Source: Lachnoclostridium sp. An181
Lineage (GTDB): Bacteria > Bacillota > Clostridia > Lachnospirales > Lachnospiraceae
Reading direction: 5' to 3'
DNA: 64,000 nt
Assembly: GCF_002160325.1 (NCBI RefSeq)
Contig: NZ_NFKJ01000002.1
Coordinates: 1 to 64,000 of the forward strand
The notes under the pieces were generated by a model. That model made no database searches, had not been told where the DNA came from, and was given only the letters and a program-made list of their open reading frames with translations. Positions within the stretch are counted from its first letter, which is position 1, and each line of letters begins with the position of its first letter. Of the stretch, positions 1-64,000 are shown piece by piece. The position numbers were made by a program, and so were the translations under genes.

Positions 1-57
1 GGAAGAAGCCTCTTCTGAAAGGATGTTTAGAATTATCCTTCTGTCTAATCAAAAAAG

Positions 58-95
58 AATAAGTCTGTAAGCTGTTTTATGCTTACAAACTTATT
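58..95 (+). repeat. Inverted repeat in the leader of the VOC remnant
   Basis: Arms at 58-72 and 81-95 are complementary over 15 bp with one mismatch, around an 8-nt loop. The right arm ends 5 nt before the ribosome binding site AGGAGGAA. No T-run follows, so it does not look like an intrinsic terminator. It could be a repressor operator or a 5' leader hairpin. The rest of 1-114 shows no gene. Confidence 0.5.
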
Positions 96-114
96 ATACG
101 AGGAGGAATAGCCG

Positions 115-417
115 ATGAAATTTAAAAACCCGTTGCTGGTAGTGACAGATATGGAAGTGTCCAAAGCTTTTTACCGGGAGGTGCTGGGGCTTCGTGTGAT
201 TATGGATTTTGGTGCGAATGTAACGCTGACAGGCGGCGTCTGTCTGCAGACAAAAGAAAGCTGGCTTCGCTTTATTCAGGCGGGAAAAAATGACGTTTCT
301 TTTTGCGGGAGAGATGCGGAACTGTATTTTGAAGAGGATTCTTTTGATGATTTTGTCGGGAAACTAAATGAACTGGAGAAACCAAAGAGAGGAAGGAAAA
401 AGGATGGCAGCGTTTGA
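115..417 (+). pseudogene. Truncated VOC (glyoxalase/bleomycin-resistance-like) gene
   Basis: The first ~88 residues match the N-terminal half of VOC-superfamily proteins: a LLVVTDME start strand, then SKAFYREVLGLRV, typical of the first beta-alpha-beta-beta module. VOC proteins of this type usually run 120-130 residues, with a second module ending in a metal-binding Glu. Here, after GKLNELEK, the frame runs into Lys/Arg-rich residues (PKRGRKKDG) that are really the ribosome binding site and start of the next gene. I infer that a deletion removed the C-terminal half and fused the remainder to the leader of the GyrI-like gene. It has a good ribosome binding site (AGGAGGAA) and may still be translated, possibly coupled to the next gene, which it overlaps by 14 nt. 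Function of the fragment is unlikely. Confidence 0.75.
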
Positions 418-1039
418 TTATAAAAAAGAGTATAAGGAATTTTATCTTCCGCCCAGGAAACCGCAGATTGTGGAAATTCCGGAGATGAACTTCCTGGCAG
501 TGAGGGGCATGGGCGATCCGAATGAAGAGGAAGGAAACTATAAGGCAGCGATCGGACTGCTGTACAGTATCGCCTACACTATCAAAATGAGTAAGATGGG
601 CAGGCACAAAATAGAAGGATACTTTGATTATGTGGTTCCGCCTCTGGAAGGATTCTGGTGGGAGGATGGCGTGCAAGGTGTTGATTACGCACATAAGGAG
701 AAGTTCCAGTGGATTTCTCTCATCCGTTTGCCGGAGTTCGTCACCAGGGAGGTGTTTGATTGGGCAATTCAAGAAGCAAGTGTGAAAAAGCAGACAGATT
801 TTTCAAAAGTGGAATTTTTTACTTATCATGAAGGGTTATGCATCCAGTGTATGCACATCGGTCCCTATGACAATGAGCCCAAGACTGTCCGGGAGATGGA
901 GCGGTATGCCAAGGAACAAGGCTATGAGCTGGAATTTTCCGATCAAAGATATCACCATGAGATTTATCTAAGTGATGTGCGCAAGTGTAAGCCGGAAAAC
1001 TTAAAAACAGTTATCCGGCAGCCAATTAAAAAAGGGTAA
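404..1039 (+). CDS. GyrI-like small-molecule-binding domain protein
   Basis: A 211-residue protein of the GyrI-like/SOUL-type effector-binding superfamily (the stand-alone COG4832-like group). Family hallmarks include FLAVRGMGDPNEEEGNY near the N-terminus, the PLEGFWW segment after the first half, and the HEGLCIQCMHIGPYDNEP strand-turn that forms the second repeat's ligand pocket. These proteins bind hydrophobic ligands, and some hydrolyse cyclopropanyl toxins, but the substrate here is unknown. The start chosen is MAAFDY, preceded by a purine-rich GAGAGGAAGG site; an upstream in-frame ATG would sit inside the VOC remnant. The gene is probably transcribed with that remnant and ends before a clear terminator. 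There is no DNA-binding domain, so it is not an AraC- or MerR-type regulator. Confidence 0.8.
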   Translation: MAAFDYKKEYKEFYLPPRKPQIVEIPEMNFLAVRGMGDPNEEEGNYKAAIGLLYSIAYTIKMSKMGRHKIEGYFDYVVPPLEGFWWEDGVQGVDYAHKEKFQWISLIRLPEFVTREVFDWAIQEASVKKQTDFSKVEFFTYHEGLCIQCMHIGPYDNEPKTVREMERYAKEQGYELEFSDQRYHHEIYLSDVRKCKPENLKTVIRQPIKKG

Positions 1040-1047
1040 AAATATTT

Positions 1048-1084
1048 AGCTCATACAAAATATATGTTTTGTATGGGCTTTTTG
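1048..1084 (+). terminator. Intrinsic terminator after the GyrI-like gene
   Basis: A 13-bp stem (arms 1048-1060 and 1067-1079, with one G.U pair) around a 6-nt loop, followed by TTTTT. It lies 8 nt after the stop codon. Confidence 0.85.
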
Positions 1085-1107
1085 CGTCTGATATGATATT
1101 TCTATTT

Positions 1108-1200
1108 TTAAAACCTTTTTACCGCTGACATCCCATCAATGATTTTACATCCTTCGATAACCTCAAGAGTAACTCTAGTTTTCGCTTGAAGTTCTTTCAT
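1108..1200 (-). other. Possible 30-residue peptide or gene remnant
   Basis: A 30-codon frame reads MKELQAKTRVTLEVIEG then CKIIDGMSAVKRF and a stop. The composition looks protein-like rather than random, but there is no Shine-Dalgarno site before the ATG and I recognise no family. It lies between the terminator and the promoter of the next operon, antisense to both. It could be a decayed gene end or chance. Confidence 0.2.
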
Positions 1201-1214
1201 ATAAGGTATATAAT
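1186..1214 (+). promoter_or_regulatory. SigA-type promoter of the radical SAM / rng operon
   Basis: TTGAAG (1186-1191), a 17-bp spacer and TATAAT (1209-1214). The predicted start near 1221 gives a leader of about 78 nt before the ATG at 1299. Confidence 0.75.
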
Positions 1215-1298
1215 ATGTCGGATTATATCTATATCTATTTAATTACAAATATAACATCTTTACTTTTGTATATATTATGCAGAAATGAAAGGAGATAC

Positions 1299-3170
1299 AT
1301 GAGAAAACTAGCTTTAGATGATGAAATATTACTAAAAATCGAGAAACCAGCCCGGTACATCGGGAATGAGGTAAACTCGGTGATGAAAGACAAGGAAACG
1401 GTGGATATCCGTTTCGCTATGTGCTTCCCTGATGTCTATGAAATCGGAATGTCCCATCTTGGCATTCAGATTCTCTATGATATGTTCAACAAAAGAGAGG
1501 ATGTCTGGTGTGAGAGGGTGTATTCCCCTTGGATCGACCTGGACAAAATTATGAGAGAGCAAAACATTCCTCTTTTTGCACTGGAGTCTCAGGATCCGAT
1601 AAAAGAGTTTGATTTTCTTGGAATCACAATCCAATACGAAATGTGCTACACCAACATTCTCCAGGTGCTGGATTTGAGTCAGATTCCACTGTATGCAAAG
1701 GACCGCACAAAAGCCCACCCGATCGTGATCGGAGGGGGACCTTGTACGTACAATCCGGAACCTTTGGCCGATTTTTTTGATATCTTTTATATTGGAGAAG
1801 GGGAGACAGTCTACAACGAGCTTTTGGACCTTTACAAGGAATACAAGCATTCCGATTGGAGCAGAAGAGAATTTCTCGAACGTGCGGCAAGGATTGAAGG
1901 ATTGTATATTCCCATGCTTTACGATGTCACATATAAAGAAGACGGAACCATTGATTCGTTTAAGCCAAACCATCCAAACGCAAAAGAAAAAATTCAAAAG
2001 CAGATGGTTTTGGATATCACAGATGCCTCTTACCCGTTAAAGCCGGTGGTGCCGTTCATCAAAGTGACACAGGACAGAGTTGTTCTTGAGATCATGAGGG
2101 GCTGCATCCGCGGCTGCCGTTTCTGTCAGGCAGGAATGCTCTATCGCCCGACAAGGGAAAAAAATCTTAAGACACTCAAACAGTACGCATACCAGATGCT
2201 GAAAAATACAGGTCATGAAGAGATTTCCTTAAGCTCTTTAAGCTCCAGCGATTATACAAACTTAAAAGAATTAGTTACATTTTTAATTGAAGAGTTCAAA
2301 GAAAAGGGAATCAACATTTCCCTTCCGTCTCTGCGTATCGATGCATTTTCCCTGGATGTGATGAGCAAGGTCCAGGATGTACGAAAGAGCAGTTTGACTT
2401 TTGCGCCTGAGGCCGGCTCCCAGAGAATGCGCGATGTCATCAACAAAGGCCTTACAGAGGAGATGATCCTAAACGGTGCGGGACAGGCTTTTGAAGGAGG
2501 ATGGAATAAAGTCAAGCTGTACTTTATGCTGGGACTTCCAGGAGAGACCGAAGAGGATATGCGGGACATTGCAAGACTTGCAGACAAGGTGGCAAGGCGC
2601 TACTATGAGATACCAAAGGATCAGAGGAATGGAAAATGTCAAGTAACTGCCAGCACATCCTTTTTCATTCCAAAACCATTTACTCCATTTCAATGGGCAA
2701 CGATGTGTGACCAGGAAGAATACATTGCAAAAGCCCATATTGTAAATGAAGAGATGCGCGCGCAGCTTAATCAGAAAAGTCTTCGATACAACTGGCATGA
2801 AGCGGATGTGACCGTGCTGGAAGGTGTGTTTGCAAGAGGTGACCGCCGTGTATCAAATGTCCTTTTGGAAGCATACCGTCTCGGATGCCTTTATGATTCC
2901 TGGAGTGAGACATTCCAAAATGATCTGTGGATGCAGGCTTTTGAAAATACGGGAACGGACATTGCCTTCTACAACAAAAGAGAACGCGATCTGGATGAGA
3001 TATTGCCGTGGGATTTCATTGATATTGGTGTGACAAAAGAATTTTTGAAAAGAGAATGGATGCGCGCACTTTCAGGAGAAGTGACTCCGAACTGCCGGAT
3101 GCAGTGTTCCGGATGCGGCGTAGCAAAATACAAAGGAGGTGTCTGCATTGAAAGTAAGGGTGAAATTTAA
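1299..3170 (+). CDS. TIGR03960-family B12-binding-like radical SAM protein
   Basis: A 623-residue radical SAM enzyme of the family that pairs with TIGR03936 proteins beside rng in Firmicutes. An N-terminal cobalamin-binding-like domain (roughly residues 30-200, with FPDVYEIGMSHLG and VIGGGPCTYNPEPL) precedes the radical SAM core. The core carries the CxxxCxxC cluster motif RGCIRGCRFCQAG (Cys269, 273, 276) that binds the SAM-coordinating 4Fe-4S cluster. The C-terminal tail contains another Cys group (NCRMQCSGCGVAKY). The start MRKLALDD follows AAAGGAGA at a normal distance; an upstream in-frame ATG near the -10 box lacks a ribosome site. It overlaps the partner gene by 23 nt. The substrate is unknown; the context suggests RNA or ribosome modification, which is inference. 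Confidence 0.88.
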   Translation: MRKLALDDEILLKIEKPARYIGNEVNSVMKDKETVDIRFAMCFPDVYEIGMSHLGIQILYDMFNKREDVWCERVYSPWIDLDKIMREQNIPLFALESQDPIKEFDFLGITIQYEMCYTNILQVLDLSQIPLYAKDRTKAHPIVIGGGPCTYNPEPLADFFDIFYIGEGETVYNELLDLYKEYKHSDWSRREFLERAARIEGLYIPMLYDVTYKEDGTIDSFKPNHPNAKEKIQKQMVLDITDASYPLKPVVPFIKVTQDRVVLEIMRGCIRGCRFCQAGMLYRPTREKNLKTLKQYAYQMLKNTGHEEISLSSLSSSDYTNLKELVTFLIEEFKEKGINISLPSLRIDAFSLDVMSKVQDVRKSSLTFAPEAGSQRMRDVINKGLTEEMILNGAGQAFEGGWNKVKLYFMLGLPGETEEDMRDIARLADKVARRYYEIPKDQRNGKCQVTASTSFFIPKPFTPFQWATMCDQEEYIAKAHIVNEEMRAQLNQKSLRYNWHEADVTVLEGVFARGDRRVSNVLLEAYRLGCLYDSWSETFQNDLWMQAFENTGTDIAFYNKRERDLDEILPWDFIDIGVTKEFLKREWMRALSGEVTPNCRMQCSGCGVAKYKGGVCIESKGEI

Positions 3171-3846
3171 AAAATATGGCGTAATGAAATTCATCGGGCA
3201 CCTGGATGTGATGCGGTATTTTCAGAAGGCGCTCAGAAGAGCGGATATCCCGGTGGCGTTTACAAAAGGATTCAGCCCTCACATGGTCATGTCCTTTGCA
3301 AATCCCCTTGGCGTTGGTCTTACCAGTGACGGAGAATATTTTGACCTTGAGATCACACGCCCTCTTTCTACAAAAGAGGCAGTGAAACGTCTGAATGAAG
3401 TGATGGTCGAGGGCATGGAAGTCTTGGATTTTGTGGAGATTTCCGGCGATAAAAAAAGTACCGGTATGTCCATTGTGGCTGCTGCGGATTATCTTGTGAC
3501 TGACAAAGACGGAAAAATGGATGATGCATTTTTTGACGGGCTTTCCCGGTTTACAGAACAGGAAAAAATAAATGTCATGAAAAAGACAAAACGAAGTGAA
3601 AAGGAGATGGACATCCGTCCTCTTATTTATGAGATGAAACGTCAAGGAAATGCTATGTATATGAGAGTGTCTGCAGGAAGCGTTTCCAACTTAAAGCCAG
3701 AGCTTGTCATGGAAACGTACACGTCATTTCTCGGCCTTTCCTCTAAGGAGTTTCGGTTTGTGCTCCACAGACTTGACAATTACGCAAGGGCAGAAGACGG
3801 GGCGCTTGTGCCGCTGAATGCACTTGGGAAAGTGATAGAAGGGTAA
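3148..3846 (+). CDS. TIGR03936 / DUF2344 radical-SAM-associated protein
   Basis: A 232-residue partner of the preceding radical SAM protein; in some bacteria the two are fused into one chain. The N-terminus VRVKFKKYGVMKFIGHLDVMR, then the FTKGFSPHMVMSFANPLGVGL block, are hallmarks of DUF2344. I choose the TTG start at 3148, since AAAGGAGG lies 8 nt upstream; the GTG at 3139 overlaps that site and cannot use it. The overlap with the upstream gene suggests translational coupling. No catalytic role is established; it probably presents a substrate to the radical SAM subunit. The rng gene starts 1 nt after its stop. Confidence 0.82.
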   Translation: MKVRVKFKKYGVMKFIGHLDVMRYFQKALRRADIPVAFTKGFSPHMVMSFANPLGVGLTSDGEYFDLEITRPLSTKEAVKRLNEVMVEGMEVLDFVEISGDKKSTGMSIVAAADYLVTDKDGKMDDAFFDGLSRFTEQEKINVMKKTKRSEKEMDIRPLIYEMKRQGNAMYMRVSAGSVSNLKPELVMETYTSFLGLSSKEFRFVLHRLDNYARAEDGALVPLNALGKVIEG

Positions 3847-3847
3847 C

Positions 3848-5053
3848 ATGATGAAAAAACTTATAATCATCCGGCTGAACGGTTTTATTTTTTCTCTCCT
3901 CGTGGAAAATGGCGTGATTGAAGATCTTCACTGCCAGAAGGAGGAGACAGAAAATCTTCTTGGAAATATCTATATTGGAAAGGTCAAAAAAATTGTTCCG
4001 AATATCCAGGCTGCTTTTATAGAAATTAATAAGGGATTAGAATGTTATTACTCCATCAATGAAAAAAAACAACCGTTTTTTACAAATAAAATCGGGAAAA
4101 AACCACTCTGCGTAGGAGATGAATTACTCGTACAGGTATCAAAAGATGCAGTCAAAACCAAAGTCCCATCCGTCACCTCGGATATTAATTTGACCGGAAA
4201 ATATTTGGTCCTTACAACGTCTGACCAGAAACTTGGTATTTCCGGAAAAATACCAAAAGAGGAAAAGAGTCAGTTTAGGGAATGGCTTGGAGAGGAGATA
4301 ACAAATGCTCCTTTTGGATGCATTGTTCGCACCAATGCCATGAGCGCTACAAAAGAGGAAATATTTTTGGAGTTTACTGCCCTGAAATCGGAGTATGAAT
4401 CTCTTGTAAAAAAAGCGGCTACCAGAATCTGTTTTTCTTGTCTGAAAAAAGCCCTGCCGCCCTATCTCCAAGACATCCAGAATATGCGGCAGGACGGCCT
4501 TTTGGAAATTGTAATCGAGGACGAAACTCTTTTTCGGGAAACTGCCGTCTATTTGGAAGGTTATCCGTTGGGAGGAAGACCTCTTCTCACAAAATATGAG
4601 GACAAACTTCTCCCGCTTCACAAGCTTTACAATGTGGAGGCTGAGCTTGCACGCATTTTGAAAGAAAAAGTATGGTTAAACTCCGGTGCTTATCTTGTCA
4701 TCCAGCCAACAGAAGCATTGACTGTCATTGATGTCAACACCGGGAAATGCATACTGAAAAAGCAGGATGAAGAAAATTTCCTAAAGATCAATACGGAGGC
4801 TGCAAGGGAAATCGCAAGACAGATCCGCCTGCGAAACCTTTCGGGTATCATTGTAGTGGATTTCATCAACATGAAAAAAGAAGAGCAATGGCAGGAGCTG
4901 GAAAAGGTGTTGAAAAGAGAATTGAAAAAAGATTCCGTTTTGACTGAATTTATTGATTTCACAGGTGTAGGGCTTGCTGAGATCACAAGAAAGAAGACCA
5001 GGAAACCGATACATGAAATCATGGAGGGAGCTTTATGGGAAAAAAAGAAGTAA
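3848..5053 (+). CDS. rng: Ribonuclease E/G family endoribonuclease
   Basis: A 401-residue RNase G-like enzyme that cleaves AU-rich single-stranded RNA, with roles in rRNA 5' processing and mRNA decay. An S1-type domain sits at about residues 38-110 (GNIYIGKVKKIVPNIQAAFIEI). The DNase I-like catalytic domain retains Asp295 and Asn297 in VIDVNTGK and Asp338 in VVDFINM, which match the Mg-binding residues of RNase E. The protein stops after TRKKTRKPIHEIMEGALWEKKK, just where the CPxCxG zinc-link normally begins, so the zinc-mediated tetramer interface is missing. It follows the two radical SAM-associated genes, the usual Firmicute order, but is separated from rplU by six metabolic genes. Confidence 0.9.
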   Translation: MMKKLIIIRLNGFIFSLLVENGVIEDLHCQKEETENLLGNIYIGKVKKIVPNIQAAFIEINKGLECYYSINEKKQPFFTNKIGKKPLCVGDELLVQVSKDAVKTKVPSVTSDINLTGKYLVLTTSDQKLGISGKIPKEEKSQFREWLGEEITNAPFGCIVRTNAMSATKEEIFLEFTALKSEYESLVKKAATRICFSCLKKALPPYLQDIQNMRQDGLLEIVIEDETLFRETAVYLEGYPLGGRPLLTKYEDKLLPLHKLYNVEAELARILKEKVWLNSGAYLVIQPTEALTVIDVNTGKCILKKQDEENFLKINTEAAREIARQIRLRNLSGIIVVDFINMKKEEQWQELEKVLKRELKKDSVLTEFIDFTGVGLAEITRKKTRKPIHEIMEGALWEKKK

Positions 5054-5517
5054 AGACAAACGCCATGCGCATTTTGGAGCGGATGCACATACCATATGAA
5101 TATTCTACCTACGAATGCGAAGAATTCACAGACGGCATCCATGTGGCCGACCTTTTGGGCCTGCCTCACGAAAGGGTTTACAAAACACTGGTGACAGTGG
5201 GAAAATCCAATAATCACTATGTGTTCGTCATCCCCATTGAAACAGAAATCGACTTTAAAAAAGCTGCAAAGGCTGCCGGCGAAAAATCTGTGGAAATGCT
5301 GCATTTAAAAGACCTTACAAAGGTGACCGGCTATGTACGCGGAGGATGCACTTCGATAGGAATGAAAAAACAGTTTCCAACATTCATTCAGTGCCAGGCC
5401 GAAATGCTTGACTATCTATATGTCAGCGCCGGGAAACCGGGCATGCAGCTGAAACTAAGCCCTTTGGATCTAAAAGCAGCCGCAAATGCAACATTTGCAG
5501 ATGTCATTCACGAATAA
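5035..5517 (+). CDS. ybaK: YbaK/EbsC-type Cys-tRNA(Pro) deacylase
   Basis: A 160-residue single-domain trans-editing protein that hydrolyses Cys mis-charged onto tRNA(Pro). Recognisable segments are KTNAMRILERMHIPYEYSTY at the N-terminus, the KTLVTVG strand with the conserved Lys, GYVRGGCTSIGMKKQFPT, and the C-terminal VSAGKPGMQLKLSPLDL. Length and motifs fit the YbaK family rather than ProXp-ala. GGAGGGAG lies inside the end of rng, and the genes overlap by 19 nt, so it is in the same transcript and probably coupled. It belongs functionally with the other translation-fidelity genes in the window (dtd). Confidence 0.88.
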   Translation: MGKKEVKTNAMRILERMHIPYEYSTYECEEFTDGIHVADLLGLPHERVYKTLVTVGKSNNHYVFVIPIETEIDFKKAAKAAGEKSVEMLHLKDLTKVTGYVRGGCTSIGMKKQFPTFIQCQAEMLDYLYVSAGKPGMQLKLSPLDLKAAANATFADVIHE

Positions 5518-5530
5518 GGAGGTCTATGCC

Positions 5531-6115
5531 ATGAAAAATACGGTAATTTTTGATTTGGGAAATGTCCTTGTCGCCTATGACTGGAAAAAGTATCTGGATC
5601 AATTTCCATATTCCGGGGAAACAAAAAAAATCATCGCGGACGCCATGTTTTTGAACAGGACTTGGGAAGATGGAGACCTTGGTGTCTACGACGAAGAGTC
5701 ATGGCTCCTGGCTTTCATAAAAAACGCTCCTTCCCATGAAAAGGAGATCCGCGAAGTATATGCAAATCTGGAAGGCACGATCCACCGTTTCGATTACACA
5801 GATAAGTTGATACAAAAATTTCGTGAAAAAGGCTTTCGTATCTACTTTTTATCGAACTATTCCGAGTACCTCTATCGGAAATCAAAAGAGGAGCTTTCTT
5901 TCATTGAAACCTTTGACGGCGGAGTTTTTTCCTATTCTGAAAAATGTATGAAACCGGAAGTTGGCATTTACAAAATATTGTTGGAACGCTATAATATAGA
6001 ACCAAGCAATGCCATCTTCTATGACGACAGAGAAGAAAATGTAAAGGCAGCCGTGGAACTGGGTATGGAGGGGGTTGTGTTTACTCCAAATATTGTAGAA
6101 GAAATCTTAAGATAA
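5531..6115 (+). CDS. HAD-superfamily IA phosphatase (YihX-like)
   Basis: A 194-residue haloacid-dehalogenase-type hydrolase. Motif I is VIFDLGNVLVAYDW, in which the second catalytic Asp is replaced by Asn, as in YihX-like sugar-phosphate phosphatases. Motif II is LSNYS, the motif III Lys lies in KPEVGIY, and motif IV is IFYDDREENV. A helical cap follows motif I. The substrate is unknown; a phosphosugar is plausible from the YihX resemblance. The start is the ATG 8 nt after AAGGAGG; an ATG 6 nt earlier is too close to that site. It lies in the rng to amidohydrolase gene string. Confidence 0.82.
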   Translation: MKNTVIFDLGNVLVAYDWKKYLDQFPYSGETKKIIADAMFLNRTWEDGDLGVYDEESWLLAFIKNAPSHEKEIREVYANLEGTIHRFDYTDKLIQKFREKGFRIYFLSNYSEYLYRKSKEELSFIETFDGGVFSYSEKCMKPEVGIYKILLERYNIEPSNAIFYDDREENVKAAVELGMEGVVFTPNIVEEILR

Positions 6116-6132
6116 ATATCAGGAGGAATAAG

Positions 6133-7452
6133 ATGTTAAAAGTTGTGAAATTTGGCGGGAGCTCACTTGCCAGCGCAGAGCAGTTCAAAAAAGTAGGAAA
6201 AATCATTCGTGAAGAGGAGTCCAGAAGATACGTGATTCCGTCTGCACCTGGAAAACGTTTTTCCACGGACATCAAAGTCACAGATATGCTTTATCAGTGC
6301 TATGAGACAGCTGTTCAAGGAAAAAACTTTGACAAACAGCTGGATGATATCAAAAAACGATACATGGAGATCATCGAAGGGCTTGGCCTTTCTCTTTCTC
6401 TTGATCAGGAATTTGACACTATCCACAAACTGTTTGCAGACAAAGCAGGAGCAGATTATGCGGCTTCAAGGGGAGAATACTTAAACGGCATCATCATGGC
6501 GAATTACCTTGGATTTGTCTTTATTGATGCTGCCAAAGTTATCTTCTTTAAAGAGGATGGAACTCTTGACTCGGATAAAACTAATGAATGCTTAAAAGAA
6601 AGACTTGCCAAGGAGGAGAAAGCAGTCATCCCTGGTTTCTATGGATGCGGTGCAGACGGAAAAGTAAAAACGTTCTCAAGAGGCGGGTCCGACATTACAG
6701 GTTCCCTCGTTGCAAGAGCTGTGAGCGCGGACTTGTATGAAAACTGGACAGATGTATCCGGATTTTTGATCACAGATCCTCGTATTGTAGAAAATCCAAA
6801 ACCGATCGACGTCATTACATATCGTGAACTTCGCGAGCTTTCCTACATGGGAGCCACTGTCCTTCACGAGGACGCCATTTTCCCGGTAAGAAAAGAAGGT
6901 ATTCCGATCAACATCCGCAACACCAATGCTCCGCAGGATAAAGGAACCCTGATCGTGGAGAGCACATGCAGAAAGGCAAAATATACGATTACTGGAATCG
7001 CAGGACACTGTGGATTTGCATCTGTATATCTGGAAAAAGCGATGATGAACAATGAAATCGGTTTTGGCAGAAAAGTACTGGAAGTATTTGAACACAATGG
7101 TATTTCTTTTGAACACATCCCGTCCGGTATCGACACTATGACTGTTTTTGTGGAACAAAAGCAACTGGAAGAAAAAGAGCAGAGAGTGCTTGCAGAACTC
7201 CACCGCGCAGTGAGCCCGGATGTGATAGAGCTTGAGACAGATTTGGCTTTGATCGCGGTTGTGGGAAGAGGCATGAAGTCGACAAGAGGAACTGCTGGAA
7301 GAATCTTTTCCGCACTTGCGCACGCAAACATCAACATCAAGATGATCGACCAGGGCTCCAGTGAGCTCAATATCATCATTGGTGTGAGAACAGATGACTT
7401 CAAACCTGCGATCAAGGCAATCTATGATATTTTTGTGATGACAGAATTATAG
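6133..7452 (+). CDS. lysC: Aspartate kinase
   Basis: A 439-residue monofunctional aspartokinase that phosphorylates aspartate in the first step toward Lys, Thr and Met. The N-terminal kinase fold opens with VVKFGGSSLASAEQF and includes FSRGGSDITGSLVARA and the WTDVSGFLITDPRIV nucleotide-binding segment. Residues from about 290 carry two ACT domains (TITGIAGHCGFASVYL, and LALIAVVGRGMKSTRGTAGR) that usually sense Lys or Thr. AGGAGGAA precedes the ATG at a good distance. No lysine riboswitch or T-box fits in the 17-nt gap upstream, so control is likely allosteric or by the operon promoter. No other amino-acid biosynthesis gene is adjacent. Confidence 0.92.
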   Translation: MLKVVKFGGSSLASAEQFKKVGKIIREEESRRYVIPSAPGKRFSTDIKVTDMLYQCYETAVQGKNFDKQLDDIKKRYMEIIEGLGLSLSLDQEFDTIHKLFADKAGADYAASRGEYLNGIIMANYLGFVFIDAAKVIFFKEDGTLDSDKTNECLKERLAKEEKAVIPGFYGCGADGKVKTFSRGGSDITGSLVARAVSADLYENWTDVSGFLITDPRIVENPKPIDVITYRELRELSYMGATVLHEDAIFPVRKEGIPINIRNTNAPQDKGTLIVESTCRKAKYTITGIAGHCGFASVYLEKAMMNNEIGFGRKVLEVFEHNGISFEHIPSGIDTMTVFVEQKQLEEKEQRVLAELHRAVSPDVIELETDLALIAVVGRGMKSTRGTAGRIFSALAHANINIKMIDQGSSELNIIIGVRTDDFKPAIKAIYDIFVMTEL

Positions 7453-7469
7453 AAAAAAAGAGGGACGAT

Positions 7470-7898
7470 ATGAACATTTTATTTTTTCTGAAACCAAAAA
7501 ACGACGTAGCTTTTATCTATGATGACTACTCTGTCAGACAGGCTCTCGAGACAATGGAATACCATCGTTATTCCTCCATCCCGATCATCAGCCGCGCCGG
7601 AGGATATGTCGGAAGTATCACAGAGGGTGATCTTTTGTGGGGAATCAAAAACCGCCGCAATTTAAATCTAAAAGAGTCTGAGGATATCCCGGTTCTGACT
7701 TTTAGCAGAAAAGCAGATTATAAGCCTGTTCGGGCGGACGCTGACATGGAAGATTTGATCGTTCGCGCCATGGAACAGAACTTTGTCCCTGTCATCGATG
7801 ACAGGGGAAATTTCATCGGAATCATCACCAGAAGGGACATCATAAGCTACTGCTATGAGAAGGCAAAAGGATGCTTTGCGGAATGTGGAAAGGAGTAG
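7470..7898 (+). CDS. Two-CBS-domain protein
   Basis: A 142-residue protein made almost wholly of two CBS repeats (roughly residues 15-70 and 78-135). Each ends in the typical pattern: YVGSITEGDLLW in the first and FIGIITRRDIISY in the second. Stand-alone CBS pairs bind adenosyl ligands. The size resembles the c-di-AMP-binding DarB/CbpB proteins of Firmicutes, but that assignment is only a suggestion. It lies 17 nt after lysC and 3 nt before a GNAT gene, in the same transcript. Confidence 0.82.
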   Translation: MNILFFLKPKNDVAFIYDDYSVRQALETMEYHRYSSIPIISRAGGYVGSITEGDLLWGIKNRRNLNLKESEDIPVLTFSRKADYKPVRADADMEDLIVRAMEQNFVPVIDDRGNFIGIITRRDIISYCYEKAKGCFAECGKE

Positions 7899-7901
7899 CC
7901 T

Positions 7902-8453
7902 ATGTTTTGGAGAGAAAAAGTAAAGACCTATACAACATTGGAACTAAGGCCATGGGAGGAGGCGGATGCCCCTTCCCTGGCCTTTCATGCAAATAATATG
8001 AATATTGCCGCAAATCTGCGAAACATTTTTCCGCACCCATATACCGAAGGGGATGCCCACATGTACATTGCCCTTTGTATGGGCAGCAATGAAGAGGAAA
8101 ACATGTTCCGTGCAATCGTAGTGGATTCAGAGGTGGTTGGAAGTATTTCGCTTGAACGGAAAAGTGATATCAACTGCATGGAGGCAGAGATAGGATATTT
8201 TCTGTCTGAAGATTACTGGGATCTAGGTATCATGAGTGAGGCTGTTCCGAAAATCTGTAAGGAGGCATTTGATAAATGGAACATCCACCGCATCGTTGCA
8301 AATGTGTTTGAAAACAACATTCCTTCCCGGTGTGTACTGGAAAGAAATGGGTTTGAACTGGAAGGAACATTGCGGGAAAATATCTACAAAAACGGAAGTT
8401 ATCAAAATACATGTGTATATGGACTTTTAAGGGAGGAATTTCACAATGATTGA
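7902..8453 (+). CDS. GNAT-family acetyltransferase (RimJ/RimL type)
   Basis: A 183-residue N-acetyltransferase. The start TTLELRPWEEADAPSLAFHANNMNIAANL is typical of the RimJ/RimL-like subgroup. The acetyl-CoA region holds IGYFLSEDYWDLGIMSEAV, and the end shows the characteristic NIPSRCVLERNGFELEGTLRENI. These enzymes acetylate protein N-termini, aminoglycosides or small amines; the substrate here cannot be told. The last 8 nt overlap the amidohydrolase start, indicating coupled translation. Confidence 0.85.
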   Translation: MFWREKVKTYTTLELRPWEEADAPSLAFHANNMNIAANLRNIFPHPYTEGDAHMYIALCMGSNEEENMFRAIVVDSEVVGSISLERKSDINCMEAEIGYFLSEDYWDLGIMSEAVPKICKEAFDKWNIHRIVANVFENNIPSRCVLERNGFELEGTLRENIYKNGSYQNTCVYGLLREEFHND

Positions 8454-9231
8454 TTTTCATACACACATTTTTCCAGAAAAAATTGCGGCGTCCGCCATTG
8501 CCTCTCTGGAAAAAACATGTAAAACCAAGGCGGATACAAACGGGATGATTGATGGACTGGCCCGCTCACAAAAGGAGGCCAGGATTGATGTAAGCGTCAT
8601 CCTTCCGGTTGTGACAGCTCCAAAACAATTTGATTCCATCAACCGCTTTGCGGCCCGGTTTCTTCAAGGGGAACAGATCTCCTTTGGCGGAATCCATCCG
8701 GACTGCACGGATATTGATGAGAAATTAAAATTTATCAAAAGCTGCGGTTTCGCGGGGATCAAACTCCATCCGGACTACCAGGGAGTGGATTTCAACGATA
8801 TCCGCTACAAACGCATCATTGCCTGTGCTTCCTCCCTTGACCTCATTGTAGTGACACATGCAGGTGTGGATCCGCTCTGCCCGGATCATGTGCACTGTAC
8901 ACCGGCCATGGCTTTGGATATTATTGAGGATGTCCGTCCTACAAAATTGGTGCTCGCGCATCTTGGAGGCAACGACATGGCGGATGAGGTGGAGAAAATC
9001 CTGATCGGAGCTCCTGTGTATCTGGATACCGCCGTTATCTTAAGAAAGATTGATCAGAAACAGTTTCTGCGCATAATAAGAAACCATGGAACAGACAAGG
9101 TGCTCTTTGCAACAGATTCTCCGTGGAGCAGCCAGAAACTGGATGCAGAATATTTCCGCTCTTTGCCGCTTACCGAACAGGAAAAGAGCGCCATTGGGCA
9201 TGAAAACGCTGCCAAACTATTACACCTTTAA
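8446..9231 (+). CDS. Amidohydrolase-superfamily TIM-barrel protein
   Basis: A 261-residue metal-dependent hydrolase of the amidohydrolase_2 type. The first strand carries the HxH metal motif MIDFHTHIFPEK (His5, His7). Later motifs are GIKLHPDYQG, VTHAGVDP, LVLAHLGG and the terminal metal Asp in LFATDSPWSSQ. Family members include decarboxylases and lactonases, so no substrate is assigned. GGGAGG lies within the end of the GNAT gene. It is the last gene before the L21 promoter, with no obvious terminator between. Confidence 0.83.
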   Translation: MIDFHTHIFPEKIAASAIASLEKTCKTKADTNGMIDGLARSQKEARIDVSVILPVVTAPKQFDSINRFAARFLQGEQISFGGIHPDCTDIDEKLKFIKSCGFAGIKLHPDYQGVDFNDIRYKRIIACASSLDLIVVTHAGVDPLCPDHVHCTPAMALDIIEDVRPTKLVLAHLGGNDMADEVEKILIGAPVYLDTAVILRKIDQKQFLRIIRNHGTDKVLFATDSPWSSQKLDAEYFRSLPLTEQEKSAIGHENAAKLLHL

Positions 9232-9262
9232 GCATTTCTTTTACAAATTTTTAATAAATTGC

Positions 9263-9291
9263 TTGACAGTCCTATGACAGAATGTTATTCT
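9263..9291 (+). promoter_or_regulatory. Promoter of the rplU operon
   Basis: TTGACA (9263-9268), a 17-bp spacer and TATTCT (9286-9291). It lies directly upstream of the L21 leader. Confidence 0.75.
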
Positions 9292-9296
9292 TTTAT

Positions 9297-9371
9297 AGAT
9301 GCCGCACAACGGGGTTATAAGTTCCTTTGAGGACACCGAAGTTGGCGAGTAATGATAATAGGAGGTGCCAT
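9297..9371 (+). ncRNA. Ribosomal protein L21 leader
   Basis: The ~75-nt 5' UTR contains CAACGGGGTTATAAGTTCC and GAGGACACCGAAGTTGGCGA, resembling the conserved Firmicute L21 leader, and ends at the AGGAGG site of rplU. Leaders of this kind are thought to bind the ribosomal protein for autogenous control. Recognition is from memory of the motif, without a covariance search. Confidence 0.7.
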
Positions 9372-9680
9372 ATGTACGCAATTATAGCAACAGGTGGTAA
9401 ACAGTACAAAGTAGCGGAAGGCGATATCATCAAAGTAGAAAAACTTGGGGTAGAGGCTGGAGAGACTTATACATTTGACCAGGTTCTTGCAGTAAGCGGA
9501 GATGATTTCAAAGTTGGAAACCCTACTGTAGAGGGCGCTACTGTAACAGCATCTGTAATCGGTGATAAAAAAGGTAAAAAAGTCATCGTTTACAAGTATA
9601 AAAGAAAAACTGGATACCATAAGAAAAATGGTCACAGACAGCAGTATACAGCTGTTAAGATTGAAAAAATCAACGCATAA
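9372..9680 (+). CDS. rplU: 50S ribosomal protein L21
   Basis: A 102-residue L21, full length. It starts [18 protein letters not shown] and ends with the [21 protein letters not shown] tail that contacts 23S rRNA. The start ATG lies 6 nt after TAGGAGGTG. It is the first gene of the rplU-prp-rpmA ribosomal cluster, with its own promoter and leader. Confidence 0.97.
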
Positions 9681-9695
9681 TCCAGGTAAGGAATT

Positions 9696-10028
9696 ATGGT
9701 AAAGGTATCCGTTTACAAAAATGAAAATAATGAATACGTTGGATTTACAGCGTGCGGACACGCCGGATACGCCGAAAGCGGAGAGGATGTCGTGTGTGCA
9801 GCCATCTCAATTCTGACGATCAACACGATCAATGCGATCGAGGAGTTTACCGATGTAAAATCTTCTCTTACCTCAAATGATGAGGAAGGAAGGATTGATT
9901 ACAGGATTACAGGAACTCCTACAAAGGAGAGTGAACTTCTCTTCAAGGCAATGGTACTTGGTCTTCAGAATTTGGAAGAGGAAGAATCCTATTCAGCGTA
10001 TATTGACTTAATATTCGAGGAGGTGTAA
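9696..10028 (+). CDS. prp: Ribosomal-processing cysteine protease Prp
   Basis: A 110-residue protease (YsxB family) that removes the N-terminal extension of L27 in Firmicutes. The catalytic pair is visible: His22 in [11 protein letters not shown] and Cys34 in EDVVCAAIS. It sits between rplU and rpmA, the invariant position for the family. The L27 encoded next carries the matching cleavage site, so enzyme and substrate are co-transcribed. Confidence 0.93.
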
Positions 10029-10032
10029 AACC

Positions 10033-10314
10033 ATGATGAAATTAAACCTTCAATTTTTCGCTCATAAAAAGGGAGTTGGTTCTACAAAGAACGGTCGTGA
10101 TTCCGAATCCAAAAGATTGGGTGCGAAAAGAGCTGACGGACAGTTTGTAAAAGCTGGAAACATTCTTTACAGACAGCGTGGAACAAAGATTCATCCAGGC
10201 TTAAACGTAGGACGTGGCGGAGATGACACATTGTTTGCATTAGTTGACGGTGTTGTCAGATTCGAGAGAAAGGGTAGAGATAAAAAACAGGTTTCTATCT
10301 ATCCAGCAGAATAA
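10033..10314 (+). CDS. rpmA: 50S ribosomal protein L27 with Prp-cleaved leader
   Basis: A 93-residue L27. The N-terminus [18 protein letters not shown] includes the Firmicute extension, which Prp should cut after Phe9 to expose AHKKG at the peptidyl-transferase centre. The remainder ([17 protein letters not shown], then RGTKIHPG) is standard L27. Two adjacent ATG codons follow AGGAGGTG; I use the first. A weak terminator follows. Confidence 0.96.
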
Positions 10315-10331
10315 TAGTGATGTAAATGCAG

Positions 10332-10364
10332 GCTTCAAATCTTCTTGGTTTGGAGCTTGTTTTG
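10332..10364 (+). terminator. Partial terminator between rpmA and obgE
   Basis: A 10-bp stem with two G.U pairs (10332-10341 and 10347-10356), a 5-nt loop, then TTGTTTTG. The interrupted T-run suggests read-through into obgE. Confidence 0.55.
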
Positions 10365-10396
10365 TAATTATAAGAAAGTAATGAGGTATCATATTT

Positions 10397-11680
10397 ATGT
10401 TTGCAGACAGAGCAAAAATATTCATCCGTTCCGGTAAGGGCGGAGACGGGCATGTCAGTTTCAGGCGGGAGCTCTATGTGCCAAACGGCGGTCCGGACGG
10501 CGGAGACGGCGGACGCGGCGGAGATATCATTTTCGAAGTGGACAAAGGTTTAAACACCCTCTATGACTTCCGTCATAAACGTAAATTTGCTGCAAAGGAC
10601 GGAGAACAGGGCGGAAAGAAACGCTGTCACGGAAAAGATGCCCAGGATTTGATCTTGAAAGTTCCGGAGGGAACGATCATCAAAGAAGCAGAATCCGGAA
10701 AAGTCATCGCTGATATGTCCGGTGACAATAAACGGCAGATCATATTAAAAGGTGGTAAGGGCGGACTTGGAAACATGCATTTTGCCACCTCCACGATGCA
10801 GGTTCCAAAATACGCACAGCCTGGACAGCCTGCAAAAGAACTCTGGGTAACTTTAGAGTTGAAAGTGATCGCAGATGTAGGACTTTTGGGATTTCCAAAT
10901 GTAGGAAAATCCACCTTTCTTTCCCGCGTGACTAATGCACAGCCTAAAATCGCAAACTACCACTTTACAACTATCAATCCAAATCTTGGGGTTGTGGATC
11001 TTGGTGGCGGAGAGGGGTTTGTGCTCGCGGATATTCCAGGGCTCATCGAAGGAGCCTCCGAGGGCATTGGCCTTGGCCATGAGTTTCTGCGCCATGTGGA
11101 AAGAACGAAGATGATGATCCACGTAGTGGATGCCGCAGGTTCCGAGGGAAGAGATCCTATTGAGGATATCTATAAAATCAACTCTGAATTAAAGGCTTAC
11201 AATGAAGATCTGGCAAAACGTCCACAGGTCATTGCAGCAAACAAAATTGATCTGATCTATGCAGGGGATGAAGACCCGGTAGAAAAGATCAGAAAAGAAT
11301 TTGAGCCGCAGGGATACAAAGTATTTGCCATTTCCGGGGTGTCCGGGGAAGGGGTAAAAGAACTTTTGTACTACGTCAACGAAAAACTCAAGACTCTGGA
11401 CGATGCGCCAATCATTTTTGAACAGGAATACTTCCCGGAAGATGAAATCATCACTGAAAATCTTCCGTACACGGTTGAAGTGGAAGACGGCGTCTATGTG
11501 GTGGAAGGACCGAAGATTGAAAAAATGCTCGGCTATACAAACTTGGATTCGGAAAAAGGTTTCCAGTTCTTCCAGCGTTTCTTAAAAGATACTGGAATTT
11601 TACAGCAATTGGAAGAAAAAGGCATCCAGGAGGGCGATACTGTGCGTATGTATGGCCTGCAGTTTGACTATTATAAATAA
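10397..11680 (+). CDS. obgE: GTPase ObgE
   Basis: A 427-residue Obg GTPase acting in 50S maturation and stress control. The glycine-rich OBG domain (residues 1-158) has NGGPDGGDGGRGGD. The G domain has G1 GFPNVGKST from about residue 165, switch II DIPGLIEGASEGIGLGHEFL, and NKID in the G4 position. The C-terminal OCT domain (about 345-427) marks the Gram-positive ObgE form. It continues the conserved rpmA-obgE-yhbY-nadD order. Confidence 0.96.
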   Translation: MFADRAKIFIRSGKGGDGHVSFRRELYVPNGGPDGGDGGRGGDIIFEVDKGLNTLYDFRHKRKFAAKDGEQGGKKRCHGKDAQDLILKVPEGTIIKEAESGKVIADMSGDNKRQIILKGGKGGLGNMHFATSTMQVPKYAQPGQPAKELWVTLELKVIADVGLLGFPNVGKSTFLSRVTNAQPKIANYHFTTINPNLGVVDLGGGEGFVLADIPGLIEGASEGIGLGHEFLRHVERTKMMIHVVDAAGSEGRDPIEDIYKINSELKAYNEDLAKRPQVIAANKIDLIYAGDEDPVEKIRKEFEPQGYKVFAISGVSGEGVKELLYYVNEKLKTLDDAPIIFEQEYFPEDEIITENLPYTVEVEDGVYVVEGPKIEKMLGYTNLDSEKGFQFFQRFLKDTGILQQLEEKGIQEGDTVRMYGLQFDYYK

Positions 11681-11691
11681 AGGAGTTTAAG

Positions 11692-11988
11692 ATGAAGATT
11701 ACATCCAAACAGAGAGCTTATTTAAAAGGACTTGCCATGACGATGGATCCGATTTTCCAGATTGGAAAATCGGCAGTCACCCCGGAGATTGTATCTGCCA
11801 TCGGGGAGGCGCTTGAAGCGCGTGAATTGATCAAAATCAATGTGCTGCAAAACTGTCCGGACAATCCAAAAGAGATGGCACAGACGCTTGCAGAGCGCAC
11901 ACACTCTTTGGTTGTACAAGTTATTGGCAAAAAAATTGTATTGTACAAAGAAGGAAAAGATGAGAAAAAGAAAATCGTATTACCATAA
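11692..11988 (+). CDS. yhbY: YhbY/CRM-domain RNA-binding protein
   Basis: A 98-residue single CRM domain, associated with the pre-50S ribosome. It starts with SKQRAYLKGLAMTMDPIFQIGK, and the EALEARELIKINVLQN helix-strand is diagnostic. The loop usually written IGKxG reads IGKSA here. AAGGAG precedes the ATG. It is co-transcribed with obgE and nadD. Confidence 0.92.
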   Translation: MKITSKQRAYLKGLAMTMDPIFQIGKSAVTPEIVSAIGEALEARELIKINVLQNCPDNPKEMAQTLAERTHSLVVQVIGKKIVLYKEGKDEKKKIVLP

Positions 11989-12007
11989 AAATAGCAGGCG
12001 GTGAATC

Positions 12008-12631
12008 ATGAAGATAGGTATTATGGGAGGAACCTTTAATCCCATTCACAATGGACATCTGATACTTGCGGACTGTGCTTACCGGGAATTTAAACTGGAT
12101 AAAATCTGGTTTCTTCCAAACGGCAACCCTCCGCATAAGGAAAACGATGAGATGGAAACGAATATCAAACAGAGAGTAGATATGGTAAAAGCAGCGCTCA
12201 CTGGAGATGAACGGTATGAGCTTTGTTTATACGAAGCAGATGAAAACCACATCTATTATTCTTATGCAACTATGGAAAATTTTCGCAAAAAGTTTCCGCA
12301 GCATCAGTTTTATTTCATTATTGGAGCGGATTCCCTTTTTGATATGGAAGATTGGAAATATCCGGAACGACTGCTCCCAATCTGTACAATCCTTGCCGCC
12401 TGCAGGGATGATATAGATACCAAAAGTATGAGACAGCAAATGGATTATCTGAATCAGAAATATCACGGCGATATCCGTCTTTTGAAGGCTCCGGTTGTCC
12501 CGGCTGCTTCCAGTGAAATACGTCGTGAATTAAAATCCGGAGAAAATGCAGCAGATATGGTTCCCGCAGCTGTGATGAACTACATTCAAACACATCACTT
12601 ATATGAGAAGAGGATAAATACACATGGATAA
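12008..12631 (+). CDS. nadD: Nicotinate-nucleotide adenylyltransferase
   Basis: A 207-residue NaMN adenylyltransferase making deamido-NAD in NAD synthesis. The nucleotidyl-transferase signature GGTFNPIHNGH spans residues 7-17, with the second motif near the C-terminus as ASSEIRRELKSG. The last 8 nt overlap yqeK, a very common pairing. Cytoplasmic; full length. Confidence 0.95.
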   Translation: MKIGIMGGTFNPIHNGHLILADCAYREFKLDKIWFLPNGNPPHKENDEMETNIKQRVDMVKAALTGDERYELCLYEADENHIYYSYATMENFRKKFPQHQFYFIIGADSLFDMEDWKYPERLLPICTILAACRDDIDTKSMRQQMDYLNQKYHGDIRLLKAPVVPAASSEIRRELKSGENAADMVPAAVMNYIQTHHLYEKRINTHG

Positions 12632-13232
12632 AGAATATCTGGAACACGTGAAAAAGCAATTGGAGAAAAAACTGAACAGCCACCGATACGTTCACACTCT
12701 TGGAGTTATGTATACGGCCGCTTCCCTTGCCATGCGTTATGATTGTGATGTGGAAGCTGCCATGAAGGCAGGACTTCTCCATGACTGTGCAAAATGTATT
12801 CCAAACAAAGAAAAAATCTCTCTTTGCGAAAAACAAGGGATTTCCATCAGTGATGTAGAACTGGCCAATCCAGGCCTTCTGCACGCAAAGTTGGGGGCTT
12901 ATCTTGCAGAGAGTGAGTATGGCATCCAGGACAAAGAAATCCTGCATGCCATCGAAGTGCACACTACCGGTTGCCCTGAAATGACATTGCTGGATAAAAT
13001 CATTTACATTGCAGATTTTATGGAACCATACCGGGACGAAGCGCCAAATCTTTCGGATGTGCGCGCACTTGCTTTTGTGGATCTGGACGCATGCCTCTTC
13101 CGTATTTTAAAAGATACGATGAAATATCTGCAGAGCAAAAAAGCTCCTGTTGATTCTATGACAGAAACAACGTATGATTATTACAAACAATATATGAAAA
13201 CCAGGAAAGGAGAGCAGCTATGCAAGGATTAG
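12624..13232 (+). CDS. yqeK: YqeK-family HD-domain Ap4A hydrolase
   Basis: A 202-residue HD-domain protein. Metal ligands are seen as His20 (NSHRYVHTLGV), His53-Asp54 (LLHDCAKC) and later HAKLG and EVHTTG. YqeK enzymes split diadenosine tetraphosphate symmetrically to ADP. It overlaps nadD by 8 nt and rsfS by 13 nt, so the three are translationally linked. Confidence 0.9.
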   Translation: MDKEYLEHVKKQLEKKLNSHRYVHTLGVMYTAASLAMRYDCDVEAAMKAGLLHDCAKCIPNKEKISLCEKQGISISDVELANPGLLHAKLGAYLAESEYGIQDKEILHAIEVHTTGCPEMTLLDKIIYIADFMEPYRDEAPNLSDVRALAFVDLDACLFRILKDTMKYLQSKKAPVDSMTETTYDYYKQYMKTRKGEQLCKD

Positions 13233-13579
13233 AAAAATCAAAAGAAATGGCAAAGATCGCATGCCGCGCGCTGGAAGATAAAAAAGGAGAAGATATCCGA
13301 ATCATTGATATTTCCGGCGTGTCTGTAGTTGCAGACTATTTTGTCATTGCAAACGGCTCCAACGCAAATCAGGTCAAAGCATTGGTCGACAATGTGGAAG
13401 AAGAACTTTTAAAAGCCGGCTATGAGGTAAAACAAACAGAAGGATACGGCGTTGCAAACTGGGTTCTTTTGGATTATACGGATATCATTGTCCATGTATT
13501 TGACAAAGAAAACCGTCTGTTCTATGATCTGGAGCGAATCTGGAGTGACGGAAAAACAATCGATCTCAAAGATTTATAG
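13220..13579 (+). CDS. rsfS: Ribosome silencing factor RsfS
   Basis: A 119-residue RsfS/Iojap protein, which binds L14 and blocks 30S joining when nutrients are low. Diagnostic segments are DISGVSVVADYFVIANGSN, then EGYGVANWVLLDYTDIIVHVF and YDLERIWSDG. AAAGGAGAG sits inside yqeK. It completes the nadD-yqeK-rsfS trio. Confidence 0.95.
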   Translation: MQGLEKSKEMAKIACRALEDKKGEDIRIIDISGVSVVADYFVIANGSNANQVKALVDNVEEELLKAGYEVKQTEGYGVANWVLLDYTDIIVHVFDKENRLFYDLERIWSDGKTIDLKDL

Positions 13580-13599
13580 ACAGATACAGGAGAATGACA

Positions 13600-15801
13600 A
13601 TGAAATCATTGGTAATAGCAGAAAAACCTTCTGTGGGCAGAGATATTGCCCGTGTACTTGGATGTAAAAAAAGCAACAGACAGGTACTGGAAGGAGGGAA
13701 ATATGTAGTGACCTGGGCTCTTGGACATCTGGTCACACTTGCGGATCCGGAAGAATACAGCAAACAATACAAGGAATGGAACTTAGAGCAGCTTCCTATG
13801 ATGCCAAAAGATATGAAACTGGTTGTCATCAAACAAACGGCAAAACAATATCAAGTTGTGAAAAGCCAGCTCTTTAGAAATGATATCGGAGAAATCATCA
13901 TTGCTACGGATGCCGGAAGAGAAGGGGAGCTTGTCGCCAGGTGGATTTTAGAAAAAGCGGGATGCAAAAAGAAAGTAAAACGTCTTTGGATTTCCTCTGT
14001 CACAGACAAGGCGATCAGGGATGGATTTGCCAACTTAAAAGATGGATCCGATTATCTTCCTCTCTATGCAGCGGCGTGGGCAAGAGCGGAAGCTGACTGG
14101 CTCGTGGGCATCAATGCTACAAGAGCCTTGACCTGCAAGTACAATGCCCAGCTATCCTGCGGGCGTGTACAGACACCTACACTTGCCATGATCGCAAAAA
14201 GAGAAGAAGAAATCCGCGCTTTTAAACCAGAAGAATATTATGGGATTTCCCTCCTTGCAGGAGGAGTGCGTTTTACATGGAAGGATAAAAAAAGCGGGAG
14301 TCTTCGTTCTTTCCAAAAGGAGCGGATGGACTCCATTCTTTCGTCCTGCAAAAGGGGAAAACTAACGGTTGTCAAAGTGGACCGGAAACTTAAAAAGCAG
14401 CCTGCGCCAGGACTTTATGATTTGACGGAACTCCAAAGAGACGCCAATAAAAAATTTGGTTTGTCCGCAAAAGAGACGCTCAACATCATGCAGAGACTTT
14501 ATGAAAATCATAAAGTGCTCACCTACCCAAGAACCGATTCCCGCTATATCGGTACAGACATCATGCCCACGGTTTCGGAGAGGCTGAAAGCTTGTGCAGT
14601 AGGACCTTATCGTAAGATGGCGGGCTCTTTGTCCATGCGTCCACTGAAAGGGAACAAATCCTTTGTGGATGATAAAAAGGTCAGCGACCACCATGCAATC
14701 ATCCCTACAGAGCAGTTTGTACAGCTGGATCACATGACAAACGATGAAAGAAAAATTTATGACCTCGTGATCCGGAGATTTTGTGCTGTTTTTTATCCTG
14801 CCTTTGAATATGAACAGACTACTGTTGAGGCCGAATTAAACGGCGAATGCTTTACTGCAAAGGGAAAGATCGTTAAATCCTCCGGATGGAAAGATGCCTA
14901 TGAAACTTATACGGATGACGATTCCGAAGAAGAAAACGGGGAAACTCCACTGAAAGACCAATCTCTCCCTCCACTGAAAGAACATACATCTCTCGAAGTA
15001 GTGAAGATGGAGATGACAAAAGGCAAGACAAAACCCCCGGCTCACTTTAACGAAGCCACCCTTCTTTCTGCTATGGAAAATCCGGTAAAATACATGGAAA
15101 GCAGGGATGCAAAGGCTATCAAAACACTTGGAGAGACAGGCGGACTTGGCACAGTGGCCACAAGAGCTGATATCATTGATAAACTTTTCCATACATTTTT
15201 AATGGAAAAGAAAGGAAATGATATACTGATCACATCCAAGGCAAAACAGCTTTTAGAGCTTGTGCCGGAAGACCTAAAAAAACCGGAACTGACGGCGGAC
15301 TGGGAAATGAAACTTTCCAAAATCGCTCAGGGAAAAATGAAAAAAGAGGGATTCTTGCGGGATATCCGAAATTATACGGAGGAAATCGTTTCTGAGATCA
15401 AAACCGGAGATGGAACATTCCGCCATGACAATCTCACTAACACAAAATGTCCAGTCTGCGGGAAACGAATGCTGGCAGTGAATGGAAAAAATTCCAAATT
15501 GCTCGTCTGTCAGGATCGTGCATGTGGACACAGAGAGACAATTTCCAGAACAACAAATGCAAGATGCCCGAAATGTCACCGGAAACTGGAATTGTATGTA
15601 AAAGGAAAAGAGGATACATTCATTTGCAATACTTGTGGTTACAAAGAAAAATTGTCCGCATTCCAGGAACGACGAAAAAAAGAAGGTGCTGGAGTAAACA
15701 AACGGGAAGTCCAACGTTACTTAAATCAGCAAAAAAAAGAGGCTGAGAAACCGATCAATTCCGCTTTCGCAGATGCATTTGCAAAATTGAATTTAAAATA
15801 A
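13600..15801 (+). CDS. topB: DNA topoisomerase III (type IA)
   Basis: A 733-residue type IA topoisomerase that decatenates and relaxes negatively supercoiled DNA. The Toprim domain is N-terminal (SLVIAEKPSVGRDIARVL, then Asp104 in DAGREGE). The active-site Tyr309 lies in VLTYPRTDSRY. The C-terminus carries two zinc-ribbon-like four-Cys units (CPVCGK with CQDRACG, and CPKCH with CNTCG), present in many but not all TopB. The second ATG is used because ACAGGAGA lies 7 nt before it. It follows rsfS by 20 nt and is probably in the same operon, ending at a terminator. Confidence 0.94.
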   Translation: MKSLVIAEKPSVGRDIARVLGCKKSNRQVLEGGKYVVTWALGHLVTLADPEEYSKQYKEWNLEQLPMMPKDMKLVVIKQTAKQYQVVKSQLFRNDIGEIIIATDAGREGELVARWILEKAGCKKKVKRLWISSVTDKAIRDGFANLKDGSDYLPLYAAAWARAEADWLVGINATRALTCKYNAQLSCGRVQTPTLAMIAKREEEIRAFKPEEYYGISLLAGGVRFTWKDKKSGSLRSFQKERMDSILSSCKRGKLTVVKVDRKLKKQPAPGLYDLTELQRDANKKFGLSAKETLNIMQRLYENHKVLTYPRTDSRYIGTDIMPTVSERLKACAVGPYRKMAGSLSMRPLKGNKSFVDDKKVSDHHAIIPTEQFVQLDHMTNDERKIYDLVIRRFCAVFYPAFEYEQTTVEAELNGECFTAKGKIVKSSGWKDAYETYTDDDSEEENGETPLKDQSLPPLKEHTSLEVVKMEMTKGKTKPPAHFNEATLLSAMENPVKYMESRDAKAIKTLGETGGLGTVATRADIIDKLFHTFLMEKKGNDILITSKAKQLLELVPEDLKKPELTADWEMKLSKIAQGKMKKEGFLRDIRNYTEEIVSEIKTGDGTFRHDNLTNTKCPVCGKRMLAVNGKNSKLLVCQDRACGHRETISRTTNARCPKCHRKLELYVKGKEDTFICNTCGYKEKLSAFQERRKKEGAGVNKREVQRYLNQQKKEAEKPINSAFADAFAKLNLK

Positions 15802-15804
15802 TCA

Positions 15805-15846
15805 AAAGGGGAAATGCCAGGGAAAACGAGGTATTTCCCTTTACAA
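15805..15846 (+). terminator. Terminator after topB
   Basis: Arms AAAGGGGAAATGCC and GGTATTTCCCTTT pair with one bulge and one G.U, around an 11-nt loop, with a T-rich tail. Confidence 0.7.
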
Positions 15847-15946
15847 TTTTAAGAAAATTTCATCTTCTGATACGCCAAAAAATAAGAATTTGGAGATATC
15901 CTTTAAATATATCTTATAAAATTATCTGATAGGGGGAGAGACAATC

Positions 15947-16591
15947 ATGAAGGAAAAAAGATTAAAAATAGCTCTTTTTATTTGTGCTGCTGTGTACATA
16001 TTGACGTTGCTGTACAGTTTCTATGTCAATATCACAGGAAATGGAGGGCGCAATTTAAAAATGATCCTTGTAGCCTGCATCACTCCGCTCATTGTCCCTT
16101 GCATTTTCAGCATTTTCAAGTGGAAAGCTGTATATGAAATCTATATTATTTCCACTGTGTTTACCTATTTTGCCAGTGTATGGGGGAGTACTTTAAACGG
16201 ATATAACTTGCCAGGATTTGACAAAATCTTACATTTTACGAGTGGATGGCTCATCACCACAGCTGCTGTTATCTGCTATATGAGTATCAAAAAGAGCAAT
16301 GGTTTTCCAAAACAGAATGATTTCACTATTTTTCTTATTTTTATCAATGCAGTCAATATTGCGATCGCCGAATTCTGGGAATTTTTTGAATATGCTATGC
16401 TGATCTTTTTTCATGACGACTGTATCAATCACTATACACAGGGGGTACATGATACCATTACAGATGTGATGTGTGCTACTTTGGCCGGAGCGCTTTTGAC
16501 AGGATTGATCATCCGCTACTACAAACGCGGAAACTCCAATTTCTTTGTAGATGTGTACCAAAAGTTTTATAAAAGAAATATAGAAGATTGA
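15947..16591 (+). CDS. YjdF/DUF2238-like multi-pass membrane protein
   Basis: A 214-residue integral membrane protein with about six hydrophobic segments. Conserved polar residues lie within or next to the helices: DKILHFTSGWL, AEFWEFFEYAML and GVHDTITDVMCATLAGALL. This Asp/His/Glu/Asp pattern matches the DUF2238 (YjdF) family, whose function is unknown. The ATG follows AGGGGGAG. It is monocistronic between two terminators. The charged C-terminus (KRGNSNFFVDVYQKFYKR) is probably cytoplasmic. Confidence 0.72.
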   Translation: MKEKRLKIALFICAAVYILTLLYSFYVNITGNGGRNLKMILVACITPLIVPCIFSIFKWKAVYEIYIISTVFTYFASVWGSTLNGYNLPGFDKILHFTSGWLITTAAVICYMSIKKSNGFPKQNDFTIFLIFINAVNIAIAEFWEFFEYAMLIFFHDDCINHYTQGVHDTITDVMCATLAGALLTGLIIRYYKRGNSNFFVDVYQKFYKRNIED

Positions 16592-16593
16592 CC

Positions 16594-16629
16594 AAAAGGA
16601 CCTTGACATTTACCGGCCAAGGTCCTTTT
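16594..16629. terminator. Bidirectional terminator between the YjdF-like gene and lexA
   Basis: A perfect 12-bp stem AAAAGGACCTTG / CAAGGTCCTTTT around a 12-nt loop. A/T runs on both sides let it serve both convergent genes. Confidence 0.88.
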
Positions 16630-16647
16630 GATGTGCGCCAAATCATT

Positions 16648-17265
16648 TTAATGGAAAAATCGGAACACACCGATCACTTTACCTAAAATTTCCACCTGTT
16701 CCACGATAATCGGATCCATAAAATCGTTTTCCGGCTGGAGACGGAATACGCCTTCTTCTCTATAAAAGGTTTTTACTGTAGCTCCATCACCGACCAATGC
16801 AACTACCATATCTCCATTTTCAGCTGTGTTTTGTTTTTCGACCAAAACATAATCCCCGTCGAAAATACCGGCATTCACCATACTTTCTCCTTTGACAGTC
16901 AAAAGAAATGCATCATTATTTGGCATGAACTCTACCGGAATAGGAAAATAATTCTCGATATTTTCCTGAGCAAGCAACGGTTCTCCTGCAGCAACACGTC
17001 CGATCATCGGAACATTTGCCATCTCTCTTCTCGTAAGGTTAAAAGAATCATCAATGATCTCAATGGCTCTCGGCTTTGTCGGGTCTCTGCGGATGTACCC
17101 GTTTTTCTCCAATGTTTCCAGATGTGAGTGCACAGAAGAAGTAGATTTCAAATTTACTGCTTCACAAATCTCGCGCACCGCAGGCGGATATCCCCTTGTC
17201 AGTATCTGTTCTTTAATATATTCTAGAATTTCCATCTGCTTTTTGCTGATTTTCCCTTGTGTCAT
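16648..17265 (-). CDS. lexA: LexA SOS repressor
   Basis: A 205-residue LexA. The winged HTH occupies residues 1-70 (SKKQMEILEYIKEQ, then LKSTSSVHSHLETLEKNGYI). The autocleavage site is Ala93-Gly94 in RVAAGEP. The peptidase dyad is Ser128 (KGESMVNAGI) and Lys165 (GATVKTF). It represses DNA-damage genes until RecA filaments trigger self-cleavage. It is divergent from a YneA-like gene, and four LexA-like boxes lie in the shared region, so it probably regulates both itself and that gene. The ATG follows a GGAGGTATATAGTT leader. Confidence 0.96.
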   Translation of the reverse strand: MTQGKISKKQMEILEYIKEQILTRGYPPAVREICEAVNLKSTSSVHSHLETLEKNGYIRRDPTKPRAIEIIDDSFNLTRREMANVPMIGRVAAGEPLLAQENIENYFPIPVEFMPNNDAFLLTVKGESMVNAGIFDGDYVLVEKQNTAENGDMVVALVGDGATVKTFYREEGVFRLQPENDFMDPIIVEQVEILGKVIGVFRFFH

Positions 17266-17373
17266 AACTATATACCTCCGATAGTTCTGCTTAGATTTTA
17301 TCTGTCAAAAGGCGGAAAACACCCTGATTTTTATTATTTATATGTTGTAGTTTACCATACGCATAAAAAAAAA

Positions 17374-17389
17374 GCAAACAAATGTTTAG
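17374..17389. promoter_or_regulatory. LexA-like box 1
   Basis: GCAAACAAATGTTTAG is a near-palindrome close to the Gram-positive SOS box CGAACATATGTTCG. It is the box nearest lexA. Confidence 0.5.
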
Positions 17390-17401
17390 AAAATATGTTC
17401 G
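17388..17401. promoter_or_regulatory. LexA-like box 2
   Basis: On the - strand it reads CGAACATATTTTCT, matching the SOS box CGAACATATGTTCG at 12 of 14 positions. It abuts box 1. Confidence 0.55.
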
Positions 17402-17410
17402 AAAAATCCA

Positions 17411-17439
17411 TTGACAAACATTTGTTCGCACTGTATACT
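17411..17439 (+). promoter_or_regulatory. Strong promoter of the YneA-like gene
   Basis: TTGACA (17411-17416), a 17-bp spacer and TATACT (17434-17439), nearly a consensus SigA promoter. A LexA box fills most of the spacer. Confidence 0.85.
17415..17428. promoter_or_regulatory. LexA box 3 inside the promoter spacer
   Basis: CAAACATTTGTTCG reads CGAACAAATGTTTG on the other strand, with half-site CGAAC intact. Binding here would directly block RNA polymerase at this promoter. Confidence 0.78.
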
Positions 17440-17453
17440 GAAAGCAGAAACAA

Positions 17454-17467
17454 GAACAAATGTTTGG
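17454..17467. promoter_or_regulatory. LexA box 4 downstream of the start site
   Basis: GAACAAATGTTTGG repeats the same core as box 3. It lies just past the predicted transcription start of the YneA-like gene. Confidence 0.7.
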
Positions 17468-17499
17468 ATTCAATTATAAAATATTAGGGGGACATATTT

Positions 17500-17838
17500 A
17501 TGAGAAAAAGCAGAAGAAATAAGCAGCGAAGACAAAAGATGATGCTTATCATTGTAACTGCATTTGTGATCGCCGGAACAGGTTTGGGCATTGGAAATCT
17601 TTTCGCGAGCGCACACGGCAGCTCACAGGAGTCACCTGTTCTATATAAATATTATACAAGTGTGAAGTTAGAAAAAGGAGATACGCTCTGGGACATCGCA
17701 AAAAAGTACGCGCATCCGGATCGAATATCCGTGAAAGACTATGTAAATGAGCTGCGAAAGATGAACAATCTTTCTTCTGATAAAATCTGTGCAGGAGACT
17801 ACATCACCATTTTCTATTATGACTCCGAATTCAAGTAA
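17500..17838 (+). CDS. YneA-like SOS cell-division inhibitor (TM + LysM)
   Basis: A 112-residue protein with a basic N-terminus (RKSRRNKQRRQK), one membrane segment (about residues 15-37) and an extracytoplasmic LysM module (about 50-105; VKLEKGDTLWDIAKKYAHP, ending CAGDYITIF). This architecture, its position divergent from lexA and the LexA boxes match Bacillus YneA, which stops septation during the SOS response until it is degraded. Sequence identity to YneA cannot be judged here, so the function is inferred from architecture, locus and regulation. In Bacillus yneA is followed by yneB and ynzC; here the DUF896 (ynzC-like) gene lies about 41 kb away, at 58668. Confidence 0.85.
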   Translation: MRKSRRNKQRRQKMMLIIVTAFVIAGTGLGIGNLFASAHGSSQESPVLYKYYTSVKLEKGDTLWDIAKKYAHPDRISVKDYVNELRKMNNLSSDKICAGDYITIFYYDSEFK

Positions 17839-17848
17839 AAGCACAGGA

Positions 17849-18034
17849 TTAGCTCTCTTTATGGATTTCCTTGAGTCCCGCATGTAAAACAGCCATAGGG
17901 CTCAAGGAAAGAACCAGAATCTCTTCTTCATTCACCTCTGTTTCAGCAGGCAATAAGAATGGCAGTGCAGACTGCGATTTCGTTGACGAGTCGTTAAAAA
18001 TCCAGTATGATAAGTGTGTTTGAAAAATTGAAAA
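17849..18034 (-). pseudogene. Orphan C-terminal coding remnant
   Basis: An uninterrupted 61-codon frame on the - strand has no usable start near its 5' end and finishes with a protein-like tail (PAETEVNEEEILVLSLSPMA, then VLHAGLKEIHKES). Codon choice looks like real coding. I do not recognise the family. It appears to be the end of a lost gene, cut off where the ABC-F promoter now lies. An inverted repeat (17866-17879 with 17898-17910) lies within it. Confidence 0.35.
17983..18011 (+). promoter_or_regulatory. Promoter of the ABC-F gene
   Basis: TTGACG (17983-17988), a 17-bp spacer and TATGAT (18006-18011). The leader to the ATG is about 32 nt. Confidence 0.75.
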
Positions 18035-18049
18035 TCAGAGGTATTTGGA

Positions 18050-19858
18050 ATGAATATTTTAAATATTGAACATATCAGTAAAGTATTTGGAGAAAAAACT
18101 ATTTTTGATGATGCATCCCTTGGTATCCAGGAATCAGAAAAAGTCGGAATCGTGGGAATTAACGGAATGGGCAAGACAACTCTTTTGAAAATGATTGCCG
18201 GAGAGGAAACCCCTGACAGTGGACAAATCGTAAAACAAAACGGACTTAAGATCGCTTATCTTCAGCAGAATCCAAATCTCAATACACAGATGTCCATTCT
18301 TGAATATGTATCAGAAAGAAATTCAGATGAAAACTGGAAAGTGCAAAGTATCCTGACACAACTTGGGATCACAGATTGGACGCCTTCCTTATCCACTTTA
18401 TCCGGAGGTCAGAAACGGAAAGTGGAGTTGGCAAAAGTCCTTTCCGGTGATTTTGATGTTCTTTTGCTGGACGAACCTACAAACCATCTGGATGATGCCA
18501 TGATATCCTGGCTCGAAGAATATCTGAAAGGATTTAAGGGGACTGTGATTATGGTGACACATGACCGATATTTCCTTGATCAGACTACAGATAAGATCAT
18601 TGAAATCAGTCATGGTAAAATATATGCTTATGAATCCAATTATTCTGGGTTTTTAGAATTAAAAGCCATGAGAGAAGAGATGGAGCTTGCCTCAGAACGA
18701 AAACGTCAGAGCATCCTCCGCATGGAACTGGAGTGGGCAAAACGGGGATGCCGTGCAAGGAGCACAAAACAAAGAGCAAGATTGGAGCGGCTGGAGGATT
18801 TAAAAAATGCCCAAGCGCCGATCAAGGAGGAAACGGTTGTCCTTGACTCTGTCGAAACACGCATGGGAAAGAAGACGATGGAACTGCATCATATCAGCAA
18901 GCGTTACGGCGATAAGATCCTTCTGGATGATTTCAGCTATACGGTATTGAAAAATCAAAGGATCGGAATCATCGGGCCAAACGGCTGCGGAAAATCCACA
19001 CTCTTAAAAATGATGGCAGGAATGATAGAACCGGATTTGGGAAGTATTGAAGTGGGAGAAACTGTAAAAATCGGTTATTTTGCTCAGGAAGAACAGGATA
19101 TGGATGACAGGCAGAGAGTGATCGATTACGTGAAAGATATCGGCGAGTATATCACAACAAGCGATGGAAAATTAAGTGCTTCTCAGCTTTTAGAGCGTTT
19201 TCTTTTCACACCGGACATGCAGTATGCCCCAATCGGTAAACTCTCCGGAGGAGAAAAACGAAGACTCTATCTCCTTGGAGTGCTGGCACAAAATATCAAT
19301 CTTTTACTCATTGACGAGGCTGGAAACCATTTGGATATTCCAACACTCACCATTCTGGAAGATTATCTGAACAATTTCCAGGGAATTGTCATTACGGTTT
19401 CCCACGACCGTTATTTTCTGGACAATGTAGTGGATAAGATCTTTGAATTTGACGGTCAGGGACACTTGATTCCTTATGAAGGCGGCTACACAGATTATGC
19501 AAATGCGAAAAAGAAAAGAGGAGAGGAAACATCTTCTGTTTTTCAAAAAACAGAAGAAAAAGAAAAGAAACATACAGATTACAAAGAATGGAAACATCAA
19601 AGCAGAACTGCCAAATTAAAATTTACTTATAAAGAACAAAAAGAATATGAGACGATCGATGATGATATTGCATCTTTGGAACAAATGCTGGAACAGATTG
19701 ATAACGACATGCAAAAATTTGCCACCAATTCCGTAAAACTCTCCGAGCTGATGAAGGCGAAAGAAGAAACGGAAAGTGCTCTGGAGGAGAAGATGGAGCG
19801 ATGGGTATATTTAAATGATCTGGCAGAGAAAATAGAAACGGAAAAGAAAACCTCTTAG
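18050..19858 (+). CDS. ABC-F family ATPase (Uup-like)
   Basis: A 602-residue soluble protein with two ABC domains and no membrane part. Domain 1 has Walker A GINGMGKTT (residues 36-44), signature LSGGQKRKVELAK and Walker B LLLDEPTNHLD. A linker follows (about 200-270, rich in Arg/Lys/Glu), then domain 2 with GPNGCGKST and LSGGEKRRLYL. Domain 2 Walker B reads LLIDEAGNHLD, where Pro-Thr is usual. The C-terminal ~90 residues are a predicted coiled coil (LEQMLEQIDNDMQK), as in Uup. ABC-F proteins act on ribosomes in translation or antibiotic protection; this one is most likely a housekeeping Uup-type. It has its own promoter and terminator. Confidence 0.88.
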   Translation: MNILNIEHISKVFGEKTIFDDASLGIQESEKVGIVGINGMGKTTLLKMIAGEETPDSGQIVKQNGLKIAYLQQNPNLNTQMSILEYVSERNSDENWKVQSILTQLGITDWTPSLSTLSGGQKRKVELAKVLSGDFDVLLLDEPTNHLDDAMISWLEEYLKGFKGTVIMVTHDRYFLDQTTDKIIEISHGKIYAYESNYSGFLELKAMREEMELASERKRQSILRMELEWAKRGCRARSTKQRARLERLEDLKNAQAPIKEETVVLDSVETRMGKKTMELHHISKRYGDKILLDDFSYTVLKNQRIGIIGPNGCGKSTLLKMMAGMIEPDLGSIEVGETVKIGYFAQEEQDMDDRQRVIDYVKDIGEYITTSDGKLSASQLLERFLFTPDMQYAPIGKLSGGEKRRLYLLGVLAQNINLLLIDEAGNHLDIPTLTILEDYLNNFQGIVITVSHDRYFLDNVVDKIFEFDGQGHLIPYEGGYTDYANAKKKRGEETSSVFQKTEEKEKKHTDYKEWKHQSRTAKLKFTYKEQKEYETIDDDIASLEQMLEQIDNDMQKFATNSVKLSELMKAKEETESALEEKMERWVYLNDLAEKIETEKKTS

Positions 19859-19863
19859 AAATT

Positions 19864-19889
19864 CGGGCATCCATGTGACTGGATGCCCG
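19864..19889. terminator. Bidirectional terminator after the ABC-F gene
   Basis: A perfect 10-bp stem CGGGCATCCA / TGGATGCCCG with a 6-nt loop, between two convergent genes. Confidence 0.85.
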
Positions 19890-19895
19890 ATCAAT

Positions 19896-20429
19896 TTAAG
19901 CATGTTCTCTGCGAATCCAAATAGCATCTCTGCAGACATTGAATACCAGGAAGGAAATCGTGATCAAAGCGGCATACAGGACCCCAAACAGAATCTGAGG
20001 AATGGCCTTGATAACCAAATACTTCGGCAGCTTTATGGTTACATAACAGCTTAAATATAATATCACTGCAATTCCAAAATAAAGACCGACATATCTAACT
20101 AAAAGCAAAGACTTTACCTGATAGTACTCTTTTATGGTCATAGGAAGTGTCCGATATTTCAAGATAAGAGGAATCCTTCTTTTTTCACATTCATTGACTG
20201 TAAAAAGAGTACTGCACACCAGACAAACCTCTACTATAATTCCAATGTATATCCACGCATTGAAAAATGGAATCGGTGAAATATGGCTTACCGTGGTTGT
20301 CTGCAGTTTGGCTCGTATATCCAATGTACCAACCTGTACTGTAAGATAATATGCTGCCAATGATAAAATACACGAAAAAGTATGGTTTGGCGGATTACAA
20401 TTTTTCTTTTCCAGATAATAATACTTCAT
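19896..20429 (-). CDS. Membrane protein of the GntR-regulated ABC operon
   Basis: A 177-residue hydrophobic protein with about four membrane segments (from SCILSLAAYYLTVQV to ILFGVLYAALITISFLVF). I recognise no named family. It is the last gene of the operon, 15 nt after an ATPase gene, so it is probably the permease half of that ABC transporter. Conserved-looking charged loops are ECEKRRIPLILKYR and KYRTLPMTIKEYYQVK, the latter reminiscent of ABC-2-type coupling helices. It is short for a typical ABC-2 permease. Confidence 0.65.
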   Translation of the reverse strand: MKYYYLEKKNCNPPNHTFSCILSLAAYYLTVQVGTLDIRAKLQTTTVSHISPIPFFNAWIYIGIIVEVCLVCSTLFTVNECEKRRIPLILKYRTLPMTIKEYYQVKSLLLVRYVGLYFGIAVILYLSCYVTIKLPKYLVIKAIPQILFGVLYAALITISFLVFNVCRDAIWIRREHA

Positions 20430-20444
20430 TTCCCATCCCTCCTT

Positions 20445-21161
20445 CTAAATATCGCGAGAGAGCAAATCTTTGATATGGAACTTATGGAACGGTTCTCCCT
20501 TCAAAAGAGCATCCTGCAATGTCTCAATATCATTGTGAATCGTGAGCATTCCGTTTTTCATGATCATGATGTAATCTGCAAGCGTATCCAAGGATTCAGT
20601 GATGTGAGAGGATAGCAAAATTCCTGTATCATCATTTAACACATCCTGCAAAATTGCAAAAAATTCTTTCCGGAAAACAGGGTCAAATCCTTCTAACGGC
20701 TCATCCATGATCAGAAATTTGGGCTTATGCGCCAAAGAAAAGCAAGTCTGCATTTTCATATATTCCCCTTTAGAAAGCTGATACAATGGTTTTGAAGGAG
20801 AAAAATCCATCCGATCCATGAAATAGTAGTACCGCTCCGTGGACCAATTCTTGAAATACCTGCCAAGCCGTTCACCATTTTCAAAAGCGGAGTATTCCAT
20901 AAAATAGGTGATTTCATCTGAGACCACACCGATTTCATTTTGATAATCTCCTTTGTCATATTTTAATGACATTCCATCCACATTTGCATCTCCCCCAAAA
21001 TTCATATCCAGACCTGAAAGGCAGCGCAAAAGCGTGCTTTTCCCGGCTCCGTTAAGTCCGATCAAGGCAGTCAGGTAACCGCTTTCAATGGTAAATGAAG
21101 TTGGCTGCAGTGTAAATTCTTTATAAGTCTTTGTGATTTTGTCACATCTTAGTTTCGACAT
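20445..21161 (-). CDS. ABC transporter ATP-binding protein (second of the operon)
   Basis: A 238-residue ATPase. Walker A is GLNGAGKSTLL, the signature is degenerate (YQLSKGEYMKMQTC), Walker B is FLIMDEPLEGFDP and the switch His is in LLSSHI. A Lys-Gly-Glu signature instead of SGGQ is common in YtrB/YtrE-like exporters. The ATG giving MSKL is preferred; an ATG 6 nt upstream lies very close to the AAAGGAAGGG site. It overlaps the gntR end. It is paired with the following membrane protein. Confidence 0.87.
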   Translation of the reverse strand: MSKLRCDKITKTYKEFTLQPTSFTIESGYLTALIGLNGAGKSTLLRCLSGLDMNFGGDANVDGMSLKYDKGDYQNEIGVVSDEITYFMEYSAFENGERLGRYFKNWSTERYYYFMDRMDFSPSKPLYQLSKGEYMKMQTCFSLAHKPKFLIMDEPLEGFDPVFRKEFFAILQDVLNDDTGILLSSHITESLDTLADYIMIMKNGMLTIHNDIETLQDALLKGEPFHKFHIKDLLSRDI

Positions 21162-21546
21162 CCTCATCCCTTCCTTTCCATAAAATTTCCAAGATCTCCT
21201 GCATTTCCTGAAGCGTAAGATTCAATTTTTTTCCTTCTTTCACACAGTGCAGGAGAGAGCGCTCTAAAACAAGCAGTTTTTCTTCTTCCAGTATCCGTTT
21301 GTCAAATTCACAGACAAAGAATCCTTTTCCCTGTTTCGAATAGATCAGTTTTTCTTTTTCCAGCTCCTCGTATGCCCGTTTTGTTGTGATCACACTGATG
21401 CCAAGCTCCTTTGCAAGACTCCGGATAGAAGGCAGCATATCTCCCGGCAGCAGCTCTTTTTTCAGCAAAGTTTCCTTTAACGAACGGACAATCTGCTCAT
21501 AGATTGGCATAGAAGAATCCGGATTCAACACAATATTTACACTCAT
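21142..21546 (-). CDS. GntR-family regulator (YtrA subfamily)
   Basis: A 134-residue repressor. The winged HTH covers residues 8-75 (MPIYEQIVRSLKETLLKKEL, LPSIRSLAKELGISVITTKR, YSKQGKGFFV). Only a short helical dimerisation tail follows, which defines the YtrA subfamily. Members usually repress the ABC operon they belong to and respond to cell-wall-active antibiotics. It overlaps both neighbours and is co-transcribed with them. A palindrome overlapping the operon's -10 box is its likely operator. Confidence 0.9.
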   Translation of the reverse strand: MSVNIVLNPDSSMPIYEQIVRSLKETLLKKELLPGDMLPSIRSLAKELGISVITTKRAYEELEKEKLIYSKQGKGFFVCEFDKRILEEEKLLVLERSLLHCVKEGKKLNLTLQEMQEILEILWKGRDEDVETKM

Positions 21547-22340
21547 TGTTCTTCCTCCTCACTAGGAAGATAAATTTTCTCGTAGGAGAGCATGCTGGAA
21601 AGTACAGAGGAAATACAGTATTTGGCAATAAGTATATTGGCGAGAAAAATCACACCCCAAATGACTGCAAGCAAAGGAGTCCAGGAAATATTCTCCAAAT
21701 ACATCCATCCAAAAAACAAGACTTCCAAAGTTAACAAAAGGAACCAATAAATACTTGAAATTGTCTGTCCTGACTTTTCATCCTCAATATCTCTAGGAGT
21801 AGACTTTCTGCGATTTCCCGGATCCGCTTTTAAATTGACATCTATAAAGTAGAAGAGGGCCACCATAACAAATATCAGCGCAGTCCACGTATCCGTGGCA
21901 AATGGATATGAAATTCCAATCGCTGCAAGAAAAACAAAGAAAATCACGAGACAAAGCAAAGTCTTTGTCCACAAATACCTTTTCAAATACCGGTATTTAA
22001 ATTTTCTGTCCACAGGGCAAATATAGAGCACACGAAGAATTCGGATCGGCATTTTCCGAAACACATCCGGCATAACGATACCGAAATTAATACTGAGCGT
22101 AAGCAACAGGATTTTGATGATAACAGGATTTTGATTTTGCAATTGATCCCACACATAACCAGGTCCTTTTGTCAATGCGATTTTCATAGTAATATGAGGT
22201 ATCATATCCTGCGGAATCGCCGCCGAAACCACATTGTAAGAAACAAACGAAAAAAATGTCCATATTAGCAAGGTAAACAAAAGCGTTTTCCAGCTCTTTC
22301 TAAAATCTCTTGCTATTTGTTTCCATATCACTTTCGTCAT
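21543..22340 (-). CDS. ABC permease-like membrane protein
   Basis: A 265-residue protein with about six membrane segments, grouped as one N-terminal helix (TLLFTLLIWTFFSFVSYNVV), a middle pair and a C-terminal cluster. The large early loop (residues 45-85) faces outside, as in ABC-2-type permeases, and KMPIRILRVLYICPVDRKFKYRYLKRYLW resembles their cytoplasmic coupling region. No named family is recognised. It overlaps the preceding ATPase and the following gntR by 4 nt each, so it pairs with the first ATPase. Confidence 0.75.
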   Translation of the reverse strand: MTKVIWKQIARDFRKSWKTLLFTLLIWTFFSFVSYNVVSAAIPQDMIPHITMKIALTKGPGYVWDQLQNQNPVIIKILLLTLSINFGIVMPDVFRKMPIRILRVLYICPVDRKFKYRYLKRYLWTKTLLCLVIFFVFLAAIGISYPFATDTWTALIFVMVALFYFIDVNLKADPGNRRKSTPRDIEDEKSGQTISSIYWFLLLTLEVLFFGWMYLENISWTPLLAVIWGVIFLANILIAKYCISSVLSSMLSYEKIYLPSEEEEQ

Positions 22341-23197
22341 TTGATCACACCACCTTTCTGTAAATAGTAAAGAAATTCTTCCAAAGATGGAATGTGCGAT
22401 GGAAGAGAAGAGCAGATACCTTTTGTCTTATCTACCATTGCCAGATTTTTATATTCTCCCAAATCCCTGTATATGACCATATCATCAGGCAGAGCCAAAA
22501 GTTCTTCTTTTGTTCCATGTACAATACTAAAACGCTCAAAAAGTGATTCCTTATCTTCACAGAAGAGCAATGCACCGTCCTCCATGACAAGGATATAATC
22601 ACCGATTTTATCCAGATCCGCAGTCAAATGCGTAGAAAATAAGACACTTCTTGTTCCGTCTTCCACAATATCCTGCATATAGGACATCAGTTCCTGGCGA
22701 AAAAGCGGATCCAATCCTGCCGACGGCTCATCCATCAAAAAAAGTTTTGCGCCGTGGGAGAGAGCAAAGGCAAGTTGAAATCTGGTCTTTTGTCCTTTGG
22801 AAAGTTTTTTGATTTTTCTCCTTGGCTGAATTTGAAAGCGTTCACAAAATTTCAAAAACAATTCATGGTCATACTTTGTATAAAATATTCCAAATGTACG
22901 CCCATTGTCCTCTACGGACAGATTTTCTTCGAAAATACATTCATCAAGCACAACACCGATTGCATTTTTAGCTAAATTTTCTTCTTCATCCATGGAATGT
23001 CCGTCCACAAAAATCGTTCCCGAATCTTTTTCGTAAAGATTTAGTATGGTCTTGATGAGAGAAGACTTTCCGGTTCCGTTTCTTCCGATCAGCCCGGTAA
23101 TGTATCCTGGTTCTATGTTAAAACTGATATCCTTTAAAGAAAATTGTCCCAGCTGCTTGTGCAGATGCCGAACTTCTAATAGATGATCGTTTTCCAT
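22337..23197 (-). CDS. ABC transporter ATP-binding protein (first of the operon)
   Basis: A 286-residue ATPase: Walker A GLIGRNGTGKSSLIKT, signature KLSKGQKTRFQLAFALS, Walker B KLFLMDEPSAGLDP and switch His in LLFSTHLTADLD (read from the protein as VLFSTHLTADLD). About 75 C-terminal residues extend beyond the core and include SIVHGTKEELLALPDD. The closest type is the YtrB / multidrug (CcmA-like) group. I start at MENDHLLEVRHL, preceded by AGAAGGGAAAAGTT; a GTG 24 nt upstream is also in frame. It is the first gene behind the promoter and palindrome. Confidence 0.87.
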   Translation of the reverse strand: MENDHLLEVRHLHKQLGQFSLKDISFNIEPGYITGLIGRNGTGKSSLIKTILNLYEKDSGTIFVDGHSMDEEENLAKNAIGVVLDECIFEENLSVEDNGRTFGIFYTKYDHELFLKFCERFQIQPRRKIKKLSKGQKTRFQLAFALSHGAKLFLMDEPSAGLDPLFRQELMSYMQDIVEDGTRSVLFSTHLTADLDKIGDYILVMEDGALLFCEDKESLFERFSIVHGTKEELLALPDDMVIYRDLGEYKNLAMVDKTKGICSSLPSHIPSLEEFLYYLQKGGVIK

Positions 23198-23235
23198 AAC
23201 TTTTCCCTTCTTTCTCAACACTTCTTACTGTTCAT

Positions 23236-23263
23236 ATGCTGTATATGTTTATATATACAGTAT
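23236..23263. promoter_or_regulatory. Palindromic operator of the GntR-regulated operon
   Basis: CTGTATAT (23239-23246) and ATATACAG (23253-23260) form a perfect inverted repeat around 6 nt. The arms extend to 11 bp with one mismatch. It overlaps the -10 box, so a bound repressor would block transcription. Confidence 0.6.
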
Positions 23264-23287
23264 ATTTCCGCGGTAATTAATTGTCAA
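23259..23287 (-). promoter_or_regulatory. Promoter of the GntR/ABC operon
   Basis: On the - strand TTGACA, a 17-bp spacer and TATACT, close to consensus. It lies about 60 nt before the first ATPase start. Confidence 0.82.
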
Positions 23288-23288
23288 T

Positions 23289-23338
23289 AAAAAATGGCGT
23301 TTCATTTTCGATATTTTGAAAATAAAACGCCATTTTTT
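23289..23338. terminator. Bidirectional terminator
   Basis: A 21-bp stem with one mismatch (23289-23309 and 23318-23338) and an 8-nt loop. The A-run before and T-run after it allow function in both directions. It ends transcription of the TIM-barrel gene, and its edge touches the -35 region of the ABC operon. Confidence 0.87.
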
Positions 23339-23361
23339 ATTCTATCTTACTTATAAGGTTT

Positions 23362-24285
23362 TTAGCGATTGACAGATAAGGCCATTCTATGATACGTATG
23401 TCTGATTCCACGTATTGCAACGCTGTATGCCATAATATTCTCCGGAAGAGCCATACCGATATATCCGGAATCACCAATATGGTGGATATCTGTTCCCGTC
23501 ATTTTACACTCCAGTGCAATACGCTTGATAGTCTCCACGTCTGCGCCTTCCTGGGAAGTACCAATAGAAGTGATTGTCAGTTTTCCAAGACTGTGAGCAT
23601 AGGAGACAAGTTCATGAATGTATGCGGTTGTAATTCCCGGAACAGTCCCAGGTGCCGGCAAAAGAATGATATCCGCGCCTGCCTCGGCAAAAAGACGAAT
23701 GTCTTCCTTTGTGATAATATTTTCGCCGCCTTCTCCGATCACACCGGAGGCATGCATTTTCCCGGCTGCAAGTGTAATCTTATCGCCAACTCTTTTTGAA
23801 ATCTCCTGAAGGGAATGTACAATTGCGTCATTGCTGACTCCATTTCCCGGATTTCCTGTCAGCACGATCATATCCACACCCATTTCCTGTGCGAGAGCAG
23901 CGTTGTCCGCAGTGGCGCGTCTGCCTTCACTCATAGACCATAAGTCCTGCGCATTTTCGGATACGATGGAGTCGTCCACAGGCTCCAGATTTATGCCGAC
24001 CAAACATCCGGTAAGACGTTTTACTTCACGGACGGTTTCTTTTTTTTCAACAGAAGGGAGTCCCTGGATAAGAGGGTTTTGTACGTCAAACATATTTAAG
24101 AGCACTAGGTCCGCACCCATGGACGCGGCAAATTCTGCATTGGTAACATCGGTCAGTAATGGGTGAGTAATGCCGATTGTTTCGCAGGCCATAACACGGC
24201 CTTCACTGCCTGCAATCGCGCTGATGAATTCTTCTTTATTTAAATTCGTCATTTCCGATGCTGTCATATTTAATATACGTTTCAT
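23362..24285 (-). CDS. TIM-barrel-like protein of unknown function (DUF7916-type)
   Basis: A 307-residue protein with alternating beta/alpha pattern and glycine-rich strand ends: ADLVLLNMFD, LVGINLEPVDD, VDMIVLTGNPGNGVS, ITLAAGKMHASGV, ADIILLPAPGTVPG and LTITSIGTSQEGAD. This looks like a phosphate-binding TIM barrel. Homologues are often mis-labelled haloacid dehalogenase-like, but I see no HAD motifs. Some sit beside PTS transporter genes; none is here. The ATG 8 nt after GGAGG is used. It has its own promoter and is followed by a terminator. No reaction is assigned. Confidence 0.72.
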   Translation of the reverse strand: MKRILNMTASEMTNLNKEEFISAIAGSEGRVMACETIGITHPLLTDVTNAEFAASMGADLVLLNMFDVQNPLIQGLPSVEKKETVREVKRLTGCLVGINLEPVDDSIVSENAQDLWSMSEGRRATADNAALAQEMGVDMIVLTGNPGNGVSNDAIVHSLQEISKRVGDKITLAAGKMHASGVIGEGGENIITKEDIRLFAEAGADIILLPAPGTVPGITTAYIHELVSYAHSLGKLTITSIGTSQEGADVETIKRIALECKMTGTDIHHIGDSGYIGMALPENIMAYSVAIRGIRHTYHRMALSVNR

Positions 24286-24329
24286 AATGAGTACCTCCAA
24301 AATTTAGAAATTCAAACGACATCAGATTC

Positions 24330-24358
24330 ATTATATTGAGAAATAAAAGGTTTCGCAA
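24330..24358 (-). promoter_or_regulatory. Promoter of the TIM-barrel gene
   Basis: On the - strand TTGCGA, a 17-bp spacer and TATAAT, about 45 nt before the start codon. Confidence 0.75.
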
Positions 24359-24395
24359 GCAATTTAGAGCTAAATATAAAGTCAAAATTTTCCAA

Positions 24396-24424
24396 TTGAC
24401 AAACGTAAGGTGGTATTATATGAT
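24396..24424 (+). promoter_or_regulatory. Promoter of the tyrosine recombinase gene
   Basis: TTGACA (24396-24401), a 17-bp spacer and TATGAT (24419-24424). The leader of about 67 nt shows no other feature. Confidence 0.78.
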
Positions 24425-24497
24425 ATTCTTAACTATTCGGGAAACACAGGTTTTTGGAATAATTAAACACAAATCTCACAGACACGGGAGGTTCTTT

Positions 24498-25559
24498 ATG
24501 GAAAAACGAATTACATACCATGAACAGACAGACATGCAAAATACTTTGAAACTTCGTGAAATTGTGAAATCACTTCCTCCATTTGCCTCGGATTTCTTCC
24601 GTGCAGTCAGCACAACAACCGCTACAAGCACAAGAATCAAATATGCACTGGACGTAAGGATTTTCTTTCAGTTTTTGATCCGTGAAAATCCGCTCTATAA
24701 GGATCACTCCCTACATGATTTTACGCTTGCCGAGCTTGATAAGATCACTGCACTTGACCTGGAGGAATATATTGAGTATTTAAAGGCCTATCAGCCTGAA
24801 GGCAATGACGAATACTTTACCAACGGTGAACGGGGCTTAAAACGCAAATTATCGTCTTTGAGGTCCTTTTATGCATATTATTATAAGCATGAAATGATCC
24901 AAAACAATCCGACCCTTCTTGTAGATATGCCAAAACTTCACGAAAAAGAAATCATCCGGCTGGAACCTGATGAAGTCGCAAGGCTTTTGGATTACATAGA
25001 ATCCTGCGCTGATGAGCTTACACCTCATCAAAAAAAGTACTACGAAAAGACTAAATACCGTGACATTGCGATCGTTACTCTTCTGCTCGGAACGGGTGTT
25101 CGTGTCTCAGAGTGCGTTGGCCTTGACATTGAGGATATTGATTTTAAAAACAATGGTCTAAAATTGACACGAAAAGGCGGCAATGAAATGATCATCTATT
25201 TTGGCCCTGAAGTGGAGAAGGCATTGAAAGACTACATTGAAGTGCGCCGCCAGATCGTCCCTGTTTCCGGGCATGAACACGCCCTCTTCTACTCCACTCA
25301 AAGAAAACGCATCGGAGTCAAGGCAGTGGAAAATCTTGTAAAAAAATACTCCATGAAGGTCACAACAGCAAAAAAAATTACTCCTCACAAATTGAGGAGC
25401 ACTTACGGGACAACCCTTTATCAGGAAACCGGGGATATCTACCTTGTAGCCGATGTACTCGGTCACAAAGATGTCAATACGACCAAAAAGCATTATGCCG
25501 CCATCGACGATGCCAGAAGGCGAAGTGCAGCAAAAGCTGTTCAGTTAAGAGAGCCGTAA
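24498..25559 (+). CDS. Tyrosine recombinase (XerC/XerD-like)
   Basis: A 353-residue site-specific recombinase. The N-terminal SAM-like core-binding domain spans about residues 30-145 (TRIKYALDVRIFFQFLI). The catalytic domain keeps the full set: Arg202 (GTGVRVSE), Lys226 (TRKGGNE), His297 and Arg300 (PHKLRSTYG), His323 (LGHKDVNTT) and the nucleophile Tyr333 (KKHYAAID). The start MEKRIT follows GGGAGG; upstream in-frame codons extend into the promoter. No attachment sites, phage or transposon genes flank it, so a chromosomal role such as dimer resolution is more likely than an element integrase. The stop codon lies in the loop of a terminator-like hairpin. Confidence 0.88.
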   Translation: MEKRITYHEQTDMQNTLKLREIVKSLPPFASDFFRAVSTTTATSTRIKYALDVRIFFQFLIRENPLYKDHSLHDFTLAELDKITALDLEEYIEYLKAYQPEGNDEYFTNGERGLKRKLSSLRSFYAYYYKHEMIQNNPTLLVDMPKLHEKEIIRLEPDEVARLLDYIESCADELTPHQKKYYEKTKYRDIAIVTLLLGTGVRVSECVGLDIEDIDFKNNGLKLTRKGGNEMIIYFGPEVEKALKDYIEVRRQIVPVSGHEHALFYSTQRKRIGVKAVENLVKKYSMKVTTAKKITPHKLRSTYGTTLYQETGDIYLVADVLGHKDVNTTKKHYAAIDDARRRSAAKAVQLREP

Positions 25560-25568
25560 GGCTCTCTT
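25547..25568. terminator. Terminator hairpin containing the recombinase stop codon
   Basis: A perfect 9-bp stem AAGAGAGCC / GGCTCTCTT with loop GTAA; the TAA stop of the recombinase forms the loop. A CT-rich tail follows. It separates two convergent genes. Confidence 0.65.
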
Positions 25569-26693
25569 CTACTTTCCCGTTTTTTCACACTTTTCAAGGA
25601 TAAATTCAGCAATTTTTTTGTCTGCCATCCCGTCAATGATGTGTTCCTGTGCAGCTGCCATCTGTCTTTTTGCACTTTCACTTCCAAGCAGCTGGACACC
25701 TGCCCTTGCCTGACCGGATGTAGTTTTTGCAGTAAGGGCCATTTTATGTTTTACAAAGAAATTTAAATTTTCTGTCTCACAGCCTGGAATCGGATCTGTC
25801 AGCACCAACGGGATTTTACTCACAGCAGCCTCTGTGGAGGTAAGTCCTCCGGGTTTTGTATACAGGATATCACAAGCTTTCATAAGGAGAGGAATGTTGT
25901 CACTGAACTTGTATATTCTTACTTCTTCCACACCGTGATATTTTTTTGTAAGCCTTTGGAACATTTTTTCATTATTTCCGCATATGACAATTACCAAATC
26001 CTTTTTCTGGTTATATTTCCACACACATGCTGTTAATTTTTCAAGTTTTCCTGCCCCCATGCTCCCCGCCATGATCAAATGGATCCTGCGCGAATCAGGC
26101 AGTTTCAACTGTTCTCTTGCCTTATTCTTTTCTATATGCTCTGCGAACGCCATATCCACAGGAATTCCTATCGGCACCAGTTTCTCTTCTGGGATTCCCC
26201 TGCGGATACATTCCCTCTTCAACTCTTCGTGCGGCAGAATGTAGTAGTCACAGCATGTTTCTTCCCAAAAAGGAATACAGGTGTAGTCTGTCATAACTGC
26301 AATTGTAGGCGGCAGCAAAACCCTTTTCTTTTTTAAATACGAAAGTGTCTCTGCAGGATATAGATGAGGCATGATAATTGCATCAAATGAATGATTCTGA
26401 AGAAATTCTTTTAAGTATTTTCCCATTTTTGTGTTGGCATAATAAACAGGGGAATGATTTGTTCTTTTACTGACAAACATCCCTACTTTATAGACAGCCC
26501 CAAATACATCTGGCGCATTTTTGACAATCTGAATGTACGTATTTCCAACAGTATCAGAAACTTTATTTCCCGCTAATGTTAAATAATCAAATACAACCGC
26601 CTCATGTCCCAGCTCTTTTAATCTTTTCCTTAGAGCAAACCCTGCAGCATTATGACCTCCGCCGGTTTTGCACGATAAAATCAAAAAATTCAT
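25569..26693 (-). CDS. MGDG-synthase/UgtP-type glycosyltransferase
   Basis: A 374-residue GT28-type glycosyltransferase. The N-terminal domain opens with FLILSCKTGGGHNAAGFAL, the lipid-acceptor side. The C-terminal nucleotide-sugar site is GSMGAGKLEKL, then YTKPGGLTSTEAAVSKIPLV with the conserved Pro-Gly-Gly-Leu-Thr. Relatives move glucose or galactose from UDP-sugars to diacylglycerol at the inner membrane face. It is downstream of a PlsY-like acyltransferase and dtd; the lipid link to PlsY supports a membrane glycolipid role. Confidence 0.85.
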   Translation of the reverse strand: MNFLILSCKTGGGHNAAGFALRKRLKELGHEAVVFDYLTLAGNKVSDTVGNTYIQIVKNAPDVFGAVYKVGMFVSKRTNHSPVYYANTKMGKYLKEFLQNHSFDAIIMPHLYPAETLSYLKKKRVLLPPTIAVMTDYTCIPFWEETCCDYYILPHEELKRECIRRGIPEEKLVPIGIPVDMAFAEHIEKNKAREQLKLPDSRRIHLIMAGSMGAGKLEKLTACVWKYNQKKDLVIVICGNNEKMFQRLTKKYHGVEEVRIYKFSDNIPLLMKACDILYTKPGGLTSTEAAVSKIPLVLTDPIPGCETENLNFFVKHKMALTAKTTSGQARAGVQLLGSESAKRQMAAAQEHIIDGMADKKIAEFILEKCEKTGK

Positions 26694-26699
26694 ATTTGT

Positions 26700-27329
26700 C
26701 TAGCTCCTTCTGAAAAGAAAACGAATTTGTCCCTCACCTTTTTCCAATTCTCTTAAAGAATCCATATGCTTTTGGATCACGATCAAAGCGATCAAAAGAA
26801 TTCCTGGCAGCATATACCGGCTTTTTTCTGACACACCAATGTTGATCGTCCATGCAATGTACGTTACTGCCGTTCTAAGGCAATGTGGCTGAATAATCCA
26901 TACTATTGAAAATAGGATATACCAAAAAGCAAGAAAAAATGCAAAAGAAACATCAGGAAACAAGCCAAGCAGAACACCAAAAGATACAGCAATCCCTTTT
27001 CCTCCCTTTTTTCCCCTGTGAAAAATCGGCCAAGCATGGCCAAGAACAGGCGCTGCAAGAATGACTGGAAAAAGAGGTGAATGCGGGTCAAAAAAATGAA
27101 CGGCAAAAAATACCGGCAAAAACCCCTTTGCCAGATCGCATAAGAGAACAAGGATGCCGCATCCTGCACCTGCATAAAGGAATGCGTTTGCTGTCCCAGG
27201 GTTTCCATCTTTACTCACAGCACAAATATCCACTTTTTTTAATACTTTAGGTATCCAGTATCCGAAAAGAATACTTCCCGACAGATACCCAAATGTTGCA
27301 AAAAACAAGCTCTCCATTATTTTTTCCAT
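26700..27329 (-). CDS. PlsY-like glycerol-3-phosphate acyltransferase
   Basis: A 209-residue membrane protein with about five helices. Motif 1 is GYLSGSILFGYWIPK; motif 2 reads KDGNPGTANAF, where PlsY usually has GSGNPGATN; motif 3 is HAWPIFHRGKKGGKGIAVSFG. PlsY transfers acyl groups from acyl-phosphate to glycerol-3-phosphate. The changed motif 2 suggests a paralogue with different specificity, so no symbol is given. It lies 6 nt before the glycosyltransferase gene. Confidence 0.8.
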   Translation of the reverse strand: MEKIMESLFFATFGYLSGSILFGYWIPKVLKKVDICAVSKDGNPGTANAFLYAGAGCGILVLLCDLAKGFLPVFFAVHFFDPHSPLFPVILAAPVLGHAWPIFHRGKKGGKGIAVSFGVLLGLFPDVSFAFFLAFWYILFSIVWIIQPHCLRTAVTYIAWTINIGVSEKSRYMLPGILLIALIVIQKHMDSLRELEKGEGQIRFLFRRS

Positions 27330-27341
27330 CTTTTTATTATT

Positions 27342-27788
27342 TTATAACTCTGCGGAATCAAGAACAATTGTAAAAGGACCATCATTTAACAGCTGTATTT
27401 TCATATCTGCTCCAAATCTGCCTCTTTCTACAATCGGAACATACTTCCTGCATTGTTCTATAATATATTCATACATATCATTTGCCATGTCCGGAGCTCC
27501 TGCTTTGATAAAGCTTGGCCTATTTCCTTTTTTACAATCCGCATACAATGTGAACTGTGAAATCAGCAAAAGTCCGCCTCCAACGTCAGCTAAAGAAAGA
27601 TTGGTTTTCCCATTTTCATCCTCAAAAATGCGCAGAGCACACATTTTGCGCACCATTTTATCTGCTGTTTCTTTTGTATCCTCATTGGAGACACCAATGA
27701 GAACTACAAACCCTTTTTGAATTTTTCCAAGCACCTCTCCGTCTACGCTTACAGATGCCTGTGTTGTCCTCTGTATTACAAACTTCAT
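27342..27788 (-). CDS. dtd: D-aminoacyl-tRNA deacylase
   Basis: A 148-residue DTD that removes D-amino acids (and Gly from tRNA(Ala)) from tRNA. It has the two active-site motifs [17 protein letters not shown] (residue 77 on) and [13 protein letters not shown] with the Gly-cisPro at 137-138. The ATG giving MKFVIQR is used; GGAGG lies 9 nt upstream, and a TTG overlapping that site is rejected. It is first in the dtd-plsY-glycosyltransferase operon. Confidence 0.94.
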
Positions 27789-27821
27789 ACTTCTCAACCT
27801 CCATCCAATTCGTTCATCCTT

Positions 27822-27850
27822 ATCTTACCTATTTTACGCCTGTCATGCAA
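27822..27850 (-). promoter_or_regulatory. Promoter of the dtd operon
   Basis: On the - strand TTGCAT, a 17-bp spacer and TAAGAT. It is divergent from the ttcA-like promoter. Confidence 0.6.
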
Positions 27851-27880
27851 GAATGAATCTGTATAAACCGGAAATTGCAC

Positions 27881-27909
27881 TTGCCATTCTCTCCAAAATA
27901 AAGTACTAT
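27881..27909 (+). promoter_or_regulatory. Promoter of the ttcA-like gene
   Basis: TTGCCA (27881-27886), a 17-bp spacer and TACTAT (27904-27909), with a leader of about 38 nt. Confidence 0.65.
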
Positions 27910-27953
27910 GGTACGGTGTGAAAATGATCGTTAAGAAAGGATAAGATAGATTT

Positions 27954-28688
27954 ATGAAACTTCAACAACTTCTCAGCTATACAAGAAAGGCCGTAGATGA
28001 ATACCAGATGATTCAAAAAGGTGACCATATTGCCGTTGGGCTTTCCGGCGGAAAGGACAGCCTTACGCTGCTCTATGCCATGCATGGTTTGCGCAGATTT
28101 TATCCGGAATCATTCAAACTCAGCGCAGTCACTGTGGATTTGGGATACGAAAAATTTGACACTGCACCGTTTCAAAAGCTCTGTGATGAGCTTGATGTTC
28201 CATACATTGTAGTGAAGACTGATATTGCGCACATCCTCTTCGATGAAAGGAAAGAAAGCAACCCATGCTCCCTTTGCGCTAAGATGAGAAAGGGAGCATT
28301 AAACGATGCGATCAAAAAAGCTGGCTGCAATAAAATCGCTTATGGCCACCACAAAGATGATATCGTGGAAACGATGCTGCTCTCCTTGATTTTTGAAGGG
28401 CGTTTCCATTCGTTCTCACCGAAAACCTACCTGGACCGCATGGATTTGACAGTAATCCGTCCACTTATGTTTGTCAATGAAATGGATGTCATTGGATTTT
28501 GGCACAAATATGATCTGCCGGTGGCAAAGAGCCGTTGTCCGATTGATGGGTTCACAAAACGCCAATATGCAAAAGAGCTGATAAAGAAACTGAATGAAGA
28601 GAATCCTGGCGCCAAGGAGCGGATGTTTACTGCGATCTTAAACGGAAACATTGCCGGATGGCCCACCCGCGTGGGGCGAAAAAGATAA
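27954..28688 (+). CDS. TtcA-family tRNA 2-thiolation protein
   Basis: A 244-residue ATP-dependent sulfur transferase. The PP-loop is SGGKDS (31-36). Cluster-binding Cys105 and Cys108 (NPCSLCAK) and Cys195 (SRCPIDGF) match the 4Fe-4S ligands of TtcA, which makes 2-thiocytidine at tRNA position 32. GHHKDDIVETMLLSL is also typical. Firmicute members sometimes modify other positions, so the exact tRNA target is unproven. It has its own promoter and terminator. Confidence 0.87.
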   Translation: MKLQQLLSYTRKAVDEYQMIQKGDHIAVGLSGGKDSLTLLYAMHGLRRFYPESFKLSAVTVDLGYEKFDTAPFQKLCDELDVPYIVVKTDIAHILFDERKESNPCSLCAKMRKGALNDAIKKAGCNKIAYGHHKDDIVETMLLSLIFEGRFHSFSPKTYLDRMDLTVIRPLMFVNEMDVIGFWHKYDLPVAKSRCPIDGFTKRQYAKELIKKLNEENPGAKERMFTAILNGNIAGWPTRVGRKR

Positions 28689-28689
28689 A

Positions 28690-28743
28690 ACAGGACGGGA
28701 GTTCTTCCACAAACAAGTGGACAACTTCCGTCCTGTCTATTTC
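28690..28743. terminator. Bidirectional terminator
   Basis: ACAGGACGG (28690-28698) pairs with CCGTCCTGT (28728-28736), with further pairing inside (AGTT/AACT, CCAC/GTGG). It lies between convergent genes. Confidence 0.8.
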
Positions 28744-28750
28744 ATGATTT

Positions 28751-29395
28751 CTAAATTGTTCGGTTCTTTGCTGTCTCGTGGATTTTTACAAAATCTTTGA
28801 TCAGCTCCACTGCCCCGTCAATGCCAAGCTTGGAGCTGCTGACTCCCAGATCATAGCTGTCGATCTCACCCCAACGCTTATTTGTATAGTAATTGTAATA
28901 GCTTGCGCGCTGTTTATCCGTTTTGTTGATCATATCCTTAGCCTTGGCATCTGTCAGATCATACAGGCGTGCAACCCGCCGGATCCTCGCATCCAAATCT
29001 GCATGGACAAACACACTGACACAATTTTTATAATTTTCCAACGCATAATCTGCGCAACGTCCGACCAAGATACAAGGCCCCTCGTTTGCTATTTTTTTGA
29101 TTGCATCAAACTGTGCCAAGAATACTTTGTGATTGATTGGCATATCCATATAATTGCCAGTAGAATATCCAAGGGAATATGTGTCCATAACCAGCGAATA
29201 CAGGAAACTGTTTGTCGGTCTCTCATCATGGGCCTCAAAAATCTCCTTGCAAATCCCACTGTCTCTTGCTGCCCGGTTCAACATCTCCTTGTCATACAGT
29301 TTTACATTGAATTCTTTTGCCAGTCTTTCGCCAATCTCTTTTCCTCCGCTTCCAAACTGACGCCCGATGGTAATAATTGAGTTCATTTCTGCCAT
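28751..29395 (-). CDS. Cytidylate-kinase-like family protein
   Basis: A 214-residue P-loop kinase-like protein. The phosphate loop is ITIGRQFGSGGKEIGERLA, close to Cmk's GxSGSGKGT but with Gly-Gly-Lys. Other segments are LYDKEMLNRAARDSG and CILVGRCADYAL, then VFVHADLDARIRRVA. This is the AAA-type cytidylate kinase-like group common in gut Clostridia, whose substrate is unknown. The start MAEMNSI lies 11 nt from AAAGGAG. It is the last gene of a - strand run. Confidence 0.85.
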   Translation of the reverse strand: MAEMNSIITIGRQFGSGGKEIGERLAKEFNVKLYDKEMLNRAARDSGICKEIFEAHDERPTNSFLYSLVMDTYSLGYSTGNYMDMPINHKVFLAQFDAIKKIANEGPCILVGRCADYALENYKNCVSVFVHADLDARIRRVARLYDLTDAKAKDMINKTDKQRASYYNYYTNKRWGEIDSYDLGVSSSKLGIDGAVELIKDFVKIHETAKNRTI

Positions 29396-29435
29396 AATCC
29401 TCACGCTCCTTTATAAAAAATATTATATTATATTT

Positions 29436-30344
29436 TTACAACTTTAACAACAAATTTTCAAAATAATCTGGTAAAGGTGCATCAAATTCCATGTATTTTC
29501 CTGAGGATGGATGGATGAAACCAAGTATTTTTGCGTGCAGGGTCTGGCCTTGAAGGCCTTTTATGGGACATTTTGCAGGGCCATAGACAGCATCTCCAAG
29601 CAGCGGATGATGCAAACTTGCCATGTGAACCCGGATTTGATGGGTGCGCCCGGTCTCAAGGATGCACTTCACGTAGGTAAAGTTGGAAAATCTCTGCAAC
29701 ACCTTGTAGTGTGTAACTGCATCTTTCCCATTTTTGTAATTGATACTCATCTTCTTTCTGTCTGTAGGATGTCTTCCTATCGGGGCATCCACTGTTCCTT
29801 CGTCTTCTTTCAGCACTCCATGGACAATGGCATGATATACGCGGTGAATCGAATGATCTTTCAGCTGTTTGGCTAGAATCTGATGGGCAAGATCATTTTT
29901 ACATACTAAAAGAGACCCCGTGGTATCCATATCAATTCGGTGGACTATCCCGGGCCTTTGCACACCGTTGATCCCTGAAAGGCTGTCCTTACAGTGATAC
30001 AAAAGCGCGTTGACCAATGTTCCCTGATAATGCCCCGGACATGGATGGACCACCATTCCCTTTGGCTTATTTACGATCAAAATATCTTCATCCTCGTAGA
30101 GAATATCAAGCGCAATATCCTCCGGAAGGATGTCCGGCTCCTTTAGCTCTGGGATCTGTACGCAGATTTTATCCCCCTGTGATATTTTATAGTTTGCTTT
30201 AATGGGATTTGAGTTTACAAACACATTGCCATCTTTTATCAATTTTTGTATATGAGAACGGGAGAGTGTAGAGAGCTCTCCCGCTAAAAATTTGTCGATT
30301 CGCATATCCCCGGCATCTTCTATTGTAAAAAATTCTTCTTTCAT
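29436..30344 (-). CDS. RluA-family 23S rRNA pseudouridine synthase (RluD-like)
   Basis: A 302-residue synthase with an N-terminal S4 RNA-binding domain (RIDKFLAGELSTLSRSHIQKL) and a catalytic domain containing GIVHRIDMDTTGSLLV, in which the Asp of HRxD is the nucleophile. The C-terminal GRTHQIRVHMASLHHPLLGD is typical. RluD acts on helix 69 of 23S rRNA. It overlaps lspA by 1 nt, the common lspA-rluD pairing. Confidence 0.92.
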   Translation of the reverse strand: MKEEFFTIEDAGDMRIDKFLAGELSTLSRSHIQKLIKDGNVFVNSNPIKANYKISQGDKICVQIPELKEPDILPEDIALDILYEDEDILIVNKPKGMVVHPCPGHYQGTLVNALLYHCKDSLSGINGVQRPGIVHRIDMDTTGSLLVCKNDLAHQILAKQLKDHSIHRVYHAIVHGVLKEDEGTVDAPIGRHPTDRKKMSINYKNGKDAVTHYKVLQRFSNFTYVKCILETGRTHQIRVHMASLHHPLLGDAVYGPAKCPIKGLQGQTLHAKILGFIHPSSGKYMEFDAPLPDYFENLLLKL

Positions 30345-30865
30345 TATCTCCTTCTCCTTCCGGTGCGCGAAAACAATCCCTCTAATTCATTATCTTTGTA
30401 ATAAAACAATACAAGGATCATAAGGGCAAACACAGAAACTGTCACATAGATATCCGCAACATTAAAAATTGGGAAATCTATCAGGGAAAAATAGAAAAAG
30501 TCAACTACATAGGACAGATGAAAACGGTCGATCATATTTCCCAGTGCGCCGGATATGATAAAAACACTGCAGATTTTCAGAGGAAGATATCTTTTATCTG
30601 CCGGCATCTTCGTATAAAAATAGAGCACGACTAAAATCAGCAGCAGCCCAAATAACAGAAAAAACCACTGTTGGTTCTCAAACAGGCCAAAAGCAGCCCC
30701 TCTGTTTTCCAAATATTCCAGCTCAAATACCCCCTGAATAAGAGGAATGGATGGCTTATTCTTTAAATAAATAACAGCCAAATATTTTGTATACTGATCT
30801 AATGCAACAGCCAATATAATGGCCAGCAATGTTTTGATGTAAAAAAACGTCCTGTTTTTCTTCAT
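30344..30865 (-). CDS. lspA: Lipoprotein signal peptidase II
   Basis: A 173-residue polytopic aspartyl protease that removes lipoprotein signal peptides. It has four membrane helices. The catalytic Asp pair lies in SGALGNMIDRF and FNVADIYVTV. ALDQYTKYLAV near the N-terminus is also conserved. The tail is Arg-rich (SRTGRRRR). A lipoprotein substrate (the Dac-like protein at 35616) is encoded nearby. Confidence 0.95.
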   Translation of the reverse strand: MKKNRTFFYIKTLLAIILAVALDQYTKYLAVIYLKNKPSIPLIQGVFELEYLENRGAAFGLFENQQWFFLLFGLLLILVVLYFYTKMPADKRYLPLKICSVFIISGALGNMIDRFHLSYVVDFFYFSLIDFPIFNVADIYVTVSVFALMILVLFYYKDNELEGLFSRTGRRRR

Positions 30866-30886
30866 ATATTTCCTTTCTGTCCGTAT

Positions 30887-31642
30887 TTAGATATATTTAT
30901 GTAGCTCCACAAAACACCGTCCTTTTCGTGTCGTTTCCCCGCATTTTGCATAAATAAAACGTCCGAATTTACGCACGGATATGATATCTCCTTCTTTCGG
31001 ATGGTAGCCGTTGGATGTCACAAGTTTTCCATTCACAAACACACTCCCTCCCTCTATGAGAGCAGAAAGTTTCGTTCGTGAGGATGAGAATGCGAGAGAT
31101 AAAAGGCTGTCCAGACGCACAGAGGCAACGGTCCCTTTTATCGTCTCAAAAGAGGGTTTATACACAAAGCTTTCTATGGAGACTGGGTTGGCCATTACAG
31201 AAGTATGTCGGATTCTGGTCAGATTTTCCGTGATAAAGGCCGCTATTTTTTCGTGAACAAAGACAACTGCCCCATCTTCAAGCGTAAGGATGTCTCCTGT
31301 TTTTGACCGCTCAATACCAAGATTCAAAAGGGCACCCAGGTAATCTCTGTGTGTCAGTTTTTCAGCAAATTTTTTCTGCAGAGGACTGATTTTTAGAATC
31401 TGAATCGGATAATGGTATTCATAACAAAGAGCATCAGGGAGAAATGCTGCCATCTGACGCTCTGCGTATTCATAACCGCCGAAGAGGGCATAGGTTCCTG
31501 ACAACTCTCCCTTCGGAATGCTATGTAAAATATTCAATTCATTCAGATTCAGAAAATCGGAAAATGTCACATATCCTCTCTGCCAGGACAAGGCCGACAA
31601 TTCTATCAGTCGTTTTTGTAATAACATTTCTTCTTTCTGCAT
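30887..31642 (-). CDS. ylmH: YlmH S4-domain RNA-binding protein
   Basis: A 251-residue YlmH-type protein. The N-terminal part has WQRGYVTFSDFLNLNE and GGYEYAERQMAAFLP; the C-terminal S4 domain (about 175-240) has RLDSLLSLAFSSSRTKLSAL and EGGSVFVNGKL. YlmH binds ribosomes and helps peptidyl-tRNA release on stalled 50S subunits. Here it sits between sepF and lspA, as in Bacillus and related dcw-adjacent clusters. Confidence 0.9.
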   Translation of the reverse strand: MQKEEMLLQKRLIELSALSWQRGYVTFSDFLNLNELNILHSIPKGELSGTYALFGGYEYAERQMAAFLPDALCYEYHYPIQILKISPLQKKFAEKLTHRDYLGALLNLGIERSKTGDILTLEDGAVVFVHEKIAAFITENLTRIRHTSVMANPVSIESFVYKPSFETIKGTVASVRLDSLLSLAFSSSRTKLSALIEGGSVFVNGKLVTSNGYHPKEGDIISVRKFGRFIYAKCGETTRKGRCFVELHKYI

Positions 31643-31656
31643 AAGATAAAATCATC

Positions 31657-32202
31657 CTAATATCTGTTTTTTATGGAAGGCACATCAAACGATGTGTTCA
31701 ACAGGTCCTGGAGATCACCGGAAATATCAACATTGGTCGGAGTGACAAGGAAAATGTAGCTTGATATTTTTTGAAGATGTCCGTCAATTGCATAGGTAGC
31801 GCCGCATGTAAAATCAATGATGCGCTGCGCAACTTCCAAATCCATTCCTTCCAAATTTAAAATCACGGTGCGATTGCTAAGAAGTGTTTCTGTAATGTCT
31901 TTCGCATCCTCCATATTTGCAGGTTTCATAACACGCACTTCCATACCTGTCGCGCGTTTTGCCGGCTGACGCATCGGTGTCACCTTGTTTCCTGATCCCC
32001 CTGCAGATTTGGAAACTTTTGAAGAAGTCCCAAACTCGTCTTCCTCTTCTTTTTCTCTTCCTTTATCTTCTTTCTCTTTTTTGAAGAACGACTTTTTAGG
32101 TTTTTCTTCGTATTCCTCTACCTCGTCTTCATCAAAGAATTCATCTTCATATTCATCATCATTCAATTTCATAATATCGAGAAACTTATCTAATACTCCC
32201 AT
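31657..32202 (-). CDS. sepF: Cell division protein SepF
   Basis: A 181-residue SepF that anchors and aligns FtsZ filaments. The N-terminal amphipathic helix is MGVLDKFLDIMKLN, then a long acidic, Lys/Glu-rich linker (residues 15-75). The folded domain from residue 90 has PANMEDAKDITETLLSNRT and VILNLEGMDLEVAQRIIDF. I start at MGVLDK after AGGAGTG; longer readings extend into yggS. The yggS-sepF-ylmH order is conserved. Confidence 0.93.
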   Translation of the reverse strand: MGVLDKFLDIMKLNDDEYEDEFFDEDEVEEYEEKPKKSFFKKEKEDKGREKEEEDEFGTSSKVSKSAGGSGNKVTPMRQPAKRATGMEVRVMKPANMEDAKDITETLLSNRTVILNLEGMDLEVAQRIIDFTCGATYAIDGHLQKISSYIFLVTPTNVDISGDLQDLLNTSFDVPSIKNRY

Positions 32203-32215
32203 CTTAAAAACACTC

Positions 32216-32917
32216 CTATCTTCTGTTCTTGTATTCTCTCTCCCCAAAAATACCAGTTCCCACGCGCACACATGTAGCGCCTTCTTCAATGGCAACTTCA
32301 TAGTCATTGGTCATTCCCATTGAGAGAACACCCATATAGACATTATCAAGGTTTTTATTGGCAATGTCAACAGATAATTTCCTTAAATTCGCAAAATGAA
32401 CCCTGTTTTCCTGAGGATTTTCTACAAAAGGCGCAATTGTCATAAGACCTTTTATGTGAAGATGAGAAAATCGGGAAATCGCCTCTGCGGCCTGTATTGC
32501 CTCCTCCGGCATAAAACCAAATTTGCTCTCCTCTTTTGCCATATTGACCTCCAGAAGGATGTCGATTTCAATCCCTCTTTTTTTTGCCTCATGCTCCAGA
32601 GCCTCCGCCAGACGCACAGAATCTACAGAGTGTATCAGGCAGGCTTTATCTGCCACATATTTGATCTTATTCCTCTGCAGATGACCAATCATATGCCAGT
32701 GAATGTCCTTTGGCAGTTTCTCGCATTTTTCTGCAAGCTCCTGCACTTTGTTTTCCCCAAAATCACGGATTCCACATCCATAGACTTCCTCCAGCATAGG
32801 GATTGGTTTTGTTTTGCTCACTGCGATCAGAGTGACATCTTCCCGCTTTCTTCCGGCTCTTTCACATGCTTTTTGAACTTTTTCCTCCACATTTTCCAGA
32901 TTATCTTTTAATGTCAT
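32216..32917 (-). CDS. yggS: YggS-family PLP homeostasis protein
   Basis: A 233-residue fold-III PLP-binding protein. The PLP Lys is in VTLIAVSKTKP; phosphate-binding segments are SMGMTNDYEVAIEEGATCVRVG. It helps keep pyridoxal phosphate levels balanced and is regularly found before sepF. The ATG at MTLKDN is chosen because GGAGGCG lies 6 nt upstream; the earlier ATG overlaps that site. Confidence 0.94.
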   Translation of the reverse strand: MTLKDNLENVEEKVQKACERAGRKREDVTLIAVSKTKPIPMLEEVYGCGIRDFGENKVQELAEKCEKLPKDIHWHMIGHLQRNKIKYVADKACLIHSVDSVRLAEALEHEAKKRGIEIDILLEVNMAKEESKFGFMPEEAIQAAEAISRFSHLHIKGLMTIAPFVENPQENRVHFANLRKLSVDIANKNLDNVYMGVLSMGMTNDYEVAIEEGATCVRVGTGIFGEREYKNRR

Positions 32918-32931
32918 AACAAACGCCTCCG

Positions 32932-34329
32932 TCATTGATTTACAATTTCATTTTCTGTCACTGTATTTCCATCCAGCACAATATGGTCGTAATTGGACAG
33001 GCCATAACTTCCGATTCCCTCCACAATATAGGAATCCTCATCCTCGCTGAGAATATTGATCTGCTTAAATACCGTGTAGCCGTTGTTGATACTGTATACG
33101 CCGTCAAATGTTTTTGTCTCTTTTGGCACATAGTTTTCAGTCAGTGTATCCTCTTTGACAAGTACTGCATCTTTTGGCAGTTCATCCATTGCGATGTAAG
33201 CCACATTTTCATCCACATTGTCCGCAAAAATACTGACACTTACATCTTTACTCTCCATCCCGTCTTCTGAAAGGACATGAATCTTGGTGTGGTCTTTATT
33301 TAAATAGGAGTACGGAATTACATAAAACTCCTTTTCCACTTTTGCTGATTTTGGGATCTTAAGGCCTTCCTGATCCTCTAAAATGAGCTGCACATCCAGA
33401 TATCTGTCGGATGCATAACGAATCATGGAATTGTAAAGAGAGACGGTCCCCAAATACTGTCCTTCCTTTTTTTCTATTTTCATAGAAGTGGTGGTAATTG
33501 TATTGTCCTTGGAAAAACGAATTTTTACTGTACTTGTATTCTGTTTGTTTTCCCTCTGTTTTTCTAAAAGCGTTTCCGCTGTAGTATCATCCAGACCCAA
33601 AACCATACTCCAGTCATCATCTGTGATCAGCTTGTATACCGGATCTCCTCTCGAAACTTTCGTGTTGTTTTTCCTCTCTGCTTTTTTATACTTTGTCCGT
33701 TCCAAATCTTTTGGAGTGACATCCTCTGCCTTTAGCCCCTCCATACCATCCGTATAACAAACGAGAATACCATCATCTTCTGTGTACTGCATGGACAGTG
33801 ACGTATCCCCTGCATCCAGTTTCGTCTGTATTTCAGCTGCATAATTTTTATTTGAGGCGTCCATGATCACAGAATCCACCTGGTCTTTGAGTGAATAAAC
33901 AGCATCAAACTGTGTTTCCCCAAAAGTCTCTCCGAAACTTTGGAATCGCGACAAAATCTTTCCATACTCCTCATCTGAAAGCATTTCCTTGGAGTCTGTT
34001 TCCTCCTCCAGTTTCAATTTTTCCTCTGACAGGGAGTAAACCGGCATTCCTTTTGCAACTTTCGTATTGTCTGTCTGAAAAAAATTCAAGTAACCGTCCT
34101 GCGCAGCTGTGACTACAATCTCGTTGCGCAAAACAAGTCCTGTACAAGACTTTTCCTTCAGAATCCTTCCCTCCCGCACTTCATATTCATCTATCTTAGG
34201 CGTCGTAAGATAGATGACAGTGACAGCGACAAGATATACAAGAATAATCCCAAAGATCAGCATACCGATATTAAAATACCGGCGTTTGCGGAAAGACCGG
34301 ATATTTTCTTTCTGAACTGATGTTTTCAA
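32932..34329 (-). CDS. HlyD-like membrane-anchored adaptor protein
   Basis: A 465-residue protein with a short basic cytoplasmic start, one membrane helix (about 19-42, FNIGMLIFGIILVYLVAVTV) and a long extracytoplasmic part. The beginning of that part (GRILKEKSCTGLVLRNEIVV, then NTKVAKGMPVYSL) resembles the biotinyl-lipoyl-like segment of HlyD adaptors. No ABC transporter or outer channel gene is adjacent. It regularly sits just upstream of yggS-sepF in Lachnospiraceae, which suggests an envelope or division role, an inference. It overlaps the radical SAM gene by 4 nt. Confidence 0.72.
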   Translation of the reverse strand: MKTSVQKENIRSFRKRRYFNIGMLIFGIILVYLVAVTVIYLTTPKIDEYEVREGRILKEKSCTGLVLRNEIVVTAAQDGYLNFFQTDNTKVAKGMPVYSLSEEKLKLEEETDSKEMLSDEEYGKILSRFQSFGETFGETQFDAVYSLKDQVDSVIMDASNKNYAAEIQTKLDAGDTSLSMQYTEDDGILVCYTDGMEGLKAEDVTPKDLERTKYKKAERKNNTKVSRGDPVYKLITDDDWSMVLGLDDTTAETLLEKQRENKQNTSTVKIRFSKDNTITTTSMKIEKKEGQYLGTVSLYNSMIRYASDRYLDVQLILEDQEGLKIPKSAKVEKEFYVIPYSYLNKDHTKIHVLSEDGMESKDVSVSIFADNVDENVAYIAMDELPKDAVLVKEDTLTENYVPKETKTFDGVYSINNGYTVFKQINILSEDEDSYIVEGIGSYGLSNYDHIVLDGNTVTENEIVNQ

Positions 34330-35282
34330 TGTGTCTCCTCCTGTCCTAATTTCTTTAATGCAGCTCCACGCAGATAGTGGAATCGTTTTCCCTGATATGA
34401 ATGATCCTGTCTCATATTTTCCAGCAGTTCATCCTGAAGTTTCCACCAGCTGGTGTTCCAATTGCAAAACACTGCATCTTTTTGCGGAATACGGCTAAAA
34501 AGTCTCTCCACGGCAATCCCGGGATCCAGATATTCGAGGAAGGTCTCCACACGTCTTAGGTATTCCTCTTTGGAACATATGGTTATTGTACCATTTTCAT
34601 AGTATTCACACAATAAAGTGTTTTTTGCAATGTAAAGAGAATGAAGTTTCACTGTATCAATCTGCATGGCGGAAATCACCTTTGCAGTCTCTATACAATC
34701 CCGCAGTGTATCACAGGGCAAATTCAAAATAATGTGAACACAGATGGAAAATCCATAAGATTGTATTGTGCGCACTGCATCGATAAATTCTGCAAGACCA
34801 TGTCCTCTGTTGATAAAATCAAGAGTATGATAGTTTACAGTTTGAAGCCCCAGTTCCACGGTTATCTCCACTCCGTACCTCTTTCTTACATCCTCCAGCA
34901 CTTGCATGTAAGCCTCTGAAACACAGTCCGGCCTTGTAGAGACCGCTATCTCCACAATATCATCCACCCTGACTGCTTCCTGCACATACTCCCGGAAACG
35001 CTCAAGAGAAAGAAAGGTGTTGGTAAAGTTCTGAAAATATGCGATATATTTCTTTGCCTTATACTTTTTTTCAATGTGCTCTTTTGTGGCAAGAAGCTGT
35101 TCTTGCACAGAATGGAAGGAGGACATTGCCTCAAAACCTGTCCCGACTTCTGAGCAGAAAGCACAGCCGCTTTCCCCACCCAGCCTGTTCGGGCAGGTGA
35201 CCGGAAGATTGACAGGAAGTTTATATACTTTTTCTTTATATTTTCTTTTCAGGTAATCTGAATATTTGTAGTAGAATTCCAT
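34326..35282 (-). CDS. TIGR01212-family radical SAM protein (YhcC-like)
   Basis: A 318-residue radical SAM protein. The cluster cysteines are Cys30, Cys40 and Cys43 (CPNRLGGESGCAFC), the spaced pattern typical of this family, not the classical CxxxCxxC. YIAYFQNFTNTF and VELGLQTVNYHTLDFINRGH are family blocks. The last ~40 residues contain WNTSWWKLQDELLENM. YhcC-like proteins have no proven reaction in most species. It is first in this - strand run. Confidence 0.87.
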   Translation of the reverse strand: MEFYYKYSDYLKRKYKEKVYKLPVNLPVTCPNRLGGESGCAFCSEVGTGFEAMSSFHSVQEQLLATKEHIEKKYKAKKYIAYFQNFTNTFLSLERFREYVQEAVRVDDIVEIAVSTRPDCVSEAYMQVLEDVRKRYGVEITVELGLQTVNYHTLDFINRGHGLAEFIDAVRTIQSYGFSICVHIILNLPCDTLRDCIETAKVISAMQIDTVKLHSLYIAKNTLLCEYYENGTITICSKEEYLRRVETFLEYLDPGIAVERLFSRIPQKDAVFCNWNTSWWKLQDELLENMRQDHSYQGKRFHYLRGAALKKLGQEETH

Positions 35283-35356
35283 TTTTCCTCCCTGATGTAT
35301 ATTTTTTCCTCCTTCGGAAATACTAAAGACATACTGGATAAAGGAGGAATATTTAC

Positions 35357-35563
35357 ATGAAATGGTTTGACAACACAGCCTTGACCCTTGTCATCATCGG
35401 AGCAGTAAACTGGCTGTTGGTCGGTATTTTCCGCTTTGACCTTGTTGCTTTCATTTTCGGCAACCTGTCCTGGGTATCACGCATCATCTATACCCTCGTA
35501 GGACTGTGCGGTTTATATTTGATCAGCCTTTACGGAAGAATCAATGCTATTTCCGAATCATAA
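35357..35563 (+). CDS. DUF378 small membrane protein
   Basis: A 68-residue protein with two membrane helices (TLVIIGAVNWLLVGIF and IIYTLVGLCGLYLISL). ALTLVIIGAVNWLLVG and the loop FIFGNLSWVSRIIY are diagnostic for DUF378 (YuzA-like), whose function is unknown. AAAGGAGGAA precedes the ATG. It is a lone + strand gene between two large - strand operons. Confidence 0.85.
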   Translation: MKWFDNTALTLVIIGAVNWLLVGIFRFDLVAFIFGNLSWVSRIIYTLVGLCGLYLISLYGRINAISES

Positions 35564-35572
35564 TCCGAAAAA

Positions 35573-35601
35573 GAGGGTGCTGCAACTATTACAACACCCT
35601 C
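35573..35601 (-). terminator. Terminator of the mre-min-dac operon
   Basis: GAGGGTG (35573-35579) pairs with CACCCTC (35595-35601), with extra inner pairs. On the - strand it is followed by TTTTT, so it acts mainly on the Dac-like gene's transcript. Confidence 0.7.
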
Positions 35602-35615
35602 CTGGTACATATCAT

Positions 35616-36614
35616 TTACTCTTCAAATACAGGTGAACTTGGTAAACTTGTGTCAATCGTTCCCATCAAAGCACTCATATCCTTGTACAGAACTTGTCTG
35701 CTCTGTGCTCCCATCACAACAGAGATGTAAGGATTTCCCTTTTCATCTTTCTCATAGAGAATCAAGCAGTACCCTGCCTCGTCTGTTGTTCCAGTCTTTC
35801 CCCCGAGAACAGTAATGCCCTGTGGAGCATCTGCAAGCCCTCTCTGGTAGTAATTGGACGGTTTCCATGTGTCAGAGCGGACTGTACCGTCCGCCTCTGT
35901 AATATTCACAGGATAAGAGTTCGTCTCAATAATCTCCCGGAAAGTTTCATTTTGGACACATTGACTGAAAATCAAGTACAGATCATACGCTGTTGTATAG
36001 TGCTCCGCATTCTGAAGGCCGTGGGCATTCGTATAATGTGTATTTGTGGCCCCCATCAACTTTGCCTCTTCATTCATCTTATCCACAAATGCCTCTTCAC
36101 TTCCAAAAATATGCTCTGCGATGGCAACCGCGTTGTCATTTCCGGAATGCAGAACAAGGCCGTAGATCAAATCACGCAGAGTCAGTTGATCCCCAACCTT
36201 CAGTCCACAGACTGAAGATGCCGGATCCAGATCAAGTATCGAATCACTCACTGTCACCTCATCGTCAAGATTCCCATATTTTAGTGCCACATAAGCTGTC
36301 ATGATCTTTGTGGTACTTGCCGGATAAAGTTTCTCGTGTACCTTCTGGGAATAGAGGACCTCTTTTCTGTTCAGATCAAACAAGCCCGCAGCGTGCAAGG
36401 ATCCATCTGTCTCATACCCTGCCCGCTCAATATCCTTATCTGTCACACATAAATTCTCCGCAAAAAACTCTCCCCTGTACAAATCCTCTACGTAGTGCTC
36501 TGATTCCAGGAGAGAGAGTTTTTCTTCGTAAGAATTGGAAGAACATCCGTTAAGAAGTAATCCGCTGATAAAGACAGCCATAAAAAAGCCATAATACTTA
36601 TTTATACATCTCAC
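35616..36614 (-). CDS. D-Ala-D-Ala carboxypeptidase-like lipoprotein
   Basis: A 332-residue serine DD-peptidase (S11 type). The N-terminus MRCINKYYGFFMAVFISGLL ends in a lipobox LLNGC (Cys24). Catalytic motifs are SxxK as Ser100-Lys103 (YPASTTK), SGN (157-159) and KTG (273-275). It trims peptidoglycan stem peptides. Compared with DacA/DacF it lacks the long C-terminal membrane-anchor domain, consistent with lipid anchoring. It is last in the cell-shape operon and overlaps mgsA by 17 nt. Confidence 0.9.
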   Translation of the reverse strand: MRCINKYYGFFMAVFISGLLLNGCSSNSYEEKLSLLESEHYVEDLYRGEFFAENLCVTDKDIERAGYETDGSLHAAGLFDLNRKEVLYSQKVHEKLYPASTTKIMTAYVALKYGNLDDEVTVSDSILDLDPASSVCGLKVGDQLTLRDLIYGLVLHSGNDNAVAIAEHIFGSEEAFVDKMNEEAKLMGATNTHYTNAHGLQNAEHYTTAYDLYLIFSQCVQNETFREIIETNSYPVNITEADGTVRSDTWKPSNYYQRGLADAPQGITVLGGKTGTTDEAGYCLILYEKDEKGNPYISVVMGAQSRQVLYKDMSALMGTIDTSLPSSPVFEE

Positions 36615-36993
36615 GCCAATCCAAATCTCCTCGTTCTATCGCATGAATCAAAAGTTCAGCAGTTGCCACATTCGTCGCAATCGGAATATTATACGTGTCA
36701 CACAGACGGACAACATCATTGACATCCGGCTCATTTGGTTTTGGATTTGCCGGGTCGCGGAGAAAAATCAGCGCGTCAATATCATTCTGTGCTATCTGTG
36801 CCCCCAGCTGCTGCATGCCGCCCAGCGGACCTGCAAGATATTTGTGGATGGAAAGATTTGTCACTTCCTCCACAAGTCTGCCCGTAGTCCCTGTTGCATA
36901 AAGTGAATGTTTATTTAAAATTCCACGGTATGCAATACAAAAATTTTGCATCAGTGTTTTTTTTGAATTATGTGCAATCAATCCTATATTCAT
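36598..36993 (-). CDS. mgsA: Methylglyoxal synthase
   Basis: A 131-residue enzyme converting dihydroxyacetone phosphate to methylglyoxal plus phosphate. Motifs are GLIAHNSKK, ATGTTGRLV (phosphate loop), and LAGPLGGMQQLGAQI. The catalytic Asp lies in FLRDPANPKP. I use the ATG after AAGGAG; longer frames run into rodA antiphase. Its place between rodA and the carboxypeptidase gene, with overlap on one side, makes it part of the envelope operon. Confidence 0.93.
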   Translation of the reverse strand: MNIGLIAHNSKKTLMQNFCIAYRGILNKHSLYATGTTGRLVEEVTNLSIHKYLAGPLGGMQQLGAQIAQNDIDALIFLRDPANPKPNEPDVNDVVRLCDTYNIPIATNVATAELLIHAIERGDLDWREMYK

Positions 36994-37004
36994 TTTTTCT
37001 CTCC

Positions 37005-38111
37005 TTACTGATATTTTTTTGGCTGTAATCCAACATTTAGTACAAATCCAATTCCCATATACATACAGACAATGGATGTCAGTCCGTAGCTCACAAACGG
37101 TAGGGAGAGTCCTGTGTTTGGGAGCAACATCGTCGCCACACCGATATTGATAAATGTCTGTATCCCTATCAGTGCGGCAACTCCCCCGCAGATAAGCTGC
37201 CCCGCCCGGTCCTGCGCTTTCATACCTATTAGAATACATTCTATTATTATTAATAATAACAAAATTATAACTGCACAACAACCCACAAAGCCAAAATCTT
37301 CACCAATTATTGCAAAAATAAAGTCAGTTTGCGGCTCTAAAATGAAATTTCCGTTTTTCACAGATGTCGTGGAATCTTTGTTTCCAGTCAACTGTCCTGC
37401 TCCGATCGCCATCAGCGAGTTTTTCTGCTGATATGCCTCCTCATCGGCATATTTTTCCGGTTCCAGCCATGCAAGAATTCTCTCCTGCTGATAATCTTTC
37501 AAAAACGGCTGGTTTGGCTGTATGGCAATGACAATAAAGATGACTCCAACCGGAATGACAACAGCAAGCGTCCGCCCGATGATCTTATAACTCAATCCTC
37601 CCATAAACAACAATGCGCAGAACAAAGCCGCAAGACAAAGTGTTGTGGAAAGATTCGGCTGCATATACACTAAAAGCAACGATGGCAGCATCAGACCGAT
37701 GCATTCCAGTATGATCTTTTTATTGCTCATCTCCTCCGCATGTTTCATCATAAATTTGGCAAAAAACAGTATGGTCAGTATTTTTGTCAAATCCGAAGGC
37801 TGGAACTGAAAACCTCCGATCGCCAGCCATCTTGTCGCTCCATTTACGTTTTTACCAAAAAGCAAAACCAACGTAAGAAGTGCAATATTGGCGGCATACA
37901 TCAGCCAGTACAATTTGAGTATCCAGACATAATCGATAAGCGAAATCACAACCATGACTAAAATGCCGAGGATGACTCCGAAAATCTGTCTGCCCTGCAA
38001 TTCTTCCTTCGCACTTCCCACAGCCACGATCCCAATGACAGAGATGGCAATGACAAGTATCACCAGATTAAATTTGTAATCCTTAATATGATATGGTTTT
38101 GTAAATTTCAC
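37005..38111 (-). CDS. rodA: RodA-type SEDS peptidoglycan polymerase
   Basis: A 368-residue SEDS protein with about ten membrane helices, polymerising glycan strands from lipid II with a class B PBP. Conserved segments are GGFQFQPSDLTKILTILFFAKFM, QTDFIFAIIGEDFGFVGC and NTGLSLPFVSYGLTSIVCMY. The partner is the PBP2 encoded four genes upstream. It overlaps minE by 4 nt. The gene falls in the rod (not FtsW) branch by neighbours; sequence alone could also fit SpoVE/FtsW. Confidence 0.88.
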   Translation of the reverse strand: MKFTKPYHIKDYKFNLVILVIAISVIGIVAVGSAKEELQGRQIFGVILGILVMVVISLIDYVWILKLYWLMYAANIALLTLVLLFGKNVNGATRWLAIGGFQFQPSDLTKILTILFFAKFMMKHAEEMSNKKIILECIGLMLPSLLLVYMQPNLSTTLCLAALFCALLFMGGLSYKIIGRTLAVVIPVGVIFIVIAIQPNQPFLKDYQQERILAWLEPEKYADEEAYQQKNSLMAIGAGQLTGNKDSTTSVKNGNFILEPQTDFIFAIIGEDFGFVGCCAVIILLLLIIIECILIGMKAQDRAGQLICGGVAALIGIQTFINIGVATMLLPNTGLSLPFVSYGLTSIVCMYMGIGFVLNVGLQPKKYQ

Positions 38112-38347
38112 AATTTTTCTCCTGTAAGTTTGATAGTAATGTTTGCCCGGGTAACCTGGACTTCAAAATTTTCCTGTGTAACTTCAATATATTTGGATAC
38201 GGTTTGGTACAATTCTTTTTTTAACTGTTCATATTTATCTGGAGTACAGCAGCAGATCCGGTCAGATACAAGAAGAATCTTCAACCGGTCTTTCGCGATA
38301 GGTACAGACGGGGTCTTTGCACCGCCGGAAAATTCCAATACTCCCAT
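38108..38347 (-). CDS. minE: Cell division topological specificity factor MinE
   Basis: A 79-residue MinE. The anti-MinCD region KDRLKILLVSDR matches the family, followed by the dimerisation part (QLKKELYQTVSKYIEV). It stimulates MinD's ATPase to set up pole-to-pole patterning. The ATG lies 9 nt from AGGAGG; a GTG one codon earlier is equally usable. MinE is absent from Bacillus subtilis, which uses DivIVA, so its presence is a clostridial feature. Confidence 0.9.
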   Translation of the reverse strand: MGVLEFSGGAKTPSVPIAKDRLKILLVSDRICCCTPDKYEQLKKELYQTVSKYIEVTQENFEVQVTRANITIKLTGEKL

Positions 38348-38359
38348 CACTTATGCCTC

Positions 38360-39151
38360 CTATTTCTTTTTGAACATTTTTGAAATCTTTGAAAAGAATC
38401 CCGCTCCATCGGACAGATCCATAAGCGGAACCTCCTCTCCGATAACTCTCCTGCAGATATTCTGGTATGCAATCCCAGCCTTAGAGTGCAGTCCAATAAC
38501 CGGTTCTCCCTGATTTGTCCCGATCACGACATGTTCGTCATCCGGAACTGCCCCGAGAAGTGGAATAGCCAGAATTTCCGTCACATCCTCAATGGACATC
38601 ATATCTCCCCGCTTTACCATGTCCATACGGATGCGGTTGATGATCAGATCCATTTTTTTCATCTTATTTTTTTCCAGCAACCCAATGATCCTGTCAGCAT
38701 CCCGGATTGCAGATACTTCCGGAGTAGTCACAATGATCGCTCTGTCCGCTCCTGCGATGGCATTTTGAAATCCCTGCTCAATCCCCGCCGGACAGTCCAG
38801 AAGTATGTAATCAAATTCTTCACTTAATTCTTCGGTAAGCTTTTTCATCTGCTCCGGAGAGACCGCTGACTTGTCTCTCGTCTGCGCAGAAGGCAGAAGC
38901 ATCAAATTTTCATATCGATTATCCCTGATAAGCGCCTGTTTCAAGCGGCAGTTTCCTTCAATGACGTCGACCAGGTTGTACACAATCCTGTTTTCCAACC
39001 CCATCACAACATCTAAATTCCGAAGTCCAAGGTCTGTATCGATCACCACTACCTTTTTATCCAAACGTGCAAGCCCCACACCAAGATTTGCTGTTGTCGT
39101 CGTCTTTCCGACTCCTCCTTTTCCTGATGTTACAACAATGATTTCACCCAT
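38360..39151 (-). CDS. minD: Septum site-determining ATPase MinD
   Basis: A 263-residue ParA-type ATPase. The deviant Walker A is TSGKGGVGKTTTTANLG (residues 9-25), switch regions are VIDTDLGLRNLDVVMGLE and YILLDCPAGIEQGFQ. The C-terminal amphipathic membrane-targeting helix is FFSKISKMFKKK. With MinC and MinE it blocks division near the poles. The start follows GGGAGG; it begins 20 nt from minC. Confidence 0.96.
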   Translation of the reverse strand: MGEIIVVTSGKGGVGKTTTTANLGVGLARLDKKVVVIDTDLGLRNLDVVMGLENRIVYNLVDVIEGNCRLKQALIRDNRYENLMLLPSAQTRDKSAVSPEQMKKLTEELSEEFDYILLDCPAGIEQGFQNAIAGADRAIIVTTPEVSAIRDADRIIGLLEKNKMKKMDLIINRIRMDMVKRGDMMSIEDVTEILAIPLLGAVPDDEHVVIGTNQGEPVIGLHSKAGIAYQNICRRVIGEEVPLMDLSDGAGFFSKISKMFKKK

Positions 39152-39170
39152 TTTCTTTCCTCCCGGTTCT

Positions 39171-39827
39171 TTATTTGGCCAAAGACTGGAACACAAAAGA
39201 GTTCCCTTCTATAAAGGCTTTCTTTGCTCCTGAAACATTATTTTCTTCGTCTTTTGTCCTTTGCGGATCCCACCGGATATCTGCTATTTTCAGTTCCTTT
39301 GGTTCCATGGAGAGCGCACTGATCACAGCATTTCTGTCGCCGGCACATCCGGCATGCACACTGCCGTCAATTCTGCCTATCACCGTTACATTTCCCTTGG
39401 AGACAACCACTGCACCTCTTTCAACGTCCCCAAGTATCACCAGGCTTGTATCAGTTTCCAAAAACTCATTTTTTCTCAAAGTACCTTTGTAAAATCTTCC
39501 GTCCGATTCTTCTTCCGGCTCCTCTCTTTCTCTTGCATGCTCAACTGCGCTCTGATAGAAAGCATCATGTTCCTCATCCATATCCACAATACAAGGAATC
39601 ATAATATCAGCCGTATCTGAGATCAGACGGACGATCTCCTTTTCCTGTGTATGAGTAAGACTCCGTCCCCCAAAGCTGACGGCCATTGCTGATTTGCGGA
39701 AAAATCTTCTTGATGCAGAAAACTTTTCCGCAATCTCGGCCTTCAAATCTTCGTATGGGACATCCGCATCCATATGAACGAGAAGTCCATGTCTTGTGCT
39801 CTTGATGATAACGGAGTTTTTCATCAT
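39171..39827 (-). CDS. minC: Septum site-determining protein MinC
   Basis: A 218-residue MinC. The N-terminal FtsZ-inhibiting domain (about 1-100) precedes a C-terminal beta-helix (VILGDVERGAVVVSKGNVTV, GRIDGSVHAGCAGDRNA) that binds MinD. The usual RSGQ motif before the helix reads RKNE here (YKGTLRKNEFLE). GAAGGTGAT precedes two ATGs. It lies between PBP2 and minD. Confidence 0.9.
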   Translation of the reverse strand: MMKNSVIIKSTRHGLLVHMDADVPYEDLKAEIAEKFSASRRFFRKSAMAVSFGGRSLTHTQEKEIVRLISDTADIMIPCIVDMDEEHDAFYQSAVEHAREREEPEEESDGRFYKGTLRKNEFLETDTSLVILGDVERGAVVVSKGNVTVIGRIDGSVHAGCAGDRNAVISALSMEPKELKIADIRWDPQRTKDEENNVSGAKKAFIEGNSFVFQSLAK

Positions 39828-39845
39828 ATCACCTTCTTTAATTCT

Positions 39846-42749
39846 TTAATCACCGGCAATCTGTGCTCCTAAGTTTGCCGCGGAGCCTGTGACAAGATTT
39901 TTCTTGTCTGTCAGGTTGTATTTATATCTTACAATATCGCGCCCAAGTTCAGCTGCATAGGAAGAGCTGTAACCGTTTGCGATACGGACACCCACTGCAA
40001 TTTCCGGTTCATTTGCAGGTGCAAATCCGACAAACAGCGCATGGTCTGCGTGGAGCTTACTCTGCTCTGCTGTACCGGTTTTTCCGGCCATTGCAAATCC
40101 CTCTCTTCTCAAAACAGAGAATGTGCTGCTGTGAGCGGCCATATTCGTCATACCCTGATGCACCGCATTCCATGTCGTGGAAGAAACCTGTTCAAGCTTA
40201 CTTTTTTCTTTTGGATCATAAGTCTGAATCACGTTTTTGTCTTTATCCTCCACATGGTCCAAAAGACTTAAATCATACAGTGTTCCTTTGTTCGCCACGG
40301 TTGTCACATATCTTGTCAACTGACTGACCGTGTAGTTATTTGTACCCTGACCGATTGCTGTACGTACTGCGTCAGTATCTGAAATCTGAGGTGCAGACTC
40401 CGGAATTTCCAGGCCCGATTTTTCAGACAATCCAAACATGGATGCATATTTCTGGAAATTCATGATTCCGTCTGCACTTTTATATTCCCCGCTTCCGGAA
40501 CCAAGACGGTATCCAACTTCATAGAAGAAATCATTACAGGATTTATCAAGCGCTGATACTACATTCAGACTGCCGTGTGCAGATGGATAGATCCAGCACT
40601 TCGGCGCCGGAGAAATTTTATCAAACTGCCCGCTGCAGCCGATATAAGAGCCTGTGGAGATCACATCCTCAGTAAGTCCTGCAACGCTGGAAATCATCTT
40701 AAATGTAGAACCAGGAGCAGTCTTTTCCTGCGTTGCGCTGTTGTAGAGCGGTCTTGACATATCTGAATTTAATTTTGCATAGTAGGAAGAATCCATACTG
40801 TTTGCAAGCTTGTTATTGTCATATCCCGGATAGGAAACGCATACCAATACTTTACCAGTATTGACATCTGTGACCACCATGGAACCGGTACACGGCTCCA
40901 GAGCCAGCTGTCCAGGTGTGATCTCCAGTTTCTCAATCTTCCGGCGCATGAACTCGTAGGAAGAAATTGCTCCTGATGAAAGCTTCGCGTAATCTTCATC
41001 CTCTGTACTTAAAATTCCCTGTTCATACAGGGCAAGACATACCTGCCGTCCCGTAATAGATCCATTCTTGACAAGATACTCATATACCAGTTTCTGAAAT
41101 CCGGTATTGTCAGGAAGATATTCTTTTAAAAGTGAGAGAATTCCTTCGTAAATCTCAGATGCATCCGAATATTTTCCCTGGCTAGGCATATAGTCCTGAA
41201 GTTTGGATGTATCAATCCAGTTTTTTGAAATAGCGTAATTCAAATACGTATAAAGACTGATGGACTCGTCCTTTGTCCACGCATTGTACGTATCATCATT
41301 GGTATCGATGGCATCCTTGTTCAATACACCAGTATTGGTAAGGAGCACCGTATCCGCCACATAGCTCATATATGCCTGCATCTCATCACCCAAATCCTTG
41401 TACGCCGCTGCGTCTGGATTGCCAAGCTCCGCCATGATATCATCGATAGCGCTTTTCTGTCTGGAAGAATACTTTGCATAGATTGCCTGTTCGTTTTGCT
41501 TTGCATCCGCAGATTTGAGATGTTCTAAGTCCAGTACCTCGTTTCCAAGCAATGCATAGTATACATCGCTGATCGGAATGATGATATTCTTTGTATTTCC
41601 TTCCGGATCCGGTTCATAATTCATAACATTCCGGATCCTGTCCAAAAGAATACCGGCCAGCTTTTCTTCAATCATATTGTAAGCTGCAATCTGCATATCT
41701 TTATCTATACTAAGATATAGGTTATTGCCTGCCTTGGCATCTGTTCCTTTTACAGTTTCCAAGACTTTACCTACATTGTCCACGTATACTGTTTCTTCCC
41801 CTTTTGTACCTTTGAGGACTTCATCCATCGACTGTTCAAGACCAGCCTTTCCAATGGTGTCAGTCTTGGAATATTTGTCTTTATTTTTGCCGTCAGCCGT
41901 CAGCTCATTGTACTCCTCTGTTGAAATTTTTCCGGTATATCCGATCAAGGAGGCGAAATATTTGCTGTCATTGTAACAACGTACAGAATCCTCCGCAATA
42001 TCCACTCCCTGAAGACTGTCCATATTTTCCATAACCTCTGCCACAGTCTCATCGCTGACCCCGGATGCGATGACAGTCGGAATGTATTTCTGGTAACTGT
42101 TCAGGGAAATCTGATACCGGATCGTGACCAGTTTCAGAACCGTTGATTTATCGTAATCCTCCTGGTTGATTCCATATCCTGTGATTCCCTTATCTTTGTT
42201 TCCTTCACACAAAAAATTGATGACATCATCCGGAGACGCATTTTTTTCGTTTTCTTTTAGCTTATCAATGGTCGTATATCCGTAGATATCGGCAAGGAAA
42301 CGCTGCCTACCAGTTCCTTCTTCCTGTGCAAATTCGTATTCATCATTTGCATTTATTACTACACCAAAGTCATTGATAATCGAATCATTGTGGGACTCCA
42401 CAATATCAATCACTTTGAGGATAGTCGAATTCAAAGTTTTATTTCTCTCTTTTTCACTGATGTAAGAGCCATTGTCTTCGATCGTAACCGAGTAGGCAAG
42501 CTTATTGTATGCAAGTACATTCCCATTTTTGTCATAAATATTGCCTCTGGTACCCTCTGTGTACTTCTTTTTTTCTATCTGGAGCTTATAGTTGTCCAGG
42601 TATTCCTGCCCTTTTACTATCTGAAGATAGAAAACCCTGTTGACTAACATAAGAAACAATAGGCAGAACACGATGATGACGACCACAAGCCTGGACTCCA
42701 AAATGCGGCCAAGTGCCTCTTTAATCTTACTAAACAAATTTACTTGCAC
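39846..42749 (-). CDS. mrdA: Penicillin-binding protein 2 (class B, elongation) with large insert
   Basis: A 967-residue class B PBP. An N-terminal membrane helix (about 20-42) precedes the dimerisation domain (RGNIYDKNGNVLAYNKL). The transpeptidase motifs are Ser681-Lys684 (APGSTFKM), SCN (in DKSCNDFFYE) and KTG (AGKTGTAEQSKL). It cross-links peptidoglycan with RodA. About 245 residues (roughly 370-615) lie between LYLSIDKDMQIAAY and LEPCTGSMVVTDVNTGKV, where typical PBPs have only a short stretch; this explains the length against a usual 600-750. The insert is rich in Asp, Tyr and Ala and looks mostly helical. Confidence 0.92.
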   Translation of the reverse strand: MQVNLFSKIKEALGRILESRLVVVIIVFCLLFLMLVNRVFYLQIVKGQEYLDNYKLQIEKKKYTEGTRGNIYDKNGNVLAYNKLAYSVTIEDNGSYISEKERNKTLNSTILKVIDIVESHNDSIINDFGVVINANDEYEFAQEEGTGRQRFLADIYGYTTIDKLKENEKNASPDDVINFLCEGNKDKGITGYGINQEDYDKSTVLKLVTIRYQISLNSYQKYIPTVIASGVSDETVAEVMENMDSLQGVDIAEDSVRCYNDSKYFASLIGYTGKISTEEYNELTADGKNKDKYSKTDTIGKAGLEQSMDEVLKGTKGEETVYVDNVGKVLETVKGTDAKAGNNLYLSIDKDMQIAAYNMIEEKLAGILLDRIRNVMNYEPDPEGNTKNIIIPISDVYYALLGNEVLDLEHLKSADAKQNEQAIYAKYSSRQKSAIDDIMAELGNPDAAAYKDLGDEMQAYMSYVADTVLLTNTGVLNKDAIDTNDDTYNAWTKDESISLYTYLNYAISKNWIDTSKLQDYMPSQGKYSDASEIYEGILSLLKEYLPDNTGFQKLVYEYLVKNGSITGRQVCLALYEQGILSTEDEDYAKLSSGAISSYEFMRRKIEKLEITPGQLALEPCTGSMVVTDVNTGKVLVCVSYPGYDNNKLANSMDSSYYAKLNSDMSRPLYNSATQEKTAPGSTFKMISSVAGLTEDVISTGSYIGCSGQFDKISPAPKCWIYPSAHGSLNVVSALDKSCNDFFYEVGYRLGSGSGEYKSADGIMNFQKYASMFGLSEKSGLEIPESAPQISDTDAVRTAIGQGTNNYTVSQLTRYVTTVANKGTLYDLSLLDHVEDKDKNVIQTYDPKEKSKLEQVSSTTWNAVHQGMTNMAAHSSTFSVLRREGFAMAGKTGTAEQSKLHADHALFVGFAPANEPEIAVGVRIANGYSSSYAAELGRDIVRYKYNLTDKKNLVTGSAANLGAQIAGD

Positions 42750-43263
42750 TCCTTTTCTCTTCTGCTTCCAACTTTTGATTGATACGTAATATGATTTGAT
42801 AAAGAACCAGTGTTATCAAAACCGTGTACACCAATTCCGGCATGATGATCCTGCTAAGGTAAAACAGAAAATCAAATTTGCTGCGCATCATATACAGCAG
42901 CAAATAGTTGACAATGCCGAAGAGGAATTCGCTACCAAAAATCAGTGCTATCGGCAGTTTAATGTCTTCCGCAAAAAACAAACGTTTGAACCATCCGTTT
43001 CCGTATCCGATCAATGTGTAGAGCAAAGCATAAAATCCAATCAGCGAACCTACTCCAAACATGATGTCCATCAAAAGACCGCAGAAAAATCCGATGACCA
43101 TGCCCTCGTTCTTTCCACGCATGAAACCAAATGAAGCTGTTACGATAATCATCAGGTTTGGCGCAATAGATGCAAATTCCAGATTTTGAAATACGGTGCT
43201 CTGCAGCAGAAAACATATGATAATGATAAGAAAAGTAATGAAAACTCTTTTCACTTTCAGCAT
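42730..43263 (-). CDS. mreD: Rod shape-determining protein MreD
   Basis: A 177-residue membrane protein with about five helices, low in sequence conservation but fixed by location between mreC and the PBP. FGFMRGKNEGMVIGFFCGLLMD and FGVGSLIGFYALLYTLIG are typical. It takes part in the MreBCD-RodA-PBP2 elongasome. It overlaps the PBP2 gene by 20 nt. Confidence 0.88.
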   Translation of the reverse strand: MLKVKRVFITFLIIIICFLLQSTVFQNLEFASIAPNLMIIVTASFGFMRGKNEGMVIGFFCGLLMDIMFGVGSLIGFYALLYTLIGYGNGWFKRLFFAEDIKLPIALIFGSEFLFGIVNYLLLYMMRSKFDFLFYLSRIIMPELVYTVLITLVLYQIILRINQKLEAEEKRSASKFV

Positions 43264-43286
43264 TTATGTTCTCCTTTCTGGGTGCA

Positions 43287-44162
43287 CTACTGCTTTGTCA
43301 TTTCCGCTTTGGTCTTTGTCACTACAAGCACTTCCTGAAGATGCGTAAAATCTACAGCCGGAGTAATGTATCCTGACCGGGTCAGATTATTGGCATCATC
43401 GTGGATTTCACTAACATACCCTATGAGAATTCCCTGAAGGTATTTGCTGCTTGTATAAGATGTCACCACTTGTTCACCCACTTCAATCCGATTCTCAGTC
43501 TTTGCAAGCTGTTCAAACCGAATGACTCCATCCTGCATAAGAGTCAAATCTCCCCTGACAATACAAGTATCAGAAGTGGAGAGCATCATGGCACTTACAT
43601 TGCTGGCATCGTCTATGATGGATCGAACCTCTGCCCAGTGAGGCCCTGTCTTTGTGACGATCCCGACCAATCCGCTGCCGGCCATGACATTCTGGTCCAC
43701 TTTTACTCCATCCTCAGAACCTTTATCAATAGTAAATGTACTGAACCAGTTACTTCCATTGTTTGCAATAACATGCGCACCGATTTTTTCATAGTCTGAG
43801 TAATTCAAGTCCAACTTATACAGTTCTCTTAATCGCTCCAGTTCCGCCTGTTCTTGCTGGAGATTGTTTTTCTCGATGGTAAGGCTGTCCACCTGCTCCT
43901 GCAGTTTTTGGTTTTCCTTTTTGACAGTTTTGAGCGTTTCAAAGTTATCAGCCAGGTCATTGAGCCATGTTCCCACATGATTGATTCCTTTTTGCATCGG
44001 AACAACCGTGTAGTCCGCAATCACCTGCAAAGGGGTGTTTGCTTTTCCGTCTGACACAAAGGAGAGCACCATCAGGAGAACACAAATGACCGATAAAATC
44101 AGCAGCCAGTATTTACTTGCTAATGGGTTTGGTTTCTTTGTCTTCATACTTATCTCATCCAC
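43287..44162 (-). CDS. mreC: Rod shape-determining protein MreC
   Basis: A 291-residue MreC. One N-terminal membrane helix (about 18-38), a coiled coil (about 70-115, LKTVKKENQKLQEQVDSL), then two beta domains (NGSNWFSTFTIDKGSEDGVK, GLVGIVTKTGPHWAEVRSI). It activates PBP2 in the elongasome. It overlaps the mreB end by 13 nt. Confidence 0.93.
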   Translation of the reverse strand: MDEISMKTKKPNPLASKYWLLILSVICVLLMVLSFVSDGKANTPLQVIADYTVVPMQKGINHVGTWLNDLADNFETLKTVKKENQKLQEQVDSLTIEKNNLQQEQAELERLRELYKLDLNYSDYEKIGAHVIANNGSNWFSTFTIDKGSEDGVKVDQNVMAGSGLVGIVTKTGPHWAEVRSIIDDASNVSAMMLSTSDTCIVRGDLTLMQDGVIRFEQLAKTENRIEVGEQVVTSYTSSKYLQGILIGYVSEIHDDANNLTRSGYITPAVDFTHLQEVLVVTKTKAEMTKQ

Positions 44163-45172
44163 CTATATCTTTCATCTAACATTGAGTATATTTTCTTTTT
44201 ATATTCCTTTGAGTGCAGCATTAGTTTTATCCCGTTCACTGCACTATATTCAGGTTCTTTGATGCACGTTGTGCAAAACCCTGTCAATTCACTGAAGTAA
44301 ACATCAATTCCCGGTATGTTTGCCAGCCCTCCTGTCAGACAAATGCCATTTTTCTGCAGTGACCTCCACACATCCGGAGGGGTTCTCTCCAACAACATCC
44401 GGATCTCCTGTACACATCTTTCAAGTGGAGATCGAACGGCTGCCCGGATCAGGCCCGGAGAGACATTCAGATATCCCGGAAAAGAGGTCGTCAAATCCTT
44501 TCCCGCAATTCTTTTTTTCATCTCCTTTTCCTCCCCAAAAAGCCCGGTGCTTTTTCTGAGTTCTTCAGCCGTCAGTCTGCCAATCTGAAAATCATAATTG
44601 TTTCGCACAAAGTTTACAACTGCCTCGTCAAATGTTTTCCCGCCAATGTGGATCTTCCGATTCAGGACAAGTCCCCCCATGGCTATAACGGACACTTCTG
44701 TGACGCTGCCCCCAAGATTGACGACCGCACTTCCTTTTGTCTCCTCTATGGGAATTCCGGCTCCCACAGCCTCCGCAATCCCTCTTTCAATGATATTTAC
44801 TTCCCTTGCCCTGGCATTTGAATGAATAACAAGGTCAAAAAAAGCTTTTTTTTCCACTTCTGTCACATCTGTGGGAACTGCTATGACATATTCAGCTCCC
44901 GCAATGCGGTTCTTCCTGTCCTTCAAAAGACACTGCATCAGATACTGCATATTACTGAAACTGGAGATGACTCCGTCTTTCATGGGAAACTGGACGGAAA
45001 TATTGGCCGGGGATTTCTCATACATCCGGTACGCTTTTTCCCCAACCGCAAAAATCCGGCTGTCGTCAATTATGGCAACTGTATTTTTTTCTTTCCAGAT
45101 GGAATCCGTCTTCTGATCATATACTTTGATTTCATATGTGCCGAGATCCAATCCATATACGTCTCTTGCCAT
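44150..45172 (-). CDS. mreB: MreB-family rod-shape protein, divergent ATP site
   Basis: A 340-residue actin-like protein that guides sidewall synthesis. Phosphate-1 loop is GLDLGTYEIKVY. Phosphate-2, usually DIGGGTTE, reads NLGGSVTEV (152-160), changing the Asp to Asn and losing a Gly and Thr. The adenosine motif is GICLTGGLANIPGID. The segment IIERGIAEAVGAGIP replaces the usual IEEP. The gene is in the correct place before mreC. It may polymerise with altered nucleotide turnover; no second mreB is visible in the window. Confidence 0.87.
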   Translation of the reverse strand: MARDVYGLDLGTYEIKVYDQKTDSIWKEKNTVAIIDDSRIFAVGEKAYRMYEKSPANISVQFPMKDGVISSFSNMQYLMQCLLKDRKNRIAGAEYVIAVPTDVTEVEKKAFFDLVIHSNARAREVNIIERGIAEAVGAGIPIEETKGSAVVNLGGSVTEVSVIAMGGLVLNRKIHIGGKTFDEAVVNFVRNNYDFQIGRLTAEELRKSTGLFGEEKEMKKRIAGKDLTTSFPGYLNVSPGLIRAAVRSPLERCVQEIRMLLERTPPDVWRSLQKNGICLTGGLANIPGIDVYFSELTGFCTTCIKEPEYSAVNGIKLMLHSKEYKKKIYSMLDERYRWMR

Positions 45173-45193
45173 CTTGATATCCTTTCTATCTTG

Positions 45194-45892
45194 TCATAAA
45201 AGCTTTTTCTCGGCAAAACTTAAATAACAGTTATTTCCAATAATAATGTGGTCCAGCAGTTCGATTCCGATCAAACTGCCGGCCTCCTTGATTCTTTTTG
45301 TCACCAGCAGATCTTCTCTGCTCGGCGTAGGCTCACCGCTAGGATGATTGTGCAGAAGAATAATGGAAACAGCGTTCTTCTGCAATGCCTCTATAAAAAG
45401 TTCTCTCGGAGAAACCAGTGTGGCATTCACTGTGCCTTTGGAAATCAGGCTCTCTCCGATCAGCCTTGTTTTTGTATCCAGCATCAAAAGTTTCATATGT
45501 TCCTGCTTAAGATGCCGCATATCTTCCATATAATATTTTGCAATTGTTTTAGGAGAAGAGAAGGATAAATTTAAAGCTGCAGCTGCTTTGGAAAGGCGTC
45601 TTGCAAGCTCTGCGATACAGACAACCTGCACGGCCTTCACTTTTCCGATGCCGTCCACTTTCTGTACAGTCTTTGCATCCCACTCATAGAGTGCAAGAAT
45701 CCCTTTTTCATTTACGGCATCCCCAAACAAAAGTTCCCTGGAGACTTCCAATACGTTCCTTCCTTTTTTCCCGCTTCGCAAAATCACTGCTAGCAGCTCC
45801 GTATCTGTCAGTACACCAGGGCCAAAGCGCTCGCACTTCTCATATGGGCGCTCTTCATTGGGCAACTTTTTTATTGTATGTTCTTGATTCAT
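45194..45892 (-). CDS. radC: RadC-family JAB-domain protein
   Basis: A 232-residue RadC/YsxA protein. An N-terminal helix-hairpin-helix region (LYEWDAKTVQKVDGIGKVKA) precedes a JAB/MPN metalloprotease-like fold with HNHPSGEPTPSREDL. Named for a mistaken repair phenotype; its actual role is not settled. It begins the classical radC-mreBCD-min string. MNQEHTI is the preferred start, though its ribosome site is weak. Confidence 0.9.
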   Translation of the reverse strand: MNQEHTIKKLPNEERPYEKCERFGPGVLTDTELLAVILRSGKKGRNVLEVSRELLFGDAVNEKGILALYEWDAKTVQKVDGIGKVKAVQVVCIAELARRLSKAAAALNLSFSSPKTIAKYYMEDMRHLKQEHMKLLMLDTKTRLIGESLISKGTVNATLVSPRELFIEALQKNAVSIILLHNHPSGEPTPSREDLLVTKRIKEAGSLIGIELLDHIIIGNNCYLSFAEKKLL

Positions 45893-45984
45893 TCTCTTAT
45901 GTAGACAATTGACACAAAACAAGATGCAGAAGGATTCCCTCGTTTTATACTCCTCCTCACTTCTGCATTCCACAAACACAACAT

Positions 45985-46013
45985 ATTGTAGCATAATTTA
46001 AAAAAAGTGTATA
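45985..46013 (-). promoter_or_regulatory. Possible promoter of the radC-mre-min operon
   Basis: On the - strand TATACA, a 17-bp spacer and TACAAT, in the 156-nt gap before radC. The -35 fit is moderate. Confidence 0.42.
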
Positions 46014-46048
46014 GGCTCTCAACTATTAATTTTTTCTGAAGATTCCTC

Positions 46049-47686
46049 CTATCTGTCGAATCTTCGGTATTTCTGTGCTAATTTCTCCGCAGCCTTAATG
46101 CCGTCCATGGCAGCAGATGTGATCCCGCCTGCATATCCGGCACCTTCCCCGCAAGGATAAATTCCGTATATTTTACATTCCATCTCTTCATTTCTTGGAA
46201 TGCGCACCGGGGAAGATGTGCGGCTTTCCACTGCCGACAACAAGGTATCTTCATCAGAAAATCCGCGGATCTTTGTACCGAAAATCTCCATGCCCTGTTC
46301 AATGCTGTCCGAAATCTCCTCGGGGAAAATGCCTCGTATATCAGCAAAAGTATAATGTCCTTTCATATTTGGACGTATGCTGCCAAAGCACTTACTTTTT
46401 TTCCCTTTCTTGAAATCCCCAAACGTCTGTACCGGAATCTTTCCGTTTCCAGCAAGATACGCACGCCTTTCCAGTTCTCTTTGAAATTTCATTCCTGCCA
46501 GCGGGTCATCCCCCTGTTTTTGGTATTCCTCGGGACTTACAGTCACAACGATTGCACTGTTTGCGTTTTCCCCATCTCTTGCATGGAAACTCATCCCGTT
46601 GACAGCAAGACAGCCCTTCTCGGATGAAGCATTGACTACATAGCCGCCAGGACACATGCAGAACGAATACACTCCTTTTTTGTTTTCCAATGATGCAGTC
46701 AATTTGTACGGAGCTGCTCCAAGCCTGTCATCCTGCTCCATTCCGTACTGGGATTTGTTGATAACGTTTTGCCTGTGTTCCACGCGCACACCCACGGCAA
46801 AGGCCTTTGCCTCCATGGGTATCCCTCTTTCCTTCAACATGGAAAAAGTATCCCTGGCACTGTGGCCAAGTGCCAGCACCGCCACATCTGCCTCAAGAAA
46901 ATACTCCTTCTTTTCTGCAAGATCCATAACTTGAAACCCTTTTAAAAATTCTCCATTCTTTCCTTTTTCATATATAATATCCGTCATTTTGTGTTGAAAA
47001 CGAATCTCTCCGCCCATCTTCAAAATGCTCTGCCGCATATTTGTGATGACTTTTTCCAGAATATCCGTCCCGATATGTGGTTTATACGAATATAAAATCT
47101 CTTTTGGAGCTCCATGGGAAACAAAGATCCGAAAAATTTCTTTTCCCCTTCCAAAAGGGTCCTTTACAAGTGTGTTCAGTTTCCCATCAGAAAAGGTTCC
47201 TGCACCCCCTTCTCCAAACTGGACATTGGACTCCGTGTTTAATGAACCGCCCTCCCAGAAAGACTGCACGTCTTTTTTTCTCTCCTCTATTTTTTTGCCA
47301 CGCTCTAAAAGGATTGGTCGGTATCCATGTTTTGCCAGGAAATAGGCGCAGAAAAGTCCACAAGGTCCGCTCCCCACTACAACCGGACGGTGCATCAGCA
47401 TTTCTGTTCCTCCATCTGGAAAACGGTAAAGTTTTGGCTCTGCTAAAAAAACATTTTTATTTTTGCAGGATCTGCATATTTTCTCTTCTCTTTCCACGGA
47501 AGAGACTTTCACATCCACAGTGTATACATAATAAATTTCGGGTCTCTTTCTCGCATCGATAGACTGGCGGACAATCTCCACACTCTTGATCTCCCTCTCC
47601 GAAATTCCTAAAATCTTTGCCGCTTTCTTTTTGACGGCATTTACGTCATGCTGATAAAAAAGTTTTAACTGGCTGATCCTTATCAT
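46049..47686 (-). CDS. NAD(P)/FAD-dependent oxidoreductase-like flavoprotein
   Basis: A 545-residue flavoprotein. A ~95-residue N-terminal extension (ISQLKLFYQHDVNAVKKKAA) precedes the dinucleotide-binding start RPVVVGSGPCGLFCAYFLAK. Further blocks are FGEGGAGTFSDGKL, SVRPN-like GSIRPNMKGHYTFADIRGI and the closing PCGEGAGYAGGITSAAMDG. This matches a widespread family often called uncharacterised FAD-dependent dehydrogenases. Substrate unknown. AAGGAGG precedes the ATG. Confidence 0.85.
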   Translation of the reverse strand: MIRISQLKLFYQHDVNAVKKKAAKILGISEREIKSVEIVRQSIDARKRPEIYYVYTVDVKVSSVEREEKICRSCKNKNVFLAEPKLYRFPDGGTEMLMHRPVVVGSGPCGLFCAYFLAKHGYRPILLERGKKIEERKKDVQSFWEGGSLNTESNVQFGEGGAGTFSDGKLNTLVKDPFGRGKEIFRIFVSHGAPKEILYSYKPHIGTDILEKVITNMRQSILKMGGEIRFQHKMTDIIYEKGKNGEFLKGFQVMDLAEKKEYFLEADVAVLALGHSARDTFSMLKERGIPMEAKAFAVGVRVEHRQNVINKSQYGMEQDDRLGAAPYKLTASLENKKGVYSFCMCPGGYVVNASSEKGCLAVNGMSFHARDGENANSAIVVTVSPEEYQKQGDDPLAGMKFQRELERRAYLAGNGKIPVQTFGDFKKGKKSKCFGSIRPNMKGHYTFADIRGIFPEEISDSIEQGMEIFGTKIRGFSDEDTLLSAVESRTSSPVRIPRNEEMECKIYGIYPCGEGAGYAGGITSAAMDGIKAAEKLAQKYRRFDR

Positions 47687-47695
47687 AAATCCTCC

Positions 47696-48922
47696 TTATT
47701 GTGCAGCATGTTTTCCTGCAAGATATCCGCTGCTCCAGGCCCACTGCAAATTGTAACCCCCGCACATTCCATCCACATCCAGAATTTCCCCTGCAAAAAA
47801 CAGTCCTTTTTTCAACTTTGATTCCATTGTCCTGACGCAGACTTCCTTTGTGTCAACGCCGCCTGCGCAAACCTGGGCCTGGTCAAAGGAATTGACATTC
47901 ACAACTGTAGTTTTAAACTCCTTGATAATCCTCACTAATTTTTCAAGCTCATCATCCGTAAGCTCAATGACCAGTTTTGCTTTGTCAATGCGGCTGATAT
48001 AGATCCAGCAGTCGCACAGCTTTTTGTGAAAACAACCAATCAAAAATTCTTCCACATTCTTTTTTGGCCTGCTTTGAATTCTTCGTTTCAAAAAATCTAA
48101 AAACTGTTCTTTTGAAAAATCCGGCGCAAAATCCAAAAGCGCGCTCACTTCTTTTCCTTCACGAAGTGCCTGCGCCGCAAACCTGCTCACCTGAAAAACC
48201 GGAATGCCTGAAATTCCGTAGTCAGTAAGCTGCAGCTCTCCGCTATCCTGGGCCACACATTCTTGATGCGAAAACAGAGAAATTTTACATGCACTGCGTA
48301 CACCGGACAGCTTTTTGTACACTTTCTCTTTGCAGCGCAGCTGGACAAGTGCCGGTAATACCGGGACGATCGTATGTCCAAACATCTCTGCATGTGCATA
48401 CCCATTGCCGTCAGAACCAGTATAGGAAGCAGCCTTCCCTCCACAGGCCAGGATCACTTTGTCTGCCGCAAACGTTTTCTCCTTTGTATAAACACAAAAT
48501 CCATTTCCTTCTGCCTCCACCTTCTCGACAAACACATTAGTCAAAACATGTACCCCAAGCCGTTTCATCTCCATTGTCAGCACATCCCGCACGGAGGATG
48601 CCTGTCCGGATGCCGGATAGAGATAACCATTGCGGTTTACCGAATAAATGCCAAGCTCCAGAAAAAAACGGATAGTGCTCTGTGCCGGAAACTGCAGGAC
48701 TGCGTCCCATGCGAAATCAGGATTGGAACTGCGGTAACAGAGAGGCCCCTGGACAATGTTTGTAAAATTACATTTCCCATTTCCCGTGGCAAGAATCTTT
48801 TTCCCCGGATATTCATTTCGCTCCAGAACATATACATCCACATCTTTTCCGCCAAAAGATTTTGCGCTCACCGCGGCCATCATCCCGGAGGCCCCAGCCC
48901 CGATGACAATAATTTTTTTCAT
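47696..48922 (-). CDS. HI0933/BaiN-family flavoprotein
   Basis: A 408-residue flavoprotein: FAD site IIVIGAGASGMMAAVSA, then the family marker YPGKKILATGNGKCNFTN, GISGIPVFQVSRFAA and FAGEILDVDGMCGGYNLQWA. BaiN in Clostridium scindens is linked to bile acid 7-dehydroxylation, but most members are housekeeping and uncharacterised; no bile acid genes are nearby. The start lies after AGGAGGAGG. Confidence 0.88.
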   Translation of the reverse strand: MKKIIVIGAGASGMMAAVSAKSFGGKDVDVYVLERNEYPGKKILATGNGKCNFTNIVQGPLCYRSSNPDFAWDAVLQFPAQSTIRFFLELGIYSVNRNGYLYPASGQASSVRDVLTMEMKRLGVHVLTNVFVEKVEAEGNGFCVYTKEKTFAADKVILACGGKAASYTGSDGNGYAHAEMFGHTIVPVLPALVQLRCKEKVYKKLSGVRSACKISLFSHQECVAQDSGELQLTDYGISGIPVFQVSRFAAQALREGKEVSALLDFAPDFSKEQFLDFLKRRIQSRPKKNVEEFLIGCFHKKLCDCWIYISRIDKAKLVIELTDDELEKLVRIIKEFKTTVVNVNSFDQAQVCAGGVDTKEVCVRTMESKLKKGLFFAGEILDVDGMCGGYNLQWAWSSGYLAGKHAAQ

Positions 48923-48936
48923 CTGTAACCTCCTCC

Positions 48937-50232
48937 TTATCTTTCCTCTGGCAGTGTACAAACACCTGCATCTACAAGCTTTTGAAGAGACATTAAGATT
49001 CCCAACTTTGCGTGCGCCCACGTAAGCCCTCCCTGGAAATAGACTGCATACGGCGGCTTGATCGGTCCGTCCGCGCTAAGCTCAATGGAGGATCCCTGGA
49101 CAAATGCCCCGGCTGCCATGATCACATCACTGTCATAGCCCGGCATGGCCCAAGGCTCCGGGGTAACATAGCTGTCCACAGGTGCGGCTGCCTGGATTCC
49201 CTGACAAAACCCGATCACACCCTCCGGGCATCCAAACTCTACAGCCTGAATAATGTCGTGGCGGCTCTCCTTCCCATCCGGTACAACCTTGTAGCCTAAT
49301 CTCTCATAAATATTCGCCGCAAAAATCGCACCCTTTAATGCCTGGCTCGTAACAGTCGGGGCAAGGAAAAAACCTTGATAGAAATCTTTCATCACACCAA
49401 GGGAGGCCCCCACTTCCTTTCCAAGTCCCGGCGAAGTCAAACGATAAGCACAATTTTCAATATATTCTGTTTTCCCGGCAAGATACCCACCGATCGGCGC
49501 AAGACCACCGCCCGGATTTTTGATAAGAGACCCTACCACCAGATCTGCACCCACATCGCTTGGCTCGAGCGTCTCCACAAATTCCCCATAGCAATTGTCC
49601 ACCATGCAGATGACATCCTGTTTGATTTCTTTGATAAAAGAAATCAGCTCACCAATCCTTTGCACGGAAAGCGTTGGCCTTGTCTGATATCCCTTTGATC
49701 GCTGAATCGTAACAAGCTTTGTCTTTTCATTGATTGCTTTTTTGATGTTTTCATAGTCAAAAGAGCCATCCTCTTTTAAATCTACCTGGCGGTATGTAAT
49801 GCCATACTCTGCCAGTGAACCTTTGGACTTTCGGATACCAATCACTTCTTCCAATGTGTCGTACGGTTTTCCGACCGGAGAGAACAATTCATCCCCAGGC
49901 CGCAAATTTGCCCCGAGAGCTAAAGCCAGAGCATGGGTACCGCAAGTAATCTGTGGGCGGACAAGGGCAGATTCTGTGTGAAATGTATTGGCGTACACTT
50001 CCTCCAATGTATCCCTGCCAAGATCATTATACCCATATCCGCTGGCATAATTAAAACACGCCTCACTCACTTTTGCCTTCTGCATGGCATGAATGACCTT
50101 CATCTGGTTATACTCTGCTGTCTCATCAATCCTTTCAAACCGATCTTTTAACATTTGCTCATTTTTTTTCCCAAACGCATACACCTCGGCGGAAATGCCG
50201 AGCACCCGGTACATGCTTTCTATTTCCTGCAT
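48937..50232 (-). CDS. YnbB-like PLP enzyme (methionine gamma-lyase family)
   Basis: A 431-residue PLP-dependent fold-I enzyme of the aluminium-resistance/YnbB family. The PLP Lys is in GSLIKNPGGGLAPIGGY; other segments are ITCGTHALALALGANLRPGDE and VDNCYGEFVE. It is commonly beside miaA or hfq-glnA in Bacillota. The reaction is not established. It overlaps miaA's end by 13 nt. Confidence 0.87.
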   Translation of the reverse strand: MQEIESMYRVLGISAEVYAFGKKNEQMLKDRFERIDETAEYNQMKVIHAMQKAKVSEACFNYASGYGYNDLGRDTLEEVYANTFHTESALVRPQITCGTHALALALGANLRPGDELFSPVGKPYDTLEEVIGIRKSKGSLAEYGITYRQVDLKEDGSFDYENIKKAINEKTKLVTIQRSKGYQTRPTLSVQRIGELISFIKEIKQDVICMVDNCYGEFVETLEPSDVGADLVVGSLIKNPGGGLAPIGGYLAGKTEYIENCAYRLTSPGLGKEVGASLGVMKDFYQGFFLAPTVTSQALKGAIFAANIYERLGYKVVPDGKESRHDIIQAVEFGCPEGVIGFCQGIQAAAPVDSYVTPEPWAMPGYDSDVIMAAGAFVQGSSIELSADGPIKPPYAVYFQGGLTWAHAKLGILMSLQKLVDAGVCTLPEER

Positions 50233-51176
50233 CTTTCTATATTCCTTTCCTTTAGTTTCTCCAATATCGCATCAAGGAGTTTCGAATCCTCATATCCGTA
50301 CTCTCTTTTGTCAAGCCAGATGACATCCCTCTCTCTTTTAAACCAAGTAAGCTGCCGTTTTGCAAAATGCCTGGTATCTCGCTTTAAGACATATACAGCC
50401 TCCTCCAGCGTGCGTTCTCCATTCAGGTAAGACAGAATTTCCTTGTATCCCAGTCCCTGCATGGAGACCATTTCCTTTTTGCATCCCATCTCTTTTAAAG
50501 CGCTCACTTCCTGTACAAGTCCATCCTTCAGCATCTTATCCACCCGAGCCTCGATCCGCTCATACAGGCGTGCCCGGTCATCCGTGAGCACGAAATACGC
50601 GTACTGGTAGGGGGATTCCTTCTGCCTTTCTCTTTCATTGTGGCTGGAAATGGGAGTCCCGGTTTCATGATAAAACTCCAGAGCTCGGATCACACGCTTT
50701 CTATTGTTTTCATGAATGGTTTTGGCAGACACAGGATCCACCTTTCTTAACATCTCATGCAGGAATCCGTCTCCTTTTTCATTTGCAAGGTCCTCCATCT
50801 TATTCCGGAATGTGCTATCCTCCTCTGTTTTTGTAAAGTCAATATCATAGAGCAGTGCCTGAATATAAAATCCGGTTCCTCCCACAACAATCGGAATATG
50901 TCCGGCATCATAAATCTTCTCCATCGCCTCTTTTGCCATTGCCTGGAATCGAACGACATTAAATTCTTGTGTCGGCTCGAGCACATTGATAAGATGATGG
51001 CGCACTCCCTCCATCTCCTCTTCCGTGATCTTTGCAGAGCCGATGTCCATATGACGATACACCTGCATAGAATCAGCGGAGATGATCTCTCCGCCAACTG
51101 TTTTTGCAAGTTGAATGGATAAGGCGCTTTTTCCAACGGCCGTAGGGCCTGTCAGTATAATCAATGGTTTTTTCAT
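50220..51176 (-). CDS. miaA: tRNA dimethylallyltransferase
   Basis: A 318-residue enzyme that prenylates A37 of tRNAs reading UNN codons. The P-loop is LTGPTAVGKSALSIQL; DSMQVYRHMDIGSAKIT and VVGGTGFYIQALL follow. The C-terminal RDTRHFAKRQLTWFKRE is conserved. MiaB, encoded about 5 kb downstream on the same strand, thiomethylates its product. Confidence 0.96.
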   Translation of the reverse strand: MKKPLIILTGPTAVGKSALSIQLAKTVGGEIISADSMQVYRHMDIGSAKITEEEMEGVRHHLINVLEPTQEFNVVRFQAMAKEAMEKIYDAGHIPIVVGGTGFYIQALLYDIDFTKTEEDSTFRNKMEDLANEKGDGFLHEMLRKVDPVSAKTIHENNRKRVIRALEFYHETGTPISSHNERERQKESPYQYAYFVLTDDRARLYERIEARVDKMLKDGLVQEVSALKEMGCKKEMVSMQGLGYKEILSYLNGERTLEEAVYVLKRDTRHFAKRQLTWFKRERDVIWLDKREYGYEDSKLLDAILEKLKERNIERCRK

Positions 51177-51191
51177 AAATGATTCCCCTTA

Positions 51192-53189
51192 TCAAACAAT
51201 CCTTTTAAATTTCTTTTCCAAATCCCGCCTGGACATGGAGATGATCGTCGGCCTTCCATGCGGACAGTGGTAAGGATTTTCCAGTGTCAAAAGCTCTCCG
51301 ATCAGAGTCTCCATTTCCTGAAAAGAAAGCCTGGAATTTCCCTTCACTGCTGCCTTGCAGGACATGGACGCTATCTTTTCATCGATCATGTCCGGTGCTG
51401 TATTGGGGCGGATCTCATCAGAGAGCGCATCCAGCATCTCAATAAAAAGCTCTCGCTTTGCAATCCCGAAAAGGTTATCAGGAATTGCTCTCACCGCGTA
51501 GGAGGATTCCCCGAATTCCTCTATCTCAAACCCGATTCTTGTAAACTGTTCCATGTACGTTTCCAAAAGCTGTGCCTCCTGCATGGATAGATTCAATACC
51601 ATCGGCGGGCTGATATACTGGGAAGTATATTCTCTTTGTTTCATACCCTTCAATGTCTTTTCATAGAGTACTCTTTCGTGTGCCGCATGCTGGTCAATGA
51701 TATAGAGATTATCGTGGAATTCTACAAGCCAGTATGTATCAAACGCTTGGCCGATAATTTTGTATTCTGCCTTTACTTCCCGTTTCAGAAGATTCTCCTC
51801 AAAAAAATCAAGCTGCTTTTCCACTGGCTGCTCTTTTTTTTCCGTCTGTAAACTTTCTTCCACCGGTCTTTGCAACTTTGGCTGTTCCTCATTTTGGATC
51901 CGGTACTGTACAGCCTCCCGCACTTTATCCATAGCGCCTGTATGTTTCTCAATTTCCGCCCTGTCAGAGACTTCTGCTTTGGACTGCTGTTCATGGTAGG
52001 CTCGCACCCTCTTTTTCATCTTCTCCATGAAATAGTCCAAATCCCTCTCTTTCTCAGAATTCTGGCTGCTTTGTCCTCCTATCTCTTTCCCTGAAGATTC
52101 TGTTTGCACCAAAACCGACGCACTGTCCATACCTTTTTCGGTTTCCTTATCAGGCATTGGTATCTCTTTTGCATCCGGCGCTTCCACTTTTGGGATCAGC
52201 TCTTTTTCGTGAAGTCCTTCCTCCACTGCATTACACACAAACCGATACACTTCCTGCTGGTTGGAAAATCGAACCTCCATCTTCGCCGGATGTACATTGA
52301 CATCCGTATTCTGTCCATCCATTGTAAAATGCAGGACCACAAACGGATATTTATGCTGCATGACAAAATCTTTATACCCATCCTCAATGGCTTTATAGAT
52401 CACCTGGCTTTTGATATATCTGCCATTGATAAAATAATTTTCAAAATTTCGGTTTCCTCTGCTGATGATCGGTTTTCCGAGAAAACCTTTCATGTGCATG
52501 CCGCGGAAACTTTCATCCACTTCTATCAGATTTCCGGCAATCTCCCGCCCGTAAAGATGATAGATCACACTTTTTAAATCTCCGTTTCCGGACGTATGGA
52601 TTTTGCTCTGTCCATTGTTGATAAACTGAAAAGAGATTTCCGGATGAGAGAGGGCAAGTCTTGCCACAAGATCACTGATATGGCTTGCCTCGGTCATCGG
52701 AGTTTTTAAAAACTTCCTTCTGGCCGGCGTATTATAAAAAAGCTGATGGATCAAAAAATTTGTGCCGTCCGGGGCAGCCGCATCCTCCAAAGAGATTTCC
52801 TTTCCACCTTCTATGCGGTATCTGCTGCCCAATATCTCATCCTTGGTCTTTGTCAGCACTTCCACCTGAGTGACCGCAGAAATGCTGGAGAGGGCCTCCC
52901 CACGAAAACCTAAAGAATGGATATCCTCCAAATCATCAGCACTCGTGATCTTGCTCGTGGAATGGCGCAAAAACGCAGCCCTTAAATCCTCCTTGGCAAT
53001 CCCGCATCCATTGTCTGTAATGCGGATGAACGCGATTCCTCCTTCTTTAATCTCCACCACAATGGCAGTAGCACCTGCATCAATGGAGTTTTCCACCAGT
53101 TCCTTTACTATGGATGCAGGACGCTCGATCACCTCACCGGCTGCTATTTTATCAATTGTAATCTGATCCAACACATGTATTTGTCCCAC
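51192..53189 (-). CDS. mutL: DNA mismatch repair protein MutL
   Basis: A 665-residue MutL. The N-terminal GHKL ATPase has ENSIDAGAT and LGFRGEALSSISAV; a long charged linker (about 330-460) leads to the C-terminal domain. That domain has the endonuclease metal motif DQHAAHERVLYE and CPHGRP, so it should nick DNA itself, as in species without MutH. A GTG start follows AGGAGGAGA. It lies 12 nt from mutS. Confidence 0.95.
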   Translation of the reverse strand: MGQIHVLDQITIDKIAAGEVIERPASIVKELVENSIDAGATAIVVEIKEGGIAFIRITDNGCGIAKEDLRAAFLRHSTSKITSADDLEDIHSLGFRGEALSSISAVTQVEVLTKTKDEILGSRYRIEGGKEISLEDAAAPDGTNFLIHQLFYNTPARRKFLKTPMTEASHISDLVARLALSHPEISFQFINNGQSKIHTSGNGDLKSVIYHLYGREIAGNLIEVDESFRGMHMKGFLGKPIISRGNRNFENYFINGRYIKSQVIYKAIEDGYKDFVMQHKYPFVVLHFTMDGQNTDVNVHPAKMEVRFSNQQEVYRFVCNAVEEGLHEKELIPKVEAPDAKEIPMPDKETEKGMDSASVLVQTESSGKEIGGQSSQNSEKERDLDYFMEKMKKRVRAYHEQQSKAEVSDRAEIEKHTGAMDKVREAVQYRIQNEEQPKLQRPVEESLQTEKKEQPVEKQLDFFEENLLKREVKAEYKIIGQAFDTYWLVEFHDNLYIIDQHAAHERVLYEKTLKGMKQREYTSQYISPPMVLNLSMQEAQLLETYMEQFTRIGFEIEEFGESSYAVRAIPDNLFGIAKRELFIEMLDALSDEIRPNTAPDMIDEKIASMSCKAAVKGNSRLSFQEMETLIGELLTLENPYHCPHGRPTIISMSRRDLEKKFKRIV

Positions 53190-53201
53190 TTATATCTCCT
53201 C

Positions 53202-55856
53202 CTAGCAGTTTCCCCATCGATTTTTCAGCTTATTCTGCAGCCGATAGATGGTGTTGAGCGCATCTACCGGAGTCAGATTTCCGATATCAATACTTTTCAG
53301 TTCTTCGATCACATCATCATCCGTGACTGTGTCAAAAAGCGAAAACTGCGCCAGATCCAAGTCGTCGTATTTTTTCTTCTTTCGTTTCATCTCTACAGTA
53401 TGCTCGGCTATATCTCTGACTCGTGTGGTGATATCCGCATCGCTCAGCTCTTCCACAATCTCCTTAGCCCGCACAATGACAGATTCCGGCACTCCCGCAA
53501 GCTTTGCAACCTGAATTCCATAGCTTTTATCCGCTCCACCTTTGACGATTTTCCGGAGGAAGACAATATCGTCCCCCTTTTCCTTCACCGCGATACAGTA
53601 GTTGTGCACATTATCAATTTTTCCTTCCAGTTCAGTCAGCTCATGATAATGGGTGGCAAACAAAGTTTTCGCCCCCAAAAGTTTTCCATTGCTGATGTGC
53701 TCCACCACAGCCCAGGCAATCGAGAGACCGTCAAAAGTACTCGTTCCGCGCCCAATCTCATCCAGAATAAGAAGACTTTTACTCGTGGCATTCCGAAGAA
53801 TATTTGCAACCTCAGTCATCTCCACCATAAAAGTACTCTGCCCGGAGGCAAGATCGTCCGATGCTCCGACTCTTGTAAAAATTCTGTCCACCAGCCCGAT
53901 ATTGGCGCTGGCCGCCGGAACAAAGGAACCAATCTGTGCCATTAGTACGATCAGCGCTGACTGTCTCATATATGTGGACTTTCCTGCCATATTTGGTCCT
54001 GTGATAATGGAAATCCTGTTTTTTTTGTCATCCAGATAAGTATCGTTGCTGATAAACATATCGTTGGGTATCATTTTCTCCACAACCGGATGTCTTCCGT
54101 CTTTGATATCAATGACTCCCTTTTCATTGATTTTCGGTCTGACATACCGGTTTTTCTCCGCCACCACAGCAAGAGAGGCAAACACATCCAGATTGGCTAC
54201 TGCCTTTGCAGTAGTCTGGATGCGCAGAATCTGAGCTGCCACCTGATTGCGCACTTCACAGTACAGCTCGTATTCCAGCGCATAGAGCCTGTCCTCAGCC
54301 CCCAAAATCGTATCCTCAAGCTCTTTTAGCTTTGGAATGGTGTATCGCTCTGCATTGGCAAGCGTCTGTTTTCTGGTATAATAATCCGGCACCTGATCTT
54401 TGAAAGAATTTGTCACTTCCAGGTAATACCCAAACACTTTATTGTATTTTATTTTAAGCGTTTTGATCCCCGTCTTCTCCCGCTCGTTTGCCTCAAGTTC
54501 TGCAAGCCACATCTTGCCGTCCGACTTTGCATTCCTAAGCCTGTCCACCTCTTCGTTGTATCCTTCTTTTATGATGCCTCCTTCTTTCATGGCAATCGGA
54601 GGATCTTCTTTGATTGCAGACTGTATAAGAGCACAAATATCCTCAAGGGGATCCAGATTTTCATAGAGTTCCCGCAAAAGTTCACTGTTCATCTCCTCCA
54701 ATATGTAGCGGATGGGCGGGAGCATGGCGAGAGAACTTTGAAATGCCGTCATATCCCTTGGATTGGCGGACTGATACACAATCTTGCTCACCAGTCTCTC
54801 CAGATCGTAGACCGGGCTTAAATATTCCCGGATTTCTTCCCTTCCGATCGCATTGGATACAAGCTCCTCCACTGCGTCCAGTCTTTTTAAGACAGACTCC
54901 TTTTCAATGAGCGGCTGCTCCACGTATTTTCTTAGCATTCTTGCACCCATGGCTGTTTTTGTCTTGTCCAGCACCCAGAGAAGGGAGCCTTTTTTTTGCT
55001 TTTCCCGCAGTGTCTCGCAAAGTTCTAAATTCCGTCTGGTAGAGCTGTCAAGAAGCATATATTTACCCGTCACATACCCGCTCAATTTTGACAAATGGTC
55101 AAGCGAAGTCTTCTGTGTCTCCAGAAGATATTTTAAAAGCGCTCCGGCTGCAATGATACCGCTGTCATAATCCTTTAATCCAAGCCCCTCAAGGGAAGAT
55201 ACATGAAAATGCTCCAGCAATGTCTTTTTGCAGAGCATGTCGTCAAAATACCAGGAATCGAGCGAATACACTGTGATCCCAAGCCTGTCTTTCAGCTCCT
55301 CCAAGGAAAATCCGCTCATAAACAGCGCCTCGTTGCAGATGATCTCAGATGGGGATATTTTATAGATTTCATCCTGAAGTTTCTGCACCGAATCAATTTC
55401 CGTCACAGAGTAATCGCCGGTCGTCACATCCGCAGAGGAAACCCCGTACTGCTCATCCGCATATACAATGCACATAATGTAATTGTTTTTCGTCTCATCC
55501 AGCGCCTGTGTATTCAAATTAGTTCCCGGCGTCACAATTCGGATAACCTCTCTTTTTACGATCCCTTTGCTCTGTTTGGGATCCTCCACCTGTTCGCAGA
55601 TAGCTACCTTATAGCCTTTTGAAACAAGACGGTTCAGATACGTGTCCACCGCATGATACGGAACTCCACACATCGGCGCACGTTCTTCCAATCCACAGTT
55701 TTTTCCGGTCAGGGTGATCTCCAGTTCTCTTGAAGCGGTAAGCGCATCATCAAAAAACATTTCATAGAAATCTCCCAATCTATAAAATAAAATACAGTCC
55801 TTATATTGTTCTTTCGTCTCCATGTATTGCTGCATCATTGGTGTTAATTCTGCCAC
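53202..55856 (-). CDS. mutS: DNA mismatch repair protein MutS
   Basis: An 884-residue MutS. The mismatch-reading domain has the Phe-x-Glu motif in FYRLGDFYEMFFDDA. The ATPase has GPNMAGKSTYMRQ and LLILDEIGRGTSTFDGLSIAW. The C-terminal HTH follows. A GTG start 7 nt after AGGAG is used. It has a promoter just upstream and is followed directly by mutL. Confidence 0.97.
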   Translation of the reverse strand: MAELTPMMQQYMETKEQYKDCILFYRLGDFYEMFFDDALTASRELEITLTGKNCGLEERAPMCGVPYHAVDTYLNRLVSKGYKVAICEQVEDPKQSKGIVKREVIRIVTPGTNLNTQALDETKNNYIMCIVYADEQYGVSSADVTTGDYSVTEIDSVQKLQDEIYKISPSEIICNEALFMSGFSLEELKDRLGITVYSLDSWYFDDMLCKKTLLEHFHVSSLEGLGLKDYDSGIIAAGALLKYLLETQKTSLDHLSKLSGYVTGKYMLLDSSTRRNLELCETLREKQKKGSLLWVLDKTKTAMGARMLRKYVEQPLIEKESVLKRLDAVEELVSNAIGREEIREYLSPVYDLERLVSKIVYQSANPRDMTAFQSSLAMLPPIRYILEEMNSELLRELYENLDPLEDICALIQSAIKEDPPIAMKEGGIIKEGYNEEVDRLRNAKSDGKMWLAELEANEREKTGIKTLKIKYNKVFGYYLEVTNSFKDQVPDYYTRKQTLANAERYTIPKLKELEDTILGAEDRLYALEYELYCEVRNQVAAQILRIQTTAKAVANLDVFASLAVVAEKNRYVRPKINEKGVIDIKDGRHPVVEKMIPNDMFISNDTYLDDKKNRISIITGPNMAGKSTYMRQSALIVLMAQIGSFVPAASANIGLVDRIFTRVGASDDLASGQSTFMVEMTEVANILRNATSKSLLILDEIGRGTSTFDGLSIAWAVVEHISNGKLLGAKTLFATHYHELTELEGKIDNVHNYCIAVKEKGDDIVFLRKIVKGGADKSYGIQVAKLAGVPESVIVRAKEIVEELSDADITTRVRDIAEHTVEMKRKKKKYDDLDLAQFSLFDTVTDDDVIEELKSIDIGNLTPVDALNTIYRLQNKLKNRWGNC

Positions 55857-55892
55857 AATCTTCTCCTCTTTCTCTTTGGTTTTTTACATTTC

Positions 55893-55920
55893 ATTATATC
55901 ATCTTTTAAAAAAAGCGCAA
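55893..55920 (-). promoter_or_regulatory. Promoter of mutSL
   Basis: On the - strand TTGCGC, a 16-bp spacer and TATAAT, about 37 nt before the GTG start of mutS. Confidence 0.68.
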
Positions 55921-55940
55921 AGAAAAAATATCTGAGCAGA

Positions 55941-56357
55941 TCAAAGAACGTGAAAATCCGGTTTAGGTTCCCTGTACAAGAAATGTAGAAGATAAGCAGC
56001 AAGAAGGATTCCGATGGCACAAAGCCCGGAAAAAATGACTGCAAATGGAACACATATCTGCCCAAACAGCTGAAACGGCTGGTCACTGTAATCCCATACC
56101 TGCCATCCCATCCACTTGTTTACGATCAGCCCTGTGATAAATTCGCAGGAAATAACAAAAATAAGACATCTCGCCACCTGACGCCAAAGTGGATCCTGCC
56201 ACCTGACCAGGATTCCCTGCCATGCACAGAACCAAAAACAGACTCCCCCCAAAAGAAACATACTCCAGTGCGAAAACCCGCGAAAAAGCATTTCAAATGT
56301 ATAATAAATACAGCCTCCGGCAGCGATCAAAAATAAGTATTCACTGAGTTTTTTCAT
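55941..56357 (-). CDS. CmpB-like (PF06541-type) membrane protein
   Basis: A 138-residue membrane protein with about four helices. AAGGCIYYTFEMLFRGFSHW with the conserved Glu and Arg, and VNKWMGWQVWDYSDQP, match the family labelled putative ABC-transporter type IV/CmpB. No ATPase is adjacent, and the label has little experimental support. Its leader contains a terminator-shaped hairpin ending right at the start codon. An upstream TTG is also in frame. Confidence 0.8.
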   Translation of the reverse strand: MKKLSEYLFLIAAGGCIYYTFEMLFRGFSHWSMFLLGGVCFWFCAWQGILVRWQDPLWRQVARCLIFVISCEFITGLIVNKWMGWQVWDYSDQPFQLFGQICVPFAVIFSGLCAIGILLAAYLLHFLYREPKPDFHVL

Positions 56358-56362
56358 CAAAA

Positions 56363-56405
56363 AACGCCCTTTCTATGAAATTCAGATACTCATAGTCTGG
56401 ACGTT
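56363..56405 (-). promoter_or_regulatory. Terminator-like hairpin in the leader of the CmpB-like gene
   Basis: On the - strand AACGTCC (56399-56405) pairs with GGGCGTT (56363-56369), plus an inner 6-bp helix (CTATGA/TCATAG) separated by a 3x3 internal loop. TTTTTT follows directly, then the ATG. It could be an attenuator, and it also covers the purine-rich ribosome site. Confidence 0.4.
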
Positions 56406-56415
56406 TTCTTTCGGA

Positions 56416-56445
56416 ATTATAATGGCAGTTCCTGTTATTTGGCAC
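56416..56445 (-). promoter_or_regulatory. Possible promoter of the CmpB-like gene
   Basis: On the - strand GTGCCA, an 18-bp spacer and a perfect TATAAT. Confidence 0.5.
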
Positions 56446-56474
56446 AATACAAACAAAAAACCCTTTTCTATTGC

Positions 56475-57926
56475 CTACACCTGCTGTCCGATATAATAAA
56501 ATCCTTTGCATTCGTTTAATTTTACTTGTACGATCTTTCCAATCAGCTCTTGTCCGCCTGCAAAGTGTACAAGAAGATTATTGCTAAGCCTTCCGGTCAC
56601 AAGAGATGGCTCATGTTCGCTAACACCCTCCACAAGAACTTCCTGTATCGTTCCTGTATGTACGCTGCACACTTGGGCTGAAATCTCCTGCACCTCTTTT
56701 AAAAGTCTGTCAAAACGGTCCTTGATGACATCCGAAGGAACCTGATTTTCCATCACTGCGGCAGGTGTCCCTGTTCTCTTGGAATATATGAAGGTAAATG
56801 CACTGTCATAGCGCACTTTTCTCACCACATCCAGCGTCTCCTGGAAATCTTCCTCCGTCTCTCCCGGAAATCCAACGATAATGTCCGTTGTCAGCGAAAT
56901 ATCCGGCATGGCTTTTTTGATCTTTTCTGCCAGAGCAAGATATTGTTCTTTTGTATAACGGCGGTTCATCTTCTTCAGGATTTGGCTGCTGCCGGACTGT
57001 ACCGGAAGATGTAAATGTCTGCAGATTTTCTTTGAATCTTTCATCACCTCAATAAGCTCATCGGACAGATCTTTTGGATGGGAAGTCATGAAACGTATCC
57101 TTTTAAGCCCCTCGATCTTCTCAATCTCTCTTAGAAGTTTGGCAAAACTCAATGGTTCCTCCAGCGTTTTCCCATAGGAATTTACATTCTGGCCAAGGAG
57201 CATCACCTCGACCACGCCATCCGCCACAAGCCTTTCAATCTCGCGGACAATATCCTTTGGGTTTCTGCTTCTTTCACGCCCTCTCACATAAGGGACAATA
57301 CAATAACTGCAGAAATTATTGCAGCCAAACATAATGTTCACCCCGGATTTAAACGCGTATTTGCGCTCTACCGGAAGGTCCTCCACAATCTTGTCCGTGT
57401 CCTTCCAGATATCGATCACCATGCGCTCAGATTCAAATCTTGACACGATAAGTTCTGCGAATTTATAAATATTGTGAGTTCCAAAAATCAAATCCACAAA
57501 CCGGTAACTTGTCTTTAATTTCTCCACCACGTGCGGTTCCTGCATCATACATCCACAAAGTCCGATCATCATATGCGGGTGTAACTTTTTGATGCGGCCA
57601 AGCTGGCCCAGTCTTCCGTAAACACGCATATTCGCATTTTCCCGGACTGTACACGTATTGTAAATGACAAAATCAGCGTTCTCTTCCTCCGTCTCCTCCT
57701 GATAGCCGATCTCTTCCAAAATACCGCACAGTTTTTCCGAATCCCTGGCATTCATCTGGCAGCCAAAGGTCGTCACACAGAAAGTGAGCGGACGGCCGAT
57801 CTTTTCAGATAATTCTTTTACATAGTTTCTCGCTTTCGCCATAAAATAATACTGTCTTTCCGGTTCCTTCACCGGTGCTTCTTTTGTAAGGTCGATTGCC
57901 GTCATATCCAATTCCAATGCCTGCAT
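56475..57926 (-). CDS. miaB: tRNA-2-methylthio-N6-dimethylallyladenosine synthase
   Basis: A 483-residue methylthiotransferase. The N-terminal UPF0004 domain binds a second cluster (TTFGCQMNARDSEKLCG). The radical SAM motif is FGCNNFCSYCIVPYVRGRERS. A TRAM domain closes the protein (from TGTIQEVLVEG). An extra ~45 residues precede the domain (QALELDMTAIDLTKE), common in Clostridia. GGAGGAAG precedes the ATG. It follows the DUF4250 gene by 18 nt. Confidence 0.94.
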   Translation of the reverse strand: MQALELDMTAIDLTKEAPVKEPERQYYFMAKARNYVKELSEKIGRPLTFCVTTFGCQMNARDSEKLCGILEEIGYQEETEEENADFVIYNTCTVRENANMRVYGRLGQLGRIKKLHPHMMIGLCGCMMQEPHVVEKLKTSYRFVDLIFGTHNIYKFAELIVSRFESERMVIDIWKDTDKIVEDLPVERKYAFKSGVNIMFGCNNFCSYCIVPYVRGRERSRNPKDIVREIERLVADGVVEVMLLGQNVNSYGKTLEEPLSFAKLLREIEKIEGLKRIRFMTSHPKDLSDELIEVMKDSKKICRHLHLPVQSGSSQILKKMNRRYTKEQYLALAEKIKKAMPDISLTTDIIVGFPGETEEDFQETLDVVRKVRYDSAFTFIYSKRTGTPAAVMENQVPSDVIKDRFDRLLKEVQEISAQVCSVHTGTIQEVLVEGVSEHEPSLVTGRLSNNLLVHFAGGQELIGKIVQVKLNECKGFYYIGQQV

Positions 57927-57944
57927 CGTACTTCCTCCATTTTT

Positions 57945-58127
57945 CTATTCAAATTGGTTCTTCTTCTCATTGTATTCATAGTCAATGTCAGCCAATCTGC
58001 TCACGATTGTCTTTCTGTCCACCTGCATATCCTCGCACAGCGCGTCCAAAGTCGGATAATAATCTCTAAGTTTTGTATTCACCACACCAAGCAGCATAAC
58101 TGCATCTTTTGGCAACTGTTCAAACAT
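57945..58127 (-). CDS. DUF4250 small protein
   Basis: A 60-residue, soluble, HTH-like protein: LPKDAVMLLGVVNTKLRDYY, then LDALCEDMQVDRKTIVSRL. This matches DUF4250, found in Clostridia, with no known function. The middle resembles a small helix-turn-helix (DMQVDRKTIVSRLADI). AAAGAGGAA precedes the ATG. Confidence 0.8.
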   Translation of the reverse strand: MFEQLPKDAVMLLGVVNTKLRDYYPTLDALCEDMQVDRKTIVSRLADIDYEYNEKKNQFE

Positions 58128-58144
58128 ATTTTTCCTCTTTTCTT

Positions 58145-58690
58145 CTAATAAATGGTACTCTCTGTAATAAGTATATCCGGCCGGATGTCGTGTTCTTCTG
58201 CCGGGACCTCCCTAAGCACCTGGAATTCAAAGGCAAGAGCTGCCTTTGGCATGTCCGGATGCGCCTTTAAATAGGCATCATAATATCCAGCCCCGTATCC
58301 AATCCGGTTTTTCTTTCTGTCAAACGCCACCCCCGGCATCACCATAAGCATCCCTTCGGAAAAAATCTGTTTTCCTGCCGTTGGTTCGCACACGCCAAAA
58401 GTGCCTGGAGCTGTTTCGTTAAAGGAGCAAATCTCATAGAATTCCATTCTTTTCCCTTGTACTTTCGGAATCCCGACCTTTTTATTTTGCTCCCAGGCTG
58501 CGCGGATGATCTGTTTTGTACAAACTTCATTTTTCATATCCATATAAACAAGGATTCCATTTGCATGTAAAAAGAGCGGATGAGCGATAAGCCTTTCACA
58601 AATAGCCCGGCTTTTTTCCATCCACTCCTGTTTTTGCATTGCCAAACGCGCTCTTTGCATCCGCTGCCTAATTTCCCGTTTTCTTTCCAT
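58145..58690 (-). CDS. 5-formyltetrahydrofolate cyclo-ligase
   Basis: A 181-residue ATP-dependent enzyme making 5,10-methenyl-THF from 5-formyl-THF. The basic N-terminus (ERKREIRQRMQRARLAM) and the signature MPGVAFDRKKNRIGYGAGYYD are diagnostic. The start MERKRE is chosen, but GTG and TTG codons just upstream are in frame and no clear ribosome site decides. It overlaps the DUF896 gene by about 23 nt. Confidence 0.9.
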   Translation of the reverse strand: MERKREIRQRMQRARLAMQKQEWMEKSRAICERLIAHPLFLHANGILVYMDMKNEVCTKQIIRAAWEQNKKVGIPKVQGKRMEFYEICSFNETAPGTFGVCEPTAGKQIFSEGMLMVMPGVAFDRKKNRIGYGAGYYDAYLKAHPDMPKAALAFEFQVLREVPAEEHDIRPDILITESTIY

Positions 58691-58889
58691 ATTTTTCACC
58701 AAGATTCACAATGGTTCCGTCTTTTTCCTGTATATTGATATTATTAAGCTCACTGCGAAGATTTCTCCGGATTGCCTCCAGATATTCCTGGCGCAGCAGT
58801 TTCTGCTCCTTTTTCTCCTTTTCGGTCAACCCCTCTGCTTTGGACTTTCTGTATAATTCATTGATTCTCTGAATCTTTTTTTCATCCAT
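58668..58889 (-). CDS. DUF896 / YnzC-like protein
   Basis: A 73-residue protein: KKIQRINELYRKSKAEGLTE, EKKEQKLLRQEYLEAIRRNL, a helical hairpin typical of DUF896. In Bacillus, ynzC belongs to the LexA-controlled yneA operon; here it is in a different place, about 41 kb from the YneA-like gene, and I see no LexA box before it. Confidence 0.88.
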   Translation of the reverse strand: MDEKKIQRINELYRKSKAEGLTEKEKKEQKLLRQEYLEAIRRNLRSELNNINIQEKDGTIVNLGEKYGKKTGN

Positions 58890-58976
58890 GTCTATCGTTT
58901 CCCTTTCTAAAATCCAATTATCCAGTATATCTTACACTAAAACATCGGGGAAGTCCATAGGGAAAAGACAGACCTG

Positions 58977-59339
58977 TCAGCTTGAGTAATTTTCAAGGAA
59001 TCCGTACACATCTTTGAGACCTTCCACTTCTTTTCCTTTTTCCACTTCTTTTTGCACATCCAAAGGCAACATATCCACGCGGATATTTGTATATTCATAG
59101 AGACTTTTCTTATCTGATCTGTAGACAACCACATAGCCGTTCAGGGCACAGATATAGTAAGTCTCCTCTGCACTCGCCTGCCCGTCTGTTGTCACCGTCT
59201 CTATCTTTTGTTCCCGTGTCTCCAACTTTGCCTCGTACTCCTGTTTCACTTTGTTGTATCCCATCTGGTAGGCCCCGCTTAAAGCAGCCATTAAAATGGC
59301 AAGAGCAGCCAAAAAGCCGATACCGTATTTTGCTTTCAT
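58977..59339 (-). CDS. BofC-C-like membrane-anchored protein
   Basis: A 120-residue protein with an N-terminal signal or membrane helix (GIGFLAALAILMAALSGAYQ), a short coiled segment (NKVKQEYEAKLETREQKIE), and a C-terminal domain YYICALNGYVVVYRSDKKSL followed by LPLDVQKEVEKGKEVEGL. The last part resembles the C-terminal domain of BofC (bypass of forespore C), a sporulation checkpoint protein. The first 12 residues are encoded in one arm of a strong hairpin. Function inferred only by resemblance. Confidence 0.68.
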   Translation of the reverse strand: MKAKYGIGFLAALAILMAALSGAYQMGYNKVKQEYEAKLETREQKIETVTTDGQASAEETYYICALNGYVVVYRSDKKSLYEYTNIRVDMLPLDVQKEVEKGKEVEGLKDVYGFLENYSS

Positions 59340-59374
59340 CGGAAATCTCTCCTTTTTTCATACAGTATCGGCTT
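59314..59374 (-). promoter_or_regulatory. Long hairpin enclosing the start of the BofC-like gene
   Basis: Arms 59360-59374 and 59314-59328 pair over 15 bp (one G.U) on the - strand. The 31-nt loop holds the ribosome site AAGGAG and the ATG at 59339. The second arm is followed by TTTTT, so the shape is also that of an intrinsic terminator placed after the flippase gene. Confidence 0.55.
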
Positions 59375-59396
59375 CTTTTTCTGTCTTTATACAAAT

Positions 59397-61085
59397 TTAT
59401 CTTTCTTGATCCTGTTTTGTCCGAAGAAGATGCAGTTTCCGGCCAATCCGTGCGATCACATCTCCTTTTGGCATGGATTTAAGCTCTGCCTCAGTAAGAC
59501 CTCCAAATATTAAAAGTGCTGCTCCGTACACAGCAACCGCAACGATCAGTGCAAGGATGGTGGCGATCGTCTGTCCTGTGGCTGCACACAAAAGCACGTA
59601 AACACCAAATGTTGCAATGCCCATCACCAAAGAAGCACCAAGCGGAATGAGAAAAGTCTTCTTTACTTCCTGTTTATATCCGATGGCCTTGCGGATTGCA
59701 ATCTGGTTTAACACACACATACTCAGTGAGAAAATAATGTTTGCCCCCACAAGCGCGTATACATTCCAGTGCAGCACAGCCAGCATGATAAAGAGCCCCA
59801 CAAGATGGATACCAAGTGAGATCGCTGCATTCTTTACCGGTGTCATCATTCTGTTGATTCCCTGCAGCACTGCATTTGTCACTGTGGACAGACAGAAAAA
59901 TACAATGCTGACAGCTCCGATATGGTGCATCATTGCGGGGGTATCAATATCTCCCTGGTGATACAGAAGAGACAAGATTGGCTTTGACATGATCGCAAGT
60001 CCCACAAAGCTTGGGATTGCGATCAGCATGGCAAACCGGATGACAAGATGTACTTTTTTTAGGATCATATCCTTGTCCCCTGTCGTGACCGCTGCCGTAA
60101 GACTTGGCATCATAGAAACGCCAAGCGCATTGGCCATGGCAAGCGGAACATTGATCCATGTGTTGTACTTTCCGCTGAAAATCCCCCATAACGCCACATA
60201 TTCCTTCTCCGCCATTCCCTGGGCGCTCATCACGTTATTGAAGATCACTACATCAAAGGACTGGCTGATATTATAGAGTGTTGTACTCAAAAGTACAGGC
60301 GCACACGTAAGAAGGATGATCTTGATCAATTCCCCTCTTTTTTCTTCGTATGTAGTAAAATCTCTCGCCAGCCGTCTTGCCAGCATTTTCTTTCTGTATC
60401 CGTATATCAGTATTCCAAGAAAAACAAGAGCCGCCGTCGCCCCAAGCACTGGTCCTAATGTTGCACCAGCTGCACCGTACGCTGCAGATAAAAGCGGTTT
60501 CTTCTGTTCCTTTGCTATAGCAAGTCCCATCCTGATAAAAATGCTTGCACCAAGAATCGCAGCTGTTGCATTGACGATCTGCTCAATGACCTGGGAAACT
60601 GCTGTAGGCACCATATTCCCAAGCCCTTGAAAATACCCTCTTAACACAGCAATGGTGGAGACTACAAAAAGTCCCGGTGCAAGAAAACGCAAAGGGTACG
60701 CACTGTACGGCGATGACAATAAATGTGTGGCGATCAAATCTGCTCCAAAAAAGAAGACAAGCCCAACAACCACGCCCACTGCCATGGCCAGGATCAATGC
60801 AGTCTTAAAAAGTTTCCATGCATTCTTTCTCTCCCCTTTTGCAAGTCTTGCTGACACAAGTTTTGACACTGCCAGCGGCATGCTGTATGACGTCAAAAGC
60901 AGGGCAAGCGCATAAATTTCATATGCTGTCCCATAATATCCCTGACCTTGGTCTCCCAATATATTGTTGACCGGTATCCGGTAAAATAAACTGATCAGTT
61001 TTACGACAATCCCTGCGGCCGCAAGAATTGCACCTTGTGCCAGAAACCCTCCTCCGTGGTCTTTTTTCTTTTGTCCAGTTCCCAT
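59397..61085 (-). CDS. MOP-superfamily polysaccharide/lipid II flippase (SpoVB/MurJ type)
   Basis: A 562-residue protein with about fourteen membrane helices. AQGAILAAAGIVVKLISLFYR at the start and NNILGDQGQGYYGTAYEIYA are typical of the SpoVB/MurJ group (flipping lipid-linked precursors). A C-terminal RIGRKLHLLRTKQDQER tail is cytoplasmic. I start at MGTGQKK after AAGGAG. The gene is adjacent to ybeY. SpoVB and housekeeping MurJ cannot be separated from the sequence alone. Confidence 0.88.
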   Translation of the reverse strand: MGTGQKKKDHGGGFLAQGAILAAAGIVVKLISLFYRIPVNNILGDQGQGYYGTAYEIYALALLLTSYSMPLAVSKLVSARLAKGERKNAWKLFKTALILAMAVGVVVGLVFFFGADLIATHLLSSPYSAYPLRFLAPGLFVVSTIAVLRGYFQGLGNMVPTAVSQVIEQIVNATAAILGASIFIRMGLAIAKEQKKPLLSAAYGAAGATLGPVLGATAALVFLGILIYGYRKKMLARRLARDFTTYEEKRGELIKIILLTCAPVLLSTTLYNISQSFDVVIFNNVMSAQGMAEKEYVALWGIFSGKYNTWINVPLAMANALGVSMMPSLTAAVTTGDKDMILKKVHLVIRFAMLIAIPSFVGLAIMSKPILSLLYHQGDIDTPAMMHHIGAVSIVFFCLSTVTNAVLQGINRMMTPVKNAAISLGIHLVGLFIMLAVLHWNVYALVGANIIFSLSMCVLNQIAIRKAIGYKQEVKKTFLIPLGASLVMGIATFGVYVLLCAATGQTIATILALIVAVAVYGAALLIFGGLTEAELKSMPKGDVIARIGRKLHLLRTKQDQER

Positions 61086-61104
61086 AACACTCTCCTTTTC
61101 CCTC

Positions 61105-61599
61105 TTATCTGGAAATCCCAAGATTTTCTAAAATTTCTCTTTGCTTTTTCTCCATCACCGCCCGCTCCTCTTCTTCCATATGATCATATCCAAACAGATG
61201 GAGCATGCTGTGGGCAATGAGAAATGCATACTCCCTTTTTACAGAGTGGCCATATTCTTGTGCCTGGCTTAATACCCTTTCCTTGGAAACTGCTATGTCT
61301 CCAAGAACAAGTTCTCCTGTATCCGGCTCAAAATACACATCCTCTTTTTCCAGAAAATCAAACTCTCCTGCGTGTTCATACTCGATCATCGGAAAAGAGA
61401 GCACATCTGTAGCCCTGTCTATGCCGCGGAACTCTTTATTGAGTCTGTGGATTCCCACATTGTCGGTGAGCAAAAGATTGACAGACAGTTCATAAGGGCA
61501 CCCTTCATAGTCTGCTGCCGCCTCGATCACCTGTCCGGCAAGACCCTCGGCGTCAAGAACAAGCTCTCCTTTTCCTTCTTCTTCAAAATAGATGGTCAT
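61105..61599 (-). CDS. ybeY: Endoribonuclease YbeY
   Basis: A 164-residue zinc RNase that matures the 16S rRNA 3' end and takes part in ribosome quality control. The metal motif is HSMLHLFGYDH (His-x3-His-x5-His). RATDVLSFPMIE and LGDIAVSKERV are family blocks. It overlaps phoH by 4 nt (ATGA). Confidence 0.95.
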   Translation of the reverse strand: MTIYFEEEGKGELVLDAEGLAGQVIEAAADYEGCPYELSVNLLLTDNVGIHRLNKEFRGIDRATDVLSFPMIEYEHAGEFDFLEKEDVYFEPDTGELVLGDIAVSKERVLSQAQEYGHSVKREYAFLIAHSMLHLFGYDHMEEEERAVMEKKQREILENLGISR

Positions 61600-62588
61600 C
61601 GGCGCACCCTCCGTTCTTTCTTCTTGACACTTTTCTTCTCCTCATAAGACTCATACGCCTTTACAATCTTTTGCACAAGCGGATGGCGCACAACATCCTT
61701 GGAACTTAGATTGCAGATTTGAATGTCTTCAATTGACTTGACGACCTGAATGGCAACATCCAGACCGGATACCTGCCCGGAAGGCAGGTCCTTTTGGGTG
61801 ATATCCCCGGTAATGACTACTTTTGATCCAAAACCAATACGGGTCAGGAACATTTTCATTTGCGCAGGTGTCGTATTTTGCGCCTCATCCAAAATGATAA
61901 AGGCATTGTCCAGTGTTCTTCCCCTCATATAAGCAAGAGGGGCCACCTCGATAAGTCCTTTCTCCGAATTTTTTATAAAACTCTCGGCCCCCATGATCTG
62001 ATAGAGTGCATCATAGAGCGGACGAAGATACGGATCGATCTTGCTTTGCAGATCTCCCGGAAGAAATCCTAATTTTTCCCCTGCCTCAATAGCCGGTCTT
62101 GTGAGAATGATCCTTCCTACTTCATTGTTTTTAAAAGCAGTGATGGCCATAGCCATGGCAAGGTAAGTCTTCCCTGTTCCCGCAGGTCCAAGTCCGAATA
62201 CGATCATATTCTTTCGGATAGCATCCACATACTGCTTTTGGCCGAATGTCTTTGGCTTGACAGGTTTCCCCTGCAGCGTGTGGCAAATAATGTCCTTATC
62301 GATCTCTACCACATTTTCCCCTGTGTCCTCCATGACAAGGGAAAGGATGTAGTTGACATTCTGTTCCTGTATCTGATTCCCTCTTCTGGACAGCTCCAAA
62401 AGCTGGGAGAGCACTTCAAATGCCTGCTCTACCTGGCGGCTTTCACCGAGGACTTTTACTTTTCCGTCCCTGGGAATCAGGCTTACGTGCAGTGTGCGCT
62501 CAATCTTTTTCGCGTACACGTCAAACTGCCCAAAAATATTTTTTTCATGTTCCGCAGGTATTTCTATCATTTTCTCGAGAATACTCAT
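61596..62588 (-). CDS. phoH: PhoH-like ATPase
   Basis: A 330-residue PhoH protein. The P-loop is GPAGTGKTYLAMAMAI, with Walker B FIILDEAQNTTPAQMKMFLTR and VITGDITQKDLP. An N-terminal KH-like region (about 30-100) precedes it. The C-terminus is Arg/Lys-rich (SVKKKERRVRR). It normally sits between yqfD and ybeY, as here. Confidence 0.94.
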   Translation of the reverse strand: MSILEKMIEIPAEHEKNIFGQFDVYAKKIERTLHVSLIPRDGKVKVLGESRQVEQAFEVLSQLLELSRRGNQIQEQNVNYILSLVMEDTGENVVEIDKDIICHTLQGKPVKPKTFGQKQYVDAIRKNMIVFGLGPAGTGKTYLAMAMAITAFKNNEVGRIILTRPAIEAGEKLGFLPGDLQSKIDPYLRPLYDALYQIMGAESFIKNSEKGLIEVAPLAYMRGRTLDNAFIILDEAQNTTPAQMKMFLTRIGFGSKVVITGDITQKDLPSGQVSGLDVAIQVVKSIEDIQICNLSSKDVVRHPLVQKIVKAYESYEEKKSVKKKERRVRR

Positions 62589-63836
62589 TTACGGTTCTCC
62601 TTCTGTCTTGTTTTCTTTTTGTTCTACCGTCAGGATTTTTGTGTCCTGTTTTTCATCAGATGCCGGCATGTTCACTATTAACGTGCCTTTAGCACATGAA
62701 ACACCATTATCCTTGTATATTTTAACATCATTTTCAAGAATTTGAACCCCCCTTTTCTTTAAATCCATGCAAAACCTGGAAAAATCATCACTTAAAATTT
62801 TTTGGATTTCTTTGTCCGCGTACGCCATCTCTTTTGTTTGATATGGTATAATCCCATTTTTTTCCAGATAAATTGGAAGTTCAAAATGTTTTCCCAGTTT
62901 CAGCTGTCTTTTTTCACACCAGATCTCTGCTTTGTCATAATCGTTTTTAGAACTCCCAAAAGAAAGTATCCATTTTCCAATCCTCAACCTGTATTCCTTT
63001 CGCTCTATTCCATAATATTCTTTTTCCATATATGTATTTTTTATACTGTTCTCATAAGGAATGGATGTCTCCAGAAAAATATCTGCATCCGCGACCTGAT
63101 ACTGATAGTCCACCACAGTTTTACTGTCATCCAGAACATCCACCCGTCCAAGGACCAGAATATCTCCTTTTTTCACCTCATCACCTGTCTGCACCTGCGG
63201 CGTTCCTTTTCGCGTCACAATAGACGATACCTTTCCATCGCAGGGGGCAATGATATCTTTTGGCGTAGTATCTTTTGTCACTTGTGTCTCTTTTATCGTA
63301 TCTGAATTTTCTTTTACCTGGATTTTGAGCCTGCTGCCCTCCAAAGACGCTGAAACCCAGATAATATCATCAAAATTTGCTCTCAATTCCCTGACGATTT
63401 TGGGACAGTCCACATCCGCTCTTCTCATTCCATGGCGCACATCCTGTGATTTTAAATATTCCAGTATCATTTCATCTGTCTGCGAATAATTTCCCGTGAT
63501 TTGAATATCCCAAATAAAAAGCGAAAACACATAGATGAGCAGAAGGCAGAAAAATCCTCCAAAGAAAAATATTTTGCGCTTTCTGTATCTATGCAGAAAA
63601 AACGGGATTCCTGATTTTTTTAAAATCACAACTTTTGTGCCTGTCTTTTTCAAAATCGGAGTCAGTTTCTGAAATCCGGAAACACTGATATACATTTCAT
63701 AGGCATCATTTGCGGGCACCAGCCCCCAAAGTGAGATTCTGCGATGTTTACAAAGGTTCAGAAACCGCTCCGGTGAATATCCGCTCACCCGAATTTTCAT
63801 ATATCCCTGTAGATAACGGATCAATCTGATAAGCAT
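62589..63836 (-). CDS. yqfD: Sporulation protein YqfD
   Basis: A 415-residue YqfD. A cytoplasmic N-terminal part (SGYSPERFLNLCKHRRISLW), a membrane helix (about 92-112, FGGFFCLLLIYVFSLFIWDI), then an extracytoplasmic region (GKVSSIVTRKGTPQVQTGDEV, with lipoyl-like turns). Members are SigE-controlled and needed at the engulfment stage in Bacillus. Its tail contains QKDTKILTVEQKENK. The ATG follows GAGGG of the yqfC end. Confidence 0.93.
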   Translation of the reverse strand: MLIRLIRYLQGYMKIRVSGYSPERFLNLCKHRRISLWGLVPANDAYEMYISVSGFQKLTPILKKTGTKVVILKKSGIPFFLHRYRKRKIFFFGGFFCLLLIYVFSLFIWDIQITGNYSQTDEMILEYLKSQDVRHGMRRADVDCPKIVRELRANFDDIIWVSASLEGSRLKIQVKENSDTIKETQVTKDTTPKDIIAPCDGKVSSIVTRKGTPQVQTGDEVKKGDILVLGRVDVLDDSKTVVDYQYQVADADIFLETSIPYENSIKNTYMEKEYYGIERKEYRLRIGKWILSFGSSKNDYDKAEIWCEKRQLKLGKHFELPIYLEKNGIIPYQTKEMAYADKEIQKILSDDFSRFCMDLKKRGVQILENDVKIYKDNGVSCAKGTLIVNMPASDEKQDTKILTVEQKENKTEGEP

Positions 63837-63845
63837 GAAAATCCC

Positions 63846-64000
63846 TCAATTTCTTATTTCATTTTGATATTTGATCTCTTTTATCAGTCCGTTGATCTTC
63901 ATTTCGTCGTTCATGTAGTACGCAATCCGAAGGTTTTGACCGACAACCTGCAGATTTCCTATTTTTGTCTGAACACGGATAAATGTCTCTGTGTACTCCA
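63846..64000 (-). CDS. yqfC: Sporulation protein YqfC, 3' end only
   Basis: The last ~50 codons of a gene that continues past the window edge. The reading ends NLRIAYYMNDEMKINGLIKE and KYQNEIRN. The YYxxDEMKI pattern, and the position just upstream of yqfD, identify YqfC, a small SigE-dependent sporulation protein. It is partial at its 5' end because of the window boundary. Confidence 0.85.
   Translation of the reverse strand, partial: EYTETFIRVQTKIGNLQVVGQNLRIAYYMNDEMKINGLIKEIKYQNEIRN

Follow-up and report, generated by a model that had tools for sequence, protein, structure and literature searches.

A conserved operon MreB with basic residues at its nucleotide site in Lachnospiraceae, a putative hydrolysis-poor partner of canonical MreB

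The mreB gene found in the elongasome operon of the window (the whole stretch of 64,000 nucleotides of DNA analysed here) encodes an altered MreB that is real, family-wide and well constrained. It is somewhat probable that we are dealing with a conserved, charge-inverted MreB subfamily, centred on Lachnospiraceae, that is poor in catalysis, stays locked on its nucleotide and serves in the elongasome as the partner of a canonical MreB. The nucleotide site would have been rebuilt with inverted charge by the addition of a lysine to the phosphate-1 loop, the replacement of the catalytic glutamate by lysine or arginine and, often, the change of Asp162 to Asn (Caulobacter crescentus, Cc, numbering). 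A previous sequence-only reading of this DNA had centred on the phosphate-2 loop and on a rod complex served by this MreB; both the single-loop emphasis and the sole-MreB model need replacing.

The altered mreB and its operon

The coding strand of mreB is the minus strand, the plus strand at 44150..45172 being interrupted by stops, and its final codons extend over the GTG that is listed as the start of mreC. The genes of the cluster follow in the order radC-mreB-mreC-mreD-PBP2 and then minC, minD and a RodA-like gene:

45194..45994, minus strand, radC-like gene upstream of mreB, 21 bp gap (ORF list)
44150..45172, minus strand, operon mreB, altered MreB of 340 aa (ORF; Pfam MreB_Mbl; AlphaFold2 model; structural match)
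43287..44162, minus strand, mreC, overlapping the end of mreB (ORF list; PF04085 match in place)
42730..43263, minus strand, mreD (by reading and position; same order in relatives)
39846..42749, minus strand, PBP2-like transpeptidase of 967 aa (by reading; same order in relatives)
39171-39827, minus strand, minC (by reading)
38360-39196, minus strand, minD (by reading)
37005-38111, minus strand, RodA-like gene (by reading and PF01098 match)

The altered MreB is therefore an elongasome operon gene, located between radC and mreC-mreD-PBP2 in an order that the relatives share. A promoter scan gave 24 sites versus 13.7 expected, and for RodZ there was a single weak HTH_25 match. Open frames of a length similar to that of the PBP2-like protein are present in relatives that have no operon mreB.

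The protein passed the gathering cut-off of the Pfam family MreB_Mbl (PF06723; 256.4 bits against 27). It scored below the cut-offs of NCBIfam TIGR00904 (mreB; 222.9 against 365.75) and NF010539 (268.6 against 293), both of which are passed by the canonical paralog of the genome, and also below that of the FtsA model TIGR01174 (22.8 bits against 175.85). It aligns to solved MreBs across most of its length. The AlphaFold2 model, built from a 56-sequence alignment, has a mean pLDDT of 88.9 and a pTM of 0.87, and its top structural match is the C. crescentus MreB 4czf (Z 39.6); the 23 best listed PDB matches of the model are all MreB or Mbl entries (Z 33.1-39.6). The operon protein is thus predicted to have the MreB fold.

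Substitutions at the nucleotide site

The motifs of the window protein that are relevant here, numbered by its own residues, are the following:

45125..45148, minus strand, phosphate-1 loop DLGTYEIK, residues 9-16, with Asp9 kept and Lys16 new
44780..44791, minus strand, connect/catalytic motif IERG, residues 128-131, with Cc Glu140 replaced by Arg130
44693..44719, minus strand, phosphate-2 loop NLGGSVTEV, residues 152-160, with Asp162 changed to Asn152, Thr167 to Val157 and Glu169 kept as Glu159
44324..44335, minus strand, adenosine motif TGGL, residues 280-283, with the third Gly replaced
44153..44188, minus strand, conserved C-terminal tail YSMLDERYRWMR

The protein reads IIERG at residues 127-131 and VVNLGGSVTEV at 150-160. 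When it is aligned with the solved chains, Arg130 falls at Cc Glu140 (the second acid of IEEP/IDEP), Asn152 at Asp162 and Val157 at Thr167. Since these three residues, which in solved MreBs are involved in Mg2+, water or catalysis, have all been changed (R130, N152 and V157), ATP hydrolysis by the window MreB is likely to be poor or absent. The alignment with MreB structures had been proposed by the sequence-only reading, whose NLGGSVTEV and IERG motifs are both found on the minus-strand ORF. The exchange of the key Asp for Asn that it singled out is real but is the lesser change, the defining one being Glu140 to Lys/Arg together with Lys/Arg16. What it had not spelled out is that the IERG swap hits the catalytic Glu140 itself, that Thr167 has become Val and that Lys16 is new. 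This lysine stands seven residues past the phosphate-1 Asp, at the same spacing as Lys18 of actin and the phosphate-1 lysine of FtsA/PilM; in contrast to those proteins, the rest of the altered sequence is MreB.

Coupling of residues 16 and 130

We compared groups of MreBs defined by the place of the gene and not by residue, i.e., 51 operon copies from the family, 79 operon copies from the named loci, 10 operon copies from other families and 17 non-operon family copies. At residue 130, the family operon MreBs had K in 44, R in 6 and M in 1 (n=51), and the named-locus operon MreBs had R in 79/79, versus E in all ten other-family operon MreBs and all 17 non-operon family copies. Residue 16 was K or R in 51/51 and 79/79, respectively, L or V in 10/10 of the other-family operon MreBs and L in 17/17 of the non-operon copies. 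Because residue 130 splits by groups that were set by gene position and not by the residue, the replacement of Glu140 in operon MreBs is more than chance. As the named loci were taken as the 80 best among 404 confirmed matches to a profile built from seven rows of the window's clade, Arg130 and Asn152 are over-represented in them. The sequence set was limited to distinct rows and to ORFs of at least 200 aa.

Over the 200 distinct MreBs, 135 combine K/R16 with a residue other than Glu at 130 and 65 combine L/V/I16 with Glu130, with no mixed case (0). The 135 consist of 133 with K/R16 and R (85), K (47) or M (1) at 130, plus two with Arg16 and either Gln (L228) or Ser (L232). The same coupling holds in 29 further proteins from a search of 299 genomes. 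From here on, rows are assigned to the altered or the canonical group (133 and 65 rows, with L228 and L232 in neither) by their residues 16 and 130. Counts of these two residues within either group are therefore circular, which is not the case for the cross-table of the 200 rows or for the position-defined groups.

A quick tree of 121 rows (79 of the 200 lying outside it), from which columns 16 and 130 had been left out, set the altered rows apart by a single branch with an SH-aLRT of 100, without bootstrap, and the window row is inside this altered group of 71 rows. L228 (from G110, of another family) and L232 (from G040) are inside the two canonical groups. On this tree the minimum number of changes is three each at residues 16 and 130 and eight at 152, all of them minima without direction, and the coupling of 16 and 130 rests on about three separate changes, which agree with one another but whose number is too small to be tested formally. 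Asp162 has become Asn in 103/133 altered rows and is kept in 30/133; these counts, together with the at least eight changes at this column, indicate that Asp162 to Asn is variable within the altered group and not defining.

Distribution among relatives

Besides the named loci, we analysed 116 genomes of relatives, 71 of them of the same family, as a fairer sample. The named relatives among the 80 loci suggest that this family is Lachnospiraceae. Four of the 71 (G018, G020, G023 and G064), with a completeness of 60-78% and in which mreC was not found, were excluded from the counts. The 67 informative genomes, all read, comprise 66 with mreC found and G006 (67% complete), which has an altered mreB with no mreC found and is outside the RadC-MreC-MreD tree described below. 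The altered MreB was present in 53/67, in 52 of them beside mreC, and in the other 14 (L094-L107) radC directly adjoins mreC with no operon mreB; a canonical MreB in the operon was found in 0 of the 67. The sequence-only reading had weighed against its own view the possibility that such a loop is common and active across Lachnospiraceae MreB; of these two parts, it is the commonness that was found.

Outside the family but within the order, 31 operon MreBs were read: Glu130 is present in 27, the altered form in three (from two genomes of family f21 and one of f4), and the remaining one is L228. Two genomes of family f22 (L108-L109) have no operon mreB. A spread of the altered form through the phylum was considered and rejected: in 299 phylum genomes, the best 29 matches after the window's own include 27 with Glu130 and two altered proteins, both from the same family, in a reading confined to those 29, lower-scoring matches (including a third same-family genome, G318) being outside it.

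Presence and absence of the operon mreB changed at least three times within the family and at least five times over all 74 rows (seven from other families) of a quick RadC-MreC-MreD tree. Loss would be the natural direction of these changes, since other families carry mreB in the same place.

A second, canonical MreB

A canonical MreB is encoded elsewhere in the genome (99.88% complete), at G000:C52:80193-81164 and adjoining uvrA, with a score of 469.4 bits and the motifs GIDLGTASVL, LIEEP and VDIGGGTSD. This rejects the altered copy as the only MreB of the genome. A third PF06723 match (C1, 77.5 bits, L003, a 626-aa frame), presumably DnaK, was kept out of the residue comparisons. Each of the same-family genomes that carry an altered MreB (53/53) also has a match to the canonical protein of the window genome, with an E value of 1.5e-116 or better. 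Glu130 was present in all 26 family canonical copies read, the window genome's own included. The non-operon copies L231 and L232, from genomes without operon mreB, have Glu130 and Ser130, respectively. Two MreBs of the canonical group, L210 and L212, have Glu130 with Ile or Leu at the Thr167 position.

The sequence-only reading was correct in assigning the gene to the mreBCD-PBP2 position and in finding the window without a second mreB, although one exists elsewhere in the genome; the check for a canonical copy that it had proposed is what led to the gene beside uvrA. Its suggestion that a rod complex may rely on an ATPase-poor MreB stands as regards poor hydrolysis, which the three changed catalytic residues make likely. 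Sole reliance does not stand: with a canonical MreB encoded elsewhere, nothing requires the rod complex to depend on the altered copy alone, and 14 relatives have mreC-mreD-PBP2 without an operon mreB.

Comparison with characterised MreBs

According to PMC9195046, the Mg2+ sphere of ScMreB5 is held by Asp12, Asp156 and Glu134, and D12A, D156A, E134A and T161A all lower its ATPase (T161A in one protein batch); in E134A filaments continue to form, their dynamics and membrane binding being altered. The usual Pi release of MreB is given there as ca. 0.1-0.2 per min. PMC9597168 describes SpeMreB3, which is devoid of the E...T-x-[D/E] motif found in 95.8% of the non-Spiroplasma MreBs of that study, as forming filaments with very slow Pi release.

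Among known systems, Spiroplasma MreB3 and the isoform pairs of Spiroplasma come closest. SpeMreB3 resembles the window protein in being an isoform without the motif and with slow Pi release, accompanied by more active isoforms in the same cell, and the predicted model matches its structures (7e1c, 7e1g) with Z 34.5-35.4. However, SpeMreB3 has Asp, Lys and Ser at E140, T167 and E169, whereas in the window protein E140 is basic and E169 is kept, and the window gene is located in a wall-synthesis operon. The laboratory mutant ScMreB5 E134A has likewise lost the catalytic glutamate, but the replacement in the window is natural, basic and coupled to Lys16. The Spiroplasma pair MreB1-MreB5 is reported to offer two isoforms of unequal ATPase, one of which acts on the filaments of the other; there it is the highly active isoform that manages its partner, while a pairing in the window genome is our inference. 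Compared with the canonical MreB/Mbl of C. crescentus, T. maritima and G. stearothermophilus (PF06723), the fold, the phosphate-1 Asp, the V118 equivalent and the operon position are alike; the window protein differs by Glu140 to Arg, Asp162 to Asn, Thr167 to Val, Lys16, the lost third adenosine Gly and the C-terminal tail. In the open-licence literature, searched at the level of titles and the start of abstracts and with subscription journals mostly outside the scope, no publication on the altered subfamily was found among the papers listed; PMC7738495 deals with spirochaete shape genes, not with Lachnospiraceae MreB, and the residues E134, D156, D158 and E136 are not named in PMC10718530.

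Proposed role

An anionic ligand, the nucleotide, may still be held at Asp9, Lys16 and Arg130, with hydrolysis very slow or absent. Two basic residues at the phosphates and the loss of the water-positioning Glu would produce an MreB that holds nucleotide and hydrolyses it poorly, i.e., a stable, nucleotide-locked partner within the MreCD-PBP2-RodA elongasome. It could act as a co-filament subunit, a nucleator or seed, a cap or an anchor on the MreC side, and the ATPase cycle would be supplied by the canonical MreB. Cooperation with the canonical MreB in the elongasome is most likely because mreC, mreD, PBP2 and RodA share the cluster and a canonical MreB accompanies it; counting against a partner role, 14/67 informative relatives manage without the operon copy. 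More tentatively, and with considerable doubt, this could be extended to a two-actin elongasome in most of the family, in which the charge-inverted operon MreB would keep its nucleotide unhydrolysed and serve as a built-in seed, cap or anchor for MreC, with a similar coupled swap (Arg16 together with Gln or Ser in the catalytic place) having arisen separately at least two more times (L228, L232).

The main rival, although an unlikely one, is a locked apo scaffold, in which Lys16 and Arg/Lys130 fill the pocket, no nucleotide is bound and the protein is a static, perhaps non-polymerising, MreC-side adaptor. It owes this place to the third Gly of the adenosine motif (Gly283), which is present in 65/65 Glu130 rows and in 9/133 altered ones, having been lost in 124/133. 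It also agrees with residue 156, which is Gly in 65/65 canonical rows and Glu or Asp in 99/133 altered rows, and with a basic residue at the S283 equivalent in 84/133 altered rows versus 0/65 canonical; S283D is reported to make CcMreB monomeric. Nevertheless, Asp9 and the other two Gly of the adenosine motif are present in 133/133 altered rows, Thr158 in 131 and Glu159 (the Glu169 equivalent) in 130, unlike what would be expected of a discarded site. Because of the basic S283 equivalents and the lost Gly, the nucleotide-locked partner that we prefer could be impaired both in forming filaments and in binding nucleotide. The picture for filament contacts is mixed as judged from the residues, since the V118 equivalent is V or I in 133/133 and Lys/Arg53 is kept in 133/133 altered rows (Sc Lys57 being mapped to residue 53 by manual counting), and the S283 equivalent is often basic.

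A somewhat less probable alternative still is an active ATPase with altered chemistry, in which Lys/Arg130 positions the water or the gamma-phosphate and the Thr-x-Glu pair takes the proton. A residual route of hydrolysis may indeed survive, because the Thr167 equivalent is kept in 123/133 altered rows and that of Glu169 in 130/133, and the SpeMreB study (PMC9597168) attributes the removal of the proton to the Thr-acid pair, as a function separate from that of the first Glu. The window protein itself, however, has Val157, being one of five altered rows with neither Thr nor Ser there, and E134A and T161A each lower the ATPase of ScMreB5 (PMC9195046).

The C-terminal tail could provide a contact. 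The pattern YSMLDExYRWMR is found in 77/133 altered rows, all 77 with Arg130, and in 0/65 canonical ones, and the tail is near-identical in 7/7 rows of alignment A1; it is a possible binding motif.

Selection on the operon copy

Among the 80 named loci, the median dN/dS of mreB was 0.019 (23 pairs), lower than the medians of its neighbours mreC (0.027, 23 pairs), radC (0.06, 30 pairs) and mreD (0.065, 34 pairs), although in single pairs radC is sometimes below mreB. The pairs had a dS of the given gene of 0.15-1.2, share branches and are all between relatives, the window being in none. This median, under those of mreC, mreD and radC, indicates that the altered subfamily is under strong selection and not in decay. 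In addition, 19 columns have low entropy in both the altered and the canonical groups, with different commonest residues.

It is thus quite improbable that the operon copy is a decaying paralog, its substitutions reflecting a relaxation ahead of loss as in the 14 relatives without operon mreB. The three or more changes of presence inside the family on the RadC-MreC-MreD tree, whose direction we infer, and the long branch of the window itself (0.71 versus a median of 0.25) would fit such a decay, but residues 16 and 130 are basic in 130/130 family rows except for one M130, and for the subfamily the dN/dS contradicts it, on relatives that include no close one from the window's own genus.

Hardly credible is the proposal that the FtsA-like phosphate-1 lysine marks a protein that took over the role of FtsA: minC and minD are in the same cluster and the window genome has no TIGR01174 match over the cut-off, with only its two MreBs matching below it, but 0/116 relatives pass that cut-off either, with or without an altered MreB and including families with a canonical operon MreB and genomes without operon mreB, so that we reject it as a specific explanation, and 47/116 have instead a longer protein that scores 75-120 bits over the greater part of the FtsA model. 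These proteins, absent from the window genome, are open frames of mostly ca. 590-980 aa, with one of 422 aa.

Significance

The role of ATP hydrolysis in MreB is not settled in the literature, PMC9597168 included. A natural, conserved MreB with a basic residue in the place of the catalytic glutamate, encoded in the same genome as a canonical copy, is a ready comparison. In much of this large gut family, the place of an mreB in the mreBCD operon is no guarantee that it encodes the working ATPase MreB, and for this reason A22-type inhibitors and knock-downs may hit only one of the two actins; MP265, a derivative of A22, is reported to bind Glu140 in CcMreB. The sister genera that have mreCD-PBP2 and no operon mreB offer the same operon with and without a putatively hydrolysis-poor actin. 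The 14 family genomes and the two f22 clusters with radC-mreC-mreD-PBP2 and no mreB form a natural set for the comparison of cell shape with their mreB-bearing sisters.
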